From Bacillus sp. ISL-37 (GTDB taxonomy: Bacteria; Bacillota; Bacilli; Bacillales; Cytobacillaceae), in assembly GCF_018613315.1 (NCBI RefSeq), contig NZ_JAGGQL010000044.1, positions 1 to 64,000 of the forward strand: a stretch of 64,000 nucleotides of DNA, in the 5' to 3' direction. The stretch's first letter is position 1; each line of letters opens with the position of its first letter. A program made the position numbers and the translations under genes. Shown here in pieces: positions 1 to 64,000 of the stretch. The notes under the pieces are model-generated. The model was not told where the DNA came from. It saw only the letters and a list, made by a program, of their open reading frames with translations, and ran no database searches.

Positions 1-6
1 CCTCGA

Positions 7-190
7 TGACGGACACTTTTTCATGATTTCACTTGATTTGTGTCCGTCATAACCTCAATGACGGACGCTTTTTCATGATTCCCTCGAGGTTTTGTCCATC
101 ATAGCCTTAATGACGGCCACTTTTCTCATTTCCCTCGGGTTTTTGTCCGTCATGAATTTGACGACGGTCACTTCATCGCGTTTTTACGCT
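7..190. repeat. 52-bp tandem array 1 (TGACGGAC family)
   Basis: Units start at 7, 59 and 111, with a degenerate fourth near 162. Each unit carries an inverted repeat, TGACGGACA near its start and TGTCCGTCA about 43 bp further on, around a core ACTTTTTCATGATT. The array may extend left of the window. It ends a few bases from the stop of selO, so it lies directly 3' of that gene. It is fully repetitive with no unique spacers. Confidence 0.8.
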
Positions 191-196
191 TACATA

Positions 197-1657
197 TTAC
201 GTCCCACAAAATGTCCGATAAGGTCTTGCCGCTGGCGGAGCTGGCTTGCAGAATTCGGCCTGTTCAGCTGAATGTTCGTATGGATTGGCGAGGACTTCAA
301 GCAATTTCACCATGACGTTCAAGTCACCATTCACTGCAGCCTCGAGTGCTTCCTCCACCCTATGGTTGCGAGGAATGACGCCCGGATTGCTGTCACGCAT
401 CAGCTCCTGTGCGTCTTCCTTCGATTGCTCCTGGCGCCCCAGTCTTTCCTGCCATCTGCCAAGCCACTTCGTGAACTCCTCAGCCTGGAACAGTTCTGAT
501 CCTTCCAGCTGATCAAAGGTTAAAGCCTTAAACGTATTCGTAAAGTCAGCATTATGTTTGTGCATCAGATTAAGCAAATCAGAAATAAGTGCTTTATCTT
601 CTTTTTCCTCATTGAAAATACCCAGTTTCAGCCTCATTCCGGAAATGAATTCTGCTTCAAATATTTCCGGGAACTCAGAGAGGGCTTCCTCCGCCAGTTT
701 CACGGCCTCATCTTCTTCCTCATGCAATAAAGGCAATAACGCTTCAGCAAAACGCGAAAGATTCCAGCCACCGATATACGGCTGATTCCCATAGGCATAG
801 TGGCCATCCCGGTCAATTGAACTGAAAACCGTCGCCGGGTCATACGTCTCCATGAAAGCACAAGGGCCATAATCGATTGACTCGCCGCTGATTGTCATGT
901 TGTCAGTGTTCATGACACCGTGGATAAAACCAACCTGCTGCCATTTCGCAATCAATGATGCCTGGCGCTTGATCACTTTTTTCAAAAAGGAAAGGTAGCG
1001 GTTATCCTCCCCCGCGACTTCAGGATAATGTCGCTCAATTGCATAATCAGCCAGTGCCCTCAGGTCCTCTGTCTTACCCCAGTTGGCGGCGAATTGGAAT
1101 GTTCCCACCCTGAGGTGGCTTGCTGCCACACGAGTAAGAATTGCTCCAGTTTGCATCGTCTCACGGATGATTTCCTCTCCTGTTGTCGTAACTGCCAGAC
1201 TTCTGGTCGTCGGGATTCCCAATCCTACCATCGCTTCACTGATGATAAACTCCCGCAGCATTGGTCCAAGTCCAGCGCGCCCGTCTCCTCCACGCGAATA
1301 TGGCGTCCGCCCTGAACCCTTCAGCTGTATGTCAAACCTCTCACCATCCGGAGTAATCTGCTCGCCCAACAGGACCGCCCTGCCGTCTCCAAGCATTGTG
1401 AAATGTCCGAATTGATGTCCTGCATATGCCTGAGCAAGAGGTGTTCCTCCTTCAGGAATCTCGTTTCCGCCAAAGATTACAGCCCCTTCTTCATCTTGCA
1501 GCGCTTCAGGATTCAAACCGAGTTCTTCCGCCAGCGACTCATTGAAGATTACCAGTTCAGGTGCTTCCACAGTAGTCGGTTTCTGCAGACTATAAAATAT
1601 TTTAGGCAGCCGTGAATAGCTATTATCGATATTCCAGCCAGATTGATTGGTTGTCAT
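197..1657 (-). CDS. selO: Protein adenylyltransferase SelO (YdiU/UPF0061 family)
   Basis: A pseudokinase-fold enzyme that transfers AMP from ATP to Ser/Thr/Tyr of target proteins; in bacteria it is tied to redox stress (family knowledge). At 486 residues it has the usual length. Visible family motifs are GDGRA near residue 90, [19 protein letters not shown] with the ATP lysine at about 113, HGVMNTDNM with Asp253 and [13 protein letters not shown] with Asp263, matching the known active-site pattern. The C-terminus ends TFCGT with cysteine where eukaryotic SelO has selenocysteine. The ATG at 1657 was chosen because GGAGG lies 7 bases upstream; the open frame continues to 1849 but that extension is not SelO-like. 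It is transcribed away from the dehydrogenase at 1848. Confidence 0.95.
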
Positions 1658-1847
1658 TGGATTGCCTCCTTTATCTTCACGTTCTTGTCGTTCGTTTTTC
1701 ATATCCATTAATGTATTCTTCCTTTTACTTAATATACCCTCCCTACTGATTGGTAAAGCTGTCATTTGTTTTAGCTCCAGGGTTAGAAAAATACTTTTTA
1801 AGAATAATAATTGTGGGTAAACAAATAGTGTAGAAAGGAGAATTGCC

Positions 1848-2744
1848 ATGAATTATAAAAACATTACTGTCGCCGGAAGCGGCGTTTTAGGAAGCCAAAT
1901 TGCTTTCCAAACTGCTTACCATGGATTCAACGTTTCAGTCTACGATATCAACGATGAAGCGATCGAGCGCGCCAAGGAACGTATCTCGAAGCTTATGCCA
2001 CGTTACCAGGAGGATCTTGGAGCATCCGAGCAGGAGGTTGATAAGGCCTACAACCGCCTTTCTTTTTACAGTGATCTTCCACAGGCGGTAGCTGACGCTG
2101 ATTTGGTCATTGAGGCGGTACCTGAGGTCATCGACATCAAAACGGATTTTTACAAGAAACTAGGACAATTCGCACCTGAAAAGACTGTGTTCGCGACGAA
2201 CACTTCTACGTTGCTGCCAAGCCAGTTTGCCGATGCGACAGGGCGTCCTGAAAAATTCCTTGCCCTTCACTTTGCGAATGAAATCTGGAAAAATAACACC
2301 GCCGAAGTCATGATGCATCCTGGCACAGACAAGAAAGTGTTTGATGATCTGTTGGAATTCGCAAAAGCCATCGGCATGGTCGCCTTGCCTTTATACAAGG
2401 AGCAGCCTGGATATATCCTGAACTCGTTATTGGTGCCGTTTTTAGAAGCAGGCCAAATGCTGCTCATGAAGGAAGTTGCCGACCCGGAAACCATCGACAA
2501 GACTTGGATGATAGCAACCGGCGCTCCAAAAGGACCGTTCGCGATTTTAGACATCGTCGGAATCACCACAGCATACAATATCGCCAATGCCAAGGGCGAA
2601 GCTGGGGTACCACAATTTAAAGAGCTCGCGAATCTATTGAAAACTGAGTACATTGACAAAGGAAAACTCGGTGTAGCAACCGGTGAAGGATTTTATAAAT
2701 ATCCGAACCCTAGCTATGAACAGCCAGGTTTTCTAAAAGAATAA
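1848..2744 (+). CDS. 3-hydroxyacyl-CoA dehydrogenase (3-hydroxybutyryl-CoA dehydrogenase type)
   Basis: NAD(P)-dependent oxidation/reduction of 3-hydroxyacyl-CoA in fatty acid or butanoate metabolism, in the cytoplasm. Residues 6-16 show the Rossmann dinucleotide motif [10 protein letters not shown], followed by the acidic residue at the end of beta-2 (VYDIND) that favours NAD. The stretch [15 protein letters not shown] and [17 protein letters not shown] are typical of the family's catalytic Ser and His regions. At 298 residues it is a single-domain-pair enzyme, not a fused FadB/FadN. AAAGGAG lies 7 bases before the ATG. It appears monocistronic and ends in a clear terminator. The exact chain-length preference cannot be read from sequence. 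Confidence 0.88.
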
Positions 2745-2757
2745 CCTCATATGCAGA

Positions 2758-2792
2758 TGCCCAATCCTTGTGTGGATTGGGCATTTTGTTTT
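2758..2792 (+). terminator. Rho-independent terminator after the 3-hydroxyacyl-CoA dehydrogenase gene
   Basis: Perfect 9-bp stem GCCCAATCC/GGATTGGGC with a 6-nt loop, followed by ATTTTGTTTT. Confidence 0.9.
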
Positions 2793-2830
2793 GGGTGGTA
2801 TCAAGCTTTTATCAAAATCAGAGACAAAGT

Positions 2831-3298
2831 TATCGGACATTTCCTCGTGATTCAGCTTTCGGTTTGACCGATACACCTCTTCTATCGGACACTTCCTCGT
2901 GATTCAGCCTTCCGTTTGGCCGATAGACCCCTTCTATCGGACACTTCCTCGTGATTCAGCCTTCCGTTTGGCCGATAGACCCCTTCTATCGGACACTTCC
3001 TCGTGATTCAGCCTTCCGTTTGGCCGATAGACCCCTTCTATCGGACACTTCCTTGAGATTCCCACACCGGTTTTGCCGATAGACCTCTTCTATCGGACAT
3101 TTCCTTGGGATTCCGACACCGGTTTGGCCTATACACCTCTTCTATCGGACATTTCTCCGGGTTCTCTTATTCAAAATGTCCATTAAACAACTCTTATTAG
3201 ACATTTCACTCTGGCTCTCCGCTCAAAATGTCCTTTAAACACCTTTTATTAGACACTTCTCTCCTCCTCCGCACTCAAAATGTTCATTAAAAACTTCC
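2831..3298. repeat. 52-bp tandem array 2 (TATCGGAC family)
   Basis: Unit starts fall exactly at 2831, 2883, 2935, 2987, 3039, 3091 and 3143, with two decayed units (TATTAGAC) at 3195 and 3247, so the 52-bp phase is kept through degeneration. Each unit has TATCGG at its start and CCGATA 38-43 bases in, around CTTCCTCGTGATTC. Units 2-4 are nearly identical. The array fills the convergent intergenic region between the dehydrogenase gene and the WrbA-like gene. No coding potential is seen. Confidence 0.92.
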
Positions 3299-3308
3299 TA
3301 CCCATACC

Positions 3309-3345
3309 AAAAAAACAGCCTAACTCCTCAAAAGGAATTAGGCTA
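3309..3345 (-). terminator. Terminator of the dioxygenase/WrbA operon
   Basis: Read on the minus strand: stem AGCCTAATTCCT/AGGAGTTAGGCT with one wobble, then a run of T (A-run at 3309-3315 on the plus strand). Confidence 0.85.
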
Positions 3346-3357
3346 TCTAATCACACC

Positions 3358-3963
3358 TTATTGATTTCCGTTCTTCACCCAACCAGCAACGGTCACTGTG
3401 CGCTTCGCCTGGTATTTTACCGCAGCTTCAACGTCTTCAATCATGTTGCCGTCCTGGTCGACTGTTACGCTTGTGCCGTATGGGTTGCCGCCAGCACCGA
3501 ATGTGACTGGATCGCTGTAGCCTGGCGCCGCGACGATTGCACCCCAGTGGTACATCGTCGTGTATAGTGACAGAATGGTAGCTTCTTGCCCACCGTGCGG
3601 ATTTTGCGCGGAGGACATGGCGCTCACGACTTTGTTTACCAACTTGCCCTGTGCCCAGAGGCCGCCTGTTGTATCAAGGAACTGCTTCATTTGAGAAGGC
3701 ATGTTTCCAAATCGCGTTGGTACGCTGAAGATAATTGCGTCTGCCCATTCAAGATCGTCTGGAGTCACTTCGGGAATATCCTTTGTCGCTTCGACAGTCG
3801 CTTTCCACGCTTCATTGCCTTCAATTGCTGATTCAGGAGCTAATTCCTTCACTTTAAAAACCTTCACATCTGCTCCAGCTTCTTTTGCGCCTTCTGCAGC
3901 CCACTTCGAAAGCTGTACATTTGTTCCGCTCATGCTGTAAAAAATTACTGCTAATTTGACCAT
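3358..3963 (-). CDS. WrbA-like NAD(P)H:quinone oxidoreductase (flavodoxin family)
   Basis: FMN-dependent two-electron reduction of quinones, which avoids semiquinone radicals. The 201-residue protein starts with the flavodoxin phosphate loop IFYSMSGTN (residues 7-15). It contains PTRFGNMPSQMKQFLD and TGGLW near residues 100-115, and the WrbA-type stretch GGQEATILSLYTTMYHWG that lines the FMN and quinone sites. It lies 56 bp downstream of the ring-cleaving dioxygenase on the same strand and shares its terminator, so the two form a quinone/aromatic detoxification operon under the MhqR-like operators. The family is clear; the substrate is inferred from context. Confidence 0.9.
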   Translation of the reverse strand: MVKLAVIFYSMSGTNVQLSKWAAEGAKEAGADVKVFKVKELAPESAIEGNEAWKATVEATKDIPEVTPDDLEWADAIIFSVPTRFGNMPSQMKQFLDTTGGLWAQGKLVNKVVSAMSSAQNPHGGQEATILSLYTTMYHWGAIVAAPGYSDPVTFGAGGNPYGTSVTVDQDGNMIEDVEAAVKYQAKRTVTVAGWVKNGNQ

Positions 3964-4019
3964 TTTATCTACCTCCTTTAGTAGTAGTTTTCCACAAACT
4001 CCCGGCCTGCAAACTCGGC

Positions 4020-5003
4020 TTACAGATACTCTTTTTCAATATCACGTGTGCTGCGGACTGTATCAATCGGTCGCACAAAGTCCTCGATTTGTTCACGTTT
4101 CGATTCGAGAAATGGCGGCAGTGACAATTTTTCACCAAGAGTTTCGTATGGTTCGTCACCCATGAAGCCTGGGCCGTCTGTTGCCCATTCAAACAAAATC
4201 CCTGGTGCCACACGTGCGTACAAGGATTCAAAGAAGAATCGGTCGACATAACCGGATGTACCGAATCCCGCCGCCTTCATATGCTCGATCCACTCATAAA
4301 GAACAGAAGTGTCGGCAACTCGGAAAGCGGCATGATGCACGGTGCCGAATCCCTGGCGTCCCGCTGGCAGCACTTTATTGTCCTCTACAATGACCTGCGC
4401 ACCGTTTCCGCCTTCGCCCATTTCAAACAGGTGTAGGGAACCCTCTTTCCCTACTTCACGCATATGCATGACTTTTTCTAATACCTCTTTAAAATAATCA
4501 AAGCGTGAGATACGAATATGGATCGGCCCAAGACCTGTGATCGCATACTCCAAAGGAACCGGACCGTTTTGCCATGGTGTCCCTGAAGCTACACCCTCGT
4601 TGAACTCATCGGAAACCAGCATGTATTGCTGATCATCAAAGTCGACGAATGAAATCGTCTTTTTGCCGAACAGTTCCTTGATGCCCGTATGCTTGACTTC
4701 GTATTTATCGAAACGCTTCACCCAGTATTCCAGCGCCTCATCTGTCGGAACACGGAAGCCAGTTTTATAAATCTCGTCCGTTCCATGAGAACCCTTAGGA
4801 ATCCCAGGGAAATCAAAGAATGTCATATCCGTTCCCGCGGACCCTTTATCATCCGCGAAAAATAAGTGATAAGTACGGATATCATCCTGGTTGACGGTCT
4901 TTTTTACAAGACGCATTCCCAGCACGTATGTGAAAAACTCATAATTCTTCTCCGCACTGCTGGTAATGGCCGTAACATGGTGAATTCCTTTTAATTCGTT
5001 CAA
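4020..5003 (-). CDS. Ring-cleaving dioxygenase, glyoxalase/VOC superfamily (MhqA/MhqO-like)
   Basis: A 327-residue two-domain vicinal-oxygen-chelate protein like the B. subtilis MhqA/MhqE/MhqO enzymes that cleave hydroquinone/catechol-type compounds. Metal-ligand candidates are His8/His9 (GIHHVT), His in the second-module GTVHHAAFRV and Glu in LFEWATDGPGF. The start codon is TTG at 5003 with GGGGGAG 6 bases upstream; no better ATG exists. Upstream lie two inverted repeats matching the MhqR operator, which predicts induction by quinones, catechol or related electrophiles. The wrbA-like gene follows in the same operon. No mhqR gene is in the window. Confidence 0.9.
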   Translation of the reverse strand: MNELKGIHHVTAITSSAEKNYEFFTYVLGMRLVKKTVNQDDIRTYHLFFADDKGSAGTDMTFFDFPGIPKGSHGTDEIYKTGFRVPTDEALEYWVKRFDKYEVKHTGIKELFGKKTISFVDFDDQQYMLVSDEFNEGVASGTPWQNGPVPLEYAITGLGPIHIRISRFDYFKEVLEKVMHMREVGKEGSLHLFEMGEGGNGAQVIVEDNKVLPAGRQGFGTVHHAAFRVADTSVLYEWIEHMKAAGFGTSGYVDRFFFESLYARVAPGILFEWATDGPGFMGDEPYETLGEKLSLPPFLESKREQIEDFVRPIDTVRSTRDIEKEYL

Positions 5004-5017
5004 GTTGTCTCCCCCTT

Positions 5018-5035
5018 TATCTCGAAACCGAGATA
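5018..5035. promoter_or_regulatory. MhqR-type operator, promoter-distal copy 1
   Basis: TATCTCGAAACCGAGATA is an 18-bp inverted repeat with only the two central pairs mismatched. It matches the known B. subtilis MhqR box (tATCTCGAAttCGAGATa). It lies immediately upstream of the ribosome site of the dioxygenase gene. Confidence 0.75.
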
Positions 5036-5093
5036 TTATTACAAAAAAATATCTATTCTTACTTTAACCTTAATGCCTTCGAAAAAAACATAA

Positions 5094-5111
5094 TATCTTG
5101 AATTCGAGATA
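5094..5111. promoter_or_regulatory. MhqR-type operator, copy 2
   Basis: TATCTTGAATTCGAGATA is an inverted repeat with one mismatch. It lies 76 bp upstream of copy 1 with the AT-rich presumed promoter between them, as expected for cooperative repression. Confidence 0.75.
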
Positions 5112-5175
5112 ATTTTATCATGTGGTTATTTTCATGTCAACTTGGATAAAAGCCCTTGAGATCACTCAAAGGCTT

Positions 5176-5463
5176 TCAGACTATTGTTTTAGGTACTTCT
5201 TTATATTCAGGTTTCCTCTCGAATTCCTTTTGCGCAAAGGAACACACCGGCTCCACCTTCAGACCTTCATTTTTTGCCTTCTCAACAACCTGGCGTACCA
5301 ATTCCTCCGCCACGCCCTGACCACGGTTCGCCGGGTCGACACCCGTATGGTTAATGACAAGAAACTTATCGCCGTCACGAGTATAAGTGACTTCGCCTAC
5401 CTCGAGCCCATCAGAATCCTTCGCGACAAAACGGCCATCTTCTTCTGTATAGTTAAACGACAT
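5176..5463 (-). CDS. Small GNAT-type N-acetyltransferase (YjdJ-like)
   Basis: A 95-residue single-domain acetyltransferase of the short 'Gcn5-related, GNAT-like' class. The core reads TYTRDGDKFLVINHTGVDP, then the acetyl-CoA loop RGQGVAEELVRQVVEKAK and LKVEPVCSFAQKEF, which is the standard order for the YjdJ/At1g77540-type proteins. The ATG at 5463 follows AGGAGG by 8 bases; upstream in-frame codons are not conserved-looking. The substrate is unknown. It is a single gene between the MhqR-controlled operon and a divergent membrane protein. Confidence 0.82.
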   Translation of the reverse strand: MSFNYTEEDGRFVAKDSDGLEVGEVTYTRDGDKFLVINHTGVDPANRGQGVAEELVRQVVEKAKNEGLKVEPVCSFAQKEFERKPEYKEVPKTIV

Positions 5464-5626
5464 AAGAACACCTCCTGGTCTATTCTCTTTTTCCCGCATC
5501 CATATGAATTTACTCACTTTTTTACAAATAATTTCCCACAGTCTTTTATATAGTGCATACGAAATTATTAAACATGACAATCTATAGATATGTATGCAAA
5601 ACCGGCTTTTAAAAGGAATGATTAAT

Positions 5627-6202
5627 TTGGAAAAAGAACGTCTATCGCGTTTTGATAAGATTGTTGAGATAGGAAAGGAAGGGCAAAAGGCTTTAAATCA
5701 GTATTGGAGGGACTACGCTCTATATACCTCTTTTGAGTACTGGCTGATGGTCTTATTCCTTGTGGCCCCGCTCATCTTGCTACTTCTTAAAATCAATAAA
5801 GATAAGCTATTCCAGATCCTCTTTTATGGTTACAGTATCCATATGGCTTTTGGATATGAAGATTTGTATGGGAGAAATATGGGTTACTGGAATTATCCTT
5901 TTCCTGTTATCCCGGTTTTACCCGGTATTTCACTAGACTCCAGCCTAATACCAATAATTTTTATGTTTGTTTATCAATCTACGCTGAACAGTAATAAAAA
6001 ATATTACTTGTATGCAACTATTACATCGGTAATCCTGTCTTTTGTTTTCAAGCCTATGCTTGTCGGATTAGGATTATTTAGAATTTATGGGGAGATTAAC
6101 TACTTTCACTTATTCCTCAGCTATGTATCTGTATTTATTTTTGCGAAAGTAATTACTGACTTTTTTCTTTGGATTAAGAAAAGGTATAGCTCAAATGAAT
6201 AA
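5627..6202 (+). CDS. CBO0543-like integral membrane protein, function unknown
   Basis: About 191 residues. A charged N-terminal stretch of some 35 residues is followed by roughly five hydrophobic segments: WLMVLFLVAPLILLLL, a segment around FQILFYGYSIHMAFGYEDLYG, IPIIFMFVYQ, LYATITSVILSFVF and FLSYVSVFIFAKVITDFFLW. The arrangement, with a conserved-looking NMGYWNYPFPVIPVLPG loop, resembles the CBO0543 family common in Bacillaceae. The start is uncertain: TTG at 5627 has AAAAGGA 9 bases upstream, whereas ATG at 5618 abuts that site and ATG at 5594 lacks one. It is convergent with a second protein of the same general type. Confidence 0.7.
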   Translation: MEKERLSRFDKIVEIGKEGQKALNQYWRDYALYTSFEYWLMVLFLVAPLILLLLKINKDKLFQILFYGYSIHMAFGYEDLYGRNMGYWNYPFPVIPVLPGISLDSSLIPIIFMFVYQSTLNSNKKYYLYATITSVILSFVFKPMLVGLGLFRIYGEINYFHLFLSYVSVFIFAKVITDFFLWIKKRYSSNE

Positions 6203-6269
6203 TTTCTCTCCATTTAAGATTTAAGAATCCATACCCAAACACTATTATTATAAGCTAGAAGGAAACCTT

Positions 6270-6800
6270 CTATCGAAAAACACTCGAGGGTACTTCAAAG
6301 CTATTCCATAAGAAAACAATAAATACGGCCGAGAGGATCCAGGCGAATACCGGCCTATGAAAATGGATTTTCAATATGAGGAACATTGCCGCATTAAAAA
6401 GGATGGACCACCCCAAATTCCAGCCATTGTAGTATTTTATTAAATGATAATGCAAATCGATCATTTCATTTATGATGTAAATTAGCATCCACCCTAAATA
6501 ATAAATGAACTTCATGATGGCACCTTGTTGTGGAAAATGAGACAAATAGGCAAGACATGTCGCAGGGTATTTTAATAACATGATTAAAAATGTAATATGA
6601 GAATTGGTGACTCCCAGTTCCCTATCACCAGACGATGGTACATACCTCCACATTGGATAATAATCGGACAGTAAATAAAGGTAAATAAAATCACCAAGCA
6701 TAAAGAAAAGGATTGTCGGATAGTATCTTCTCCAGTTCCTCCAATCCCCCCATATTATTAAGACTCCTAGCCAAAAAATCGCATAAATCGCATTCGTCAT
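6270..6800 (-). CDS. CBO0543-family membrane protein
   Basis: A 176-residue protein with about five predicted membrane spans, short aromatic-rich loops (GDWRNWRRYYPT near residue 22, YLYLLSDYYPMWRYVP near 45) and the motif NEMIDLHYHLIKYYNGWN near residue 113, typical of the CBO0543 family. The family has no established function; members are abundant and often paired in Bacillus genomes. The ATG at 6800 was chosen because GTGAGG lies 6 bases upstream; the frame is open from a GTG at 6812. It faces the related protein at 5627-6202. Confidence 0.75.
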   Translation of the reverse strand: MTNAIYAIFWLGVLIIWGDWRNWRRYYPTILFFMLGDFIYLYLLSDYYPMWRYVPSSGDRELGVTNSHITFLIMLLKYPATCLAYLSHFPQQGAIMKFIYYLGWMLIYIINEMIDLHYHLIKYYNGWNLGWSILFNAAMFLILKIHFHRPVFAWILSAVFIVFLWNSFEVPSSVFR

Positions 6801-6922
6801 AGTCTGCCTCACCGAAAATTATTTACAAATAAAGGAAACCTTTTCCGTAGTATACCCATTCCTCTTTTAATTATTTCTTAATCGCTACTATCTTATGAAG
6901 AATAAACGTACCTTAAGGAATA

Positions 6923-6963
6923 CAAAAAGGAAGTATGAGAACATGCCTCATACTTCCTTTTTG
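6923..6963 (-). terminator. Terminator of pstS (bidirectional-looking)
   Basis: Long stem AAAAAGGAAGTATGAG / CTCATACTTCCTTTTT with a 7-nt loop. The flanking A and T runs would let it work on either strand. Confidence 0.88.
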
Positions 6964-6964
6964 T

Positions 6965-7936
6965 TTACTTCAATTCTTCTAGTTCTTCGATTGTCGCAAG
7001 GATGTCCTCGTCTGTCAGTGGTGCGAAGCCTGTTTCTGCGGCAACATCCTGTGCATTTTCCATTGTGTAGATCGCGTAATCAAGTACTTGCGCTTTCTCT
7101 TTTGCGTTATTAGCATTCAAGTATGTGAACACCGGTCGTGTGAATGGACCGTACTTCCCGTCTTCCTTGATTGTTTCCAGTGAAGGTTCAACAGGTCCGT
7201 TACCGAAATCCACACTCACTGCATCCAATTTGTCTTTGTTGTTTGCAAAGTAGCCATAGCCGAAAAAGCCGATTGCGTTCTTGTCTTTTGAAACCAGGTC
7301 AACCAGTGTAGAGTAGTCCTGCTGCAGGTTGATGCCTTCTACAAGATCTTTTTCATCAAGAATGTTTTCAAACATGAACTCGTATGTTCCATGATTTTCG
7401 TTCGGACCATATGTGTTAATTGCTTCAGCCGGGAAGTCAGGACGTACATCCGACCATTTCTTCTTTCCGCCTTCAGCAAGGAAGATATCAATGACTTCTT
7501 CTTTTGTCAGCTCCTTTGCCCAGTCGTTGTCCTTATTGATGACAATCGTCAGGCCATCCAAAGCTACTTTCATTTCTTTCACGTCGATTCCAAGCTCTTC
7601 GGCTTTTGCCTTTTCTTCGTCTTTGATCTGGCGTGATGCATCATTGTAGTCTGTTCCTTCTTCAACAAGGAATTTCTTGAACCCAGCGGAAGTGCCGGAG
7701 CGGCTAACCTCTACAGATACATCTTCTTGGGTGGACATATAGTTCTCTGCCATTTTCGCCATGAATGGGTAGACAGTTCCGGAGCCATCGATCACAACGC
7801 TGCCTTCAAGTTGAGTTTCAGTTTCATTAGAACCATTCGTTGCTTCTGCGTTACTTTCTCCATCTGAGCAAGCAGTTCCGAAAGCCATTACACCAGCAAG
7901 CATAGTAAACATCGCTAACTTTTTAAAACTCTTCAT
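6965..7936 (-). CDS. pstS: Phosphate ABC transporter substrate-binding lipoprotein PstS
   Basis: High-affinity phosphate-binding protein anchored to the outer face of the membrane. A lipoprotein signal ends in the lipobox FGTAC with the modified Cys at residue 23. The mature part contains the PstS phosphate-binding stretches GSGTVYPFMAKMAE, SRSGTSAGFKKF and NDASRQIKDEE, with the closing FFGYGYFANNKDK. At 323 residues it has the usual length. No pstC/A/B genes follow: a terminator ends the gene directly and the next gene is convergent, so the permease is elsewhere or this is an extra binding protein. A PhoP-box array lies upstream. Confidence 0.93.
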   Translation of the reverse strand: MKSFKKLAMFTMLAGVMAFGTACSDGESNAEATNGSNETETQLEGSVVIDGSGTVYPFMAKMAENYMSTQEDVSVEVSRSGTSAGFKKFLVEEGTDYNDASRQIKDEEKAKAEELGIDVKEMKVALDGLTIVINKDNDWAKELTKEEVIDIFLAEGGKKKWSDVRPDFPAEAINTYGPNENHGTYEFMFENILDEKDLVEGINLQQDYSTLVDLVSKDKNAIGFFGYGYFANNKDKLDAVSVDFGNGPVEPSLETIKEDGKYGPFTRPVFTYLNANNAKEKAQVLDYAIYTMENAQDVAAETGFAPLTDEDILATIEELEELK

Positions 7937-8015
7937 TCCTTAATTCCCCCTAATATTATGTCCGTTGCTACAAGAACAAGATTACTAGACAGTTATTAAC
8001 TTCGTTTTAAGGAGC

Positions 8016-8052
8016 TGTAAATTAATTGAAAAGGTTTGTTAAGGAATGTTAA
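8016..8052 (-). promoter_or_regulatory. Pho box (PhoP-binding direct repeats) upstream of pstS
   Basis: On the minus strand the order is TTAACA-4-TTAACA-5-TTTCAA-5-TTTACA. These are four hexamers close to the PhoP consensus TT(A/C/T)A(C/T)A at about 11-bp steps, ending about 80 bp before the pstS start. This predicts induction on phosphate starvation. Confidence 0.75.
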
Positions 8053-8104
8053 TTCTTTCCTCAAAGGGAGAAGTTATATATAGTGAAGAAAAGGAGGTTT
8101 CGAT

Positions 8105-8653
8105 ATGGAATATGTATTAGAAACTACAGATCCTGAAAAATCACTAACCTTGAAAACAGCCATTCAGGGGAATCCGACGATGGTCGTATTTGTGCGCCAC
8201 CTTGGCTGACCAGTCTGCCGAGCATACCTTGCGCAGTTGCGCGAGCGAATAACTGAAGTTGAAGCAACAGGTTACCAGGTCATAGCCGTCGCCCCTTCAA
8301 AAGGCTCTTTTATCAAGCAATTCATTGAACAGTTTGGGCCTTTCCCATTTCCTATACTTGGGGATCCAACGCTTAAAGCATATCGGGGTATGGGCCATAA
8401 AACGATGCCTAAGTGGAAGCTGCTGGCGAAAGCCGGTTTTGGTTTTATTACCGGACAGGTCAAAGATTTTATTCCTAAAAACGAGAAGCAGAAGGAATTC
8501 GTCTTGAAATCGATGAAGACACAGGACGTCTACATCCAGGGAGGAACCTGGCTCTATTCGGCCGACGGCAAACTCTTATGGAAGCATATCGATGAATCAC
8601 CCGAGGATCACGCAAAAATTGATGAAGTCTTGCAGCAAATGAAAAAACGCTGA
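8105..8653 (+). CDS. Putative selenoprotein: SelL-related / AhpC-TSA_2-type thioredoxin-fold protein with in-frame TGA (Sec35)
   Basis: Translating from the ATG at 8105 (GGAGG about 8 bases upstream) gives 182 residues if the TGA at 8207-8209 is read as selenocysteine: FVRHLG-U-PVCRAYL, with Sec35 and Cys38. Relatives carry Cys at this spot in a CxxC redox motif, so the stop codon sits exactly at the catalytic residue. Downstream the frame stays open with typical family stretches: VIAVAPSKGSFIKQFIEQFG, FPFPILGDPTLKAYRGMG and QGGTWLYSADGKLLWKH. A SECIS-like hairpin follows the TGA. The likely role is a thiol/selenol redox enzyme or peroxiredoxin-like reductase. Alternatives are a nonsense-mutated Cys protein or a base error (TGC/TGT to TGA). 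Proof needs selA/selB/selC/selD in the genome, none of which are in this window. Confidence 0.8.
8210..8255 (+). promoter_or_regulatory. Candidate bacterial SECIS element
   Basis: Directly after the in-frame TGA. The upper stem is CUUGCGC (8228-8234) pairing with GCGCGAG (8239-8245), 7 bp with one G-U, and the loop AGUU has G at its second position, 27 nt after the TGA. A lower pairing CAGU (8211-8214) with ACUG (8252-8255) closes the element. Location and loop fit the known bacterial SECIS rule (apical G 16-37 nt after UGA). Confidence 0.7.
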
Positions 8654-8684
8654 TCAGCTTAACTCGCGATCAGCGTTTCTTCTT
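8648..8684 (+). terminator. Terminator overlapping the end of the selenoprotein gene
   Basis: Stem CGCTGATC/GATCAGCG (8648-8655 and 8668-8675), then TTTCTTCTTTT. The 5' arm contains the stop codon of the SelL-type gene and the 3' arm contains the stop of the small minus-strand ORF. Confidence 0.8.
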
Positions 8685-8777
8685 TTCATCTTTATCGGAA
8701 ACTTGCTCAAATAACTGTGAAATATAACCTTTTAATTCAAAACCCTCTTCATTCATGAATTCCTTAATTTGTTTCAT
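8670..8777 (-). CDS. Hypothetical 35-residue protein
   Basis: A short charged ORF starting MKQIKEFMNEEGFELKGY and ending in KDEKKKR. It is supported by a strong ribosome site (CGGAGGTAGATTAGG before ATG). It is convergent with the SelL-type gene and its last codons lie in that gene's terminator stem. No family is recognised. The amphipathic helix-like composition and good translation signal argue for expression, but length makes chance possible. Confidence 0.5.
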   Translation of the reverse strand: MKQIKEFMNEEGFELKGYISQLFEQVSDKDEKKKR

Positions 8778-8993
8778 CCTAATCTACCTCCGTTGTTAAT
8801 ATGTTGTTGGTTATAGTATTCCCACTCTAGCAAACTTTTATTCACCCAATTTTTAGAAGGATTGATAGTCTATTAGTTTAGACGGAGGTAGATTGGAAAA
8901 GTTGCATAATTAAGTAAAAGTTTTACAATTTACCTTTAGTCAGATTCCACATGCTGCAATTGAGCCGAGGCGCGTAGGCCAGATGACCCCAAA

Positions 8994-9727
8994 CCTGTCT
9001 TAATTCCTTCGTTTTCTTGACAGCTTTTGGCCTCAGGACCTCTTACCTGTCACAATTCCTTCGTTTTCTTGACAGCTTTTGGCCCGGTGCACCCAAACCT
9101 GTCTTAATTCCTTCGTTTTCTTGACAGCTTTTGGCCTCAGGACCTCTTACCTGTCACAATTCCTTCGTTTTCTTGACAGCTTTTGGCCCGGTGCACCCAA
9201 ACCTGTCATAATTCCTCCGGTTTCTTGACAGCTTTTGGTCTCAGGACCTCATACCTGTCATAATTCCTTCGTTTTCTTGACAGCTTTTGGCCCGGTGCAC
9301 CCAAACCTGTCATAATTCCTCTGGTTTCTTGACAGCTTTTGGCCTCAGGACCTCATACCTGTCACAATTCCTTCGTTTTCTTGACAGCTTTTAGCCTCCG
9401 GACCTCATACCTGTCACAATTCCTTCGTTTTCTTGACAGCTTTTAGCCTCGGGACGTCAAACCTGTCATAATTCCTTCGTTTTCTTGACAGCTTTTAGCC
9501 TCAGGACCTCATACCTGTCACAATTCCTTCGTTTTCTTGACAGCTTTTGGCCTCAGGACGTCAAACCTGTCATAATTCCTCCGGTTTCTTGACAGCTTTT
9601 GCCCTCAGGACCTCATACCTGTCATAATTCCTCCGGTTTCTTGACAGCTTATGCCCTCAGGACCTCATACCTGTCATAATTCCTTCGTTTTCTTGACAGC
9701 TTTTAGCCTCAGGACCTCATACCTGTC
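8994..9727. repeat. 52-bp tandem array 3 (CCTGTC..GACAG family), 14 units
   Basis: CCTGTC recurs exactly every 52 bp from 8994 to 9722 (8994, 9046, 9098, 9150, 9202, 9254, 9306, 9358, 9410, 9462, 9514, 9566, 9618, 9670, 9722). Each unit reads CTGTCATAATTCCTTCG..TTGACAGCTTTT with an inverted CTGTCA/TGACAG pair. The second half alternates between two variants in the first units (TCAGGACCTC and CGGTGCACCC), giving a 104-bp higher-order repeat at the left end. No coding sequence is seen. Confidence 0.95.
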
Positions 9728-9785
9728 CAAACCCAGCCTTACTTCTGACTGCTATTCCTATTCGATCCCGAAGCTGTCTGAATAA

Positions 9786-9816
9786 CAAAAAAAGCACCAA
9801 CCCAAAAGGCTGGCAC
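9786..9816 (-). terminator. Terminator after the 48-residue ORF
   Basis: On the minus strand GTGCCAGCC/GGTTGGTGC pairs over 9 positions using three G-U pairs, with a 5-nt loop, followed by seven T. Confidence 0.75.
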
Positions 9817-9833
9817 TCTCTCTTCCTATCATC

Positions 9834-9980
9834 CTACTTAACAAACACATAAGGATTTCCGCCGATGGACTTCCTCATTTCTTCAGTGATAACGACACTG
9901 GAGGCCTGTGGCTGTGCAGCAGCACCTGTCGTCTGTTTGTTTTCTCCGTTCCCGTCATAGTACATTGGTTTTGCTTGCAT
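9834..9980 (-). CDS. Hypothetical 48-residue protein
   Basis: A small polar protein starting MQAKPMYYDGNGENK and ending IGGNPYVFVK, with ribosome site GGGGGGA 7 bases before the ATG. It lies 13 bp downstream of the DUF2269 gene on the same strand and has its own terminator, so it is probably co-transcribed. No signal peptide or membrane segment is seen. No family is recognised; the Gly/Asn/Gln-rich sequence suggests a disordered peptide. Confidence 0.6.
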   Translation of the reverse strand: MQAKPMYYDGNGENKQTTGAAAQPQASSVVITEEMRKSIGGNPYVFVK

Positions 9981-9993
9981 TTTCGAATCCCCC

Positions 9994-10449
9994 CTAGAAT
10001 GGTTTTGTTGACATAAGCACGATCAGCACAACTGCTGCAACATGTGCAATGGCATTTAGCTTGGCGACTTTTTTATCCAGCTGATGATACTCGGCTGGCA
10101 GTTCGCCGTCACCGCTGTTCATCACGATATCGACTTGCTTTTCGATTGTTTTTGGTAACATTGCTGCGACAACAGGCTGAATCAGCACGTATATAATCAA
10201 GGAACCGATGAACCATCCCTGTGACCAAAGCACCGGGTTTACAATGGCCATCAAAATTCCGCTGGCTAACAATGTAAGTGATCCCACTTTGGCAAAGATC
10301 TCTATTTTTTTATTAATCTCAAAACAAACTTTTGCGTTCGTTACTGACTTAGCACCAAACTTGGCAACCACCGGCATTCCAAAGCTCGCTCCTAAACCAA
10401 CAACGGCCGCGATGATATGAACTAGAACTAACAATCCATATAATGTCAC
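9994..10449 (-). CDS. DUF2269-like integral membrane protein
   Basis: About 151 residues with four hydrophobic segments: LVLVHIIAAVVGLGASFGMPVV, VGSLTLLASGILMAIV, FIGSLIIYVLIQPVVAAML and IAHVAAVVLIVLMS. A conserved-looking His sits in the first segment, as in DUF2269/CopD-like four-helix proteins. The function is unknown. GTG at 10449 has GGGGGGA about 6 bases upstream; an ATG two codons earlier (10455) directly abuts that site and is the alternative. The 48-residue ORF follows in the same direction. Confidence 0.72.
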   Translation of the reverse strand: MTLYGLLVLVHIIAAVVGLGASFGMPVVAKFGAKSVTNAKVCFEINKKIEIFAKVGSLTLLASGILMAIVNPVLWSQGWFIGSLIIYVLIQPVVAAMLPKTIEKQVDIVMNSGDGELPAEYHQLDKKVAKLNAIAHVAAVVLIVLMSTKPF

Positions 10450-10560
10450 ACTCATCCCCCCTAGAACTTTTTACCTATATATTTATACCATAAATATTCC
10501 CTTCAAGGGTAAAAAATTCTATATTTACAACTTGTTTACAGTGTTTTTCTCCTATAACAA

Positions 10561-10596
10561 CAAAAAAGGAAGCATGAACGAATATCCATGCTTCCT
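10561..10596 (-). terminator. Terminator of the ABC-F gene
   Basis: Stem GGAAGCATG/CATGCTTCC with a 9-nt loop, followed on the minus strand by six T. Confidence 0.88.
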
Positions 10597-10601
10597 CTCG
10601 C

Positions 10602-12504
10602 TTACTCCCCGGCACTCAACCACATCTCCATCGCCAGCTCGAGTTCGTCATTCAGTTGCTGTTTCCTGCTATACAGCTTATCAAGTTCCTCATAATCCTG
10701 GTTAATCCCCATCACTAAATCAAGCTCTGTGATTTCTTTTTCCAGGCCTTCGATCTTCTTCTGAAGCTTCGCCGCCGGGTCTGGCTGTGACACTCGCTGA
10801 ACTTTATCCTTTTTCTCCTTTACAACCGGCACCGGCTCAACAAACGCCGCTTTCTCCCTTTTATAATCATCGTAATTCCCCTGATAGCTCTTCAAGCCAA
10901 AATTCTCAACGGCAATCACACGCTCACCGATTTTATTGATGAAATAGCGGTCGTGAGAAATGAAGAAGATGGTGCCCTTAAAATCCTCCAAGGCTGCTTC
11001 GAGCGTTTCAATCGAATCAATATCCAGGTGATTTGTCGGTTCATCTAGAATCAGCAAATTGATATCCTGGAACATGAGCATCGCCAGCTTGAGTCTGATC
11101 CTTTCCCCGCCTGACAGGAACCTCACCTTTTTGAAAACACTCTTTTTGTAAAACATGAACTTCGCCAGGTACTCGCGCGCTTTCCCTTCTACAATCGAGA
11201 TATCCTCTCGGAAGCATTCGAGCAGCGTGAGCTCCTCATTTTTAAATTCAATCTTCTGAGGCAGGTAGGCGGCCATTACATTTGCACCCAACTCCACTGA
11301 ACCCGCATCAGGCTGCTCTTCTCCTAACAGCATCTTCAAGAAGGTCGTCTTGCCACTGCCATTCGGACCAACAAGGCCGACCCGCTCACCGTAATGAACC
11401 ATCAGATCAGCGCCGTCAAAAATCACCTTATCCTCATAGCGCTTAGAAACACCAACCGCCTTGATCGTTTCATTCCCGGAGCGCACCGCATCGTTAAAAC
11501 TCAAGCGCATATTCCATCGCTCAAAAATCGGCATATCAATCCGGTCCAGCTTATCAAGCTTCTTCTGGATGCTCGCCGCGCGCCTGAAAAATTTGTTATT
11601 ATCGGCACGCAACGCCCAGTCCCGCAGGCTCATCACCTGCTTTTCCATGTTATTGACCATCTTCTGCTGCTCGCGGAACTGCTCATACTGCACCCGCATG
11701 TTCTCTTCCTTTTTGGCTGATAAAGCTAGAATAATTCCCCTTGTAGCTAATCGTTTCCATATCCTCGATCTCGACGATTTTATTGACGACATGATCAAGG
11801 AAATAGCGGTCGTGCGAGACAATCAGCACAATTCCCTTATAATTTTTCAAAAAGCCTTCCAGCCATTCGATTGAATCCATATCAAGGTGGTTGGTCGGCT
11901 CATCGAGCAGCAGAATATCCGGTTGATGAATCAGAATCTTCCCAATCCCAACCGTCGTTTTCTCTCCGCCGCTAAGCAAATCAAAATCCCTCTGCAAAAA
12001 GCTGTCGGTAAACTTAAGCCCGGTGCAAACCTTGCTTAACTTCTCCTCCTGATCATAACCGCCTTTTGCTTCATACAAATTCACTAGATCACTGTATTTA
12101 TTCAGCGCTTTTTCCAGGGCCGCATCCTCCAAAACCTGCATTTGCGCCTCTAGCTCTCTCATCTGTTTTTCAACCTCATGAACCTCTTCAAACGCAAGAT
12201 TCAGCACATCAATCACTTTCAGGCCGGCCGGATACGATGGCATCTGTTCCAGATAGGCAAACGATGCTCCCCGAGGACGATGGACCAGCCCTTCATCATA
12301 TCCAGGACTCGAGGTTTGCGGATAGCCAGGATAATAATGCATAGGCTCGATCCCGGCAATCACCTTAAGGACCGTGCTTTTCCCACTGCCATTCGCCCCG
12401 ACAATCCCAACCTTATCCCCTTCAAATGCTTCCAATGTAAAACTGTTCACGACCAGCGTCGCTTCCATATATTTTTTAATTCCGTGCACTTTCAGTTCTA
12501 ACAT
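10602..12504 (-). pseudogene. ABC-F family ATPase, interrupted by one frameshift
   Basis: ABC-F proteins act in the cytoplasm on ribosomes, either as translation factors or by expelling antibiotics. Two half-genes overlap in different frames. The N-half runs from ATG 12504 (AGAAGGA 6 bases upstream) to 11683 and has GANGSGKST, LLSGGEKTT and ILLLDEPTNHLDMDS. The C-half runs to 10602 and has GPNGSGKTT, FLSGGERIRL and LLILDEPTNHLDIDS plus a C-terminal coiled coil. Removing one A from the A5 run at 11710-11714 joins SSFISQ to KEENMRVQYEQF, the usual inter-domain linker, giving about 634 residues. It may be a true mutation or a homopolymer error. The N-terminal ATPase domain has an unusual Tyr/Pro-rich insert after Walker A. 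The leader looks attenuator-controlled, which favours a resistance-type ABC-F. Confidence 0.85.
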
Positions 12505-12591
12505 ATCAATTCCTTCTTTCATCCATAATGAAGCTACGCTTTTTATGGACAGCACAAAGAAGAACCTATTTACCATTCATTTTTCCAATAT

Positions 12592-12620
12592 AAAAAGACT
12601 GTAGAAATCCCTACAGTCTT
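12592..12620 (-). terminator. Leader terminator (attenuator) upstream of the ABC-F gene
   Basis: On the minus strand AAGACTGTAG/CTACAGTCTT forms a perfect 10-bp stem with a 6-nt loop followed by TTTTAT. It lies about 90 bp before the ABC-F start, where a terminator makes sense only as a conditional one. No plus-strand gene ends nearby. Confidence 0.7.
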
Positions 12621-12691
12621 GAATCAACAATTTCAGCAAGCACAAATAAGCCCATGCCAAAAAAATCACTATCACGATTCAGTAAAGTAAG

Positions 12692-12819
12692 TTATCTTCT
12701 AATTGCCGTATTCCATAAAGAGCATAACGAAATAAACCTATGCAACATAGGCATTTTTACACTCATTACAAAATCCTTATTAATAAAATTAATAATTAGC
12801 AATTAGATGTTGGTTCCAT
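12692..12819 (-). promoter_or_regulatory. Leader region with short upstream ORFs before ABC-F gene
   Basis: On the minus strand a strong ribosome site (GGAGGGG) precedes a 7-codon ORF, MEPTSNC (12796-12819). A second possible ORF of 24 codons starts MSVKMPMLHRF (12692-12766) behind AAGGAT. Short translated ORFs followed by an intrinsic terminator are the known layout of ribosome-mediated attenuation for vmlR/msr-type ABC-F genes. That this leader works the same way is inference. Confidence 0.5.
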
Positions 12820-12968
12820 AAACTTACTTCCCCTCCTCAATCATTTGCTTCATTATCTCAAGTTTACATTATTTTGTAAATATAATTGGATATTTTTTCA
12901 TGATTCTTCTTCCCCCGAGACAAGCATAAATTAGTAAAAAACTTGTCCACCGGAAAGGATTCCACGCA

Positions 12969-13889
12969 ATGATTCCGTTACGCGCCAAGCTTACCGCTTC
13001 TTTTTATGCTCTATTATCGATCAGTTTTTGGGGAGTTTCCTTTGTTTCTGCAAAAGCTGTACTCGCAAAGCTCGATCCGTATTCATTATTGGTGCTCCGC
13101 TTTGGCCTCGGAGCTTTATTTTTATTGGTGATTTTACTGCTCAACCGTTCTCGTCTCCGGATTTCGATTGGATACATCCCTCATTTGGTTGTCCTCGGAA
13201 TACTGGGCGTCTTTGTTCACCAGGTCCTGCAGGCAACCGCTCTGTTAACGATCAATGCCTCATCTGCCGGGTGGTTGATTTCTTTTTCGCCTATTTTCAC
13301 CGTCATCCTTTCAGTTCTGTTTTTGCATGAAAAGATGAATCTGAAAAAAGCACTTGGAATGGTGGTCGCCATAGCGGGGGTCTTTCTTGTCACTACCACC
13401 CGGAGCGGCCATTCCTTCGAGTTCGCATTGAACATCGGCTTCATCCTGATGATTCTTAGCACACTGAACTGGGCGATCTATTCCATCCTGTTAAAAAGGC
13501 TCCACATCCCGTACCCTGCACTATTGGTGACATTTTACATGAGCCTGATCGGCTTTATGCTCACTCTGCCTTTTATCATCCGCAACAGAGGCTGGGAATC
13601 CCTGCCCCTGCTGACCCAGACGGAGTGGGCCCATCTTATGTTCCTTGCGATATTTGTGTCTGGAATTGGCTATTGGTATTGGGGAAAGGCACTGGAGGTT
13701 TTGGACGCCTCGAAAGTGTCAATGTTCTTGTACCTTGAGCCGCTGGCTACTCTGATTGCCGCCATCTTTCTTTTACATGAAAAATTTATCCTCATAAGTG
13801 CGATTGGCGGAATCATAATTATTATTGGAGTGGTTATTGTCAATGGTGGTCTTGCACGTTTAGTGGCGAATGCGATTTTTAAAAAATGA
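12969..13889 (+). CDS. EamA/DMT-family transporter
   Basis: A 306-residue member of the drug/metabolite transporter superfamily with ten predicted membrane helices in two EamA repeats. The first repeat begins SFWGVSFVSAKAVLAKLDP and the second includes NWAIYSILLKRLHIPYPALL. Each repeat ends in the family pattern (FLHEKMNLKKALGMVVAIAGVFLV and LLHEKFILISAIGGIIIIIGVV). It probably exports a small metabolite; the substrate is unknown. The stop overlaps the region just before the cysteine dioxygenase gene, so the pair is likely an operon and the cargo may relate to cysteine or its oxidation products (inference). Confidence 0.88.
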   Translation: MIPLRAKLTASFYALLSISFWGVSFVSAKAVLAKLDPYSLLVLRFGLGALFLLVILLLNRSRLRISIGYIPHLVVLGILGVFVHQVLQATALLTINASSAGWLISFSPIFTVILSVLFLHEKMNLKKALGMVVAIAGVFLVTTTRSGHSFEFALNIGFILMILSTLNWAIYSILLKRLHIPYPALLVTFYMSLIGFMLTLPFIIRNRGWESLPLLTQTEWAHLMFLAIFVSGIGYWYWGKALEVLDASKVSMFLYLEPLATLIAAIFLLHEKFILISAIGGIIIIIGVVIVNGGLARLVANAIFKK

Positions 13890-13906
13890 AGAAGGTGGGA
13901 GTGCCC

Positions 13907-14485
13907 ATGGCTATAAATCCTCAGGCAAAAAATGTGTTAGATTCACTAACAGAGCCTTCCAAACACGAGATGAAGGAAGCATTGGCGAAGATCAATATGT
14001 CTGTAGATGAATTGAAACCCTTTCTCCAATCAGCTTCGGGCAAGCCTTATTATCGAAAACTTCTCTACAAAAGCGAAGATGTAGAGCTTCTGGTGATGAA
14101 CTGGTCAGATTTAGAATGCGCTCCCCATGATCACGGGAATTCCCATGGCTGGATCCAGGTACTTAACGGAACTTCTGTTAATTCAGTTTACGAAGTCGAC
14201 GGCAACAGCCTGCCGAAAGAGCTGTTCAAGGAGTACCACCATCAGGGAAAGTTCTTCTATGCACCGAAGAAAGGAGTCCATAAGATGCAAGCAGACGGCA
14301 CAAGTGGACTCGTCACTCTACACCTCTATTCCCCGCCCATCAGTGGGATGAAAGTCTACGACCTTGAAAAATGTGCTGCCTGTGTCGTCTCCGATGACTG
14401 TGGAGCATGGTGGCCAGAGGAACAGCGTCAGAAAATCAAAGAAATGAGGCTCAACAAACAAGAAGACGGTTCTCATGCTTCATGA
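13907..14485 (+). CDS. Cysteine dioxygenase family protein (cupin)
   Basis: Non-haem iron enzyme oxidising cysteine (or a related thiol) to its sulfinate. The 192-residue cupin shows the Fe-binding APHDHGNSHGW motif near residue 75 and the third ligand His in KGVHKM near residue 125, followed by LHLYSPP. C-terminal cysteines (CAACVVSDDC) are unusual and may bind metal or be redox-active. The ATG at 13907 was chosen because GAAGGTGGGA lies 7 bases upstream; an ATG at 13886 overlaps the transporter stop. The gene end and stop codon lie inside a terminator stem. Confidence 0.88.
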   Translation: MAINPQAKNVLDSLTEPSKHEMKEALAKINMSVDELKPFLQSASGKPYYRKLLYKSEDVELLVMNWSDLECAPHDHGNSHGWIQVLNGTSVNSVYEVDGNSLPKELFKEYHHQGKFFYAPKKGVHKMQADGTSGLVTLHLYSPPISGMKVYDLEKCAACVVSDDCGAWWPEEQRQKIKEMRLNKQEDGSHAS

Positions 14486-14497
14486 GAACCGTCTTCT
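14461..14497. terminator. Bidirectional terminator between cysteine dioxygenase and DUF1456 genes
   Basis: A perfect 17-bp stem AGAAGACGGTTCTCATG with a 3-nt loop. The 3' arm holds the TGA stop of the cysteine dioxygenase gene. A-rich and T-rich flanks on both sides allow use in both directions. Confidence 0.85.
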
Positions 14498-14503
14498 ATA
14501 TTT

Positions 14504-14995
14504 CTATCCGCGGAATTTCAAGGCTAGGCCCTTCAGGAAATTCCGCGCGAATTTATCGCCACATTCCCGATAGTTCTTATGCCCTTCTTTTCTCAAAATC
14601 GCTCCGAGCTCACCCTTAGACACACGGACTCCCGCAAGGTCAAAAATCTCGAGCATATCCTCGCTCGTGAGCGACAGTGCGATCTTCACTTTTTTCAATA
14701 GCTGGTTATTCACAGTCTCCCCGGTTATTGGTGGAGCACCCGTCTCCCCCGGACGCTTCCCTCTTTTAAAAGTAACCATGCCATTCAAGAACTGCTCCAT
14801 CATCGCATTATTGATTCTTATGTAGTCATCAGGTACCTCTTCATCCCCATACTCATCTTCATCAATTTTCTGCAGCATCATGCGGACATCGTCCTTCGTC
14901 ACGTTCACGCCGCCAAGATTGAATATCTCTACCATATCAGTATCTTTGATATCCAATGCGTACCGCAAACGGATCATTATATCATTGTTAAGCAT
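14504..14995 (-). CDS. DUF1456 family protein (YehS-like)
   Basis: A 163-residue protein made of two similar modules. Residues 1-70 begin MLNNDIMIRLRYALDIKDTDMVEIFNLGG and residues 95-160 begin NNQLLKKVKIALSLTSEDMLEIFDLAG. The repeat of 'R/KxALxxxxxDMxEIFxLxG..V.K.....L.K' is the DUF1456 signature; the fold is helical and the function is unknown. A strong AGGAGG site lies 8 bases before the ATG. It is monocistronic and shares a terminator with the convergent cysteine dioxygenase gene. Confidence 0.9.
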   Translation of the reverse strand: MLNNDIMIRLRYALDIKDTDMVEIFNLGGVNVTKDDVRMMLQKIDEDEYGDEEVPDDYIRINNAMMEQFLNGMVTFKRGKRPGETGAPPITGETVNNQLLKKVKIALSLTSEDMLEIFDLAGVRVSKGELGAILRKEGHKNYRECGDKFARNFLKGLALKFRG

Positions 14996-15162
14996 TTAAA
15001 AATCCTCCTATAAAAAGCTGTACCGTTAGTATTCCCGATTAACTATTGCAGTCTAACATTAAATGTTAAAAAAGCCTATAGTTTTCACCTTCGAAAGCGA
15101 CTGGAGACAGTTTTCGAGTGGGGAGCTGCAACAACTCATTAAGATTTCTGGCTTTTGCTAAG

Positions 15163-15256
15163 GCTCTTTTCTCAAACTTTGTTGATATTGATAAAAAAAT
15201 AGGATTGAATGACCTATTTTTCTTCGAAAAGTTGACTCTTTTTATGAGAAAAGAGC
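15163..15256. repeat. Nested inverted repeat (~94 bp), MITE-like or structured RNA
   Basis: Outer arms GCTCTTTTCTCA (15163-15174) and TGAGAAAAGAGC (15245-15256) are a perfect 12-bp inverted pair. An inner hairpin AAAAATAGG/CCTATTTTT is centred near 15206, and CAAACTTT/AAAAGTTG pairs in between. The segment could fold as one long cruciform. An ORF of 67 codons crosses it but shows no family features. Confidence 0.6.
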
Positions 15257-15330
15257 ATGCAAACTTAATACCGACCCGCGAAATGGCGTATATTACGTTA
15301 AAATCAGCTTTAGGATTTTAACAACAAGCT

Positions 15331-15567
15331 TTACGAAAACAGCCTTTTGCTAAAGAACCTGGTTACAGCAAATGCAATCCCCAATGACAATACAGAGACA
15401 ATCAATGGGATTGAGTTTGTTTCCCCAAACTCTACCTGGGATGGCAAACTGGCTGCTTCCGATGGGAATTCAGGCGTATAAATTGCGGTTAACAGCAGAC
15501 CAGATACTACCTGCAACACGGTATATGACAAGATAAAACTTCCGGCAAACAACAAATATTTTTTCAT
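15331..15567 (-). CDS. Small two-helix membrane protein, unknown
   Basis: A 78-residue protein. An N-terminal hydrophobic helix YLLFAGSFILSYTVLQVVSG is followed by an extracytoplasmic loop rich in Pro/Glu (TPEFPSEAASLPSQVEFGE) and a second helix SIPLIVSVLSLGIAFAVTRFF with a basic tail. ATG at 15567 is favoured by GGAAAGGG 6-9 bases upstream; a GTG (15576) and ATG (15573) upstream are alternatives. No family is recognised. No partner gene is adjacent on the same strand. Confidence 0.6.
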   Translation of the reverse strand: MKKYLLFAGSFILSYTVLQVVSGLLLTAIYTPEFPSEAASLPSQVEFGETNSIPLIVSVLSLGIAFAVTRFFSKRLFS

Positions 15568-15659
15568 CTCCATCACCCTTTCCTTCCCATTATTACGGTT
15601 AGGGACACAATAAGTTTCAGAAAGGGCAAAGGGAACTGTTATATGTGCGCATTGATTTT

Positions 15660-15790
15660 ATTGAGCATGGGACCCGAATGTACTCAGGAAGGAATTCCTG
15701 AGTCTGTCACAATGCAGGAATTGGATATAGGGACCCCTTCGTTATGGATTTCATCCATAACGCAGCTGCGCAGACAGAGAAAAGACTATA
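15660..15790. other. Structured non-coding stretch with two strong hairpins
   Basis: ACTCAGGAA/TTCCTGAGT (9-bp stem, about 15679-15700) and CGTTATGGAT/ATCCATAACG (10-bp stem, about 15740-15762) lie close together in a gene-free stretch. It is either the leader of the small membrane protein (minus strand) or an unrecognised small RNA. It matches no riboswitch class I know. Confidence 0.4.
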
Positions 15791-15820
15791 AAAGGAGGGC
15801 TTTTTGATAAGCCCTCCTTT
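15791..15820 (-). terminator. Terminator of the flavoprotein-rpmG operon
   Basis: Perfect 10-bp stem AAAGGAGGGC/GCCCTCCTTT. On the minus strand it is followed by TTTTATAGTCTTTT, so it fits the end of the rpmG transcript. Confidence 0.75.
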
Positions 15821-15860
15821 GGAAATTATGTGTTTTAAAATTAATGCTGAATCCACCCGC

Positions 15861-16010
15861 CTATTTCGTCTCTCTATGCAGCGTGTATCTCTTTAAGCGC
15901 GGGCAATACTTTTTTAATTCAATCCGATCCGGATTATTTCTTTTATTTTTGGTAGTAATGTAGTTTCTGTCTCCTGTTTCCGTACATGCAAGTGTAATTT
16001 TGACTCTCAT
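15861..16010 (-). CDS. rpmG: 50S ribosomal protein L33, zinc-independent (C-minus) paralogue
   Basis: A 49-residue L33 starting [17 protein letters not shown] and ending [17 protein letters not shown]. Zn-binding L33 has two CxxC pairs; here the second Cys of each pair is replaced (CTET and CPRL), so no zinc ribbon can form. Such C-minus paralogues replace the zinc forms in ribosomes during zinc limitation, freeing zinc (established for Bacillus/Streptomyces). It lies 25 bp behind the flavoprotein gene, which carries a Zur box, so it should be derepressed when zinc is low. The ribosome site is GGAGGAAAGAAAG. Confidence 0.92.
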
Positions 16011-16035
16011 CTTTCTTTCCTCCTAATTTTTTCTT

Positions 16036-17199
16036 CTATATATTGTGAACGATTCTTTCGGCTGCCTGGCGTGCACCGGAGATATTCCGCGCAATGGGGC
16101 CAATCTCCAGTTCGGCAAGATATCCCATTACGTATAAATGGGGGCACCATTCGAGCGTCGGACTGACAATTGGGTAACCACATCGGGCACATGGAAGATC
16201 CAACTTTTCTATCGCCTTGTCCAGCCATCCGCCGCCAGGGCGCCCGGGCTTGAACCCTGTGGCGAAGACGATGGATTTTACGTTGACCTCTTGTTGCTCA
16301 AGTATAAGGCTGATCTCTTCCCCGTCCCTTTTATTTGCTGATGTTACTTCACCATCCACTACCTTAATCTTTTGTTCATTTTCAAGTTTCTTTAGCTTCT
16401 GGAACAGTTCCGTAGTAAGCGACCCCCTGTTCCTGGCACCGATAATGACATCCCTGCGTTTTTCATAATCGCTGATCTGGCGATAGGCAGTTTGTTTCTT
16501 TGGTCCCAGCCATCCCGGATCGCTATCAAAATCAAAAACTCTGAAGGGATGCCTTTTGATTAAAGTGACCCCTCCTGGATACATAGCTGCTAGCCTGATT
16601 ACCAGATGCGCAGAAGTGATTCCTCCTCCTACTACGGCAATTGGAGGCCTCAGCTTCTGGATACAGGCAGTTTTATCGAAGATATGAAACACCTGGTTTG
16701 ATTCTTCATGAAGTGTGTCTGCCCATTCAGGAATAAATAATTGGTCGTTTACGCTTACTGCCAATACGATATTCCTGCCCGCCAAGCTTTTACCGTCTAA
16801 TGTATGGACACGCCAGTGGTCCTTCTCTTTCTCGATGCCATTGACATAGCCCTGGTGCCAGGATTGTTCCAAAGCTGTCTCTTGAAAGAGGTCATGACTG
16901 TGTTCGTTAAATATCTTCAGCGATGGACGCTTGTATTGACCGTAAAACTCGTTATCCTTAAGGTTCTTTTTCTTTGTAAAACTGATTAGGCTGAACGGAT
17001 CGGCATCAAGATGATGCACGAACGGAGAACGAAGAAACTTCATACCAATTAACCCAGTATTTCTCGTCCAATTGGCTAAAGGTTTTTCATGCGGGTCAAT
17101 AATACAGAGATTGCCTGGTAAAACCTTTTTGTTTCTTAACAAAAAAGTGGCGATCGTACATCCTTGTATGCCTCCTCCTATAACAATCCATTCGTACAC
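16036..17199 (-). CDS. FAD/NAD(P)-binding oxidoreductase, Zur-regulated, substrate unknown
   Basis: A 387-residue flavoprotein resembling the lysine/ornithine N-hydroxylase-like class. There is an N-terminal FAD site IVIGGGIQGCTIATFLL, a second dinucleotide site IAVVGGGITSAHLVIRLA near residue 190, and the late FAD motif VFATGFKPGRPGGGW near residue 312 with a C-terminal CARCG pair. GTG at 17199 was chosen because AGGGAGGG lies 7 bases upstream; an ATG at 17217 precedes it. A Zur box lies just upstream and rpmG follows 25 bp downstream, so it is a zinc-starvation gene. A role in metallophore or thiol chemistry is possible but not shown. Confidence 0.8.
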   Translation of the reverse strand: MYEWIVIGGGIQGCTIATFLLRNKKVLPGNLCIIDPHEKPLANWTRNTGLIGMKFLRSPFVHHLDADPFSLISFTKKKNLKDNEFYGQYKRPSLKIFNEHSHDLFQETALEQSWHQGYVNGIEKEKDHWRVHTLDGKSLAGRNIVLAVSVNDQLFIPEWADTLHEESNQVFHIFDKTACIQKLRPPIAVVGGGITSAHLVIRLAAMYPGGVTLIKRHPFRVFDFDSDPGWLGPKKQTAYRQISDYEKRRDVIIGARNRGSLTTELFQKLKKLENEQKIKVVDGEVTSANKRDGEEISLILEQQEVNVKSIVFATGFKPGRPGGGWLDKAIEKLDLPCARCGYPIVSPTLEWCPHLYVMGYLAELEIGPIARNISGARQAAERIVHNI

Positions 17200-17219
17200 A
17201 TTGATACCCTCCCTCATTT

Positions 17220-17240
17220 AAAACGAAATCATTACGATTT
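17220..17240. promoter_or_regulatory. Zur box upstream of the flavoprotein-rpmG operon
   Basis: The right half ATTACGATTT is perfect; the left half AAAACGAAAT has two mismatches from AAATCGTAAT, with a one-base centre. It lies 21 bp before the GTG start of the flavoprotein gene. Confidence 0.85.
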
Positions 17241-17255
17241 ACAAAGCAAAAAAAA

Positions 17256-17627
17256 TCACGAATGAACTTCATTAACCGAGAAATAAAAATATTTTATTTT
17301 GTCATTAACGTTCTTTTTTCTTGAATTGACTTGTTCTGTGAGATCTATCCAAGTTATATTCTCCAGTTTTATCTCCAGCTGCTGATTGATAAAGTTTTCC
17401 GCTTCTCTCATTAATGCCATCAGCTGTCCGAATGTTAACTTGAAATGCCTTGCTGCCTGTCTGTGAGGTGAATGCTTTACAAGGAGTGACATAAATTCAT
17501 CGGATGTTTCAGCTTGTTGAGCCAGATCGTCTTCCAGCCGAACAACATACTCATAGACCTCTCTCTGTTCAGTTGGAAGTGATTTTATAATTTCTCTCGA
17601 GAGAATCTCCATTAAATGCGAATTCAT
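17256..17627 (-). CDS. Hypothetical 123-residue helical protein in the Zur regulon
   Basis: No family is recognised with certainty. The start SLPTEQREVYEYVVRLEDDL and the later RQAARHFKLTFGQLMALMREAENFI resemble the helices of a sigma-70 region 4/FixJ-type helix-turn-helix, which suggests a DNA- or RNA-polymerase-binding role (inference). The C-terminus is basic and Asn-rich. It lies 25 bp after rpmE type B on the same strand (ribosome site GGTGAGG) and is followed by the next Zur box, so it probably belongs to the rpsN-rpmE transcript and is induced by zinc starvation. Confidence 0.72.
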   Translation of the reverse strand: MNSHLMEILSREIIKSLPTEQREVYEYVVRLEDDLAQQAETSDEFMSLLVKHSPHRQAARHFKLTFGQLMALMREAENFINQQLEIKLENITWIDLTEQVNSRKKNVNDKIKYFYFSVNEVHS

Positions 17628-17652
17628 ACGTCAACCTCACCTGACTTACATT

Positions 17653-17904
17653 CTATTTGTTCTTGAGATTATATCTCTTCATGAATCGTTCAGTCCGGCC
17701 TCCACGATCAGAGAACTTTTGGACGCCCGTATAAAATGGATGGGTATCCGAGCTTACTTCCACCTTAATAAGCGGGTAAGTGTTGCCATCTTCCCATTCG
17801 ATTGTCTGGTTCGAAGTCTTTGTCGATCCTGTTAAAAACTTAAAGCCGCTGTTTGTATCCATGAATACTACTTCATGATAATCCGGATGAATGTTTTCCT
17901 TCAT
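17653..17904 (-). CDS. rpmE2: 50S ribosomal protein L31 type B (zinc-independent)
   Basis: An 83-residue L31B (YtiA-like). It begins [20 protein letters not shown] and contains [25 protein letters not shown], the type B signature. It lacks the CxxC zinc motif of type A L31. In B. subtilis the zinc-free paralogue displaces L31A from ribosomes under zinc limitation. ATG at 17904 follows GGAGG by 8-9 bases. It lies 20 bp downstream of rpsN in the same Zur-controlled operon. Confidence 0.95.
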
Positions 17905-17924
17905 CGTAAATTCCTCCAATCTTT

Positions 17925-18194
17925 TTACCAGCTGGATTTTTTCACGCCCGGAATCTGGCCTTTATGGGCGTATTCGCGGAAAGCAATACGCGACATTTTA
18001 AATTTACGGAGATATCCACGCGGTCGTCCTGTCACTTCACAGCGGTTTTTCAAGCGAGTCGGTGCAGAATCACGCGGAAGCTTCCTCAGCGCTTCATAAT
18101 CGCCCTTTTCTTTCAGTTCCCTGCGCAAGTCTGCATATTTCAACACCAGCTCCTGGCGTTTTTTTTCCTTTACTACCTTTGATTTTTTAGCCAA
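17925..18194 (-). CDS. rpsN: 30S ribosomal protein S14, zinc-independent long form
   Basis: An 89-residue S14 of the C-minus type (B. subtilis RpsN2/YhzA-like), starting [16 protein letters not shown] and ending [11 protein letters not shown]. It contains [25 protein letters not shown]. The zinc-binding CxxC..CxxC of the short housekeeping form is absent. It allows new 30S subunits to be made without zinc. The start is TTG at 18194 behind GGGAGTGAG. A Zur box lies 25 bp upstream, and rpmE2 and the unknown 123-residue ORF follow. Confidence 0.95.
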
Positions 18195-18218
18195 TTAACT
18201 CACTCCCTTCACTAAAGA

Positions 18219-18239
18219 TAATCGTAATCATTACGATTT
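18219..18239. promoter_or_regulatory. Zur box upstream of rpsN
   Basis: TAATCGTAAT-C-ATTACGATTT differs from the B. subtilis Zur consensus at one outer base. Confidence 0.92.
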
Positions 18240-18378
18240 ATAAAATAGCATACAGATATTTAATCACATATAATCAGTGAGCGCAACTTCAAGTATAGCT
18301 TAGTTTCTAATTAGGCTTAAATTATCCGTCTAATGAAACTTACTTCCTGTTATCACCAGTACAATGCCGAACAGCACC

Positions 18379-19578
18379 TTAGCTGCTACTCTCTACCGGC
18401 ATAGAAAAAGGAGGAAGATCATCAGGGAAATGGCGCCAATCCATCCTCATTTCTTCTTCAGTTAGCAGGCACTGATCCAATTTGCCAACGATTTCATTCA
18501 CATCCATCTTTACACCAATAAATACCAGCTCCGTCATTCTATCCCCGAATTCAATATCCCATTTTGCCAATAATTCAGGCTCTTCCTTAAGGATTTGGTT
18601 TTTCTCATCCTCCGGGTATGCGTCTATCCACTCTCCCGCAGCCTCCAGAATGATAGAAGGTCCCGCCTGGGATAGCAATCCCGCAATATCATGACGAGTT
18701 GCCAGCCAGAAAAAGCCTTTTGCCCTCACGATGTCTTCAGGCCACTCCTCAAGCCACTTCTTCCATCTCACAGGGTGGAACGGACGCTTTCTCCTGTAAA
18801 CAAATGAAGATATTCCAAATTCCTCCGTCTCGGGGATATGTTCTTCATTTAGTTCTTTTATCCATCCTGCTCCCTGGCTAGCTTCTTCAAAGTTGAACAT
18901 CCCAGTATTGAGCACATCCTCCATCCTTACCCTGGAGTGACTAGATTCGATGATTCTTGCCCCCGGATTCAGCTTTTGCATTACTGCCTTCAACTCAAGG
19001 TAGAGATCAGCATCGATGAGGTCCTTTTTGTTTAAAAGAATGACATTAGCAAACTCTATCTGATCAATCAATAAGTCGACGACCTCTCGTGTATCATTCT
19101 CATCCGTCCCTTCTTTTCTGTCCAAGAGACTCTCACCAGAAGAGAAATCATGCCAAAACCTGTTTGCATCAACCACTGTTACCAAAGTGTCGAGCTTACA
19201 CCATTCAGTCAAATTAATATCCAGCTCTTCGTCCACATATGTAAATGTCTGGGCTACCGGAATCGGCTCTGAAATTCCGGAGGATTCTATGACGATATAG
19301 TCTACATCTCCAGCTTTCGCCAGTCGCTCCACTTCAATTATTAAATCCTCTCTTAATGTACAGCAAATGCAGCCGTTTTGAAGCTCGACCAGCTTCTCCT
19401 CGGTTTTTGAAAAACCTCCTTGCTTAATCAGGGCCGCGTCCACATTCACTTCACTCATATCATTTACGATCACCGCTATTTTTTTATTTTCGCGATTGTT
19501 CAATATATGATTCAATAATGTGGTCTTGCCTGAACCAAGGTATCCGCTCAACACAGTAACAGGTATTTTCCTGTTCAT
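18379..19578 (-). CDS. Zinc-responsive CobW/COG0523-family GTPase (YciC/ZagA-like metallochaperone)
   Basis: A GTP-dependent zinc chaperone that delivers zinc to essential enzymes such as FolE during deficiency (known for YciC/ZagA). The 399-residue protein has Walker [16 protein letters not shown] near residue 12, the zinc-binding CxCC motif in [12 protein letters not shown] near residue 70, the Walker B-like ESSGISEP near residue 98 and NKKDL near residue 182, followed by the CobW C-terminal domain ([14 protein letters not shown]). It is monocistronic on the minus strand with its own Zur box, divergent from the znuA-type gene. Confidence 0.93.
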
Positions 19579-19648
19579 TTCTACACCTCTTTTTTATTTT
19601 TTTCTCATACATACCTTCCGTTCGGCATACTATTCAATTAGACAACGC

Positions 19649-19669
19649 TAATCGTAATCATTACGATTT
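19649..19669. promoter_or_regulatory. Zur box upstream of the CobW-type GTPase
   Basis: TAATCGTAAT-C-ATTACGATTT, one mismatch from consensus, 71 bp before the start of the GTPase gene. Confidence 0.92.
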
Positions 19670-19833
19670 GAGTTAGATAATAATCGCATCTCTTCTGCTT
19701 GTCAATTATTTAGAAATGTAAATACTTAACTGGTCACCCTCTCTTTAGAAGCATGGTAGACTCAATTCAAGAGAAATTAAATCGGAATGATTCCTAAAAT
19801 CATTTACAAATACATCTTTCTGTTTTACACTTT

Positions 19834-19854
19834 AAATCGTAATCATTTCGATTA
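19834..19854. promoter_or_regulatory. Zur box upstream of the znuA-type gene
   Basis: AAATCGTAAT-C-ATTTCGATTA: perfect left half, two mismatches in the right half. A possible SigA promoter, TTTACA (19803) and TACACT (19827), lies just upstream, so the box would cover the transcription start. Confidence 0.85.
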
Positions 19855-19881
19855 ATGAAAATACCGTTTAAGGAGATCACT

Positions 19882-21132
19882 ATGAAAATTACTAAACTAT
19901 CACTTGGTTTACTGCTATTAGTGGGTTTGACACTAGCCGGCTGTTCTTCCAGCAAGGAATCAGCCAACAAAAATAATTCAGAAGCTACTAAGCTGACAGT
20001 CTATACAACCATCTACCCTCTTCAGGATTTTGCGGAAAAAATCGGCGGGGAATTCGTGGATGTGGAAAGCATCTATCCACCGAATGTAGACGCCCATAGC
20101 TTCGAACCAAGCACGAAGGATATGATGAAGCTCGCTGAAGCTGATTTATTCATTTATTCCGGTGCCGGAATTGAAGGATTTGCGGAAAAAGCGGAGCAAG
20201 CCTTGAAAAATGAAAAGGTCATGATTGTAAAAGCCACAGAAAATGTGGAAATGATTGAGTCTTCCCATGATCATTCTCATGAAGGAGAAGATGCTCATTC
20301 CGAAGAAGAACACCATGACAAGGAAGCCACTCACTCCGAAGAAGAGCACCATGACGAAGATGCCGCCCACTCTGAAGAAGAGCACCATGACGAAGATGCC
20401 ACTCACTCCGAAGAAGAGCACCATGACGAAGAAGCCGCTCACTCCGATGCAGAGCACCATGACGACGAAGCCGCTCATTCCGATGAAGAGCAAAATGACG
20501 AAGAAGCTGCTCACTCTGAAGAAGAACACCATGACGAAGAAGCCGCTCACTCTGATGAAGAGCACCAGGACGGAGAAGCCGCTCACTCTGATGAAGAGTC
20601 TCATGACCAAAACTTTGATCCTCATGTTTGGCTTGATCCAATCCTGTCTATCAAACTGGCATCAAATATTAAAGATTCCTTGATTGAGCTTATGCCTGAT
20701 CGTGAACAGGAATTTGAACAGAATTTCGCGCAACTTGAGAAAGACCTAAAGGAATTGGACAATGAATTCAAGAGTGTGATTGAACAGGCCGAAAACAAAC
20801 ATCTGCTTGTTGCCCATGAAGCGTATGGATACTGGTCAAATAGATATGGAATCATCCAGATTGCTGTCAATGGACTTTCCCCTACACAGGAGCCTTCACA
20901 ACGAGAATTGACAAAGTTAATTGAAGAAGCAAAAGAACATGATTTGAAATACATTGCGTTTGAACAGAATGTTTCGTCACGCGTGGCAGAAATGATTCAA
21001 AGAGAAATCGGTGCTGAGACAGTTACCTTGTATAATCTTGAGTCCATCTCAGTTGAAGATATGAAGAATCAAGAGGATTATTTCAGCCTGATGCGGAAAA
21101 ATCTTCAGACGTTGGAAAAAGTGTTAAATTGA
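19882..21132 (+). CDS. znuA: ZnuA/AdcA-type zinc-binding lipoprotein with His/Glu-rich repeats
   Basis: Cluster A-I solute-binding protein for zinc, lipid-anchored outside the membrane (lipobox LTLAGC, Cys21). Zinc ligands of the family are seen: DAHSFEPSTKD (His near residue 68), DPHVWLDP after the loop, and VAHEAYGYW. Between residues about 137 and 243 it carries nine copies of a 12-residue unit like EAAHSEEEHHDE, much longer than the normal His-rich loop. ATG at 19882 follows AAGGAG; the frame is open 9 codons upstream. A Zur box controls it. No znuB/znuC genes follow; instead the YcgR/YcgQ pair does. Confidence 0.93.
   Translation: MKITKLSLGLLLLVGLTLAGCSSSKESANKNNSEATKLTVYTTIYPLQDFAEKIGGEFVDVESIYPPNVDAHSFEPSTKDMMKLAEADLFIYSGAGIEGFAEKAEQALKNEKVMIVKATENVEMIESSHDHSHEGEDAHSEEEHHDKEATHSEEEHHDEDAAHSEEEHHDEDATHSEEEHHDEEAAHSDAEHHDDEAAHSDEEQNDEEAAHSEEEHHDEEAAHSDEEHQDGEAAHSDEESHDQNFDPHVWLDPILSIKLASNIKDSLIELMPDREQEFEQNFAQLEKDLKELDNEFKSVIEQAENKHLLVAHEAYGYWSNRYGIIQIAVNGLSPTQEPSQRELTKLIEEAKEHDLKYIAFEQNVSSRVAEMIQREIGAETVTLYNLESISVEDMKNQEDYFSLMRKNLQTLEKVLN
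20290..20610 (+). repeat. 36-bp in-frame tandem repeat (9 units) inside znuA
   Basis: Each 36-bp unit encodes a 12-residue block with consensus EAAHSEEEHHDE. Units differ mainly at synonymous or His/Gln, Glu/Asp positions (for example AEHHDD, EEQNDE, EEHQDG, EESHDQ). The copy number is likely variable between strains. Confidence 0.95.
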
Positions 21133-21140
21133 TAGTCTTT

Positions 21141-21190
21141 TTTACTAGATTGTACATATTTTCTTAAATTAAATAGTACAATCTAGTAAA
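21141..21190 (+). other. Long hairpin between znuA and the ycgR-like gene
   Basis: A 15-bp perfect stem TTTACTAGATTGTAC/GTACAATCTAGTAAA, extended by TATTT/AAATA past one bulge. It lies in the 76-bp gap and lacks a T-run on the plus strand. It is more likely an mRNA processing/stability element or attenuator than a full terminator. Confidence 0.6.
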
Positions 21191-21208
21191 AGTAACTAGG
21201 AGGAGAAA

Positions 21209-22204
21209 ATGATTCGATTAATCCGGTCTAATTTATTGGACATTACAGGTTTTGCTGTCATTCTGGCGTTTCTCATGCTGCTAAGCCTGGGGATGGGGTT
21301 TCAGAGTAAGTTGGAAATCCCCTCTTCCATTCTGAATCTGAATACGATTTTTCTCAGTATTTTAATAGAAGCCTTCCCGTTCGTTCTGATTGGGGTGCTG
21401 ATTGCGGGGATGATTCAGATTTTTGTCACCGAGGAGCATATAAGCAGGTGGATTCCAAAGAATAAATATTTGGCGATTGTCATGAGCTGCAGTGTTGGCG
21501 CTCTTTTTCCAGCCTGCGAATGCGGAATTGTGCCCATCATCCGCAGATTAGTTGGCAAAGGAGTCCCGATCGCCGCTGCTATTGGTTTTATGTTGACAGG
21601 TCCCCTCATCAATCCGATTGTCATTGCGTCTACATATATGGCTTTTGGCAACGATTTTAAAATCGCTGCGCTTCGAATGGGATTGGGATTTGGCATTGCA
21701 ATCATTGTCGCCTTCATGGTTGGAATGATATTCAAAGGAACACAATTCAAAAAAAGCACCTCATTTCACGTCCATAGCCATTCTGGAAAACAGTCCTTTC
21801 TCGAAAAATTCTGGGCCATGCTCCAGCATTCAATTGATGAGTTTTTCGACATGGCCAAGTATCTGATCATCGGTGCATTCCTGGCAGCGATGGTCCAAAC
21901 CTATATGCCGGCGAAAACCTTATTGGAAATCGGCAGTGGTGCGGCTTCCTCACTGGCTGTCATGATGGGACTAGCGTTCTTCCTGTCCCTTTGCTCTGAG
22001 GCAGATGCCTTCATTGGGGCTTCCTTCAGCAGCATCTTTCCTTCAACCTCGATCCTTGGCTTCCTGATTTTCGGGCCGATGATTGACTTGAAAAATACGC
22101 TGATCATGATGAGTGTGTTCCGGTTTAAATTTGTTATGACCGTTCTTGCGCTCGTCGCTGGGACTGTATTCACCATTCTTATGCTGTTTGGCGGCATGCT
22201 ATAG
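21209..22204 (+). CDS. Permease of the UPF0718/SO_0444 family (YcgR-like)
   Basis: A 331-residue membrane protein with about eight to nine helices. Two similar halves carry the family motifs ALFPACECGIVPIIRRLVGKG with a Cys pair CEC near residue 97, GPLINPIVIASTY near residue 131, and FFLSLCSEADAFIGASF near residue 258. His-containing cytoplasmic stretch FHVHSHSGKQ. Family members are predicted metal or small-solute permeases. Placement behind the Zur-regulated znuA-type gene and overlap in direction with ycgQ suggest a role in zinc handling (inference). The ribosome site AGGAGG is clear. Confidence 0.85.
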   Translation: MIRLIRSNLLDITGFAVILAFLMLLSLGMGFQSKLEIPSSILNLNTIFLSILIEAFPFVLIGVLIAGMIQIFVTEEHISRWIPKNKYLAIVMSCSVGALFPACECGIVPIIRRLVGKGVPIAAAIGFMLTGPLINPIVIASTYMAFGNDFKIAALRMGLGFGIAIIVAFMVGMIFKGTQFKKSTSFHVHSHSGKQSFLEKFWAMLQHSIDEFFDMAKYLIIGAFLAAMVQTYMPAKTLLEIGSGAASSLAVMMGLAFFLSLCSEADAFIGASFSSIFPSTSILGFLIFGPMIDLKNTLIMMSVFRFKFVMTVLALVAGTVFTILMLFGGML

Positions 22205-22216
22205 GAGGTCTTGTCC

Positions 22217-23221
22217 ATGCAATTCCATGCACAGCAGGCGGCAAGGTCCCTGATCCTGCTCGGATTTTCCGTCTTGATTTATATGCTACATTTTACAGGT
22301 AAGATTTATTTATTCATTAATCCAAAGTATTTGCTTTTAAGTCAGGCAGCCGCGTTCCTATTTTTGCTCCTGTTTTTTATCCAGATTACACGAGTCTGGA
22401 CAATAAAAACGGAACATGACCACGACTCCTGCAGTCATGTGGGTGAATGCTGCTCTCATGATGATCACCACGACCATTTTCATGACCATGGGACAACACC
22501 TTTTTCAGCAAAAAAACTGGTGTCCTACTCAATCATAGTATTGCCTTTACTGACAGGCTTTTTCCTGCCAGCTAAGGTTCTTGACTCTGCGATCGCCGAT
22601 AAAAAGGGAGCGATGCTGTCGATTGCCGGCTCAAGTAAAAGCGGAAAGAGCAGCCAGGCAACGAGTGAAACGAAAGAACAGGCAGATAGCCAGGGAACAG
22701 GCGATGCCACTCAGTCGCCAGAGGAGAGCGATTATCAGGCTGGACAAGGATCTGACATACCCGAAGGCACCGAGACTGCCACAGGTTTTGAAAATCAAAT
22801 GACAGATGAAGAGTACAATCAAAAGATGAAAGAGTTGGAGACAGGCTCCACCATCATCTTTAATGACAGTATCTATTCATCTTACTATGAGGAAATCAGC
22901 TCCGACATCGATAAGTTCCAGGGCCGAAAGGTAAGTCTCTATGGATTCGTTTACAAAGAGGAAGGCTTTGCAGAAGACCAGCTGGTCGTATCGCGATTCC
23001 TGGTCACCCACTGTGTCGCAGATGCCAGCATCATCGGATTTTTATCTGAGTTCCCAGACGCAGCGACGATCGAAAAAGACACGTGGATCAAAATAGAAGG
23101 TGTCATTGAGACTGGTTCCTACATGGACACCCCTATCCCGCTTGTTAAAGTCTCTAAATGGGAGATAACCGAAGAACCGGCAGTTCCTTATTTATACCCT
23201 GTCACTATTAAAAGAGAATAA
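22217..23221 (+). CDS. TIGR03943/YcgQ-like permease subunit with His-rich segment
   Basis: A 334-residue partner of the YcgR-type permease. Two N-terminal membrane helices (residues 10-55) are followed by a His/Cys-rich linker, EHDHDSCSHVGECCSHDDHHDHFHD split over residues 71-95, another helix, a long Ser/Gln/Glu-rich extracytoplasmic stretch and a C-terminal domain (GRKVSLYGFVYKEEGF, FLVTHCVADASIIGF) typical of YcgQ. ATG at 22217 follows AGGAGG by 8 bases. The gene starts 12 bp after ycgR. The His-rich linker supports a divalent-metal role. Confidence 0.82.
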   Translation: MQFHAQQAARSLILLGFSVLIYMLHFTGKIYLFINPKYLLLSQAAAFLFLLLFFIQITRVWTIKTEHDHDSCSHVGECCSHDDHHDHFHDHGTTPFSAKKLVSYSIIVLPLLTGFFLPAKVLDSAIADKKGAMLSIAGSSKSGKSSQATSETKEQADSQGTGDATQSPEESDYQAGQGSDIPEGTETATGFENQMTDEEYNQKMKELETGSTIIFNDSIYSSYYEEISSDIDKFQGRKVSLYGFVYKEEGFAEDQLVVSRFLVTHCVADASIIGFLSEFPDAATIEKDTWIKIEGVIETGSYMDTPIPLVKVSKWEITEEPAVPYLYPVTIKRE

Positions 23222-23248
23222 AGCTTCATTCATACCGACCTTGCAAAA

Positions 23249-23284
23249 AAGCCTTGATTCACTCGTGGATCAAGGCCTTTTTGA
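23249..23284 (+). terminator. Terminator of the znuA-ycgR-ycgQ region
   Basis: GCCTTGATTCAC/GTGGATCAAGGC stem (one G-U) with a short loop and a following T-run. Confidence 0.9.
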
Positions 23285-23322
23285 TGTGTAAAAAGTCTGC
23301 AAATTAGCAGTCTCTATTCGAT

Positions 23323-23425
23323 GTGGTCGATATATTTCGAAAAGTGGTCGATATATCCTAAAATGTGGTCGATAAAATCAAAAATCCGCTGATATATCTT
23401 GAAATGTGGTCGAAATAATTTCATT
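23323..23425. repeat. 21-bp tandem repeat array A (GTGGTCGATATAT)
   Basis: GTGGTCGA recurs at 23323, 23344 and 23365, a diverged unit (CGCTGATATAT) near 23386 and another at 23406, so the period is 21 bp. The array is nearly identical to one at 37432. It lies between the terminator above and the 3' end of the oxidoreductase gene at 23448. Confidence 0.88.
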
Positions 23426-23447
23426 TTCGCCAATAAATTCTGTCCTT

Positions 23448-25406
23448 CTACTTCAAAGCCGCCTCCTTAACTAATGATTCAAGAGCATATACCGTTTCAA
23501 ATCCCTCTCTTGTGGCATCTGCCAGTGATGTATTGCCTGCTGCATCACCAATCACAAAGACATTTTCCATTTCCATTTTCAACGGGTGTTCCAATGGATT
23601 ATAAGCCTGTACCCCCATCGCTATGACAACCTGATCCGCATCAATTTCCACCCTCATGCCCGTTTGTTTCTCTTGTAAAATAAGTCCCTGAGGAACTACC
23701 TTGACTACGTCGTGGTCGATAACGACTTGAATTCCTTCATTCTGCAGCTTTTCCTGCAGTTTCTTCCTTGTCATAGGACTTATTTTCTTGGCTGATTCCG
23801 TAAGGACCTCAATGAGAATCACTTCGTTTCCTTGCTCTGCTAGTCTGCGGGATGTGCTATGGCAAACCATTCCGCTTCCCACAACCGCGACTTTTTTGCC
23901 TTGCAGGACACTGTCTTCAACTTTGATGGCTCTATAGTTGCATACATTTGGCAGGTCACAGCCCTCTATATCGGGCATATATGGCATTCCTCCCGTTGCC
24001 AGAAGAACAGCGTAAGGATTCAGCAATTTAATCAACTCAACAGAAGCCTCTGTATTCCTTCGGATATGAATATTCAGCCTCACCATTTCATTGTTTAAGT
24101 ACTTCACATATTTTTTCATTTTCTTTTTATAAACCGGATCTGTTACAAGGTTGAGCTGGCCGCCAAGCTTGCTGTTTATTTCAAAAAGCGTCACCTTGTA
24201 TCCTTTGAGCGCTAAAACTCTTGCCGCTTCCATCCCGCCCGGACCACCGCCGACAATCACCACATGACGCTTCTCATCAATCTTCGCCATTTCCAAAAAT
24301 TCGAGCTCGCGTCCTGCTCTGACATTGACGGAACACTCTATAGGACCTTGTGTGTACACGCAATGCAGACAGGATATGCACATCCTGATTTCCTTCTCGC
24401 GTCCTTCTGCCACTTTTCGCACCCATTCAGGATCCGCAATGTGTCCGCGGCCAATCGCAACGAAGTCCGCCCTGCCCTCTTGCAAAATAGATTCGACGAA
24501 TTGCGGGTCACGAATATTTCCAACTGCAAAGACAGGGATGTTGACTTCTTTTTTGATTTCTTCGGCAAGGTAAACTCTCCAGCCTTCTTCGCAAAGCGGC
24601 GATTCGATGACCGTTTCCATCGTATTATAATTCCCCGAGCTCGCATGGATTCCATCAACGCCTGCTTTTTCTAGATACCTGGCTATTTCCCTGCTCAGCG
24701 GCAGATCCAGGCCGCCTTCTTCAAACTCACTGACGCTAAGTCGAACAGTGACAGGAAAATCAGCTCCACATCGCTCTTTAATCCCGGTGATGATTTCCTC
24801 TATAAATCTCATTCTTTTTTCAAAATTGCCTCCATACTCATCTGTACGGACATTGGTATTCGGGCTAAGGAATTGATTAATCAAGTAACCATGTGCTCCG
24901 TGCAGTTCTACCCCATCAATGCCGGCAGCCTGGCAGCGTGCTGCCCCGTCTATGAATTGCTGGATGATTCCCGTTATCTCTGTGGTGGTCAACTCCCTCG
25001 GTTCTTCACCAATTGCTTCGCAGGTAACCGGGCTAGGCGCAACGATTTGCTTCCCTCCTGTTAAATAGGAAGTTGTTTCTCTACCAGCATGGTGAAGCTG
25101 GACAAATACCCTCGCACCATATGTATGGATTGCGTCTGCAAGCCTGCGGAACCCCGGAATAAAACGGTCATCATCAATTCTTAGCTGGTTGACTGCCGCT
25201 CGTCCCAATTCAAAGTCAACTGTCGTAAATTCAGTGATGATTAAGCCAGTTCCTCCCTTAGCCCTTTCCTCATAATAACGAATTTGCTCCTCCGTCATTT
25301 CTCCATTTGTCGAGGCCAACCGTGTTCCCATTGCCGGCATCACCACTCTGTTTTTAAGCATTAAGCTGCCTATTTTCCCAACGGTAAACAAATGTGGATA
25401 CTTCAT
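23448..25406 (-). CDS. Old yellow enzyme-type NADH:flavin oxidoreductase / 2,4-dienoyl-CoA reductase-like
   Basis: A 652-residue three-module iron-sulfur flavoprotein. An N-terminal FMN TIM barrel holds VMPAMGTRLAS, VELHGAHGYLINQFLSP and AIGRGHIADPEW. A 4Fe-4S ligand cluster CISCLHC..C lies near residue 343. The C-terminal FAD/NAD(P) halves hold VIVGGGPGGMEAARVLALKG and VAVVGSGMVC. The organisation matches FadH, enoate reductases and related enzymes that reduce activated C=C bonds; the substrate is not determinable. It is monocistronic, with AGGTAGAGGTA before the ATG. Confidence 0.88.
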   Translation of the reverse strand: MKYPHLFTVGKIGSLMLKNRVVMPAMGTRLASTNGEMTEEQIRYYEERAKGGTGLIITEFTTVDFELGRAAVNQLRIDDDRFIPGFRRLADAIHTYGARVFVQLHHAGRETTSYLTGGKQIVAPSPVTCEAIGEEPRELTTTEITGIIQQFIDGAARCQAAGIDGVELHGAHGYLINQFLSPNTNVRTDEYGGNFEKRMRFIEEIITGIKERCGADFPVTVRLSVSEFEEGGLDLPLSREIARYLEKAGVDGIHASSGNYNTMETVIESPLCEEGWRVYLAEEIKKEVNIPVFAVGNIRDPQFVESILQEGRADFVAIGRGHIADPEWVRKVAEGREKEIRMCISCLHCVYTQGPIECSVNVRAGRELEFLEMAKIDEKRHVVIVGGGPGGMEAARVLALKGYKVTLFEINSKLGGQLNLVTDPVYKKKMKKYVKYLNNEMVRLNIHIRRNTEASVELIKLLNPYAVLLATGGMPYMPDIEGCDLPNVCNYRAIKVEDSVLQGKKVAVVGSGMVCHSTSRRLAEQGNEVILIEVLTESAKKISPMTRKKLQEKLQNEGIQVVIDHDVVKVVPQGLILQEKQTGMRVEIDADQVVIAMGVQAYNPLEHPLKMEMENVFVIGDAAGNTSLADATREGFETVYALESLVKEAALK

Positions 25407-25686
25407 TACCTCTACCTCCGTTCTAACTTGCTCATAGTTTCACAATCTATATACTATTAAATCACAAAATTGAAGAGTGGAAGTTTCAACTTTGTGATGT
25501 GTCTATGACAATATTTTGAAGTAATACGCTCCCTAATCTTCCCCTACTCTCTTGTGTTCGCAGCTGTTTTCGCACTAGAAAATAGAGTGTTTCCACCAGG
25601 TAAAACCCCTACGGGTACTGACTTATATCACCCTCTGTCAAAGAATGTTCAAGACTTTTTGACAGAATTGTGTGCACTAAAATAAT
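25407..25686. other. Intergenic region between divergent oxidoreductase and narK
   Basis: No gene is credible here. A hairpin ATCACAAA..TTTGTGAT with further TTGAA/TTTCAA pairing lies at 25461-25498 near the oxidoreductase start. The open frame at 25609-25947 on the minus strand mostly overlaps narK antisense and has no family features. Confidence 0.5.
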
Positions 25687-25702
25687 TGTGAGGTACGTCA
25701 CA
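25687..25702 (+). promoter_or_regulatory. Fnr-type operator upstream of narK
   Basis: TGTGA-GGTACG-TCACA is a perfect half-site pair with a 6-bp spacer, matching the B. subtilis Fnr box. A -10-like TTATTA at 25725 would place its centre near -41.5, the activating position. It predicts anaerobic induction. Confidence 0.8.
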
Positions 25703-25771
25703 CCTGCTTCGTGATATAAATGGTTTATTAATCTTATAAACACCCACTCAAAATTATTTGGAGGAATTAAA

Positions 25772-27079
25772 ATGGCTCGCATAAATAAATGGAATCCTGA
25801 AGACGATCGTTTTTGGCAATCCGAAGGCAAAAAGCATGCCCAGCGGAATTTATGGATTTCTGTCCCTTCCTTGATGCTCGCATTCATTGTCTGGCAAATT
25901 TGGTCTGTAGTCGCAATTCGCTTGAATGATATTGGCTTTAGTTTCACTGATCAACAGCTTTTCACTTTGGCAGCAATGCCTGGTCTTGTTGGTGCAACAT
26001 TGCGATTTGTGTATACCTTTGGCGTTGGAATGATGGGTGGCCGAAACTGGACGGTCCTGTCAACAGCTGTACTGGCGATTCCAGCAATCGGAATCGGTTT
26101 TGCAGTCCAGAATCCTGACACACCATATTCTGTCATGCTCTTACTCGCAGCACTTTCCGGCTTGGGTGGCGGTAACTTTTCCAGTTCTTCATCCAACATC
26201 AGCTTCTTTTTCCCGAAAAAAGCACGTGGAACCGCGCTTGGTATTAATGGCGGTTTAGGCAACATGGGTGTATCAGTCGTTCAATTCGTAACACCATTGA
26301 TCATTACAACTGGAACTTTCGCTTTTATCGCTGGCGATGGACAGCAATTGTCAAACGGCCAGCAAGTATGGCTGCAAAACGCAGCATTCATCTGGCTTGT
26401 ACCAATCGCAATTGTCACAATTGCAGCATGGTTCGGCATGGATAACCTGCCTGGAACAAAGCAATCATTCTCTGATCAATTCGTCATTGTTAAAAGAAAG
26501 CACACTTGGATCATGACATGGCTTTACGTAGCAACATTCGGTTCATTCATCGGATACTCAGCGGCATTCCCGCTATTATTGAAATCCCAGTTCCCTGAAT
26601 ATATCTCTTTAGCCTTCTTAGGTGCTTTCCTTGCTGCAGCATCACGTCCTGTCGGCGGGTGGCTTGCTGATAAAATGGGTGGAGCCAAACTGACATCGAT
26701 TGTCTTGCTGGTAATGATGGTCGGAGCAGGAAGCGTCATCTTCTTCCTTGGCAACAAGCTATTCAGCGGCTTCCTGATTTCATTCCTAATCCTGTTCATT
26801 GCTGCTGGAATCGGTTCTGGTTCAACATTCCAAATGATCCCGGGAATCTTTGTTCCGAAAGAAGCAGCACCAGTGCTCGGTTTTACCGCAGCATTCGCAG
26901 CATATGGATCATTCCTGATTCCTAAACTGTTCGGCTGGTCCATCAATATTTCAGGAGGCTATGCACCGGCATTCTTCATCTTCATTGGCTTCTATGTACT
27001 GTCAATCATCTTAAACTGGTATTACTACCAGAGGAAAGAGTCTGTAGCGGTACTTGAAGCGCAAAAGACAACAGCCTAA
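25772..27079 (+). CDS. narK: Nitrate/nitrite MFS transporter NarK-type
   Basis: A 435-residue 12-helix major facilitator of the nitrate/nitrite porter family. Signature stretches are AMPGLVGATLRFVYTFGVGMMGGRNWT with the substrate-binding Arg near residue 80, the nitrate signature-like ALSGLGGGNFSSSSSNISFFFPKKARGTALGINGGLGNMG split near residues 133-172, and RPVGGWLADKMGG near residue 292. It likely exchanges nitrate for nitrite during anaerobic respiration. The ribosome site is GGAGG, and an Fnr site lies 70 bp upstream. No nitrate reductase genes are adjacent. A terminator follows. Confidence 0.93.
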   Translation: MARINKWNPEDDRFWQSEGKKHAQRNLWISVPSLMLAFIVWQIWSVVAIRLNDIGFSFTDQQLFTLAAMPGLVGATLRFVYTFGVGMMGGRNWTVLSTAVLAIPAIGIGFAVQNPDTPYSVMLLLAALSGLGGGNFSSSSSNISFFFPKKARGTALGINGGLGNMGVSVVQFVTPLIITTGTFAFIAGDGQQLSNGQQVWLQNAAFIWLVPIAIVTIAAWFGMDNLPGTKQSFSDQFVIVKRKHTWIMTWLYVATFGSFIGYSAAFPLLLKSQFPEYISLAFLGAFLAAASRPVGGWLADKMGGAKLTSIVLLVMMVGAGSVIFFLGNKLFSGFLISFLILFIAAGIGSGSTFQMIPGIFVPKEAAPVLGFTAAFAAYGSFLIPKLFGWSINISGGYAPAFFIFIGFYVLSIILNWYYYQRKESVAVLEAQKTTA

Positions 27080-27083
27080 TTTC

Positions 27084-27120
27084 AAAATCCTCGCCCAATT
27101 TAGTTGGGTGAGGATTTTTA
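27084..27120 (+). terminator. Terminator of narK
   Basis: AATCCTCGCCCAA/TTGGGTGAGGATT stem with a 5-nt loop and a T-run. Confidence 0.92.
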
Positions 27121-27209
27121 CCAAATTTTATGTTTATCCTATAAGAATTATGGGTATTTTGAACTATATACAGAGAGACTGATTGTTATACCAAAAGGGG
27201 GAGATTAAG

Positions 27210-27392
27210 TTGCTCACACTTTTTCTATTCCAGAGGGAACTAAGTCAACTGAAAGATGAATATCAATCAAGTGCTGATACAATGATCAAAGAGCAAATCC
27301 TGAAGGATATCGCGCTCCTGACAGAAGCGATCAAAGAAATGAAAGAGGTATGGGAAGCAAGATGTTCCCAGAATTCACCCGAGAATATATAG
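27210..27392 (+). CDS. Hypothetical 60-residue coiled-coil protein
   Basis: A helical, highly charged small protein (FQRELSQLKDEYQ, IALLTEAIKEMKEV) predicted to be one long coiled coil. TTG at 27210 has AGGGGGAG 6 bases upstream; an ATG at 27183 lacks a ribosome site. No family is recognised. It lies alone between narK and a divergent/convergent EAL gene, and a Bacillaceae repeat starts at its stop codon. Confidence 0.6.
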   Translation: MLTLFLFQRELSQLKDEYQSSADTMIKEQILKDIALLTEAIKEMKEVWEARCSQNSPENI

Positions 27393-27448
27393 GAACAAAA
27401 AGCGCAAGCGCCTCGTTCAGCCCCGACAAGCGCTGGAGCTGGATTAAG
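27393..27448. repeat. Bacillaceae dispersed repeat (AGCGCAAGCGCC..CCCCGACAAGCGCTGGAG)
   Basis: It matches the widely dispersed Bacillaceae intergenic element; a longer degenerate copy lies at 58872-59128. Both copies end with CTGGAGCTGGATTAAGAAAA. Confidence 0.8.
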
Positions 27449-27453
27449 AAAAG

Positions 27454-27481
27454 GAAACCGTATTTTCACGGTTTCTTTTTT
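27454..27481 (+). terminator. Terminator after the 60-residue ORF and repeat
   Basis: GAAACCGT/ACGGTTTC stem with a 6-nt loop, then TTTTTTAT. Confidence 0.85.
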
Positions 27482-28478
27482 ATTCTTCATTCAACTTCTT
27501 CACTTCAATTGGAGCAGGCTTTCCGAACAGATATCCCTGAAATAGCTGATATCCTTTTTCCTTAAGCCACTTAAAATCTTCCTCCAACTCGATCCCCTCC
27601 GCAAGCGGTACGGAACCAAGCCTCTTCGCTTCGGCCAAAAAAGCGGAAGCCGTCTGTTGCTTTTGTGTATCCGTGGCAACTCCCTGGACATACTTCATAT
27701 CCAATTTCATATAATGTGGCTGCAGATCTGACAGCAGTTCAAGTGTACTATATCCCTCTCCTACATCATCCAACGCATAACGAAAACCTTTTTCTTTGTA
27801 AAAGGCCAGGATCCTTTTCAGATGATCCGTGTCTTCCACGTTTTCTGTTTCTACCACTTCAAATACAAGCCGATCCGGATTGACTCCTAACTTATCTGCC
27901 AGCATGGTGGTCGATTTCAGACAGAACTCCGGTGAATAAATCGAAGTCGGGATGAAATTGATAAAAACCTTTTTATCAGTAAAAGTAGATGCCCTTACCG
28001 CAGCCATCCTGCAAATCCGGTCAAGCGCATACAATCGATTTCTTTTCCTCGCCGCCCCGAAAATTTTACCAGGGTAAATCATTGACCCATCCTCACGGTA
28101 AAACCGGGCCAGCATCTCATACGCATAAATTTCTCCTTCAGCCTTAAGGATCGGCTGAGCATGACAGGTCACAAGCTCATTAAGGATGACCTCGTCAATC
28201 CACTGGCTTTCGAGAATATCTTCTGCCTCTGCCAGTGGCCGCCACTCTTCATCATCCACCCGGAAAAAGACCTTGTCCGACTCCATATGCTCTCGGCAAA
28301 AATCAAGGAAATCCCTCATTCCCGCTTCTCTTACAAATAAAGCATTCCCATCAGCCCGAAGCAAATCACCGTTACGGTCCATATGGCGGACCACTTCAGG
28401 AAAGATGGACAAATTCCGTTCCCCATCCACCTTGATCTCAAACTGTAAATTCCCTACCACACAAGCATTGCAACTCAT
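27480..28478 (-). CDS. EAL-domain cyclic-di-GMP phosphodiesterase-like protein
   Basis: A 332-residue cytosolic protein. Residues 1-95 are an unassigned N-domain starting MSCNACVVGNLQF with a CxxC. Residues 100-325 form an EAL domain with the catalytic pattern present: YEMLARF (EAL variant EML), FINFIPTSIY (Asn), FEVVETE (Glu), ALDDVGEGYS (Asp pair), MKLDMKYV and LAEGIE (Glu), ending FQGYLFGKP. It should hydrolyse c-di-GMP unless the EML change or N-domain makes it a sensor. No GGDEF domain is attached. It is monocistronic; AGAGGA precedes the ATG. Confidence 0.88.
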   Translation of the reverse strand: MSCNACVVGNLQFEIKVDGERNLSIFPEVVRHMDRNGDLLRADGNALFVREAGMRDFLDFCREHMESDKVFFRVDDEEWRPLAEAEDILESQWIDEVILNELVTCHAQPILKAEGEIYAYEMLARFYREDGSMIYPGKIFGAARKRNRLYALDRICRMAAVRASTFTDKKVFINFIPTSIYSPEFCLKSTTMLADKLGVNPDRLVFEVVETENVEDTDHLKRILAFYKEKGFRYALDDVGEGYSTLELLSDLQPHYMKLDMKYVQGVATDTQKQQTASAFLAEAKRLGSVPLAEGIELEEDFKWLKEKGYQLFQGYLFGKPAPIEVKKLNEE

Positions 28479-28673
28479 GAAAACAGCTTCCTCTCAAGTT
28501 AGTTAGTTAATACTATATCACTCTCCTATTAATAGGTAAAATGAATCAATACTTAATGAGCACCATGGATATCCTTCCCTGACTTTCAAAATAGGGGGAG
28601 AGGAATGGTCGAGTGTATAGCACTCAGTTATAATATAGTGGTTTTCCTAAATTCAATCTGTAAGGAGCCAATC

Positions 28674-29792
28674 ATGCCATATATAAAACCAATCACCCCA
28701 CAACACGACCCCTGGGAAGCTTACCTTGATGTCGAACAATACGGCAGGCCTCAACTCACCAACATCGAATTCACGACCACGACCCTCTGCAATATGCGGT
28801 GCGAGCATTGCGCAGTCGGCTATACTTTGCAAACAAAGGATCCTGCTGCACTTCCATTGGAACTGATTCTGAAACGACTGGACGAAATACCAAAGCTGCG
28901 TTCATTGAGTATAACTGGAGGCGAACCGATGCTTTCTCTTTCTTCAGTGAAAAATTATGTCGTACCAATCCTAAAGTATGCATCCGAACGCGGCATCCGC
29001 ACACAAATCAACTCCAATTTGACGATGGATCTTTCTCGGTACGAGATGATCGTCCCTTATCTGGATGTGCTGCATATCTCTCACAACTGGGGCACTGTCG
29101 ATGATTTCGTAGAGGGCGGTTTCGCGATGATGGAAAAGAAGCCTGATTACCAGCAGCGCGAAAAATATTTTACAAGAATGATAGAAAACAGCAGAGAACT
29201 CGTGAAAGCCGGTGTCATGGTATCGGCCGAAACGATGCTGAACAAGCGCACTTTGCCGTATCTTGAAAAAATCCACAGGCAAATCATCGAGGAAATGCAC
29301 TGCCAGAGACATGAGGTGCACCCTATGTACCCTAGCGACTTCGCCAGCAGCCTTGAATCCCTGACGCTTGAAGAAATACGGGGAGCAATCCATCATCTGC
29401 TCGACATCCGTGTTGAAAATGTGTGGATGCTGTTCGGGACGCTGCCTTTTTATGCTTGCAGCAGCAAGAAGGAAGATCAGGAGCTCCTGAAACGTTTATA
29501 TAATTGCAAGAATGTCACCGTCCGCAATGACCCAGATGGCCGTTCACGTCTCAATGTGAATATTTTCAATGGAGACATCATCGTGACCGATTTCGGCGAT
29601 ACTCCGCCGCTTGGCAATATTCAGGACACAAGGCTTGAAGATGCCTATCAAACATGGCAGGACTCCGAAATCGCCAGGGAACTAAGCTGCCACTGCCCGG
29701 CCGTCTCCTGCTTAGGTCCGAATATACTGGTGAAAAACAGCTACTACCAGGATACCGACTTCAGCAAGCTGCGGCATAATGTTTCCAGATAA
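28674..29792 (+). CDS. yfkAB: Radical SAM/CxCxxxxC motif protein YfkAB
   Basis: A 372-residue protein with the radical-SAM cluster motif TLCNMRCEHC (CxxxCxxC near residue 40), the SAM-binding SITGGEPMLS near residue 76 and a C-terminal CHCPAVSCLGPN (CxCxxxxC) probably binding a second cluster. This pairing defines the YfkAB family. The reaction is unknown; the family is conserved in Bacillales. ATG at 28674 follows AAGGAG; the frame is open from 28605. It is monocistronic with a terminator shared with the convergent amine oxidase. Confidence 0.9.
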   Translation: MPYIKPITPQHDPWEAYLDVEQYGRPQLTNIEFTTTTLCNMRCEHCAVGYTLQTKDPAALPLELILKRLDEIPKLRSLSITGGEPMLSLSSVKNYVVPILKYASERGIRTQINSNLTMDLSRYEMIVPYLDVLHISHNWGTVDDFVEGGFAMMEKKPDYQQREKYFTRMIENSRELVKAGVMVSAETMLNKRTLPYLEKIHRQIIEEMHCQRHEVHPMYPSDFASSLESLTLEEIRGAIHHLLDIRVENVWMLFGTLPFYACSSKKEDQELLKRLYNCKNVTVRNDPDGRSRLNVNIFNGDIIVTDFGDTPPLGNIQDTRLEDAYQTWQDSEIARELSCHCPAVSCLGPNILVKNSYYQDTDFSKLRHNVSR

Positions 29793-29801
29793 CCAACAGG
29801 A

Positions 29802-29836
29802 AAAGGCCCGATCCCATCATTGGATCAGGCCTTTCT
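29802..29836. terminator. Bidirectional terminator between yfkAB and the amine oxidase gene
   Basis: AAGGCC-C-GATCC/GGATC-A-GGCCTT stem with one internal mismatch and a 7-nt loop; T-rich on the plus strand. Confidence 0.82.
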
Positions 29837-29841
29837 TCATA

Positions 29842-30939
29842 TCATAAAATGTTCATTGCTTCGGAAGCCGCTCGCTCAGCTGCCTGAAGTGCTCCTTCCA
29901 GATGTCCGCCATGTCCAGACGCAGTTTCTGTACCGGCAAAAATAACCCGCTTTTCCCATGAACTCTTTCCTGCCGGAAGACCATATTCCGGGAAGCTGGT
30001 CAACGGCTGTGCATCTTCCTCCACAGCTGTTTCTGGATCGCTCGCCCAGTCTTTGTAAAGGAGAGCAAGAGGTTTTCCAGCTTGAGGACCAAACAACCTT
30101 GTCAATTGGTCAGTGACTAGTCTCAGAATATGTTCCTCACCAAGTTCATGACGCATCTTTGCCGGAAGTCCGAAGAAACCAAATAGGGCGCCATAATCTG
30201 TATCAGGTGAAGCATCATGGATTTCCTGCAGGGGCCCGGCCCAGCTAGTGACCTGACCGGAAAGACCAGCATCCCTCCAGAATGGGCGTTCATAAACGGC
30301 TACTGCCTTAGCCTGTCCCGCCATCCATGTCGGCTTGCCTTTGAGGCTGGCTATCAGTTCATTGGGAAGTGCAGGTGAAAAAGCAATCCTTTCCACAACG
30401 ATTCGAGGTGGCAATGCGAGGATGACAGCTGCGGCCCGAATGCTTTTCTCTTTTCCATCAGATTGCTCTGCTTCTATTGTGACTCCGCCAGATTGATCCA
30501 GTTGGATTGCCTTAACCCGGGTATTCAGTAAGACTGTCTCAGACGGAAGCGAGGAAACGAGGGCGTCAATTAGGGACTGGATCCCACTGGCCAGTCGTAC
30601 TGACCTTTCAACTGCGCCTTCTGGCAGAACATGCCGCTGCACTTGCCCGGTTTGCGATTGCTCAAAAAGCATCGCTCCTTGGGTGTGCTGTTCAATGGTG
30701 GGCAATCCAAGGTCTTTCACCAAATTGGTTATGGCAGGCTCGTGATTCGGCCAGAACCAGGTCGGCCCCATATCAAATCGGCCAAACTCCGGACTGTCTT
30801 TGACCTCTAAGCTCAAAACCCTGCCCCCAATCCGACTGCGCGCTTCCAGTACTTTGCAGCTTATACCTTTTGATTGCAGCATAGAGGCAGCACGAAGACC
30901 TGATAGGCCAGCCCCGACAATCACAACCTGTTCTTTCAT
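29842..30939 (-). CDS. Flavin-containing amine oxidase family protein
   Basis: A 365-residue FAD enzyme of the monoamine oxidase superfamily. The N-terminal dinucleotide motif VVIVGAGLSGLRAASML is followed by EARSRIGGRV and DMGPTWFWPNHEP. A substrate-domain LALPPRIV lies near residue 185 and the C-terminal FAD motif FAGTETASGHGGHLEGALQAAERAA completes the family pattern. At 365 residues it is shorter than typical MAO (about 450). The amine substrate is unknown. ATG at 30939 follows GGAGG; another ATG lies 5 codons upstream. Confidence 0.88.
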   Translation of the reverse strand: MKEQVVIVGAGLSGLRAASMLQSKGISCKVLEARSRIGGRVLSLEVKDSPEFGRFDMGPTWFWPNHEPAITNLVKDLGLPTIEQHTQGAMLFEQSQTGQVQRHVLPEGAVERSVRLASGIQSLIDALVSSLPSETVLLNTRVKAIQLDQSGGVTIEAEQSDGKEKSIRAAAVILALPPRIVVERIAFSPALPNELIASLKGKPTWMAGQAKAVAVYERPFWRDAGLSGQVTSWAGPLQEIHDASPDTDYGALFGFFGLPAKMRHELGEEHILRLVTDQLTRLFGPQAGKPLALLYKDWASDPETAVEEDAQPLTSFPEYGLPAGKSSWEKRVIFAGTETASGHGGHLEGALQAAERAASEAMNIL

Positions 30940-31030
30940 TCTTGTTTCCTCCATTCATACACACTTCGTTCCCAGGGCCAGACCTGATCTAGACATTCTT
31001 TCCTGTCCAAAACAAGCTAGGTTTTCCTTC

Positions 31031-31591
31031 TTAAAGTTCAATCTGTTTTATAACTCTCGCTGGATTGCCGCCAACGACTACGTTATCTGGTACGTCCTTT
31101 ATAACAACCGCTCCTGATGCAATCACGACATTGTCTCCCACTATCACTCCTGGGTTAATGATGGCACTTCCGCCAATCCAGACATTGTTTCCAAACGTAA
31201 TCGGCTTGGCATATTCCCTTCCTGAATTCCGTTCATCTGGATGGACTGGATGTGTGGCTGTATAGATTTGAACGCCTGGTGCGAGCATACAATTGTCGCC
31301 AAACCGGACTTCACAAACATCGAGGATGGTACAATCAAAATTGGCAAAAAAGTTCTCTCCCACATGGGTGTTATAGCCGTAATCAAAGCGGATATTCGGC
31401 TCCATCACCACGGTTTCCCCTGTTGAGCCTAGTAATTCTTTTAATAACTTGGTCCGTTCTTCCCCTTCGGTTTCCAATGTTTGATTATATATTCTAACTT
31501 TTCGTCTAGCTTCCTCACGCTCTTTTACCAAAACGGGGTCAGCAGGATTGTACATTTCCCCAGCCAGCATCTTTTCTTTCTCCGTTTTCAT
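31031..31591 (-). CDS. Sugar O-acetyltransferase, maltose/galactoside O-acetyltransferase family
   Basis: A 186-residue left-handed beta-helix hexapeptide enzyme that acetylates sugars with acetyl-CoA. The N-terminal MAT domain ([19 protein letters not shown]) is followed by repeats such as [18 protein letters not shown], the catalytic His in YTATHPVHP near residue 115 and [30 protein letters not shown]. This is the Maa/LacA/NodL layout. It is monocistronic; it is separated from the upstream amine oxidase gene by 60 bp and no obvious terminator, so co-transcription with that gene upstream is possible in principle. Confidence 0.93.
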
Positions 31592-31631
31592 TCTGATGCC
31601 CTACTTTCTAATGAAGTATAGTGGACGATAA

Positions 31632-31669
31632 AAAATGGAAGCAAAGGGACGTCCCTATGCTTCCATTTT
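31632..31669. repeat. REP-like palindrome, also likely nrdB terminator
   Basis: A 19-bp-arm palindrome: AAAATGGAAGCAAAGGGAC pairs with GTCCCTATGCTTCCATTTT with a single mismatch and almost no loop. A T-run on the minus strand side makes it a plausible terminator for nrdB. The core GGAAGCA-AGGGACGT recurs at six other intergenic sites in the window. Confidence 0.85.
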
Positions 31670-31714
31670 ATCAAATAATAGTAAAACTTATAAAATGAAC
31701 GAACGCAGATCACT

Positions 31715-32752
31715 TTATAATTCATCAAACCCATTATCAGCGGATGTTTTCGTGTACTGTCTTGATTTTTGCTCAAAGAAGTCGGTCTTGCCAAGGTCTA
31801 CTTCCTGATAGGCGATGATCCATCTTAATGGATTGGTTCGATGTCCTTCGAATGGGGCAGGAAAGCCTAGTTGTCCTGCTCGTTTGTTTGCCATGAACTT
31901 GATATAGGCTTCCAGGTCTGTCATGAGCAAGCCATCGATCTCGTTGCCGATAATATACTCCGCCCACTCAATCTCCAATCGTGCTGCTTCCTGGAAGGCT
32001 GCCGTTCCAAATTCTCTCAATGGTTCTGTGTCGTACTCGGGATTTTCACGCAGAATTTCTTTGAAAATCTTTTCGAATAACCCTACATGAAGCTGTTCAT
32101 CACGATTGATATAGTTAATCATCGTGCTGGTGCCGACCATTTTCTGATTTCGGGCCAGATTATAAAAGAAAGCGAAACCCGAGTAGAAAAACAGGCCTTC
32201 AAGGATGACATCATAGACAATCGAATGCAATAGATTTTCAATGCTTGGATTTTCCGCGAAACCTTTATAGCCGTCTGTGATAAATTCATTCCGCTTGCGC
32301 AGGATTGGTTCTGTCCTCCAATAGTCGAACACTTCCTCCTGCTTTGATTTGGATACGATGCTTGACAGCACATAGCTGTAAGAATGATTATGGATTACTT
32401 CCTGCTGAGCCAAAATGATCATCAGTGCATTTAAGCTGGAGTCGGTAAGATAATCGGCAACTTTACCTGCATAGTCAGTTTGAATGCTGTCAAGGAGTGC
32501 CAGCAGCCCGATGATTTTTAAAAAGGCATCCTGTTCCTTTTCGGAAAGCATGGGGAATTGCTTAATGTCCTTTGACATATTGATCTCAAAAGGAGTCCAG
32601 AAATTCCCCAGCATCCTTTTATACTTCGGATAGGCCCACGGGAAGCGCACATCATCCCAGTTTAATATATTTGAACTGCGGCCATTTATAATTGCAGTCG
32701 AAGCATTGGGAGCCTCGGCGTCTACAAGAGTTCTTTTCTTCAATTGCGTCAT
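31715..32752 (-). CDS. nrdB: Class I ribonucleotide reductase small subunit (beta)
   Basis: The ferritin-like R2 subunit that houses the di-metal centre and tyrosyl radical for dNTP synthesis. The 345-residue protein has the six-ligand pattern: LLDSIQ (Asp), AQQEVIHNHSYSY (Glu and His, with the radical Tyr four residues after the His), VILEGLFFY (Glu) and NRDEQLHVGLF (Glu, His). The C-terminal tail ends in NGFDEL for docking to NrdA. ATG at 32752 follows AAAGGACGG; the frame extends upstream into nrdA without significance. It lies 19 bp after nrdA in an operon under a cobalamin riboswitch. Confidence 0.95.
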   Translation of the reverse strand: MTQLKKRTLVDAEAPNASTAIINGRSSNILNWDDVRFPWAYPKYKRMLGNFWTPFEINMSKDIKQFPMLSEKEQDAFLKIIGLLALLDSIQTDYAGKVADYLTDSSLNALMIILAQQEVIHNHSYSYVLSSIVSKSKQEEVFDYWRTEPILRKRNEFITDGYKGFAENPSIENLLHSIVYDVILEGLFFYSGFAFFYNLARNQKMVGTSTMINYINRDEQLHVGLFEKIFKEILRENPEYDTEPLREFGTAAFQEAARLEIEWAEYIIGNEIDGLLMTDLEAYIKFMANKRAGQLGFPAPFEGHRTNPLRWIIAYQEVDLGKTDFFEQKSRQYTKTSADNGFDEL

Positions 32753-32771
32753 TCTTATCCGTCCTTTCCTC

Positions 32772-35003
32772 TTAACTATGGCAGCTTTCACATTCGTCAA
32801 ACTCACTGCTTGATGTGGAGCGGACATAATATGTCGTTTTTAATCCCGACTTCCAGGCATCCATATGCAGCTCCAACAATGCTTTAGCTTTAATCGTATT
32901 TGTCACGTAAAAATTGAACGAGATAGATTGATCGATATGGCGCTGCCGGCGGGCATTCTGCCTGATGCTCCAATGCTGGTCAACGTTATAGGCTGTCTTA
33001 TAAAACCACATCGTTTCGGCTGATAGATCTGGCGCGGTCACCGGAATCTTGTAATCTTTCTTCTCCTCGGAATATTCAAGCCTGAAAATCGGGTCAATGC
33101 TCGCTGTCGAACCTGCTAAAATCGAGGTGGAAGAGTTTGGCGCTACTGCCATGAGGTACCCGTTCCGGATACCATGCTGTTTCACTTCCTCAGCGAGGTC
33201 GTTCCACTTTTCACCAATGTATTGTCTCTTCTCGAAAAACTGTCCATTACACCAATCGGAGCCTTCGAAATAAGGATATGCCCCTTTTTCTTTTGCCAGT
33301 TCGAGGCTAGCGTTAATGGTTAAAAAAGCGATATTTTCATAAAGACTATCACAATACTCGACAGCTTCTTCGCTCTCCCATTTGATTTCTTTTAGAGCCA
33401 GCAGGTGGTGCCAGCCGAATGTCCCCAGCCCGATTCCTCTGTAGTTTTTGTTCGTAATTTGAGCCTGCAGGACAGGAATCTCATTGATATCGATGACATT
33501 GTCGAGCATCCTCACCTGGATATTGATCACTCTTTCCAGGACATCATCCATCACACTTTTCGCTAAAGAGATGGAGGACAAGTTGCAGACGACGAAGTCA
33601 CCCGGTTTTTTATAGATTAAAATCTTTCCGTCCTGCACTCTTTCCTCTTCAAGGAGGGTAGGGCTCATATTCTGTGTGATTTCCGTGCAGAGGTTGCTGC
33701 AGTAAATCATCCCTTTATGGTGGTTGGCATTCAGCCTGTTAACCTGATCCCTGTAAAACATGTAAGGTGTGCCCGTTTCAAGCTGGGAAATCATGATAGA
33801 CTTAAAGATTTCAATGGCAGGAACCGTCTGATGTGACAAACCAGGATGGTTGACGCAGGCCCAATATTTTTCACGGAAGGAGCCTGCCCCTTTTTCCTCA
33901 TCGAAATAATCTTCGAGGGAAAATCCCATGACACTCCTCACTTCATGAGGGTCGAACAGATACCAGTCACCTCGTTTTTCTACTTGTTCCATAAATAAAT
34001 CGGGGATGCAAATGCCCGAAAACAAATCATGCGTCCGCTGTCGCTCATCTCCATTGTTAAGTTTTGCATCAAGAAACGGAAAGATATCTTTATGCCACAC
34101 ATCAAGATACACAGCGATTGCACCCTGGCGCTGCCCTAATTGATCAACAGAAACCGCGGTGTTATTCAGCTGCTTCATCCAGGGAATGACTCCGGAACTG
34201 ACCCCTTTAAAACCCTTGATATCACTGCCGCGGCTTCTGATTTTGCCAAGATAGACACCGATGCCGCCGCCATTTTTGCTTAGGGTGGAGATATCCGTGT
34301 TGGAATCGTAGATGCTCCTCAAATCATCAGCCACTGTATCAATAAAGCAGCTCGATAATTGGCCATAGCTTTTGCCGGCATTCGATAAAGTCGGTGTGGC
34401 GACTGTCATATATAGATTGGATAGCGCCCAATATGCCTCTTCCACTAATTCAAGCCGCTTTTCTTTCGGTTCTTCAGCCAGCAACGTCATGGCGATTATC
34501 ATGAAACGCTCCTGTGGCAGTTCGGCAAAATCGCCATTTTGGGTACGTGCCAGATACCTTTCCGCCATGGTTAAAAGTCCTATATATGTAAACAGCTTGT
34601 CTCTTTCTGGATCAATGACTTTTCCAAGGTATTCGATTTCTTCCCGGGAGTAGGACTTTAATATCCCGCCGTCATAAATGCCAATCTCTATTAAGCTATT
34701 GATCAATTCGTAGAACGAACCGTAACCAGTCTCTTTCCCGCTTTGTCTGAAGCGTGCGCTAAGCTTGTATAACTTTTTCAGATAAAATCCCGCAGCCACA
34801 TATGTCCATTCAGGCTCGTTACGGCCGATTCGTTCTACTGCGGTCAAAATCAACATGTTTTCAACCTGTTCACCAGTCATTTCTTTCACTTCGAGAGCTT
34901 GGTCCACCTTCTCTTTGAACGATTGAAAGTCCAATTCGGGGAACGAAGACTCTATTCCTGCAATCAGTTTGGCTGCATTTTCATCCTTTACCTGGATACT
35001 CAT
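32772..35003 (-). CDS. nrdA: Class I ribonucleotide reductase large subunit (alpha)
   Basis: The catalytic R1 subunit reducing ribonucleotides. The 743-residue protein has SSCFIDTV and VVCNLSSISL (the redox Cys pair), NLCTEI (Asn, catalytic Cys, Glu), the Tyr-Tyr radical path in MWFYKTAYNV and the C-terminal CESC shuttle pair. The N-terminus goes straight into the R1 domain (no ~90-residue ATP cone), so the activity-allosteric site seems to be missing. The ATG at 35003 (site TTGGAGGG) overlaps the end of the thioesterase gene by 23 bp, implying translational coupling. Confidence 0.95.
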   Translation of the reverse strand: MSIQVKDENAAKLIAGIESSFPELDFQSFKEKVDQALEVKEMTGEQVENMLILTAVERIGRNEPEWTYVAAGFYLKKLYKLSARFRQSGKETGYGSFYELINSLIEIGIYDGGILKSYSREEIEYLGKVIDPERDKLFTYIGLLTMAERYLARTQNGDFAELPQERFMIIAMTLLAEEPKEKRLELVEEAYWALSNLYMTVATPTLSNAGKSYGQLSSCFIDTVADDLRSIYDSNTDISTLSKNGGGIGVYLGKIRSRGSDIKGFKGVSSGVIPWMKQLNNTAVSVDQLGQRQGAIAVYLDVWHKDIFPFLDAKLNNGDERQRTHDLFSGICIPDLFMEQVEKRGDWYLFDPHEVRSVMGFSLEDYFDEEKGAGSFREKYWACVNHPGLSHQTVPAIEIFKSIMISQLETGTPYMFYRDQVNRLNANHHKGMIYCSNLCTEITQNMSPTLLEEERVQDGKILIYKKPGDFVVCNLSSISLAKSVMDDVLERVINIQVRMLDNVIDINEIPVLQAQITNKNYRGIGLGTFGWHHLLALKEIKWESEEAVEYCDSLYENIAFLTINASLELAKEKGAYPYFEGSDWCNGQFFEKRQYIGEKWNDLAEEVKQHGIRNGYLMAVAPNSSTSILAGSTASIDPIFRLEYSEEKKDYKIPVTAPDLSAETMWFYKTAYNVDQHWSIRQNARRQRHIDQSISFNFYVTNTIKAKALLELHMDAWKSGLKTTYYVRSTSSSEFDECESCHS

Positions 35004-35490
35004 CGATTATCCCTCCAACTTGATTACTTTTTCTCATTTCCATCCTCCGCTGTCTCCTCATATCGGCAGTGTTGAACATCTGCCGTTCTTCATCATTTTC
35101 GGGAATGACCTTCGCAACCGGCACAGGTGCACCGGTGTCATCCTTCGCGACCATCGTAAGAATTGAAGTGGTCGTCAGCGTTTTCCTGCTAGTTTTCAAG
35201 TTTTCACTTTCCACTTTCACGAACACTTCCATCGACGTCCTGCCTGTTGAAATGACGACCGCTTCGAGTGTTAAAATATCGCCAACCACAGCGGAAGACA
35301 GAAAGTTAACCGAGTCAATCGAGGCGGTGACAACAGCCTTTCTGCTATGTTTCATTGCTGCAATTGCAGCAATTTCATCAATATAGCTCAGTACAGTTCC
35401 GCCAAAAATCGTTCCAAGATGGTTTGTATCAGGAGGCAACACCAGACGGTTCTGGCATGTCCTTGATACATTTGTTGATAATCCTTCCAT
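34981..35490 (-). CDS. Acyl-CoA thioesterase, hotdog fold (YkhA/YciA-like)
   Basis: A 169-residue hotdog thioesterase. It contains LPPDTNHLGTIFGGTVLSYIDEIAAIAAMKH with the catalytic Asn/Gly/Asp pattern near residues 22-40, followed by VDSVNFLSSAVVGDILTLEAVV-type strands (here SIDSVNFLSSAVVGD) and VFVKVESE. It hydrolyses acyl-CoA esters; the preferred chain is unknown. It is the first gene of the B12-riboswitch-controlled transcript and overlaps nrdA by 23 bp, an unusual partner for ribonucleotide reductase. Confidence 0.9.
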   Translation of the reverse strand: MEGLSTNVSRTCQNRLVLPPDTNHLGTIFGGTVLSYIDEIAAIAAMKHSRKAVVTASIDSVNFLSSAVVGDILTLEAVVISTGRTSMEVFVKVESENLKTSRKTLTTTSILTMVAKDDTGAPVPVAKVIPENDEERQMFNTADMRRQRRMEMRKSNQVGGIIDEYPGKG

Positions 35491-35524
35491 TCCTGACTCC
35501 TCTCTGAAAACCTCCCTGAAAAAT

Positions 35525-35552
35525 AAGAAAAACCCATCTCGAAAGATGGGTT
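35525..35552 (-). terminator. Riboswitch-controlled terminator
   Basis: On the minus strand AACCCATCT/AGATGGGTT stem with a 4-nt loop followed by TTTCTTATTTTT. It lies between the cobalamin aptamer and the thioesterase start, so it is the expression platform. Confidence 0.88.
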
Positions 35553-35663
35553 TTAAGTAAACGTTGATGTATTAACAGCTCATATGCAGCGGCAAAAAAC
35601 AGCATGAGTCTATCAATTGATCCCCGTATACCTTCCCTATTCCCGAAGAAGATAACACGAATA

Positions 35664-35830
35664 AATATGGCAGGTCTCCTGACTTGCGCTTCACCCTACT
35701 TTAAGGCCTTCCCATCTATTTTTTAGACAGTGGTTCATCCTTATTTCGTCAGCACTTACAGTTGCGGGAACAGTTCTGGATTCTCACCAGATTCCCTATT
35801 AAGTCTTGTTCAGACACCATACTTATCGGT
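35664..35830 (-). promoter_or_regulatory. Cobalamin (B12) riboswitch aptamer
   Basis: On the minus strand the conserved blocks appear in order: GGTGTCTGAACA, GGGAATCTGGTGAGAATCC, the B12 box region GTTCCCGCAACTGTAAG, GAACCACTG, GATGGGAAGGCC and GCGCAAGTCAGGAGACCTGCC. It is followed by an intrinsic terminator, so B12 binding should shut off the thioesterase-nrdA-nrdB operon. B12 control of class I RNR is known in Streptomyces where a B12-dependent class II enzyme also exists. Confidence 0.95.
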
Positions 35831-35864
35831 AATTTCAATATTTAGTTATGAAACTATTCATCTA

Positions 35865-35880
35865 ACACAATATATCGTGT
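35865..35880. promoter_or_regulatory. NrdR box
   Basis: ACACAATATATCGTGT matches the NrdR consensus (acaCwAtATaTwGtgt) with good symmetry. It sits just downstream of the predicted -10, over the transcription start. A clear second box at 31-32 bp was not seen. Confidence 0.8.
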
Positions 35881-35889
35881 TATGAATTG

Positions 35890-35918
35890 ATAGTAAATCA
35901 TCTTGACTGCTTTTTCAA
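35890..35918 (-). promoter_or_regulatory. SigA promoter of the nrd operon
   Basis: On the minus strand TTGAAA - 17 bp - TACTAT, with predicted start near 35883, immediately before the NrdR box and about 55 nt before the riboswitch. Confidence 0.65.
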
Positions 35919-35980
35919 CTATTTAATAAATTCGTAGGACACTTCTTTTTTATACAAAAGTATACCCCTATGCTTCCTGC

Positions 35981-37219
35981 CTATTTTCCACAGCATTTTT
36001 TATGCTTCTTCCCGCTTCCGCATGAACATGGATCGTTTCGTCCCACTTTTCTCCTGGTGTTTAGATCAATTACATTTGACATAGCCTGCGGCTGACTGAA
36101 AGGGTGAACAGACATGGACTTCATATGTTTTTCCTTTTCTTTTCTCAATTCCATCGGTTTGTACCCTTTCAGTGCCCACATGCGTGTATTGTTGTAAACA
36201 TCCATGACATGTGCCGTCAGCTGCTGTACAAATTCGAAGGAAGGAAGCTCGAACATACCCTGCAAATACTCGATCAATTTCGATGGCTGGTCATTTGAAT
36301 TGATCATATAGATTAATGCTTCTGCTATTTCGTCCTTATCATCTGCTGTCAGTTCATATGATTCTGATAAGAACCGCAGGAATTTCACCATTTCGGGAGA
36401 TTTATCAATGAATCCGGGTTCACCAGCACTTAGAAGTTGCTTCTTGGTAAACGGATAGTAATCTATATCAGGTCTTGAATTATGGTCTTCTATAATATCT
36501 TCAACATTATAAATACTCTCGTCTACAATATATCCGCCGGATGAATAGGACCGAAACGTTATTAGCTGATAATAGTCACTGGCTAACCTGACTACTTGCA
36601 CATATTTTCGAATATCAACTTCGCTCTTCGTTAATGCTTCAAGCTTTTCAATCATATTTGAGGATTTGATGACACCATAATAATACATCAAACCGTGAAC
36701 CAGCCGAACCCATTCTGTATTTCGTCGGATGCTTTCCTGCAGCTTGACTTGATCAATCAGTTTAAATTGATCCATAAGTTCGACTGGCATCGCATAATGC
36801 TTTTGACCATCCATAACGACCGGAAAAACGATTCCCAGCTTCCTGAGGGAGTTAACGTTGTGATCCAGAGAGACATCTTTAATTGGCAACGAACCAGATT
36901 TCTTAATAAGATTTTTTATCAGGTTGTACATTTCCTGATCAAATGTTGATAATACCTTTTCCAGCTGCCCAGGAATCATCCGGGCAAGTTCAGCTGCGAG
37001 TTCCGCCTTTTTCAGTGCGCTCATCCCGCTTAGCTCAAGTTGCTTACGAATCTCATCCAATTCAGTTTTTGTCAGCATTGATAAAATATCGATCAGCTGG
37101 AAAGACGGATCAACCTTCTTCCAGAGCTTTTCTTCCATTTTCTCAAACTTACGATAAGATACACCTAAATCTTCCAGGGCATCAATGAGATTTGGGGTTT
37201 TTTCATCTATTTTTGGCAT
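35981..37219 (-). CDS. SEC-C zinc-motif protein, otherwise uncharacterised
   Basis: A 412-residue protein whose last 25 residues are a SEC-C motif (GRNDPCSCGSGKKHKKCCGK, ligands CxC..CC), the zinc knuckle that binds SecB or ribosomes in SecA. The N-terminal 370 residues are helical: ILSMLTKTELDEIRKQLELSGMS near residue 44 resembles a SAP/winged-helix type unit, and the rest has no recognised domain. It probably acts as a cytosolic adaptor near ribosome or Sec machinery (inference). AAGGAG lies before the ATG. It is monocistronic and sits upstream of the nrd promoter on the same strand with no clear terminator between. Confidence 0.75.
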   Translation of the reverse strand: MPKIDEKTPNLIDALEDLGVSYRKFEKMEEKLWKKVDPSFQLIDILSMLTKTELDEIRKQLELSGMSALKKAELAAELARMIPGQLEKVLSTFDQEMYNLIKNLIKKSGSLPIKDVSLDHNVNSLRKLGIVFPVVMDGQKHYAMPVELMDQFKLIDQVKLQESIRRNTEWVRLVHGLMYYYGVIKSSNMIEKLEALTKSEVDIRKYVQVVRLASDYYQLITFRSYSSGGYIVDESIYNVEDIIEDHNSRPDIDYYPFTKKQLLSAGEPGFIDKSPEMVKFLRFLSESYELTADDKDEIAEALIYMINSNDQPSKLIEYLQGMFELPSFEFVQQLTAHVMDVYNNTRMWALKGYKPMELRKEKEKHMKSMSVHPFSQPQAMSNVIDLNTRRKVGRNDPCSCGSGKKHKKCCGK

Positions 37220-37297
37220 CTTTTACTCCTTTTTATCTCGCATTCATGTTTTGTAACTATGGTTAGTGGTCTTCTGTCAAATACCTTTTTACAGAGA

Positions 37298-37326
37298 AAA
37301 AGCGCACCTCAATTGATGTGCGCTTT
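37298..37326 (-). terminator. Terminator downstream of sstT (bidirectional-looking)
   Basis: AAAAGCGCAC/GTGCGCTTTT, a perfect 10-bp stem with an AT-rich loop. It lies 250 bp past the sstT stop with the 21-bp array in between. Confidence 0.75.
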
Positions 37327-37353
37327 TATCTAATCTTAATACAATATGAATTT

Positions 37354-37370
37354 GGAAGCAAAGGGACGAA
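37354..37370. repeat. REP-like half element
   Basis: GGAAGCAAAGGGACGAA, one arm of the palindrome seen whole at 31632-31669; the other arm is missing. Confidence 0.6.
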
Positions 37371-37431
37371 CTTTTTGTAAAAGAATCACTTATGAGATTC
37401 ATAAGGTCCTTCCTGATGCCCACCAGTGGAT

Positions 37432-37535
37432 GTGGTCGATATATTCCGAAATGTGGTCGATATATCTTAAAATGTGGTCGATAAAATCAAAAATCCGCTG
37501 ATATATTTGAAAATGTGGTTGATATATTTTTATTT
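37432..37535. repeat. 21-bp tandem repeat array B (GTGGTCGATATAT)
   Basis: GTGGTCGA at 37432, 37453 and 37474, a diverged CGCTGATATAT unit, then GTGGTTGA at 37515. Sequence and unit order are almost the same as array A at 23323, including the aberrant fourth unit and the tail TTTTCGCCAATAA, so the two loci are copies. It is located just 3' of sstT. Confidence 0.88.
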
Positions 37536-37575
37536 TCGCCAATAAGTGAGAAAGAGTACCGGACATCCAGCCAAT

Positions 37576-38814
37576 TTATGATGCTTTTTTGATGTCGATC
37601 ACTTTTCCTTCATGACGCCATTTCTTGAACTCTACTGCAGCAGTGAATAAAACGTCTGTTGATGAGTTAAGGGCTGTCTCAAATGAATCCTGTAAAACAC
37701 CGATGATAAAACCTACTGCAACGACCTGCATGGCGACATCATTCGGGATGCCGAACAAGCTGGATGCGAGAGGGATCAGCAGCAGTGATCCGCCGGCAAC
37801 ACCTGAAGCACCCGCAGCACTGATGGCAGCCATAACACTTAGAAGAATGGCAGTAGGAATGTCAACTTGAATGCCAAGTGTATGAACGGCAGCGAGTGTC
37901 ATAACAGTAATCGTCACGGCGGCTCCAGCCATATTGATGGTTGCGCCTAATGGAATGGAAACAGAATAGGAATCCTTGTCCAGGCCTAAATCTTCACAAA
38001 TTTTAATATTAACAGGGATGTTTGAAGCTGAACTGCGTGTAAAGAATGCTGTAATACCACTTTCCTTCAAACATTTGAAAACAAGCGGATATGGGTTTTG
38101 CCTTATTTGAGTGTATACAATGAGCGGATTGACTACAAGAGCCACAACAAGCATGACGCCAATCAGTACGGCAAGTAGTTTTCCATAACCTAGCAAAGAG
38201 CTAAGTCCGTTTGTTGTAATCGATTCAAATACAAGTCCCATGATGCCAAGTGGAGCGAATTTTATCACCCAAGTGACGATTTTTGACATGGCATCGGATA
38301 AATTCCCAATCACTGTTTTTGTTGAATCAGACGCATTCTTCAGAGCAAGGCCAACTAAGACTGCCCAGGCTAAGATACCGATATAATTAGCATTCATAAT
38401 AGCATTAACAGGATTATCAACAATGTTAAGCAATACCGTTCTAAGAACCTCAACAATACTTCCAGGAGGCGTCAGGCCCTCAGCACCTGTTGTCAGCTTC
38501 AAACTTACCGGGAACATAAAGCTGGCAATGACCGCAATAAGTCCAGCCGCAAATGTTCCTAAAAGGTATAAAGAAATAATCGTTTTCATGTTTGTTTTCT
38601 GTCCGCGTTTATGCTGGGCAATCGCCGACATAACCAGGAATAATACCAATACAGGAGCAACCGCCTTCAAGGCACTTACGAATAAAGATCCTAAAATCGC
38701 AACCGGCTTTGCTAGTTCCGGGATGGTTAAAGCAAGAATAATACCAATTAACAAACCCGCAATGATCTGTTTCACCAGGCTTACTTGATTCCACTTCTTC
38801 AGTAAATCTTTCAT
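37576..38814 (-). CDS. sstT: Serine/threonine:Na+ symporter SstT
   Basis: A 412-residue dicarboxylate/amino acid:cation symporter (DAACS) of the SstT subgroup. It has eight helices plus two re-entrant loops: [21 protein letters not shown] carries the Ser-rich hairpin HP1 near residue 280, and [17 protein letters not shown] and [21 protein letters not shown] form TM7 and HP2. Imports Ser/Thr with sodium. ATG at 38814 was chosen because GGGGGAG lies 6 bases upstream; the frame is open from 38895. It is monocistronic. Confidence 0.92.
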
Positions 38815-39101
38815 CGTCATCTCCCCCATAAGTAAGTTCTCTTGTTTGTGGTTTTTCAAGAAGCCAATAACCAACATTGTCCTCCTTAAAAACACAACTG
38901 TTCACGTACTATGTATTATAGATGTTGAAATATTATATTACAATATAAAGATATGAATATATGTAAAATTCCAATTATCTAAATACTCAATCATCATACC
39001 CTGAATTGAATCCAATTGTTAATAGATAATTCTTCCCAAGAATGTTCACTAGACTCAACTTATTGATGGAAGAGACTTATCCAAACAAGGTACTTCCTTT
39101 T
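38815..39101. other. Gene-free promoter region upstream of sstT
   Basis: AT-rich DNA with several TATAAT-like hexamers near 38920-38960 but no clear single promoter or operator. No gene is seen. It leads into repeat array 4. Confidence 0.4.
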
Positions 39102-39361
39102 CCCGATTGAAAATGCAGGGCTTCCCTTTTACCTAAATGAAGAAAATACACACTTTCGGGCAATGCAGGGGCTCTCCTTTTACCCAAATGAAGGAAATGG
39201 CACACTTTCGGGCAGTCCAGAGGCTCTCCTTTTACCCAAATGAAGATAATGGCACACTTTCGGGCAATGCAAAGGCTTTCCTTTTACCCAAATGGAGAAA
39301 ATGGCTTAATTTCGGGCAATCCAGAGGCTCTCCTTTTACCCAAATGAAGATAAAAAAGGGC
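39102..39361. repeat. 52-bp tandem array 4 (TTTCGGGCAATGCAGGGGC family)
   Basis: TTTCGGG recurs at 39154, 39206, 39258 and 39310, exactly 52 bp apart, with decayed flanking units near 39102 and 39362. Each unit reads CAATGCAG(G/A)GGCT..CCTTTTACCCAAATGAAG, with a weak TTTCGGG/CCCAAA pairing. The array lies directly 3' of katG, beyond its terminator. Confidence 0.9.
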
Positions 39362-39386
39362 TATTCTATCGGAAAATCCCGGGCCA

Positions 39387-39419
39387 GAAAAAATAGCAGA
39401 CCAATTCCGGTCTGCTATC
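39387..39419 (-). terminator. Terminator of katG
   Basis: ATAGCAGACC/GGTCTGCTAT, a perfect 10-bp stem with a 6-nt loop, followed on the minus strand by TTTTTT. Confidence 0.92.
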
Positions 39420-39443
39420 TCATAAACTATTTATCTAATTTTC

Positions 39444-41684
<2,241 letters not shown>

Positions 41685-41828
41685 CTAAAAATGAATGAAA
41701 CTTACATCATTAATAACTATGAAAGAGACAAGGGATTTAGTATCTATAATTGGAATCTTTGATGATTTTAAAGTTAATGGGGAGCTATTGGGGAGTCATA
41801 AAGGTAGGATTAGATGCTGGTGTTACGA

Positions 41829-41863
41829 TAAAAAATCCCTCAAACTCACAGTCTGAGGGATTT
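41829..41863 (-). terminator. Terminator of the neutral protease gene
   Basis: AAATCCCTCA/TGAGGGATTT stem with an 11-nt loop, followed on the minus strand by TTTATCG. Confidence 0.85.
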
Positions 41864-41883
41864 CAAGGTACCATTTAAATTGA

Positions 41884-43557
41884 TTAATAGATTCCGACCG
41901 CATCGAATCCAGCGTTAACGGCCGCTTCTTCCTCGCTGCCTTCACCGTAAAGATCGATTGCTGACTGGACGATTGCCTGTCTTGCATCGCTAAAATCGGA
42001 ATTCGAAGTTAAGTAAACTGTTAATGCGCGATAATAGATTTTTCCTAATTTTTCTCTTCCAAGGTCTTGAGCAATCAGGAATGCGGCATGGTTTGTAATC
42101 GATGAATTAACATGGACTCCGCCGCCGTCTACCGAAGTTGGCATATGATAGAACTCGTCCATGTGATCTGGATAGACTCCGCCATTTGTACTGTACGCCC
42201 TTCTTTGCTCGTTGCTGACAACAACACCATTTGGATTGCTTAAGCTGCGCAATACGGTTGAACCGTTAGCCTTAGCCTCCGGTGCCATAATATCCTCGCC
42301 CATTTCCCAATCGCTGTCGTCAACCAGCGCACCAAATACATCGGCAAATGATTCGTTTAGTGCCCCTGATTGATTACGATAGACCAAGTTCGCCGAATGA
42401 GAAATCACACCATGTGTCATCTCGTGAGCTGCAACATCAAGTCCAGCTGACAGGGAAATCATGAATTTTCCGTCACCATCACCATAAGTCATCCAGCGCC
42501 CATTCCAGGAAGCATTGTTGTAATTGTTTCCATAGTGAACTCTAGAAATGATTGCCATCCCATTCCCATCAAGAGAATTTCGGCCATGTTCATTCAGGAA
42601 ATAATTATAAACTTTTTCGGAATTATAGTGTGCATCTACAGCGGCGCGATCGTAATCGCTGATAAACGCTGCCGAGTTCCCCATATATACCGTATCGTTG
42701 CTGAAGCTATTATCATTTTTAGCATCATAGGTTACAATGCCCCCAAGGTTCTCATGAGAGTAATCTGCCAGCGCAAATTTTGTTCCAGCATTCGGCTCTT
42801 TTACCTGGGTAATATGCAACTCCCTGTGGTCGCCATGCACACCTTTCCCAGCACCTTTTTGCGTTTGCTCATCAGCATGCATTAAGCCATTGTACTGATC
42901 GATTACCTCTCCCGTTTTTGCATCTACAAAAACGAACCAGTTGCCAGGCTTATCTCCCATGAAGTTGACATTCACTTTATAAGCAGTGTAGTTTTTTCCA
43001 CCAAAAGGCAGGACAACAAGCTCCGAAGTAGGTTCGTAGGTCAACTCTTCTGGTGCATTGACAGAAGCCAATGCCATGCTCAAAGCTTCATCGCTGCTTA
43101 ATGACGCATTTGTGTCGACTGAATCCACGGTAATTGTCTGATTGGTTCTTCCGTTGACAGACACGACTTCATTATCCTTATTAAAATGAACTACAACTTC
43201 TGCGCCTTCAACATTTACACCATTTACAGTTTGATTAAAGCGAACGTGAGTCATACCCAGTTGATCTTTTTCAGTGCTCTTTACCTTGAGGCTTTGATCA
43301 GGATGAGGAATTCCAGTTTTGTCTTGGTTTTTCTTCAGATAATTTAACGCATTAGAAGCTGTGCTGGAAGAGAACTTCTCAGAGAATCGCTCCTTGACGA
43401 ACAAAGGAACACTTGCTTTCTCATTCCACTCCTTGAAAGCTTGTCCACTACCAGCCAGACTTGAATCAGCTGGCTGCGCGAGCACACTGCTAACCGGGAT
43501 AGAACCTACCAACATTGCCGACGACAAAACTACGGGTAAAATAAACTTCTTCTTCAA
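41884..43557 (-). CDS. Secreted neutral metalloprotease, M4 thermolysin/bacillolysin family
   Basis: A zinc endopeptidase secreted as a pre-pro-enzyme of 557 residues. The signal peptide (MKKKFILPVVLSSAMLVGS..) is cleaved near SSVLAQ; FTP and PepSY pro-domains span about residues 60-225. The mature M4 domain has the zinc motif HEMTH and the third ligand Glu in NESFADVFGALVDD, and the active-site His in GGGVHVNSSITNHA. The start is TTG at 43557, spaced about 9 bases from GGGAGGA; an ATG at 43566 abuts that site and is less likely. It is monocistronic. Confidence 0.93.
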   Translation of the reverse strand: MKKKFILPVVLSSAMLVGSIPVSSVLAQPADSSLAGSGQAFKEWNEKASVPLFVKERFSEKFSSSTASNALNYLKKNQDKTGIPHPDQSLKVKSTEKDQLGMTHVRFNQTVNGVNVEGAEVVVHFNKDNEVVSVNGRTNQTITVDSVDTNASLSSDEALSMALASVNAPEELTYEPTSELVVLPFGGKNYTAYKVNVNFMGDKPGNWFVFVDAKTGEVIDQYNGLMHADEQTQKGAGKGVHGDHRELHITQVKEPNAGTKFALADYSHENLGGIVTYDAKNDNSFSNDTVYMGNSAAFISDYDRAAVDAHYNSEKVYNYFLNEHGRNSLDGNGMAIISRVHYGNNYNNASWNGRWMTYGDGDGKFMISLSAGLDVAAHEMTHGVISHSANLVYRNQSGALNESFADVFGALVDDSDWEMGEDIMAPEAKANGSTVLRSLSNPNGVVVSNEQRRAYSTNGGVYPDHMDEFYHMPTSVDGGGVHVNSSITNHAAFLIAQDLGREKLGKIYYRALTVYLTSNSDFSDARQAIVQSAIDLYGEGSEEEAAVNAGFDAVGIY

Positions 43558-43682
43558 AAAAATCATTCCTCCCATCAATTTCCATTGGATGGGTTAATTA
43601 TATATTTCCAGAAACGAAATATCATGAATAATTAGAATTATTTGAATAAATTAAAAAACTGGCTAAAATATCCTAATCTTTA

Positions 43683-43705
43683 AAGCATGGGACGTACCCT
43701 GTGCT
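43683..43705. repeat. REP-like palindrome, degenerate
   Basis: AAGCATGGGACGTACCCTGTGCT: arms AAGCA(T)GGG and CCCTGTGCT flank ACGT. It belongs to the same family as 31632-31669. Confidence 0.65.
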
Positions 43706-43778
43706 CCTATTTCCTTATATGACACAGGCATTTTGGATTACAAATATATAGCTAGAAGGAGTTAGAACTTCCGTTCAC

Positions 43779-43812
43779 AAAAAAATAGAGGCCCCGAAAA
43801 TAGGCCTCTATC
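43779..43812 (-). terminator. Terminator of the tRNA-dihydrouridine synthase gene
   Basis: ATAGAGGCC/GGCCTCTAT, a perfect 9-bp stem, followed on the minus strand by TTTTTTTG. Confidence 0.9.
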
Positions 43813-43833
43813 TCTTATCTTCAAAAGTATATT

Positions 43834-44817
43834 CTACTGTTCACCCCTGACATCAGAATTCTCTGAAGCAAATTGATCAAGCAATTCACGCACTTCGTCT
43901 GTTGACTTTGTGTTCATTAATTGATTTCTTAATCCACTCGCCCCGGGGAATCCTTTGACATAGATTTTGAAAAAGCGATGAAGAGCCGTGAACGGTCGCA
44001 GCTCTAAATGTGAATATTGATCATGGAGATCCATATGCAATCTTAAGAGATCGAGCAATTCGTCACTGCTATGTTCCTTCTTCTCCTTTTCAAAGGCAAA
44101 TGGATTATGGAAAATGCCTCGCCCAATCATAACTCCATCAACACCATATTGCTCAACCAACTCTAAGCCAGTCTGACGGTCAGGGATATCCCCATTGATC
44201 GTCAGAAGGGTATCCGGCGCCACCTCGTCACGAAGTTTCTTTATCTCAGGAATCAGCTCCCAATGTGCAGGAACTTTGCTCATTTCATCCCTTGTACGCA
44301 GATGAATCGAAAGATTAGCAATGTCTTGCTCCAATATGTGCTTCAGCCAGCTCTTCCATTCGTCTACATCTGAGAAACCAAGCCTTGTCTTAACACTAAC
44401 GGGCAATCCTCCCGCTTTTGCCGCCTGGATTAATTCTGCTGCTGCATCCGGACGACGGATCAGGCCGCTTCCCTTCCCGTTCTGTACCACATTGGGCACT
44501 GGACAGCCCATATTGATATCCAGACCTTTAAAACCCATTTCCGCCATACCAATGCTCATTTTCCTAAAGTTTTCAGGCTTGTCCCCCCAGATATGGGCGA
44601 CAATTGGCTGTTCATCCTCTGTAAAAGTCAAACGCCCGCGCACACTCTTGATCCCATCCGGGTGACAATAGCTCTCCGAGTTCGTAAACTCCGTAAAAAA
44701 CACATCCGGTCTCGCCGCTTCGCTCACCACATGGCGAAAAACAACATCCGTCACTTCTTCCATTGGTGCCAATATAAAAAATGGTCGTGGTAAATCACGC
44801 CAGAAATTTTCTTTCAT
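43834..44817 (-). CDS. dus: tRNA-dihydrouridine synthase
   Basis: An FMN enzyme reducing uridines in tRNA with NADPH. The 327-residue protein starts a TIM barrel with [19 protein letters not shown]. The FMN and catalytic motif [20 protein letters not shown] carries the active Cys near residue 105. KTRLGF, ITINGDIP-like LLTINGDI and [12 protein letters not shown] follow, and the C-terminal tRNA-binding helices complete it. It resembles the DusC-type third paralogue rather than the DusB operon form. ATG at 44817 fits family length, though AGAGGA is 12 bases away. Confidence 0.92.
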
Positions 44818-45051
44818 AATTAGTTCAAATCCTCTCATCATGGGATAACAGAACTTCCCTGATCCCAAAATTAAAAAGCAGAATGCTCTGCTCCATTTAC
44901 ACTTATACCATGATAAAGCACTTTTTATCAATCTAGTGGGAATGGTAATTTTAACTTTCCTATCATAGCATTCCACTGGGTGAGTTAAAATAATATTTTG
45001 CTGCCAAAACTGATTAAGAAAAACGGCAGATGAACCACATGGACTTTACAG
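44818..45051. other. Gene-free region between dus and the general stress gene
   Basis: No gene is seen. A small AGCAGA/TCTGCT hairpin occurs near 44877-44892. The dus reading frame is open upstream to 44976 but without homology-like sequence. Confidence 0.4.
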
Positions 45052-45079
45052 CAAAAAGACCCCGAACGGAATCGGGGTC
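45052..45079 (-). terminator. Terminator of the general stress protein gene
   Basis: GACCCCGA/TCGGGGTC stem with a 6-nt loop, followed on the minus strand by TTTTTGC. Confidence 0.9.
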
Positions 45080-45158
45080 GAACTCTTATATTTTTTCACG
45101 AAATATACGCGTAGCTATTTATTCTCACCTGAATATAATCGAGAGTTTCTTTGATCTC

Positions 45159-45647
45159 TTATTCATTCAGTTCCATCGTTTCATTAATATCTGTCGATTC
45201 TGAGCTTTGCCCTGTCATTCGTTTATACATAAAGGCGATTCTCTTTATAAAATTACCGGTTTCCCAATATTCGGCTGCTTCGGCTTTTACCTTTATCAAG
45301 ACAACGCTGGGATCATCATATGAAGTTTGCATGATCTGTTCATATGCTTTGCTCCACAATTCCTTTTTCTTGTCTAAATCCTCAACAATCTCGGCTCTTC
45401 CCCGGACTGAAACATAGGACTTACCTGCATAAGCTACATTCACGTCTTGATCATGTAAAATTTCTTCATATTTATTCGTTTCTTTTTTAGTGAAAAACCA
45501 TAAGTCGCCATCAAACTCTACTTCTTGTGTTTTCATAGGACGAGAAACAAGCCCTTCTTCCGTTACCGTAGTCAGCATGGCCGTGTCCACATCTTTGATT
45601 AACTCTCTCAAAGTTTCCACTTCTTCTTGTTTTATCATGCTAGACAT
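45159..45647 (-). CDS. General stress protein 26-like, pyridoxamine 5'-phosphate oxidase fold (YdaG-like)
   Basis: A 162-residue flavin-reductase/PNPOx-like split-barrel protein. It contains AMLTTVTEEGLVSRPMKTQEVEFDGDLWFFT near residues 23-53 and VNVAYAGKSYVSVRGRAEIVED near 68-90, the pattern of GSP26/YdaG. Such proteins bind FMN or F420-like cofactors; the reaction is unknown. A SigB-type promoter sits 34 bp upstream, matching the sigma-B control of ydaG in B. subtilis. It is monocistronic. Confidence 0.9.
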   Translation of the reverse strand: MSSMIKQEEVETLRELIKDVDTAMLTTVTEEGLVSRPMKTQEVEFDGDLWFFTKKETNKYEEILHDQDVNVAYAGKSYVSVRGRAEIVEDLDKKKELWSKAYEQIMQTSYDDPSVVLIKVKAEAAEYWETGNFIKRIAFMYKRMTGQSSESTDINETMELNE

Positions 45648-45680
45648 CTCCTATACCTCCTCAAATATGTTCAGAGGTAT

Positions 45681-45706
45681 ATTACCCTTTATATGAAAAT
45701 TTATAC
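45681..45706 (-). promoter_or_regulatory. SigB-type promoter
   Basis: On the minus strand GTATAA - 13 bp - GGGTAAT, near the sigma-B consensus GTTTAA-N12-14-GGGTAT, placed 34 bp before the ATG of the general stress gene. Confidence 0.7.
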
Positions 45707-45880
45707 AAGTGAAGCAGATTCATATGAAATCGTTTTCTCATCCCTAAAAATATAAGACCGTTTACAAAAGATAGAACCTAAAGAAAATTCCCTTTAGAGG
45801 ATACAATGAAGAGTGAAAGGTTTAAAGGAGAGAGCAAACAGTTTGAAGAAGTAAATTGCGTATAGCGACTTTTATTTAAT

Positions 45881-45912
45881 GGAAGCATAGGAAACGTCCC
45901 CAGGCTGCCTCC
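45881..45912. repeat. REP-like palindrome, degenerate
   Basis: GGAAGCATAGGAAACGTCCC followed by AGGCTGCCTCC: arms GGAAGCATAGG and the degraded complement around ACGTCCC. It lies in the leader of the 1153-residue gene. Confidence 0.55.
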
Positions 45913-45976
45913 TTATAACCTTAGCACTCTATATGATTAGAACAATTAAAATATTTGATTTAGAAAGGGATATAGA

Positions 45977-48900
45977 ATGATGAATATACCAAACTTGTAC
46001 TTTGGAAATGCATCTTTACACACTGAAATGAAACCGATTTCATTAGAAACGGTAACGATCAGTGAGGAAACTTATTTCAAGATTGAAAACTACAATCAAA
46101 TGAATCCATTCTTTATGACAATAGTAAGTGATGTCGACCTTTGGATGTTTATATCAAGTACTGGCGGACTGACTTGCGGTCGTAAAAATGCAGAGACAGC
46201 ATTATTTCCATATTATACAGATGATAAAATCCATGACAGTATTGAGACAACCGGTTCACATACCATACTAATCGTGAATAAAAATGAAAAGAATTTTCTG
46301 TGGAAACCTTTCTCAACCCATAATAGCGATGTATACCAGATTACAAGAAACCTCTATAAAAACACCATAGGCAATAAGATTATATTTGAAGAGATTAACC
46401 ATGACCTGGAGGTTCGTTACACCTACACATGGAAGAGCAGTGATTTATTTGGATTTATTAAAGAATCCAGAATGGTTAACCTGGCGGAAGAGGATGCTGA
46501 GATTAGAGTCCTGGACGGTATTCGCAACATCCTGCCTTACGGGGTCAATACGCTTTTGCAAACAACAAAGAGCACGCTTGTTGATGGATATAAACGATGT
46601 GAATTAGTGGAAGAAGCAGGACTTGGCATCTACACGCTTAGTTCGATTTTAACCGATAAAGCGGAGCCAAGTGAATCATTGAAAGCAACGACGGTTTGGT
46701 CAAAGGGACTTGAGAATCCCAGCTACCTTTTATCAGAACAGCAGATTAAAGCTTTCTCTCAAAACGAAGAAATCCAAACGGAAGTGGATATTAAGGGCAG
46801 AAGAGGTTCCTACTATGTTGTCGATTCAATCCGCCTTCAGGGTCGTGAATCGAAAAACTGGTATATCGTCGCTGAACTCAATCAAAGCGCTTCAAAAGTT
46901 GAGAAACTTATTCAAGAGGTTGTGGAAAATCCATCGATTCTTGAAGTGATGGAAGCTGATGTTTTAAAGGGTGATAATAATCTTAAAAAACTTGTATTTG
47001 ATGCAGACGGATTCCAATGTACTGCTAATGAGAAGGCCGGTTATCGACACTTTTCAAATACCCTTTACAATATCATGCGAGGCGGGATCTATGCAGACGG
47101 CTATGTGATTGACCGAGAGAATTTCAAAGCATTTGTAGGGGTTTGGAATAAAGAAGTATATACGAAACAACTGGATTTTATAAGCCAATTGCCCGAAACA
47201 ATTAACTATAATGAACTGATTGCTTTGGCAGCAGAGCGTGGTTGCAAGGATTTTGAGCGATTAGTATTTGAATACTTACCACTCACCTACAGTAGGCGAC
47301 ATGGGGACCCAAGTCGTCCGTGGAATAAATTTAGTATTGAAATTGCCAAAGAAGATGGAGGCAAAGAGCTGAAGTTTGAAGGAAATTGGCGTGATATCTT
47401 TCAAAATTGGGAAGCCTTATCCATTTCCTACCCTGCATATACCGAGAGTATCATTGCCAAATTCGTAAATGCATCAACACCAGACGGTTATAACCCTTAT
47501 CGGATTACGAAAGACGGAATTGACTGGGAGAAACTTGACCCTGAAGATCCGTGGTCGAATATTGGATACTGGGGTGACCATCAAATTATTTACCTTTTGA
47601 AGCTAATGGAATTATCAAAGGCTTATAATCCTGAAAAATTACAGGCTCTTCTTCATAAAGACATTTTTGTCTATGCGAATGTGCCCTATCGGATTAAAGG
47701 ATTTGATGCATTGGTCGACGATCCAAGAAACAGTATTGTATATGATGAAGAGAATGAACAACGTATTGCGAACAAAACGGCAAGTCTTGGATTAGATGGT
47801 AAGTTAGTTTACAACAAGGACGGAATCTACAAAGTTAATTTAATGGAAAAACTTTTGGTTACTCTTCTTGCTAAATTCTCTAACTATGTGCCTGAGGGCG
47901 GCATTTGGATGAATACTCAACGTCCTGAGTGGAACGATGCGAACAACGCTCTTGTTGGGAATGGATTGTCAATGGTAACCCTGTATTATTTGCATCGTTT
48001 CCAAAACTTTATGAGTCAACTAGTTAAGGAAATGAAAGAGGACTCCATTGAAGTTTCAGTTGAAGTGCTTCAGATGTTTCAGGAGACAATGGCGGTACTA
48101 AAGGATAGTAATCAATCTCTTGGCAATAAAATGTCCGATGACACTCGTTTTTCTATAGTAAAAGCGTTAGGCAAGATTGGAGAAACCTATAGAGAATCCA
48201 TCTATGAAAAGGGTTTTTCAGGAGATAAAGGTGCACTTTCAATAGAATACCTTAAAGAATTCATTGAGGTTTCAATGCTCCACTTACAAGATTCAATTAA
48301 AAAGAATAAACGAGATGACGGCCTATACCACTCTTACAATCTCATCCGATTTGATCACGAAAACTGCAGCATATCCAATCTTTATGAGATGTTAGAAGGC
48401 CAGGTTGCCGTACTAAGTTCAAAAGCTTTAGATGAAAAAGAAACGATTGAAGTCTTAGCGGCACTTCGAGATAGTTCCATTTATCGCGAAGACCAAAACA
48501 GCTACATGCTCTATCCGAATCGTGAGTTGCCAAAGTTCTTAGAGAAAAATGTGATTCCTGATGAACAAGTTATGTCATCAACTGTTTTAACAGCAGAACT
48601 GAATCAGAATTCCACACGATTTATTGAAAAAGATGTGAATGGAAAGTACCATTTTAACGGTCAATTCAGAAACGGTGAAGAGATTCAAGAAGCCCTTAAA
48701 GCCACAAAAGAGTATAAGGATGAGGATATTAAAATCGTTGCAGAAATCTTCACGAACCTTTTTGACCATCATGCTTTTACAGGACGCTCCGGCACCTTTT
48801 ATAAGTATGAAGGTTTAGGAAGCATCTACTGGCACATGGTATCAAAGCTAGTTTTGGCGACACAAGAAAACTTTGAATATATCTCTGACCAACAGGGGCT

Positions 48901-49438
48901 GACTGAGGAAGCCAGGGCGCTTATGAATTACTATGAAGATCTTAAGGCAGGAATAGGATTAGAAAAATCACCGGAACAATACGGCGCATTTCCAACAGAC
49001 GCCTATTCCCATACTCCCGGCTTTGCAGGAGTCCAACAACCAGGTATGACCGGACAGGTTAAAGAAGACTTTATCTCCAGACTAGGTGAGTTAGGAGTGA
49101 AGGCAGAAGCCGGACTCATTCATTTTAAACCAGAGTTATTAGCAAAGGCTGAGTTTTTAACAGAGACGAAAACCTGGTCCCTGCCTAGGAATAGAAATGC
49201 TGCGGATTCAGACACAATCCAGTTAGATGAGAACTCCTTAGGGTTTACATTCTGTGCAGTTCCGGTCATCTATTATCTGGCAGGCAAAAAGAAAATCATC
49301 GTTTGTTATAAAGATGGAACAGAATGTATTTTTGAAGATACAGATACCTTAGATCCCGAAACAAGTCAAACCATTTTCAGTCGTGATGGCAAGATTGATA
49401 GAATCAAAGTGTATATTGACGGCAGTAAATTGAATTAA
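45977..49438 (+). CDS. Giant (1153-residue) GH94/GH-Q-like putative glycoside phosphorylase or hydrolase
   Basis: A cytosolic protein with no signal peptide. An N-terminal beta-rich region (residues 1-320) has the stretch NPFFMTIVSDVDLWMFISS. The middle part looks like an (alpha/alpha)6 barrel: NIGYWGDHQIIYLLKLMELS near residue 533 and PEWNDANNALVGNGLSMVTL near residue 655, which recalls the DWND catalytic motif of GH94 phosphorylases. Near residue 1015 is HTPGFAGVQQPGMTGQVKED. Such stretches occur in large proteins loosely called cellobiose phosphorylase, so sugar phosphorolysis is likely but the substrate is unknown. AAAGGGA precedes the ATG. It is monocistronic; no transporter is nearby. 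Confidence 0.62.
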   Translation: MMNIPNLYFGNASLHTEMKPISLETVTISEETYFKIENYNQMNPFFMTIVSDVDLWMFISSTGGLTCGRKNAETALFPYYTDDKIHDSIETTGSHTILIVNKNEKNFLWKPFSTHNSDVYQITRNLYKNTIGNKIIFEEINHDLEVRYTYTWKSSDLFGFIKESRMVNLAEEDAEIRVLDGIRNILPYGVNTLLQTTKSTLVDGYKRCELVEEAGLGIYTLSSILTDKAEPSESLKATTVWSKGLENPSYLLSEQQIKAFSQNEEIQTEVDIKGRRGSYYVVDSIRLQGRESKNWYIVAELNQSASKVEKLIQEVVENPSILEVMEADVLKGDNNLKKLVFDADGFQCTANEKAGYRHFSNTLYNIMRGGIYADGYVIDRENFKAFVGVWNKEVYTKQLDFISQLPETINYNELIALAAERGCKDFERLVFEYLPLTYSRRHGDPSRPWNKFSIEIAKEDGGKELKFEGNWRDIFQNWEALSISYPAYTESIIAKFVNASTPDGYNPYRITKDGIDWEKLDPEDPWSNIGYWGDHQIIYLLKLMELSKAYNPEKLQALLHKDIFVYANVPYRIKGFDALVDDPRNSIVYDEENEQRIANKTASLGLDGKLVYNKDGIYKVNLMEKLLVTLLAKFSNYVPEGGIWMNTQRPEWNDANNALVGNGLSMVTLYYLHRFQNFMSQLVKEMKEDSIEVSVEVLQMFQETMAVLKDSNQSLGNKMSDDTRFSIVKALGKIGETYRESIYEKGFSGDKGALSIEYLKEFIEVSMLHLQDSIKKNKRDDGLYHSYNLIRFDHENCSISNLYEMLEGQVAVLSSKALDEKETIEVLAALRDSSIYREDQNSYMLYPNRELPKFLEKNVIPDEQVMSSTVLTAELNQNSTRFIEKDVNGKYHFNGQFRNGEEIQEALKATKEYKDEDIKIVAEIFTNLFDHHAFTGRSGTFYKYEGLGSIYWHMVSKLVLATQENFEYISDQQGLTEEARALMNYYEDLKAGIGLEKSPEQYGAFPTDAYSHTPGFAGVQQPGMTGQVKEDFISRLGELGVKAEAGLIHFKPELLAKAEFLTETKTWSLPRNRNAADSDTIQLDENSLGFTFCAVPVIYYLAGKKKIIVCYKDGTECIFEDTDTLDPETSQTIFSRDGKIDRIKVYIDGSKLN

Positions 49439-49446
49439 ACTTAAAG

Positions 49447-49497
49447 AAAGTGCCTGGCACTCCCCGGATCTTTCGGGTGAGTTACAGGCACTTTTTT
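49447..49497 (+). terminator. Terminator of the 1153-residue gene
   Basis: Outer stem AAAGTGCCTG/CAGGCACTTT, inner pairing ACTC..CCGG/TCGGGTGAGT, and a T-run. The AGTGCCTGGCAC motif is common in Bacillaceae repeats. Confidence 0.8.
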
Positions 49498-49623
49498 ATG
49501 TTTGTTCTTTTGTTTATTTTTGTACCAGTTGCGCCACGCACTCGACATTTGTGGATTGTATGTGGGAACACGTGAGGCTCTGATGAGGTTTACTGGCTTT
49601 AGGCTGTTGGATATTATCTGCAA

Positions 49624-51054
49624 CTATTGACGAATATCAATCCACCAACGATTTTTAGCATTCATATTTTCAGTATTACCAAATCCACTGTAATGGAAGG
49701 CATCAAGGAAGATTGAATCCAATTTATCCTCATCAACAAAATAACCTAAATTAATCTTTTTCGATTCACCTGGTTGGATAATGCCAATATTGTAAAAGCC
49801 TTTTCCGCTTCCGTGAGGTTCTAAATAATCAACTTCGCCGGTCATAATGCTTTCTTCGTAAATCCCCGCTTTTCCATCATATTTCCATGCATTTTTTTCA
49901 GATTGAAGTACTTGTAAAGACGGGTGCATATAGATTTCTTCGGTTGCCTGTTTACTAGTATTTTTCACTGTTGTTGTCATGTAGACAAATTTAAGATTGA
50001 CCAATTCCGACTCTATTAATTCGTCAATTGAATCTTTGCCATTTCCAACTTTATATACATCCCGCTTGTAGGGCAATAATTTCTTTGCTGGATTTATGGC
50101 CTTATTCTCTCTCAGAACTTCCAGTCCTACTTCATTAAAGTTCTCTTGTTTTAAATCCTTAATTGAATCAAAGACTTCAACTTTTTCTATAACAAATTCT
50201 AGTTTACCTTCATTTCCAGTAACTCCTTTCTCCATGGTTACTGGAACCGTTTGACCCACCTTAAATAGTTGTTTGCTGTCTTTTTTCAAAGGAATAACGC
50301 GAGATTCTGTAGGTTCCTCCGCTTTACTAAACAGGGCTTCATCATAATCCGCTGTGTATGATGCCATCTCCTCCGTTGTTGGTTCAAGTGAAATGCCCTC
50401 TATGACTTTCAACATTTGTTCATCACTTACATCAGTACCAACATAACTTTGTAACATCATTCCCTCTTCTTTGAATAAGAGAAAGACCTGTCTATCAAAC
50501 ATTACATTTTTGTTTCCAGTATCTTTATTAACAATCACTACTTTCCTACCATTGATCTCCTTTTCTACGTAGTCACTTGCATACAAAGTTTGAAAATCAG
50601 AATTTTTCCCTAATCTCCATAGAATGAATGAAAACCCACCATTTGCATAATTATCTTTAAAGGAATATTTCATTGCCTCAAACTCTTCCATATTTTCTGG
50701 TAAATAGCCGACTTTCATCTTATACCAACTGTCTTTCTTATTGAAAATCTTATTTGCCACTGAAATATTCACTTCATAATTTTGTTTTTGGACAATCATA
50801 TCATAGACTTTGACTGCCCCAAATGCGGTTGTTGGAATGCCAATCAATAAGCAGGCAGCGGTGATTAAAATACGATTCCTTTTACGCCTGGCTTGAGGTT
50901 TTTTACCTTTCATCTTGATTTCCTGCATAAATAATTTTTTCTTGTAGTTATATGTATCTGAAAATTCATGCACCTCTTCCAGTTTATCAAAATCGTCTAA
51001 AGCGATTTTTTCAGCAAAGTCATCCATTTTTTTTGAGTTCTTTGAATTCGTCAT
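49624..51054 (-). CDS. Anti-sigma factor-like membrane protein (DUF4367/DUF4179-like)
   Basis: A 476-residue type II membrane protein. The cytoplasmic N-terminus (residues 1-60, very charged) would bind the sigma factor; one transmembrane helix spans RILITAACLLIGIPTTAFGA at 61-80. The outer part has a DUF4367-like sensor domain (GYLPENMEEFEAMKYSF near residue 115, then VIVNKDTGNKN) and a C-terminal immunoglobulin-like region. It overlaps the sigma gene by 35 bp on the same strand, the standard sigma/anti-sigma arrangement. The signal sensed is unknown. Confidence 0.82.
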   Translation of the reverse strand: MTNSKNSKKMDDFAEKIALDDFDKLEEVHEFSDTYNYKKKLFMQEIKMKGKKPQARRKRNRILITAACLLIGIPTTAFGAVKVYDMIVQKQNYEVNISVANKIFNKKDSWYKMKVGYLPENMEEFEAMKYSFKDNYANGGFSFILWRLGKNSDFQTLYASDYVEKEINGRKVVIVNKDTGNKNVMFDRQVFLLFKEEGMMLQSYVGTDVSDEQMLKVIEGISLEPTTEEMASYTADYDEALFSKAEEPTESRVIPLKKDSKQLFKVGQTVPVTMEKGVTGNEGKLEFVIEKVEVFDSIKDLKQENFNEVGLEVLRENKAINPAKKLLPYKRDVYKVGNGKDSIDELIESELVNLKFVYMTTTVKNTSKQATEEIYMHPSLQVLQSEKNAWKYDGKAGIYEESIMTGEVDYLEPHGSGKGFYNIGIIQPGESKKINLGYFVDEDKLDSIFLDAFHYSGFGNTENMNAKNRWWIDIRQ

Positions 51055-51577
51055 TTTGTCTACCTCCTAAAACAGTCAGTATACTTTTTCGAGCCCGTTC
51101 AAATTGCTTGCGAACATTGGCTTCAGTAACACCTACTAGCTCTGAAATTTCCTGATAACTCAAGTCATAGTAGACTTTGTATTTAAAAACAAGTTTGTAA
51201 GACTCCTTTAATGTTGTTAACAATGTATCGATTTGGGCTTCAGACATTAGACACTGTTCCCAGTCTTTAATATTTTCATCTGTTACCTCTGTCGCCTCTT
51301 TTTGATATTCATCCAAGAATATTCCATGCCGTTTATTTTTTCTGTAGCTATCAATCGCTTTGTTTTTTGCGATTCTCAAAATGTAGCGTTTAAGGTCGAG
51401 AGTGTTCAAGGTGTGAACTTTATCTATATGCTGGTAAAGAGTAATAAACGTTTCTTGAACTGCATCTTCAGCCTGCTGAATATTATTCAAAACCGAATAG
51501 GCCACATAATAAATTTTCTGTTCATACAGCTCGTATAACTCCTCCATCTTTTCAAAATCCTTGTTTGGATCTTTCAT
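51020..51577 (-). CDS. ECF-type RNA polymerase sigma factor
   Basis: A 185-residue sigma-70 family member with region 2 (YYVAYSVLNNIQQAEDAVQETFITLYQH near residues 23-50; LKRYILRIAKNKAIDSYRK) and region 4 (YYDLSYQEISELVGVTEANVRKQFERARKSI near residues 135-165). There is no region 1 or 3, as expected for ECF. ATG at 51577 follows GGAGGGAGG. It probably activates its own operon with the overlapping anti-sigma gene; target promoters are not identifiable here. Confidence 0.9.
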   Translation of the reverse strand: MKDPNKDFEKMEELYELYEQKIYYVAYSVLNNIQQAEDAVQETFITLYQHIDKVHTLNTLDLKRYILRIAKNKAIDSYRKNKRHGIFLDEYQKEATEVTDENIKDWEQCLMSEAQIDTLLTTLKESYKLVFKYKVYYDLSYQEISELVGVTEANVRKQFERARKSILTVLGGRQNDEFKELKKNG

Positions 51578-51720
51578 GTTATTCCTCCCTCCTTTCACTC
51601 TTTATAACGAATGCCTGCAAGCTTTTGTGACACTCTAAAATAAGAAAAGCAAAGAGACACGGGTTATTCCGTTTCAATCTAGAGTCGAAATATCATTTCA
51701 AATAGTAAAATTTCTTGCTG

Positions 51721-51780
51721 CTAAAAGAGCCTTATCCACCAAAGGATAAGGCTCCAATTTATGCAAGTACAATCTTCGGA
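51721..51780 (-). repeat. ~80-bp terminator-bearing dispersed repeat, copy 1 (partial)
   Basis: AAAGAGCCTTATCC/GGATAAGGCTC hairpin followed by AATTTATGCAAGTACAATCTTC. Read on the minus strand it is a conserved lead plus terminator downstream of the Nif3-like gene. Confidence 0.8.
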
Positions 51781-51885
51781 CCGCTTCGGCCTTTCAATGG
51801 CTTTTTTAGGGAGATGGTCTTTGTGGGCGGAAATACAAGGGATAGATCACTTTAGGCCCCCTTGGATGTAGGGTTGGCTTTTACT

Positions 51886-52674
51886 TTAAGTTATAGGTAG
51901 TTCCCTGTTATTTTCTCTTATATTCGCTTCATAATGCTCTTCATTAAGTCTCACTATATCAAGTTCTTTTATGTTCTCATTCAATTTCAATGCTAAACTT
52001 TCGATTCCAAAGAATTCTGTGAAAGTATGACTTCCAATGATAAGATTGACCCCTTTAAACTGAGCATATTGAATCGTATACAAATTACATTCACCTGTAA
52101 TGTATACATCACACTTATTTTCAACTGCTTCCTTAAGGCAAGCTGTTGGCGCACCATTGCCACAGACTAAGCCCACTCGCTTTACCTTATTGTCATTAAA
52201 CTGCCAGTATTTAACTGGTTCTTCAAGTAGATTTTCCAAACGTTTTACTAATTCATTTAATTCAATTTCATCTTCATATTCTGCGATTCTGCCAAAATAT
52301 AACCCTTCCCATTCGTGGGTCCTTTTTACAATTTCTAAATTCAATTTTTGTAATAAACTATCATTTGTTCCAAAGTTACAGTCATCAAGCGGCAAGTGAT
52401 TATAGTAGTGACTTATACCGTATTCCGCTAGTTTTTCTATGCATGCCTCTTTTAAGCCATATATTTCATCCCATGCATCGTGGTGAGTCACCATCATATC
52501 AACTCCATGAACTCTTGCTTCCTCTATAGTTTCAAGCGTTAGGTTCACACAGTATCCTAACTTTTTAACTTTTTTATCTGCATGGTATGTAACTCCAGAT
52601 TCCTTTGAATAGATTTCCTTATTTGTTATATTAAAAAGTTCATTAATTCTTTTAACAATATGTGAAACATCCAT
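51886..52674 (-). CDS. Nif3-like dinuclear metal centre protein
   Basis: A 262-residue member of the NIF3/DUF34 family with the characteristic metal ligands: MVTHHDAWDE (HH near residue 64), NHLPLDDCNFGTND (His and Asp near residue 92) and the late GSHTFTEFFGIE. It lacks the CutA1-like insert of the longer Firmicute YqfO (about 370 residues). Proposed roles are GTP cyclohydrolase-like or metal insertase; unproven. It starts with ATG behind GAGGGGG. It is a single gene followed by the dispersed terminator repeat. Confidence 0.85.
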   Translation of the reverse strand: MDVSHIVKRINELFNITNKEIYSKESGVTYHADKKVKKLGYCVNLTLETIEEARVHGVDMMVTHHDAWDEIYGLKEACIEKLAEYGISHYYNHLPLDDCNFGTNDSLLQKLNLEIVKRTHEWEGLYFGRIAEYEDEIELNELVKRLENLLEEPVKYWQFNDNKVKRVGLVCGNGAPTACLKEAVENKCDVYITGECNLYTIQYAQFKGVNLIIGSHTFTEFFGIESLALKLNENIKELDIVRLNEEHYEANIRENNRELPIT

Positions 52675-52838
52675 CTACTTACCCCCTCAGTTTCAACTTG
52701 TTTTGCCTTTAATCTCTTTATTGCCTTGGTTGTAATCTAAAGGTTAAATTAATTGAGGGAACTCCAATGATTACTAAAGAAATAACAACTAACCGAACTT
52801 AACGTATTTTCAATACTTACGGCCAACTACTGCTGAAC

Positions 52839-53498
52839 TCAACAGCAATAGTCATAAGGATGCAGCGGATGAGTAGCCGGGTAGATCCATTTTGCATTAT
52901 ACGTAGGATCCTTCCAGTGCCATGCACCTAACGCAGCTGCACATGCATCGATGGAATGGCTTTCTGCTTCAATTTCAATGGGTATTTGTTTAAGTCCCTG
53001 CTCCGTAAGCCAATTTCGAATATAAATTCTAGCGGATTGTTCTTGTTTGTAAGCCAACACATATTCAATATTTTGTTTTGATAGTCTCGATCCAATTATG
53101 GCCCCTGGATGGACTTCCACTAACGAAATGGGATACGCAGCGTTTAAATTCTCTATTTCTCTACTAAGTTTTATTCCCCTTAAAGTTAAATACACCATTC
53201 TATTTAAGGTTGGCGGCATGATTGACCCGGATCTCATCCCTAATTTCACAATGAATTTTCTTAGTTCCCGGTCACTTTTTCTATCTCCTCCACCGTCTTC
53301 ATAGGATAAGGGTGCATCAATTCCGATAACTACCTCATCCAATTGACTTTGCTCAAAAACCTCTTTCAATATGTCCTGATCGCTTAAGTTATTTGCCCAC
53401 TTAACCAATTCCAGGTGGTTTTCCTCTTGTTTGAAAATAGTGAGAACTGTATCCTTATGATTTTTTGGACCTGATAGGTCAATTCCGATTACTCTCAT
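52839..53498 (-). CDS. DUF429 domain protein (RNase H-like fold)
   Basis: A 219-residue protein with MRVIGIDLSGPKNHKDT at the start, VVIGIDAPLSYEDGGGDRKSDRELRKF (split near residues 56-82), then SLVEVHPGA near residue 126 and IDACAAALGAW near residue 190. These are the acidic clusters of DUF429, a predicted nuclease of unknown role. ATG at 53498 follows GTGAGG; the open frame continues to 53609 without support. It is monocistronic. Confidence 0.85.
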   Translation of the reverse strand: MRVIGIDLSGPKNHKDTVLTIFKQEENHLELVKWANNLSDQDILKEVFEQSQLDEVVIGIDAPLSYEDGGGDRKSDRELRKFIVKLGMRSGSIMPPTLNRMVYLTLRGIKLSREIENLNAAYPISLVEVHPGAIIGSRLSKQNIEYVLAYKQEQSARIYIRNWLTEQGLKQIPIEIEAESHSIDACAAALGAWHWKDPTYNAKWIYPATHPLHPYDYCC

Positions 53499-53635
53499 AT
53501 AAAAAACCTCACTTAGGTAATTACAGACTGTAATCATTCTTAGAAAAAACGATTCACGATATTGCTTAATGAACAAAAGGGCTTCCAAAGGCTCATACCA
53601 ATATAACACACCAAAAGATGGAAATAAAACAAACT

Positions 53636-53715
53636 ACTAAAGGAGCCTTATCCAACATGGATAAGACTCTCTAATTTTGCAAATACATTCTTCTCAACAG
53701 CATCACAATGTGTTT
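53636..53715 (-). repeat. ~80-bp terminator-bearing dispersed repeat, copy 2
   Basis: AGGAGCCTTATCC/GGATAAGACTC hairpin (one mismatch), then CTAATTTTGCAAATACATTC and the conserved tail CATCACAATGTGT. It is located immediately 3' of the Fpg-like gene. Confidence 0.85.
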
Positions 53716-53729
53716 CTGCAAACTTTCAT

Positions 53730-54533
53730 TTATTGCTGGCAATTAGGACAAAAGTAAGTTTTCCGCGAAGAGATTTCACTTTTTATAATGGACGCATTGC
53801 AGCGAGAACATTCTTTACCTTCTCTGTCATAAACATAAAATTGGTAGCCGCCTGTTTTGCCATCTCCTTTATATAGCGGGTTTTCCATATAACCACCTTG
53901 TTCGATTCCTCTTTTAAGGATGAACTGTATCGAATGATATAGCCGTGATAATTGTTGATCTTCAAGATCATTGATTTTTTTATCAGGGCGAATCTCTGCA
54001 TGCCAAAGAATCTCATCAGAATACCCATTCCCTATCCCAGCTAACACTTCTTGATTGATTAATGTTGTTTTAATTGTTCCTCTTCTTTTATCCATTAGTT
54101 GATGGAAGGCACTCAATGTAAAATCAGGATCAAGCACTTCAGGTCCGAGTTTCTTAAACTCTTCCTGGACCTCTTCAGATGATAAAAGATGCAGGTAGCC
54201 CAATCGCAGTCCAATGAAAAATAAATGTTTTTCCCCTAATGAAAGCTTAACTTGAATTGTCCTGTTTGGTCGATCTTCCTCTTTGCCAAAAAACATCCAT
54301 CCGCCAAGCATCAGGTGCAATAATAAACATTTTCCATCCTGTAATTGAAATATTAAATATTTAGCTCTTCTAGTAATCGTTTTTATAGCTTGATTTGAAA
54401 TTTGCATAGTAAACCCGTCAACCGGTACGTTAATGGACTTTTCCCGCCCAATCTCAACACCCGAAATTTTTTGCCCACCTATCAATGACCCCAGTAATGT
54501 TTTATATGTTTCCATCTCTGGCAATTCAGGCAT
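53730..54533 (-). CDS. Fpg/Nei family DNA glycosylase (endonuclease VIII/formamidopyrimidine type)
   Basis: Base-excision repair enzyme with AP-lyase activity. The mature protein begins PELPEMETYK with catalytic Pro1 and Glu2 after Met removal, hence the ATG at 54533. The H2TH motif region (TTLINQEVLAGIGNGYSDEILWHAEI) lies near residues 155-180 and the C-terminal zinc finger CSRC..CPNC at 241-266. At 267 residues it has the usual length. It differs from the housekeeping MutM in details (ARKYL-like RRAKYLIF, KGDGKTGGYQFYVYDR), so it is probably an accessory paralogue. Confidence 0.9.
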   Translation of the reverse strand: MPELPEMETYKTLLGSLIGGQKISGVEIGREKSINVPVDGFTMQISNQAIKTITRRAKYLIFQLQDGKCLLLHLMLGGWMFFGKEEDRPNRTIQVKLSLGEKHLFFIGLRLGYLHLLSSEEVQEEFKKLGPEVLDPDFTLSAFHQLMDKRRGTIKTTLINQEVLAGIGNGYSDEILWHAEIRPDKKINDLEDQQLSRLYHSIQFILKRGIEQGGYMENPLYKGDGKTGGYQFYVYDREGKECSRCNASIIKSEISSRKTYFCPNCQQ

Positions 54534-54612
54534 AATTTTGTCCCCCATTTCACCATTTGTTTTTACAGTATTTCCTAATGGGGAGTTATTATAAATGGCT
54601 GGCTTTTAGTAT

Positions 54613-54636
54613 GAGACATGGGGACGTTCTTGCCTC
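54613..54636. repeat. REP-like palindrome, degenerate
   Basis: GAGACATGGGGACGTTCTTGCCTC, arms GAG(A)CATGGGGAC and GTTCTTGCCTC. Confidence 0.5.
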
Positions 54637-54666
54637 TCATTCGGTAAGAGATAGTCAAACAATCAC

Positions 54667-54747
54667 CACTAAAAGAGCCTTATCCAACAATGGATAAGGC
54701 TCTCTATTTGTGCTAATACAATCTTTGTAACAGCTTCACAGTGTCCA
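54667..54747 (-). repeat. ~80-bp terminator-bearing dispersed repeat, copy 3
   Basis: AAAGAGCCTTATCC/GGATAAGGCTCT, then CTATTTGTGCTAATACAATC and AACAGCTTCACAGTGT. It lies about 75 bp 3' of the bacteriocin-operon lipoprotein-like gene and would serve as its terminator on the minus strand. Confidence 0.88.
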
Positions 54748-54820
54748 GAATGAACACATGAGATGCTGGTGGACAATAAAGTAAAATCCCTCTAAATTAG
54801 CGATATTGAAAAATTTCTTT

Positions 54821-55294
54821 TTAGTATCCTTTTAATTCAAAGGCTTTACGCGCATCTTGTAAAACGATTTCTAGTCGTTCGCGATGTTTATCCAACAATT
54901 CCTTAGAATATAAATCATTTAAATCTTTCCCTCTTACATCAAGTGTTGGAGTGATTTCAATTTGATATGATTCTCCCTTTTCCTGCACAATAACTCCATA
55001 CTCTTCTTTGTTGAAGGGCTTCGGCCAAATGATGAAAGTGTATGCGATTTTTTCTTCAGGAAACTTTTGGGTGTAAAATAAGTTTCCTGTCAAACGGAGA
55101 TAACCTGGAGTATCGTATCCATAAATTAAATTTTTCTCGCTGTCTTGAACAAGGCGTACATTGAATTTCTTATTTAAAGGCACTAAATCTTCGTAACGGT
55201 TATATTGGGCTTTTACTGTAGAAAACCAGATAATATTTGTTATACCAAATACCCCGATGATTACCAAACCAGCAATTACTAACTTTCTTTTCAA
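54821..55294 (-). CDS. Membrane-anchored YxeA-like protein of the bacteriocin operon
   Basis: 157 residues. An N-terminal anchor LVIAGLVIIGVFGITNIIWF is followed by an extracytoplasmic domain (KFNVRLVQDSEKNLIYGYDTP, then GVIVQEKGESYQIEITP). The layout recalls the YxeA family that accompanies two-component peptide ABC exporters (YxdLM-YxeA), but the protein is longer. The start is TTG at 55294, overlapping the ATPase stop by 4 bases (TTGA), which indicates tight translational coupling. The role in bacteriocin immunity or export is inferred from context. Confidence 0.65.
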   Translation of the reverse strand: MKRKLVIAGLVIIGVFGITNIIWFSTVKAQYNRYEDLVPLNKKFNVRLVQDSEKNLIYGYDTPGYLRLTGNLFYTQKFPEEKIAYTFIIWPKPFNKEEYGVIVQEKGESYQIEITPTLDVRGKDLNDLYSKELLDKHRERLEIVLQDARKAFELKGY

Positions 55295-55902
55295 GGCAAC
55301 TTCACCACCCTGTTTCCAAATCGTTTTAATTCTTCATCATGGGTAACGAGTACAATTGTTTTGCCCGCTGCATTCATTTTTTTTAAGATTTCGATTACAT
55401 GCAGCGCATTTTTACGATCTAATGATCCTGTCGGTTCATCTGCTAAAACAATGTCACATCGCTTCATCATGAGACGAGCGAGCGCAACCCGTTGTTGCTC
55501 TCCACCTGATAACGAATACACTTTTTGATTTAATTTACCCGTCAAACCTACTTCAGCAAGAGCTTCTTCCATACTGATCAATGAACGACTTTCTTTTTTA
55601 ATCAACTTTAAATTTTGACGTACCGTTTTTTGATCAACGAGAGCAAAGTTTTGAAAGAGAAACCCTATTTTTTTTTGGAAATAGGAAATTTGATTCTTTT
55701 TTTTAGAAATATCGATTCCATCGACTAAGATCTCACCAGAATCAAATGTTTCAATGGCGCCAATCATGTTCAATAAAGTCGTTTTGCCACAGCCACTTTC
55801 TCCAGAAAAAACAACAAACTCGCCATCTTGGAGGGTTAAGTTAAAATCGTCGAATACAACTTTATTTTGAAAGGTTTTTCGCAGATTCATAATCTGGATC
55901 AT
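55291..55902 (-). CDS. ABC transporter ATP-binding protein of lactococcin 972-type locus
   Basis: A 203-residue ATPase of the MacB/LolD-like subgroup. Walker A GESGCGKTTLLNMIG lies near residue 35, the Q-loop FLFQNFALV near 82, the signature SLSGGEQQRVALARLM near 130 and Walker B DIVLADEPTGSLDRKN near 153, with the H-loop VLVTHDEEL. It pairs with the DUF1430 permease, whose stop overlaps its start (ATGA). It likely exports the bacteriocin or provides immunity by expelling it. Confidence 0.93.
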   Translation of the reverse strand: MIQIMNLRKTFQNKVVFDDFNLTLQDGEFVVFSGESGCGKTTLLNMIGAIETFDSGEILVDGIDISKKKNQISYFQKKIGFLFQNFALVDQKTVRQNLKLIKKESRSLISMEEALAEVGLTGKLNQKVYSLSGGEQQRVALARLMMKRCDIVLADEPTGSLDRKNALHVIEILKKMNAAGKTIVLVTHDEELKRFGNRVVKLP

Positions 55903-57869
55903 AAGTTACCTCCCTTGAGGATTTTCGGGATGTTTTCGTTGTCTGCTTTTTTTAACATATAAATAACGAAGATCATCTCTAACACCAGAATAGCTACGCT
56001 TCCCCATAATAAATATGGCCACTGAGAAACTTCAAAGATTAATCCGCCAGCAAGGGAGATGAGAATCGCCAGCAACGTTATAGATAAAGTAATGATGATG
56101 AGCTTTCTGTATCTGTTCAATAAGGTATAGCCAAGCGTTTTCTTGATGGCAATCTCTAATGAATTGACTTGATACTCCAGGCGGATGATTGAAGAAATAA
56201 TTAACATTTCAAGAACGATTATAAGAAATGTAAATATAGCATTTATGTATAAAAGGTGTTTAGACACCTCCCACTGGGCCAAATAATGGTCCCATACGTT
56301 CGTCTTTACGGTCAATTGGTCCTTTAAATTATTATTCTTAATAAACTGGTTGAAGTCCTCATCACTAATGTTGTACATAATTCGGTTATATGGAAAAGCA
56401 ATCAGATCCTCTGCCAGTTTCAAGTCTTCATCCGATATCTGTTTATTATTAAAAATAATAGGTGGGTTCTTTAAATAGCTGCTTGAATCGTCAAATGTAT
56501 GAATGGCAGGCATTGCTATATTTTCTTTATAAAAAATAACTTCAGAGGAATAGTCTCCTGCTTCCGAGAAAAAGTTCGAGCCGATCATGCCATCTTGAAC
56601 ATATGAACTTTCTTTCAATCTTTCAGGAATAAAATAATACTCATCCTTTGACAGATTCATCGTTTTAATTGAAGGTAATAATTCTTTTAAATAAGCCTCC
56701 ATGTTTTTATTCATATATATTTCATTTACAGAATCAAAGTTATTTCTTGTGATTTGCAATGCAGTACCACTCTGATAAAATTGCCGGTAAAATAGGTGAT
56801 TATAAAATGTATTGCGTTCTTGCTCCAATTTCACTTGTTCTTCTATAGAATCCGTTTCTTCTCCTTCCATTAGTTCATAGTGTATATTAACGTAGGAGAA
56901 ATCCTGTTTCTGCTTAAAAAAGTCCCTTTGCTGATAAAAGTTATAGGACTGGTGGATAACGAACAAATTACTTGATAGGACCGCGGTAGTCACGATGATT
57001 GTAATTACTTTCAAACTGTAATTAAAAATCAATGTACCTTTGGATGTTCTGCTGTTCGAGAAAGTTTCTTTTAAACTGTACTTGAACAGACTTAAATACA
57101 ATAAACTGTTCACTAATAAAATCAAACCGAAGAGTAATAGAGATAATTGGATTTCATAGTCAGGGTTCGAAAATAATTGAAGCGTGAGATAACTCACTAT
57201 GAAAATGAAAATCAGCACTGTAGTATCAAGGATTATATTATTCCAAATGATCCTGCTCATTTTTTCACCCATTGTCACTCGAATCAGGTTTTCTTTGCGC
57301 TGGTTCAAGATATCATAGAGTGTAAAGAGAATTACTATAGCCGTTACTAATATCCAAACACCAATGACAGGTAAACGGCTAATACCTCCACTGCCTTCTC
57401 TCGGATGATTCCCGGCATACTTATCGATTAGTGAAATCTTAAAATCGTGGATATTCCCCTCTTGTCCGATCATAAAATAGGTCGTGGTTAAAGGAGTATC
57501 TAAGGAACCTGAAAAAGATTCAAACTTAAATGTTACACTGCCAAGCAGTAAACTGCTATATGTACCATCCCTGATATCAAAGGTTTTTTGTATGTATTCA
57601 TTTGCTTTCGGCGTACCATAAATCTGGTATTCTAGTGATTTAAAGTCGGTAGGGGTGCGCTTCAATGTAAAAAACTCGATATTATTTTGACTGGCTGCTG
57701 TTAAAATATCATTTTTCATCGTTTGATCATTTACCTTGAGAGGTTTATACATAGTAGTATATTTAAACGTGTCAGAGAATGAGTCTAAATAAAAGACTTT
57801 ACTCTCGCCGATAATTAACAATCCAACCCATATTGCACAAAATACGATAACATACTTAATCGTTTTCAC
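55899..57869 (-). CDS. Bacteriocin-associated integral membrane protein (DUF1430 / lactococcin 972 immunity-type permease)
   Basis: A 656-residue membrane protein with an N-terminal helix, a first outer domain (about 30-165), a cluster of helices at 165-300 (VIGVWILVTAIVILFTLYDIL; TTVLIFIFIVSYLTLQLF), a second outer domain at 320-535 and C-terminal FtsX-like helices (ITLSITLLAILISLAGGLIF). This is the topology of the DUF1430 protein always found with lactococcin-972-type bacteriocins. The start is GTG at 57869 behind GGGGTG. It overlaps the ATPase gene by 4 bases and follows the bacteriocin gene by 45 bp. Confidence 0.88.
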   Translation of the reverse strand: MKTIKYVIVFCAIWVGLLIIGESKVFYLDSFSDTFKYTTMYKPLKVNDQTMKNDILTAASQNNIEFFTLKRTPTDFKSLEYQIYGTPKANEYIQKTFDIRDGTYSSLLLGSVTFKFESFSGSLDTPLTTTYFMIGQEGNIHDFKISLIDKYAGNHPREGSGGISRLPVIGVWILVTAIVILFTLYDILNQRKENLIRVTMGEKMSRIIWNNIILDTTVLIFIFIVSYLTLQLFSNPDYEIQLSLLLFGLILLVNSLLYLSLFKYSLKETFSNSRTSKGTLIFNYSLKVITIIVTTAVLSSNLFVIHQSYNFYQQRDFFKQKQDFSYVNIHYELMEGEETDSIEEQVKLEQERNTFYNHLFYRQFYQSGTALQITRNNFDSVNEIYMNKNMEAYLKELLPSIKTMNLSKDEYYFIPERLKESSYVQDGMIGSNFFSEAGDYSSEVIFYKENIAMPAIHTFDDSSSYLKNPPIIFNNKQISDEDLKLAEDLIAFPYNRIMYNISDEDFNQFIKNNNLKDQLTVKTNVWDHYLAQWEVSKHLLYINAIFTFLIIVLEMLIISSIIRLEYQVNSLEIAIKKTLGYTLLNRYRKLIIITLSITLLAILISLAGGLIFEVSQWPYLLWGSVAILVLEMIFVIYMLKKADNENIPKILKGGNL

Positions 57870-57914
57870 TTGATGACACCCCTAAACTGACTTATCTTTC
57901 AAAACTTAGTCTAA

Positions 57915-58256
57915 TTAAAATTGAATAGTATAGCTGATGCTAGTTCCTGAATGCCTTACTTCTGTTTTAGCCCAGTTTCCTGCTGAAGCACTGGAAGAGT
58001 ACTTACCATTAGCGTTATTAACTATTGCATATGATTTGTATTTCGCATGAGTTGTATGTGTATAATCCTCATTGATCCAATCCGTATTAAATCCATACTT
58101 AATTATCCAGTTTGTACCAGAGTTATAAGCTGACCAAGCAGAAGTGAATCCTTTAGAATTTTTATAAGTATAACTTGCTGCATCTGCAGATGTGGCAAGA
58201 CCAGCACCTGCAAGTAGTGATAATGTCAAAGCAGTATTAATAACTTTTTTAATCAT
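57915..58256 (-). CDS. Lactococcin 972 family bacteriocin precursor
   Basis: A 113-residue secreted peptide precursor. The Sec signal peptide MIKKVINTALTLSLLAGAGL..SADA is cleaved near residue 26 to leave about 87 residues. The mature part is rich in Ser, Tyr, Asn and Trp with no cysteines and contains KYKSYAIVNNANGKYSSS and GNWAKTEVRHSG, like the HSATVVNN..GxWAKA pattern of lactococcin 972, which binds lipid II and blocks septum formation. It is longer than lactococcin 972 itself (66 residues). The ribosome site AGGAG is strong. It is the first gene of a four-gene operon. Confidence 0.85.
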   Translation of the reverse strand: MIKKVINTALTLSLLAGAGLATSADAASYTYKNSKGFTSAWSAYNSGTNWIIKYGFNTDWINEDYTHTTHAKYKSYAIVNNANGKYSSSASAGNWAKTEVRHSGTSISYTIQF

Positions 58257-58288
58257 AATTAAACACTCCTATTAATTGGTATATTTTA

Positions 58289-58337
58289 CTAATCCCGGGA
58301 CTAGATTGATAGTATGATAAATTTAGTGATAAGTAAA
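58289..58337 (-). promoter_or_regulatory. Promoter and palindromic operator-like site of the bacteriocin operon
   Basis: On the minus strand TTTACT - 17 bp - TACTAT (58309-58337) gives a predicted start near 58302. The near-perfect palindrome CTAGTCCCGGGATTAG (58289-58304) overlies that start, as an operator would. Confidence 0.5.
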
Positions 58338-58748
58338 TCCTTTTAGTTTGGGAAAATCCATGCAAAAAATATACAAAAATAGGTAATTTCTTAACTTTAT
58401 TACAATATTAATTGTCACCAGTTGGCTAGCTTCCTTGATGTGGTAAAACAGCATAGCCTAAATTACAATTCCTACCAATAGCACCATATTAATGCTATAA
58501 CTTATAAAACGTATCATTTATTCTTTTGGTTTCTTATTATCTAATTTAAATGTTGGGAAATTTTATTAAGAGATATTTAACTCCACTTATTAAAATTAAA
58601 AGATAGGCCTTCAACTACCAAAAATCTGAACCAACGAAGGCCATGCATTCAAATTATTCAATGTGAAGTAAAAGTTTGAAACATGATGACGGTGATGTCT
58701 CTCTCATTGGAGATTCGATATACTATCAGCTAGCTTAATTTCCACGCA
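58338..58748. other. Gene-free AT-rich stretch upstream of the bacteriocin operon
   Basis: No credible ORF. AGGCCTTC/GAAGGCC (about 58604-58641) forms a stem with a 23-nt loop and could be a weak terminator or a remnant of an element end. Confidence 0.4.
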
Positions 58749-58830
58749 AAAAAGAGCCTTATCCAACAAAGGATAAGGCTCCCCTATTTATGCTAACTCA
58801 ATTTTCGCAACAGCTTCACAATGTGTAAAT
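58749..58830 (-). repeat. ~80-bp terminator-bearing dispersed repeat, copy 4
   Basis: AAAGAGCCTTATCC/GGATAAGGCTC hairpin, then CTATTTATGCTAACTCAATT and AACAGCTTCACAATGTGT. It is the only copy that is not next to a gene end. Confidence 0.88.
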
Positions 58831-58871
58831 TATATGTGTCAACACAAGATGGGCTAGAATTCTGGTATTAT

Positions 58872-59128
58872 GAACAAAAAGCGCAAGCCGCCTTGTTCAG
58901 CCCCGACAAGCGCTGGAGGGCCGACCAGTGAAGTCGTTCTTTGACCTCATTGGGCGGACCGAAATCGAAAAGTATAGGCGACTGCCCAACTCCGACAAGC
59001 GTTGGAGGGCCTGACAGTGAAGTCGGGCTTTGACTTCATTGGCAGGACCGAAACGTCTCGAGGAGTTAGGAGCCACAACTAGACAAGCGACTCTAGGGGC
59101 TAGGCGCTGGAGCTGGATTAAGAAAACC
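58872..59128. repeat. Long composite Bacillaceae dispersed repeat
   Basis: Starts AAAAGCGCAAG..CCTTGTTCAGCCCCGACAAGCGCTGGAG and contains two internal copies of a GACAAGCG(C/T)TGGAGGGCC..AGTGAAGTCG..TTTGAC unit with inverted segments, then ends GGCGCTGGAGCTGGATTAAG. A shorter version is at 27393-27448. Confidence 0.82.
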
Positions 59129-59180
59129 ATATATAGTTATCCACAACGAAATTATTTTATAATTTCGCTAGACAATAAAG

Positions 59181-59209
59181 AAAATGACCCCGGTACAATA
59201 CCGGAGTCA
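59181..59209 (-). terminator. Terminator of the helicase operon
   Basis: TGACCCCGGTA/TACCGGAGTCA stem with a 3-nt loop, followed on the minus strand by TTTTC. Confidence 0.85.
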
Positions 59210-59263
59210 CTCTTTTCACCGTTAGGCGCTATCTTAAAATGTCCAAATAGCGGGGCACAGTTC

Positions 59264-59278
59264 ACGTCCCTTTGCTTC
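59264..59278. repeat. REP-like half element
   Basis: ACGTCCCTTTGCTTC, one arm of the family seen at 31632-31669, just 3' of the winged-helix gene. Confidence 0.55.
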
Positions 59279-59293
59279 TTTTGTTTCTGCCTA

Positions 59294-60028
59294 TTATTCC
59301 CGCCATATCAAACGTTCTTTCTCTTCTATCTGCTTTTCGAACGTTTCATCCCAGCGTTGGAGCAGGGTATTCCAGACACGCGCATAGAATTTGTCCTGTT
59401 CTTTATTGTAGAGTAGAAATTCGAGGCATGGGATGTGTTCAACTTTCTGCTGGTCAACGCTATTTACAGCAGCTACTACTGTTTGGAAGCCGTCTTCCAC
59501 CTCACCATTTCTGCTCTCTGCGAGAACTTGCAGGATACGGTCCTTCTCTAAAGTGTTCTGATGGTTTCCATATCGGTAAAGCAGCAATTCTCCGTCCGTT
59601 TCAGGCAGAGGCTCGGTCATCTCTGGCCAAAACTCATCGTGAATCGGGCTGTATGAAAGCACTGTCGACTCCTCTGGCAACTCCTCTTCCATAATCCCAG
59701 TATTCAGCTGCTCATGCCCTCTCGATGTCAGCCTGTAGCATCCTTTTTCCAGTGTAATCAAACCCATGCGCTGCATTTTCTTCAACAAATCTTCAATGAA
59801 CAGCTCCTCGACCAGCAGCAGTTGAGATAAATTGGCTGCACGCCGGATTTGGGCCTTTTCAAAAGTGAGCAGCATCATTTTCATGAGAATGTCCATTTTA
59901 GATCGTTTTACAGAATTAAACGCCACAGTATAAATCATCACCGGGAAATGCCAGATTACCTCTTTCTTGATTTGGACAGCTGGATTTTCAAGTAATCTCG
60001 AGTGTAGTTTCTTATTTAAATTATCCAT
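59294..60028 (-). CDS. Winged-helix-like protein partnered with SF1 helicase
   Basis: A 244-residue cytosolic protein of no recognised family. Residues 40-105 look like a winged helix: SKMDILMKMMLLTFEKAQIRRAANLSQLLLVEELFIEDLLKKMQRMGLITLEKGCYRLTSRG is present (split here only for description), with the wing at GCYRLTSRG. The C-terminal half is acidic, ending in DETFEKQIEEKERLIW. It overlaps the 3' end of the helicase gene by 8 bp and shares its terminator, so the two proteins probably act together; a DNA-binding or regulatory adaptor role is inferred. Confidence 0.65.
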   Translation of the reverse strand: MDNLNKKLHSRLLENPAVQIKKEVIWHFPVMIYTVAFNSVKRSKMDILMKMMLLTFEKAQIRRAANLSQLLLVEELFIEDLLKKMQRMGLITLEKGCYRLTSRGHEQLNTGIMEEELPEESTVLSYSPIHDEFWPEMTEPLPETDGELLLYRYGNHQNTLEKDRILQVLAESRNGEVEDGFQTVVAAVNSVDQQKVEHIPCLEFLLYNKEQDKFYARVWNTLLQRWDETFEKQIEEKERLIWRE

Positions 60029-63000
60029 GTAAACCCACCTCTTCCAGGCTTCTCAGTCCATTTTGCTTTTTGGCCGTTTCAAAAACGTGAGTATACATTT
60101 TTCTTGCATCCCTATTTTTCGTCCGCTCAGTGAACATCTTCGTGCTGCCAACCATTACAAGCAGCTCTCTTGCTCTCGACAATGCCACATTCAGCCTGCG
60201 ATAGTCTTTGGCAAAACCAATATCATCCTGCTTATTATCGTGATTACGCACCATACTTAACAGAATCACATCCATCTCCATGCCCTGGAATCTGTCCACT
60301 GTCCCGGTGCGGATCGTTAAGTGGGGCAAATGCAACTCCTGTTGAAGCATGCGGTCGATCCTTTTTACTTGTTCTCCGTAAAAACTGATGACACCAATGC
60401 TTTTTCTCTCATTGGTTCCCATTCTTCCAGCTCGCTTTGCCTCAGCACTTGCATCATCCAATTCCTTCAGCAATTCGCCAATCCTTTTCAATTCAGCCGG
60501 GTTGTACAGGCTTTTTCCGCCTTTCATTTTTTCCTCGAAAAATAAAGGCTCGTTCGGCATATCGAGCCAAAGAAGATGATTGTTCCGCTGGATGAGCTGT
60601 GATGACAGCTTGTGGTCCCGATCTAGATCGGAGTCGATTAAGCCACATTGGAGCACTTCGTTTTCTTGCAGATAAAATGGCGTTATCGTTTCCATAATGT
60701 TTTCATGCATCCGATATTGAATGGCGAGCATCGTTTTATTGGTTTTCGGCAAGTTTTTAAACAATCGCTCAAACAGCGACTCATTTAATAGCTTTTTAAG
60801 TTCCGCTTTTCCTTCAAAGTCTTCACTTTCTTCCGCCATTTCCTGCAGCGTTTCCTCAAGCGTATCGTTTCCCAGAAGAGGCGGCAGCTGATGATGATCG
60901 CCGACCAGAATGATTTTTTTCCCTTTCAGCATCGGTAAAAGGAGCTCTGGCGGGGTTGCTTTTGATACTTCGTCAATAATGACAACGTCAAAAACCGGGT
61001 AGCTTTCAATGAAATCTTTGCGGGCGGAGGCCACACATGTTGTTCCAATTACATTTGCATGCTTCACATAAAGCTTCCGGATTTCGTTCAGGTCATGGTC
61101 ATTTGCTTCTTCAAGCAAGGACTGCCACATTCCCTGGACTGACTGGAACAGCGGCAGTCCTTGCTTTTCCTGTTTCAACGACTCCCGGGTAAAAGAAACG
61201 CTCGCCAGCTTCTTTAATACCTCTTCGTGTCCCTTTTCGGGTTCTAAAGAAATAATAGCAAGCAGTGGCGTTTGTTCAGCTTCCTTTTCTTCCATTATGG
61301 AGGAGAGATTTGCAAGACTGACACTGATTTCAGTTTGTTTCTGCTTTGCTTGCTGCAGTTGAAGAGATTCCTGTTCCCATTTCTGGTGATTCATTTTAAC
61401 CCGGTGCTTGGCTTGCTCATATTGCTCTTTCTTGGTTTGCAGTTCAACCGCTTTGCCTTCTTTTTCATGAAGCAATTCCTTTGCATTTGGAATAATCTCT
61501 GCTGAGACGCTCTTTTGTGCGTGCTTATTTTCCAGGAAAGTAAGCTTGGTGTTCTGTTCGGCCATCTCTCGCTGATACTTTTGTTGCATCATCTTGTTTT
61601 CATCGAGAATAGGCTGAAGCTGGCCGATCAGTTCCTGTTTCAAACGCTGGAGTGCTTCTTGGGCCATTTTTTTATCAATATCATTCAGTTTTAGCTGGGC
61701 CGCTTTTTGCCAAACGAAATGTCTCCGGCCATATAGTCCCTTAAGAAATGTTTCAATCCTGTTATGATGAATGGTTGATTTTTCTTTTAACTCGCTTCTT
61801 AATTGCTCTAAAAATTGGTCAATTTCGATCGCAGACGTAGTAACGGGAGGCGTGTTTTTCAATTGTTCCTGAAGCTTGGAGTACCTCCCCTTCTCCCCCA
61901 AAAGCTGCTCAAGATAGGAAATCGCAGGATTTAACTTCTCATTATATTCCTTTAACTTATCCAGCTGGGCGATTCTTTCGCGAAGAGGTTCGAGCTTTGC
62001 GATTAATGACTGCACTTGTGGAGAACGGGTCAGATTTTGTTCCAGAATGATCCACTTTAAACTGTTGAATTTTTTGGAGGCAGTTATTCTTTCTGTCAGG
62101 GCATCCGTTTCTTTACTGGACTCTTTCCATTTCTCCCATTCAGCAGAAGCCTTGTCTATCGTTTCTTTTAGTTCAATCATTTCGTCTTCTAGCACCTGAA
62201 GGGCTAAACTGTCTTGCAGCCGTACAATCTCTTCTTGGTTGGCATCCAGCTCTTTTTGGATCAAGTCCCGATCAGGCTCTTCGATCAGAAACGTTTCGTC
62301 TTTATCAATGGTGTCATTTAACAAACGCAGCGACTGTTCGGTTTCCTGTATAAGCTGCTGAACTACTTGCCCCTCCTGTTCAACATCATGAAGACTCTTT
62401 TTATGCTTTTCAATAATGGACTGGACTTCATTATACTGCTGCTGTGCTTTCTTCTTTGCCTCAAGCTCCGCTTCCAGTTCCACAAGCTGTTGCTGGAGCC
62501 TCTCTTGTGCCTGTTCATTCGCTTCCCATTCTATTTCTATTTCGGTTTCCCGCTGGTTTCGAGCTTCTAATTGGCTGGAAACTTCCTTCAGCGTATGGTC
62601 TTTCCAATACTGTCCGATATTTTCCTCGATGAACTTTTTACCCTCTTCTTCAATGCTTTCCGTCCGCCCAACTCTGAGGATTCGGATATCCTTCGTTGCC
62701 AGCAATCGGCCGAGGGCATTGTCGACCGCTAAATTCGACTGCGACGCAACTAAAGTACGCAGCCCCGCCTTCGCATTTTGCAGACAGATTTCAGAAATAA
62801 CGGTTGTTTTTCCTGTTCCGGGCGGCCCTTGGATAACGTATAAGTCTTCAGCAGACATAGCACCATTGACTGCTGCCTGCTGGAACTCGTTCAATCGATT
62901 GTGAAACTGCAGCTTTGCCTGTGCTTTAACCTCTTTGACCGGCGGCTTATTTTCAAATAAAAGGCGTTCCAGTTCAGGATTCGCAGCCATTCCGTTTTCC

Positions 63001-63815
63001 AATTGCTTAAACCCTTGACGAAGTCTTTTCACCTGGCTTAAGGTTGCAAAATTGCTAAAGATGACTTCCTTAGGATGTACATCAAACTGCTGCCTGCGGG
63101 CCTGAGCTTCCATATAACTGTGTACTTCTACCTCAACCGTGGAAGCCGACCGATTCGCTTTCAGAACTTTGCCGATCTCCTGGTCAATTCCCTTTAGCTT
63201 GACGCTCATATCCTTGAGTGACTTCCATTCCTTTTCAATCAGCTCACAGCCTGTTATTTTTACCCGATTGAAATCATCATTGAATAAAAGCGTCGAATAG
63301 CGGGATGTTATATCAGGAATATCTGCGGACTGCTCCTGAATTTTCAGGTAGCCTTCCCAACTCGCAATACGCTTCTTCACATACATAGAGCTTTCCTGAG
63401 CAACCGGCATATTGTGAATCAAGTTCAGTAACCCAATCGGTAACGGTCCGCTACCTTGAACATTTAAGTCAAAAGTGAGATCTGCAGAAATGCGCCAATT
63501 AGACGGCAATGGGATATGTGCCGGTCTTGTCGTTACATTCGTCGCAACAAATCCATCCTCTTTCACCAAACAATGGAAAACGACCACAAACCTGCCGTAT
63601 TTCTCTGCCAGTCTTTCGTTTCTTTCAATGTCAAAAAACAAGGCCACCGAAATAAGACCATCGGCCGATTGAGGATACTTTTCTATATAAACATGAAACG
63701 ATTTCTCCAATAAAAAAAACGATCGCTCATCCAATCCAGCTTCTCGCATTTTACTCTTTGCCTTATTGGTCAAAGCGATCGGACACCGATACTCTGTATC
63801 TTTAGTATTTTTCAT
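60021..63815 (-). CDS. Large SF1 (Upf1/Dna2-like) helicase with long coiled coil
   Basis: 1264 residues. The N-terminal 300 residues are an unassigned domain. The helicase core is split: motif I IQGPPGTGKTTVISE near residue 330 and motif Ia LVASQSNLAVDNAL, then about 480 residues of Gln/Glu/Lys-rich coiled coil (roughly 400-880), then motif II FDVVIIDEVSKATPPELLL, motif III VGDHHQLPPLL, IQYRMHE, motif V TVDRFQGMEMDVILLSMVRN and motif VI RRLNVALSRARELLVMVG. Coiled-coil insertion in the same place occurs in SMC-like and Upf1-like defence helicases. No nuclease domain is seen. ATG at 63815 follows AGGTGG by 5 bases. A role in nucleic-acid surveillance or phage defence is inferred. Confidence 0.85.
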   Translation of the reverse strand: MKNTKDTEYRCPIALTNKAKSKMREAGLDERSFFLLEKSFHVYIEKYPQSADGLISVALFFDIERNERLAEKYGRFVVVFHCLVKEDGFVATNVTTRPAHIPLPSNWRISADLTFDLNVQGSGPLPIGLLNLIHNMPVAQESSMYVKKRIASWEGYLKIQEQSADIPDITSRYSTLLFNDDFNRVKITGCELIEKEWKSLKDMSVKLKGIDQEIGKVLKANRSASTVEVEVHSYMEAQARRQQFDVHPKEVIFSNFATLSQVKRLRQGFKQLENGMAANPELERLLFENKPPVKEVKAQAKLQFHNRLNEFQQAAVNGAMSAEDLYVIQGPPGTGKTTVISEICLQNAKAGLRTLVASQSNLAVDNALGRLLATKDIRILRVGRTESIEEEGKKFIEENIGQYWKDHTLKEVSSQLEARNQRETEIEIEWEANEQAQERLQQQLVELEAELEAKKKAQQQYNEVQSIIEKHKKSLHDVEQEGQVVQQLIQETEQSLRLLNDTIDKDETFLIEEPDRDLIQKELDANQEEIVRLQDSLALQVLEDEMIELKETIDKASAEWEKWKESSKETDALTERITASKKFNSLKWIILEQNLTRSPQVQSLIAKLEPLRERIAQLDKLKEYNEKLNPAISYLEQLLGEKGRYSKLQEQLKNTPPVTTSAIEIDQFLEQLRSELKEKSTIHHNRIETFLKGLYGRRHFVWQKAAQLKLNDIDKKMAQEALQRLKQELIGQLQPILDENKMMQQKYQREMAEQNTKLTFLENKHAQKSVSAEIIPNAKELLHEKEGKAVELQTKKEQYEQAKHRVKMNHQKWEQESLQLQQAKQKQTEISVSLANLSSIMEEKEAEQTPLLAIISLEPEKGHEEVLKKLASVSFTRESLKQEKQGLPLFQSVQGMWQSLLEEANDHDLNEIRKLYVKHANVIGTTCVASARKDFIESYPVFDVVIIDEVSKATPPELLLPMLKGKKIILVGDHHQLPPLLGNDTLEETLQEMAEESEDFEGKAELKKLLNESLFERLFKNLPKTNKTMLAIQYRMHENIMETITPFYLQENEVLQCGLIDSDLDRDHKLSSQLIQRNNHLLWLDMPNEPLFFEEKMKGGKSLYNPAELKRIGELLKELDDASAEAKRAGRMGTNERKSIGVISFYGEQVKRIDRMLQQELHLPHLTIRTGTVDRFQGMEMDVILLSMVRNHDNKQDDIGFAKDYRRLNVALSRARELLVMVGSTKMFTERTKNRDARKMYTHVFETAKKQNGLRSLEEVGLHG

Positions 63816-63915
63816 TTTATCCACCTGCTTTTTTAACAAGAAAAAGTTCTGAAATGGTTCATTAATCTATAAGTATATACAGTTTTTTAACTAGGTTATT
63901 ATAGCATAATGTATT

Positions 63916-63959
63916 GGGAAGCAAGGGGACGTTGAACGAAGCATGAGTCCCTTCGCTTC
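63916..63959. repeat. REP-like palindrome
   Basis: GGGAAGCAAGGGGACGTTGAA..GAGTCCCTTCGCTTC, arms GAAGCAAGGGGAC and GTCCCTTCGCTTC with one or two mismatches and a loop of about 16 nt. It lies upstream of the helicase gene. Confidence 0.65.
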
Positions 63960-64000
63960 AGTTAAACTCTATCATACGAACGCACCCATTTGTTTAAGTC

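Follow-up and report, generated by a model that had tools for sequence, protein, structure and literature searches.

The window that we analyzed, a stretch of 64,000 nucleotides of Bacillus sp. ISL-37 DNA, carries at 8105..8653 on the forward strand a predicted selenoprotein coding sequence of 182 codons plus stop, whose conserved frame holds one internal TGA that would be read as selenocysteine (Sec, U). The frame starts at an ATG (8105) preceded at 7 nt by a Shine-Dalgarno-like AAGGAGG that is visible in the sequence (8091..8097, forward strand), ends at a TGA stop (8651-8653) and is open throughout except at the TGA of codon 35 (8207..8209, forward strand). Reading this triplet as Sec gives 182 residues with the motif RHLGUPVCR, in which Sec35 would open a U-P-V-C motif and Cys38 (8216..8218, forward strand) would be its partner residue. 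The initial annotation had described such an intact frame with a single interruption and had expected ORF callers to clip it, and both points held, as the plain ORF list gives only 8237..8653 with a TTG start. A bacterial SECIS-type hairpin of 7 bp follows at 8228..8245 on the forward strand, with the apical loop AGUU at 8235-8238, and the end of the gene is overlapped by a probable terminator (8647..8676, strand not assigned), seen in the sequence as an inverted repeat ACGCTGATC...GATCAGCGT followed by a T-rich tract; its loop of 12 exceeds the limit of our inverted-repeat search, and it is therefore absent from the list produced by that search.

Just downstream of the gene, a 52-bp unit is repeated in 14.3 copies at positions 8985-9727, a stretch that holds no long ORF. 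Other genomes in the genus have similar arrays next to the locus, as shown by DNA matches offset by 52 bases. Elsewhere in the window we noted a 550-residue ORF with a Cys near its C-terminus (197-1849, reverse strand), which may belong to the SelO/YdiU family, and a cobalamin riboswitch (35652-35836, reverse strand; 124.1 bits).

Family assignment of the predicted protein

Profile comparisons placed the predicted protein above the gathering thresholds of Pfam AhpC-TSA_2 (54.8 bits; gathering 27) and AhpC-TSA (PF00578; 48.3 bits; gathering 26), and 33/33 members of A2 match both (E up to 0.001). On sequence grounds we class it among the AhpC/TSA_2 redoxins, with SelL and prostamide synthase as relatives. 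The best NCBIfam match, covering nearly the whole length and with the active residue at the same place, is the SelL-related redox protein model NF040769, whose cut-off of 120 bits the window protein (95.5) does not reach; the 4/4 other members of the order that we tested also fall below it, such that all five score between 80.9 and 105.7. A TGA homolog with an AGUU hairpin from outside the order (L199 of genome G806) scores 148.8, over the cut-off, and the second TGA paralog of that genome (102.1) and the Cys homolog of genome G919 (81.1) are again below. SelL proper carries UxxU with a diselenide, whereas the present family has UxxC in 102/110 loci and UxxY in 8/110, and the window protein falls outside SelL proper. 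It resembles the Prx-like thiol:disulfide oxidoreductase selenoproteins (PF00578, UxxC/UxxU), a predicted group of high confidence in Table 1 of PMC13188914, in exceeding the PF00578 cut-off and in carrying a UxxC motif.

Solved Cys homologs bear out the earlier claim that the TGA stands where the family has the first Cys of its CxxC motif, since they have that Cys at the aligned place. The prostamide/PGF synthase structure PDB 9us9, deposited under a lipid-reductase name, aligns with residues 5-179 and has CxxC where UxxC stands here (E 1.5e-6), although it carries Cys rather than Sec and the similarity is low (31 bits). In typical peroxiredoxins the peroxidatic residue is the final one of a PxxxT/SxxC motif, and the window protein does not follow this pattern: against the BCP-type thiol peroxidase PDB 2cx3, a member of the same superfamily, Sec35 aligns with the Ser of SPVC and Cys38 with the Cys. 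The alignments with 9us9 and 2cx3 therefore place Sec35 at the thioredoxin-type attacking-Cys position and not at the peroxidatic one. Sec peroxiredoxin, also of this superfamily, is listed with the motif TxxU in Table 1 of PMC13188914.

Conservation of the TGA codon and of the reading frame

Most of the closest relatives of the gene that bear a name come from Mesobacillus or Cytobacillus, from which we take the host to be a Mesobacillus and the order to be Bacillales. Within the genus we found a near-full-length copy in 16/21 genomes, with an internal TGA in 16/16, and the same held for the family (near-full-length copies in 50/193 genomes, each with an internal TGA; decayed pieces not covering codon 35 in 2/193) and for the order sample (near-full-length copies in 69/397 genomes, all TGA, besides one copy cut short in G363 and one remnant in G007). 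The phylum sample (398 genomes, E up to 1e-7) yielded three matching genomes besides the window's own, two of which (G806, G938) have two neighboring TGA genes each and the third of which (G919) has a Cys form, CPLC. The neighbors in G806 and G938, which lie outside the order, are paralogous pairs (L199 and L200/L202), each gene with its own TGA and AGUU hairpin, and in one paralog of these pairs UxxG replaces UxxC (L200, with Gly at the Cys38 place). Searching a plasmid collection gave one weak partial match only, from Thermomicrobium roseum (48% of the query at 36.8%).

Alternation between Cys and TGA at codon 35, which the initial annotation had anticipated among homologs, did not appear in the family or the order: every near-full-length copy found has TGA, and no Cys form turned up in 193 family or 397 order genomes when the best few candidates per genome were scored (8 in the order search; E up to 1e-20 and 1e-12, with 1e-7 as the limit for the phylum). 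Because the query profile carried Cys at the codon 35 position, Cys forms were not disfavored in these searches.

To build a locus set we took 147 loci and removed two without a codon-35 column (L197, L198) and 35 identical coding sequences, leaving 110; short remnants (L041, L042, L078) and a group of paralogs and weak matches (L002, L043-L053) lay outside the 147. One of the 110 (L178) has a stop TAG 48 codons after the TGA and was excluded from the codon-entropy, dN/dS and tree analyses. Aligning these non-identical homologs revealed a conserved TGA at codon 35 in 110/110 loci, never TAA or TAG, and terminal stops that vary (TAA 53, TGA 31, TAG 26). Codon 38 is Cys in 102 and Tyr in 8, all 8 Tyr copies keep the TGA, and Tyr38 occurs in two separate places of a FastTree tree, one of them poorly supported; some family labels on this tree are defaults and unreliable (L075 and L076, shown as f1). 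Only positions 35 and 38 have Cys in 8 or more of 109 sequences. The available part of PMC13188914 gives as a general rule that nearly all selenoproteins have Cys homologs, in contrast to the family and order searched here, with no Cys form found and Cys38 exchanged for Tyr twice on the tree. This pattern shows that the in-frame UGA at the redox-active Cys position, codon 35, is being conserved as a sense codon.

Median dN/dS was 0.13 before the TGA and 0.07 after it, indicating purifying selection on both sides (250 of 268 pairs sampled at 80-97% identity, with 207-230 giving usable values). Were the TGA a true stop and the locus a pseudogene or a sequencing error, the decayed copies or remnants seen in some kin would fit, but a TGA at exactly this place in every one of the 110 loci, never exchanged for another stop, and the low dN/dS on its two sides make this reading exceedingly improbable, since a decaying gene would keep neither the frame nor the frozen codons of the hairpin.

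A conserved hairpin downstream of the TGA

A 7-bp hairpin with G in the loop and further lower pairing had been placed within the 27 nt that follow the TGA. The 7 bp and the loop G stand, but the hairpin spans nucleotides 19-36 after the TGA and so reaches beyond those 27, and the lower stem was rejected as part of the element because its pairing is not conserved in homologs. As described in the accessible sections of PMC13188914, bacterial SECIS elements have a loop of 3-9 nt, an upper stem of 4-16 bp, a G at either of the first two loop positions, a spacing of 16-37 nt and an MFE of at most -7.5. Checked against this published model, the window hairpin conforms in every constraint (loop 4, stem 7, G second, spacing 25, -12 kcal/mol), as do 103/110 loci, with 7/110 failing the strict test; as a background, 262/2704 TGA triplets in the window (9.7%) pass the same constraints. 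Folding energy alone was set aside as SECIS evidence, being uninformative for the window hairpin (z -0.63; 45/200 shuffles fold at least as well). The hairpin is thus significant not on its own but because it is conserved, with the TGA in 110/110 loci, the pairs kept and the two most frozen codons of the alignment within it.

At least 6 of the 7 pairs form in 110/110 loci, and the loop is AGUU in 109/110 and AGGU in 1/110. Across 100 distinct aligned sequences, 98.4% of 700 cells are paired (shuffles average 95.3%, and the best slid version reaches 64.3%), and 25 cells are changed on both sides (shuffled mean 10.8; 0/500 shuffles as high). These both-sides changes fall in only 2/7 pairs, which 16/500 shuffles reach, shuffles give just as many pair types (6.0 vs 6 here), and a version slid by 3 columns has 3 pairs changed on both sides (4 cells). 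Column pair 25/36 is A-U in 52, G-C in 24 and G-U in 22 sequences, column pair 26/35 is C-G in 99 and U-A in 1, and 2/7 pairs never vary.

Evaluating synonymous codon choice in 105 codon columns (those with at least 60 sequences sharing the residue, Met and Trp left out; median entropy ratio 0.93), we found that the two columns of lowest entropy both lie in the hairpin, namely codon +9 after Sec (Gln CAG 109/109; background 0.47) and codon +10 (Leu TTG 108/108; background 0.15), with codon +12 (Glu GAG 84/88; background 0.29) nearly as low. A constraint that the hairpin leaves unexplained is seen at codons -2 and -1 as well, ahead of the TGA (entropy ratios 0.26 and 0.51). Outside the order, 4/4 TGA paralogs from two genomes likewise have the AGUU hairpin after their TGA. 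Judged by its pairing and codon patterns, the conserved hairpin just downstream of the TGA is selected at the RNA level. Because it freezes codons, and because the Cys form of G919 is without Gln-Leu-Arg, the conservation of Gln-Leu-Arg in the protein may in part be a by-product of the RNA element.

The TTG at 8237, from which a mechanical ORF caller starts its product and which is the codon used in all 108 loci with Leu there, could be taken to mean that the locus makes a pair of products, namely a leader of 34 residues that stops at the TGA and a protein re-initiated at this TTG or another internal start. This TTG, however, lies within the loop and stem of the hairpin without a Shine-Dalgarno-like sequence before it, the re-initiated product would presumably lack the active-site motif as well as the beginning of the fold, and P36, C38, R39, L42 and Q44, in the stretch between TGA and TTG, are invariant in 33/33 aligned members, so that we regard re-initiation as very unlikely. 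Truncation, pseudogene, sequencing error and restart are all disfavored.

Selenium machinery and a second candidate gene

Searching the genome assembly (4.74 Mb, 62 contigs) for the four genes that had been proposed as a check on the interpretation revealed all of them, as befits a bacterial selenoprotein gene: selC, the tRNA-Sec (67.1 bits, cut-off 47; ARAGORN anticodon tca), selB (357.7, cut-off 242.25), selA (563.1, cut-off 267.9) and selD (395.4, cut-off 125). The selD gene lies about 0.6 kb from selA and has its own in-frame TGA (G000:C61:152219-153145, reverse strand, locus L021, in the window's own genome), and the context of that TGA, KAGUGCKISP, fits the UxxK motif listed for Sec-containing SelD in Table 1 of a 2026 review (PMC13188914).

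Across the genus, tRNA-Sec scored over the cut-off in 20/21 genomes, the missing one being 66% complete, and under stricter filters in 172/193 family genomes, including 49/50 carriers of the gene, the exception again being 66% complete. Co-occurrence of gene and tRNA-Sec in these 193 genomes (one-sided Fisher p 0.012, phylogeny ignored) is weak evidence, because tRNA-Sec is so common in the family. In one genus of the family (g20; G165-G177), 13/13 listed genomes are without tRNA-Sec over the limit, which looks like loss of Sec use.

Conservation demands read-through in any case, and the TGA might then be read as some other amino acid (Trp or Cys, by a near-cognate or suppressor tRNA). Against this, 31/110 of these genes end in TGA, which therefore works as a stop in these cells, and the locus has a hairpin of the SECIS type in a genome with the complete Sec machinery, such that other decoding is very improbable. 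With selA, selB, selC and selD in the genome, a hairpin that fits the SECIS model and a conserved TGA at codon 35, the selenoprotein interpretation of the initial annotation is supported, and we conclude that the gene at 8105-8653 very probably (probability roughly 0.92) reads its TGA as selenocysteine in a small redox protein.

The same genome holds a candidate second selenoprotein (G000:C55:162121-163458, reverse strand; loci L002/L106), in which an AhpC-TSA domain with GTW-U-PNC is fused to an MCP signaling domain (PF00578 110.6 bits, PF00015 90.7 bits). In the available part of PMC13188914, no chemotaxis fusion appears among its 119 selenoprotein families. Among 193 family genomes (E up to 1e-45) we found 10 full-length copies of the fusion (9 in the genus and one in G163), all with TGA, and relatives consisting of the redoxin part alone, with TGA (L116, L117), or of the C-terminal part (L118). 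The sequence CAGCTG-GTC-CAGCTG follows the TGA in 10/12 fusion or redoxin copies, and L108 and L116 differ from it by one or two bases.

Gene loss and neighborhood

Some genomes of the genus are without the gene, which is therefore dispensable. In two of the genus genomes (G006, G007) the flanks of the locus are kept, only the last part of the gene remains, its 5' part is gone, and tRNA-Sec is still present; other genes must therefore hold Sec use there, and SelD and the MCP-fusion redoxin would be among the candidates. Remnant or decayed copies occur in scattered genomes (L041, L042, L078, L178, L197, L198), with the flanks and only the 3' part of the gene kept in L041 and L042. Comparing the neighborhoods of the window and 24 named loci (flanks of at most 5 kb, ORFs of at least 80 aa), we found that, gene-overlapping ORFs aside, none of the neighbors frequent in the Mesobacillus set also stands at the Cytobacillus or Pseudalkalibacillus loci, and no partner can therefore be named.

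Proposed chemistry and significance

Sec is inserted at UGA in bacteria by SelB together with Sec-tRNA(Sec) and an mRNA hairpin, and here a SelB that binds both Sec-tRNA(Sec) and the hairpin described above would insert Sec at the UGA of codon 35. The Sec35 selenolate, at the first, attacking Cys position of CxxC, would then attack either a hydroperoxide or a disulfide; the product would in most members be resolved by Cys38 as a Sec-Cys selenylsulfide, to be reduced by a thioredoxin- or bacillithiol-type donor, and in the Tyr38 members an external thiol would have to resolve instead, as it does in glutathione peroxidases. That the TGA is invariant and Cys38 replaceable suggests that Sec35 is the catalytic residue and Cys38 only resolving, and the distant TGA paralog with Gly at the Cys38 place (L200) agrees with this. 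We infer that the protein most likely reduces hydroperoxides or disulfides with the help of a thiol donor, and we lean, with some reserve, toward peroxidase-like chemistry over a plain disulfide exchanger.

Taken jointly, we give even odds to a broader picture, in which a subfamily scattered through the order holds an irreplaceable Sec that is not seen reverting to Cys and outlives its partner Cys, and would thus act as a peroxidase with a single selenium and not as a better CxxC oxidoreductase, in which the frozen RNA element also dictates A/T-Q-L-R in the protein, and in which the Sec redoxin-chemotaxis fusion of the same genome is a candidate selenium-based redox chemoreceptor.

Table 1 of PMC13188914 already includes the Prx-like UxxC selenoproteins as a kind. 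What appears to be new is a Sec-only subfamily across the order that the NCBIfam model leaves out at its cut-off, as seen in 5/5 order members tested. Among the matches listed in a literature search of open-licence papers, no paper dealt with the gene family in Bacillales or with a Sec chemoreceptor, which is weak evidence. To our knowledge, selenium use is rarely associated with Bacillus-like bacteria. Set against the three selenoproteins reported for Bacillales in the available part of a 2006 survey (PMC1794560), we found tRNA-Sec in 172/193 family genomes and a Sec-type TGA redoxin in 69/397 order genomes. If the subfamily is indeed Sec-only, methods that seek Cys/Sec pairs would tend to overlook such families.
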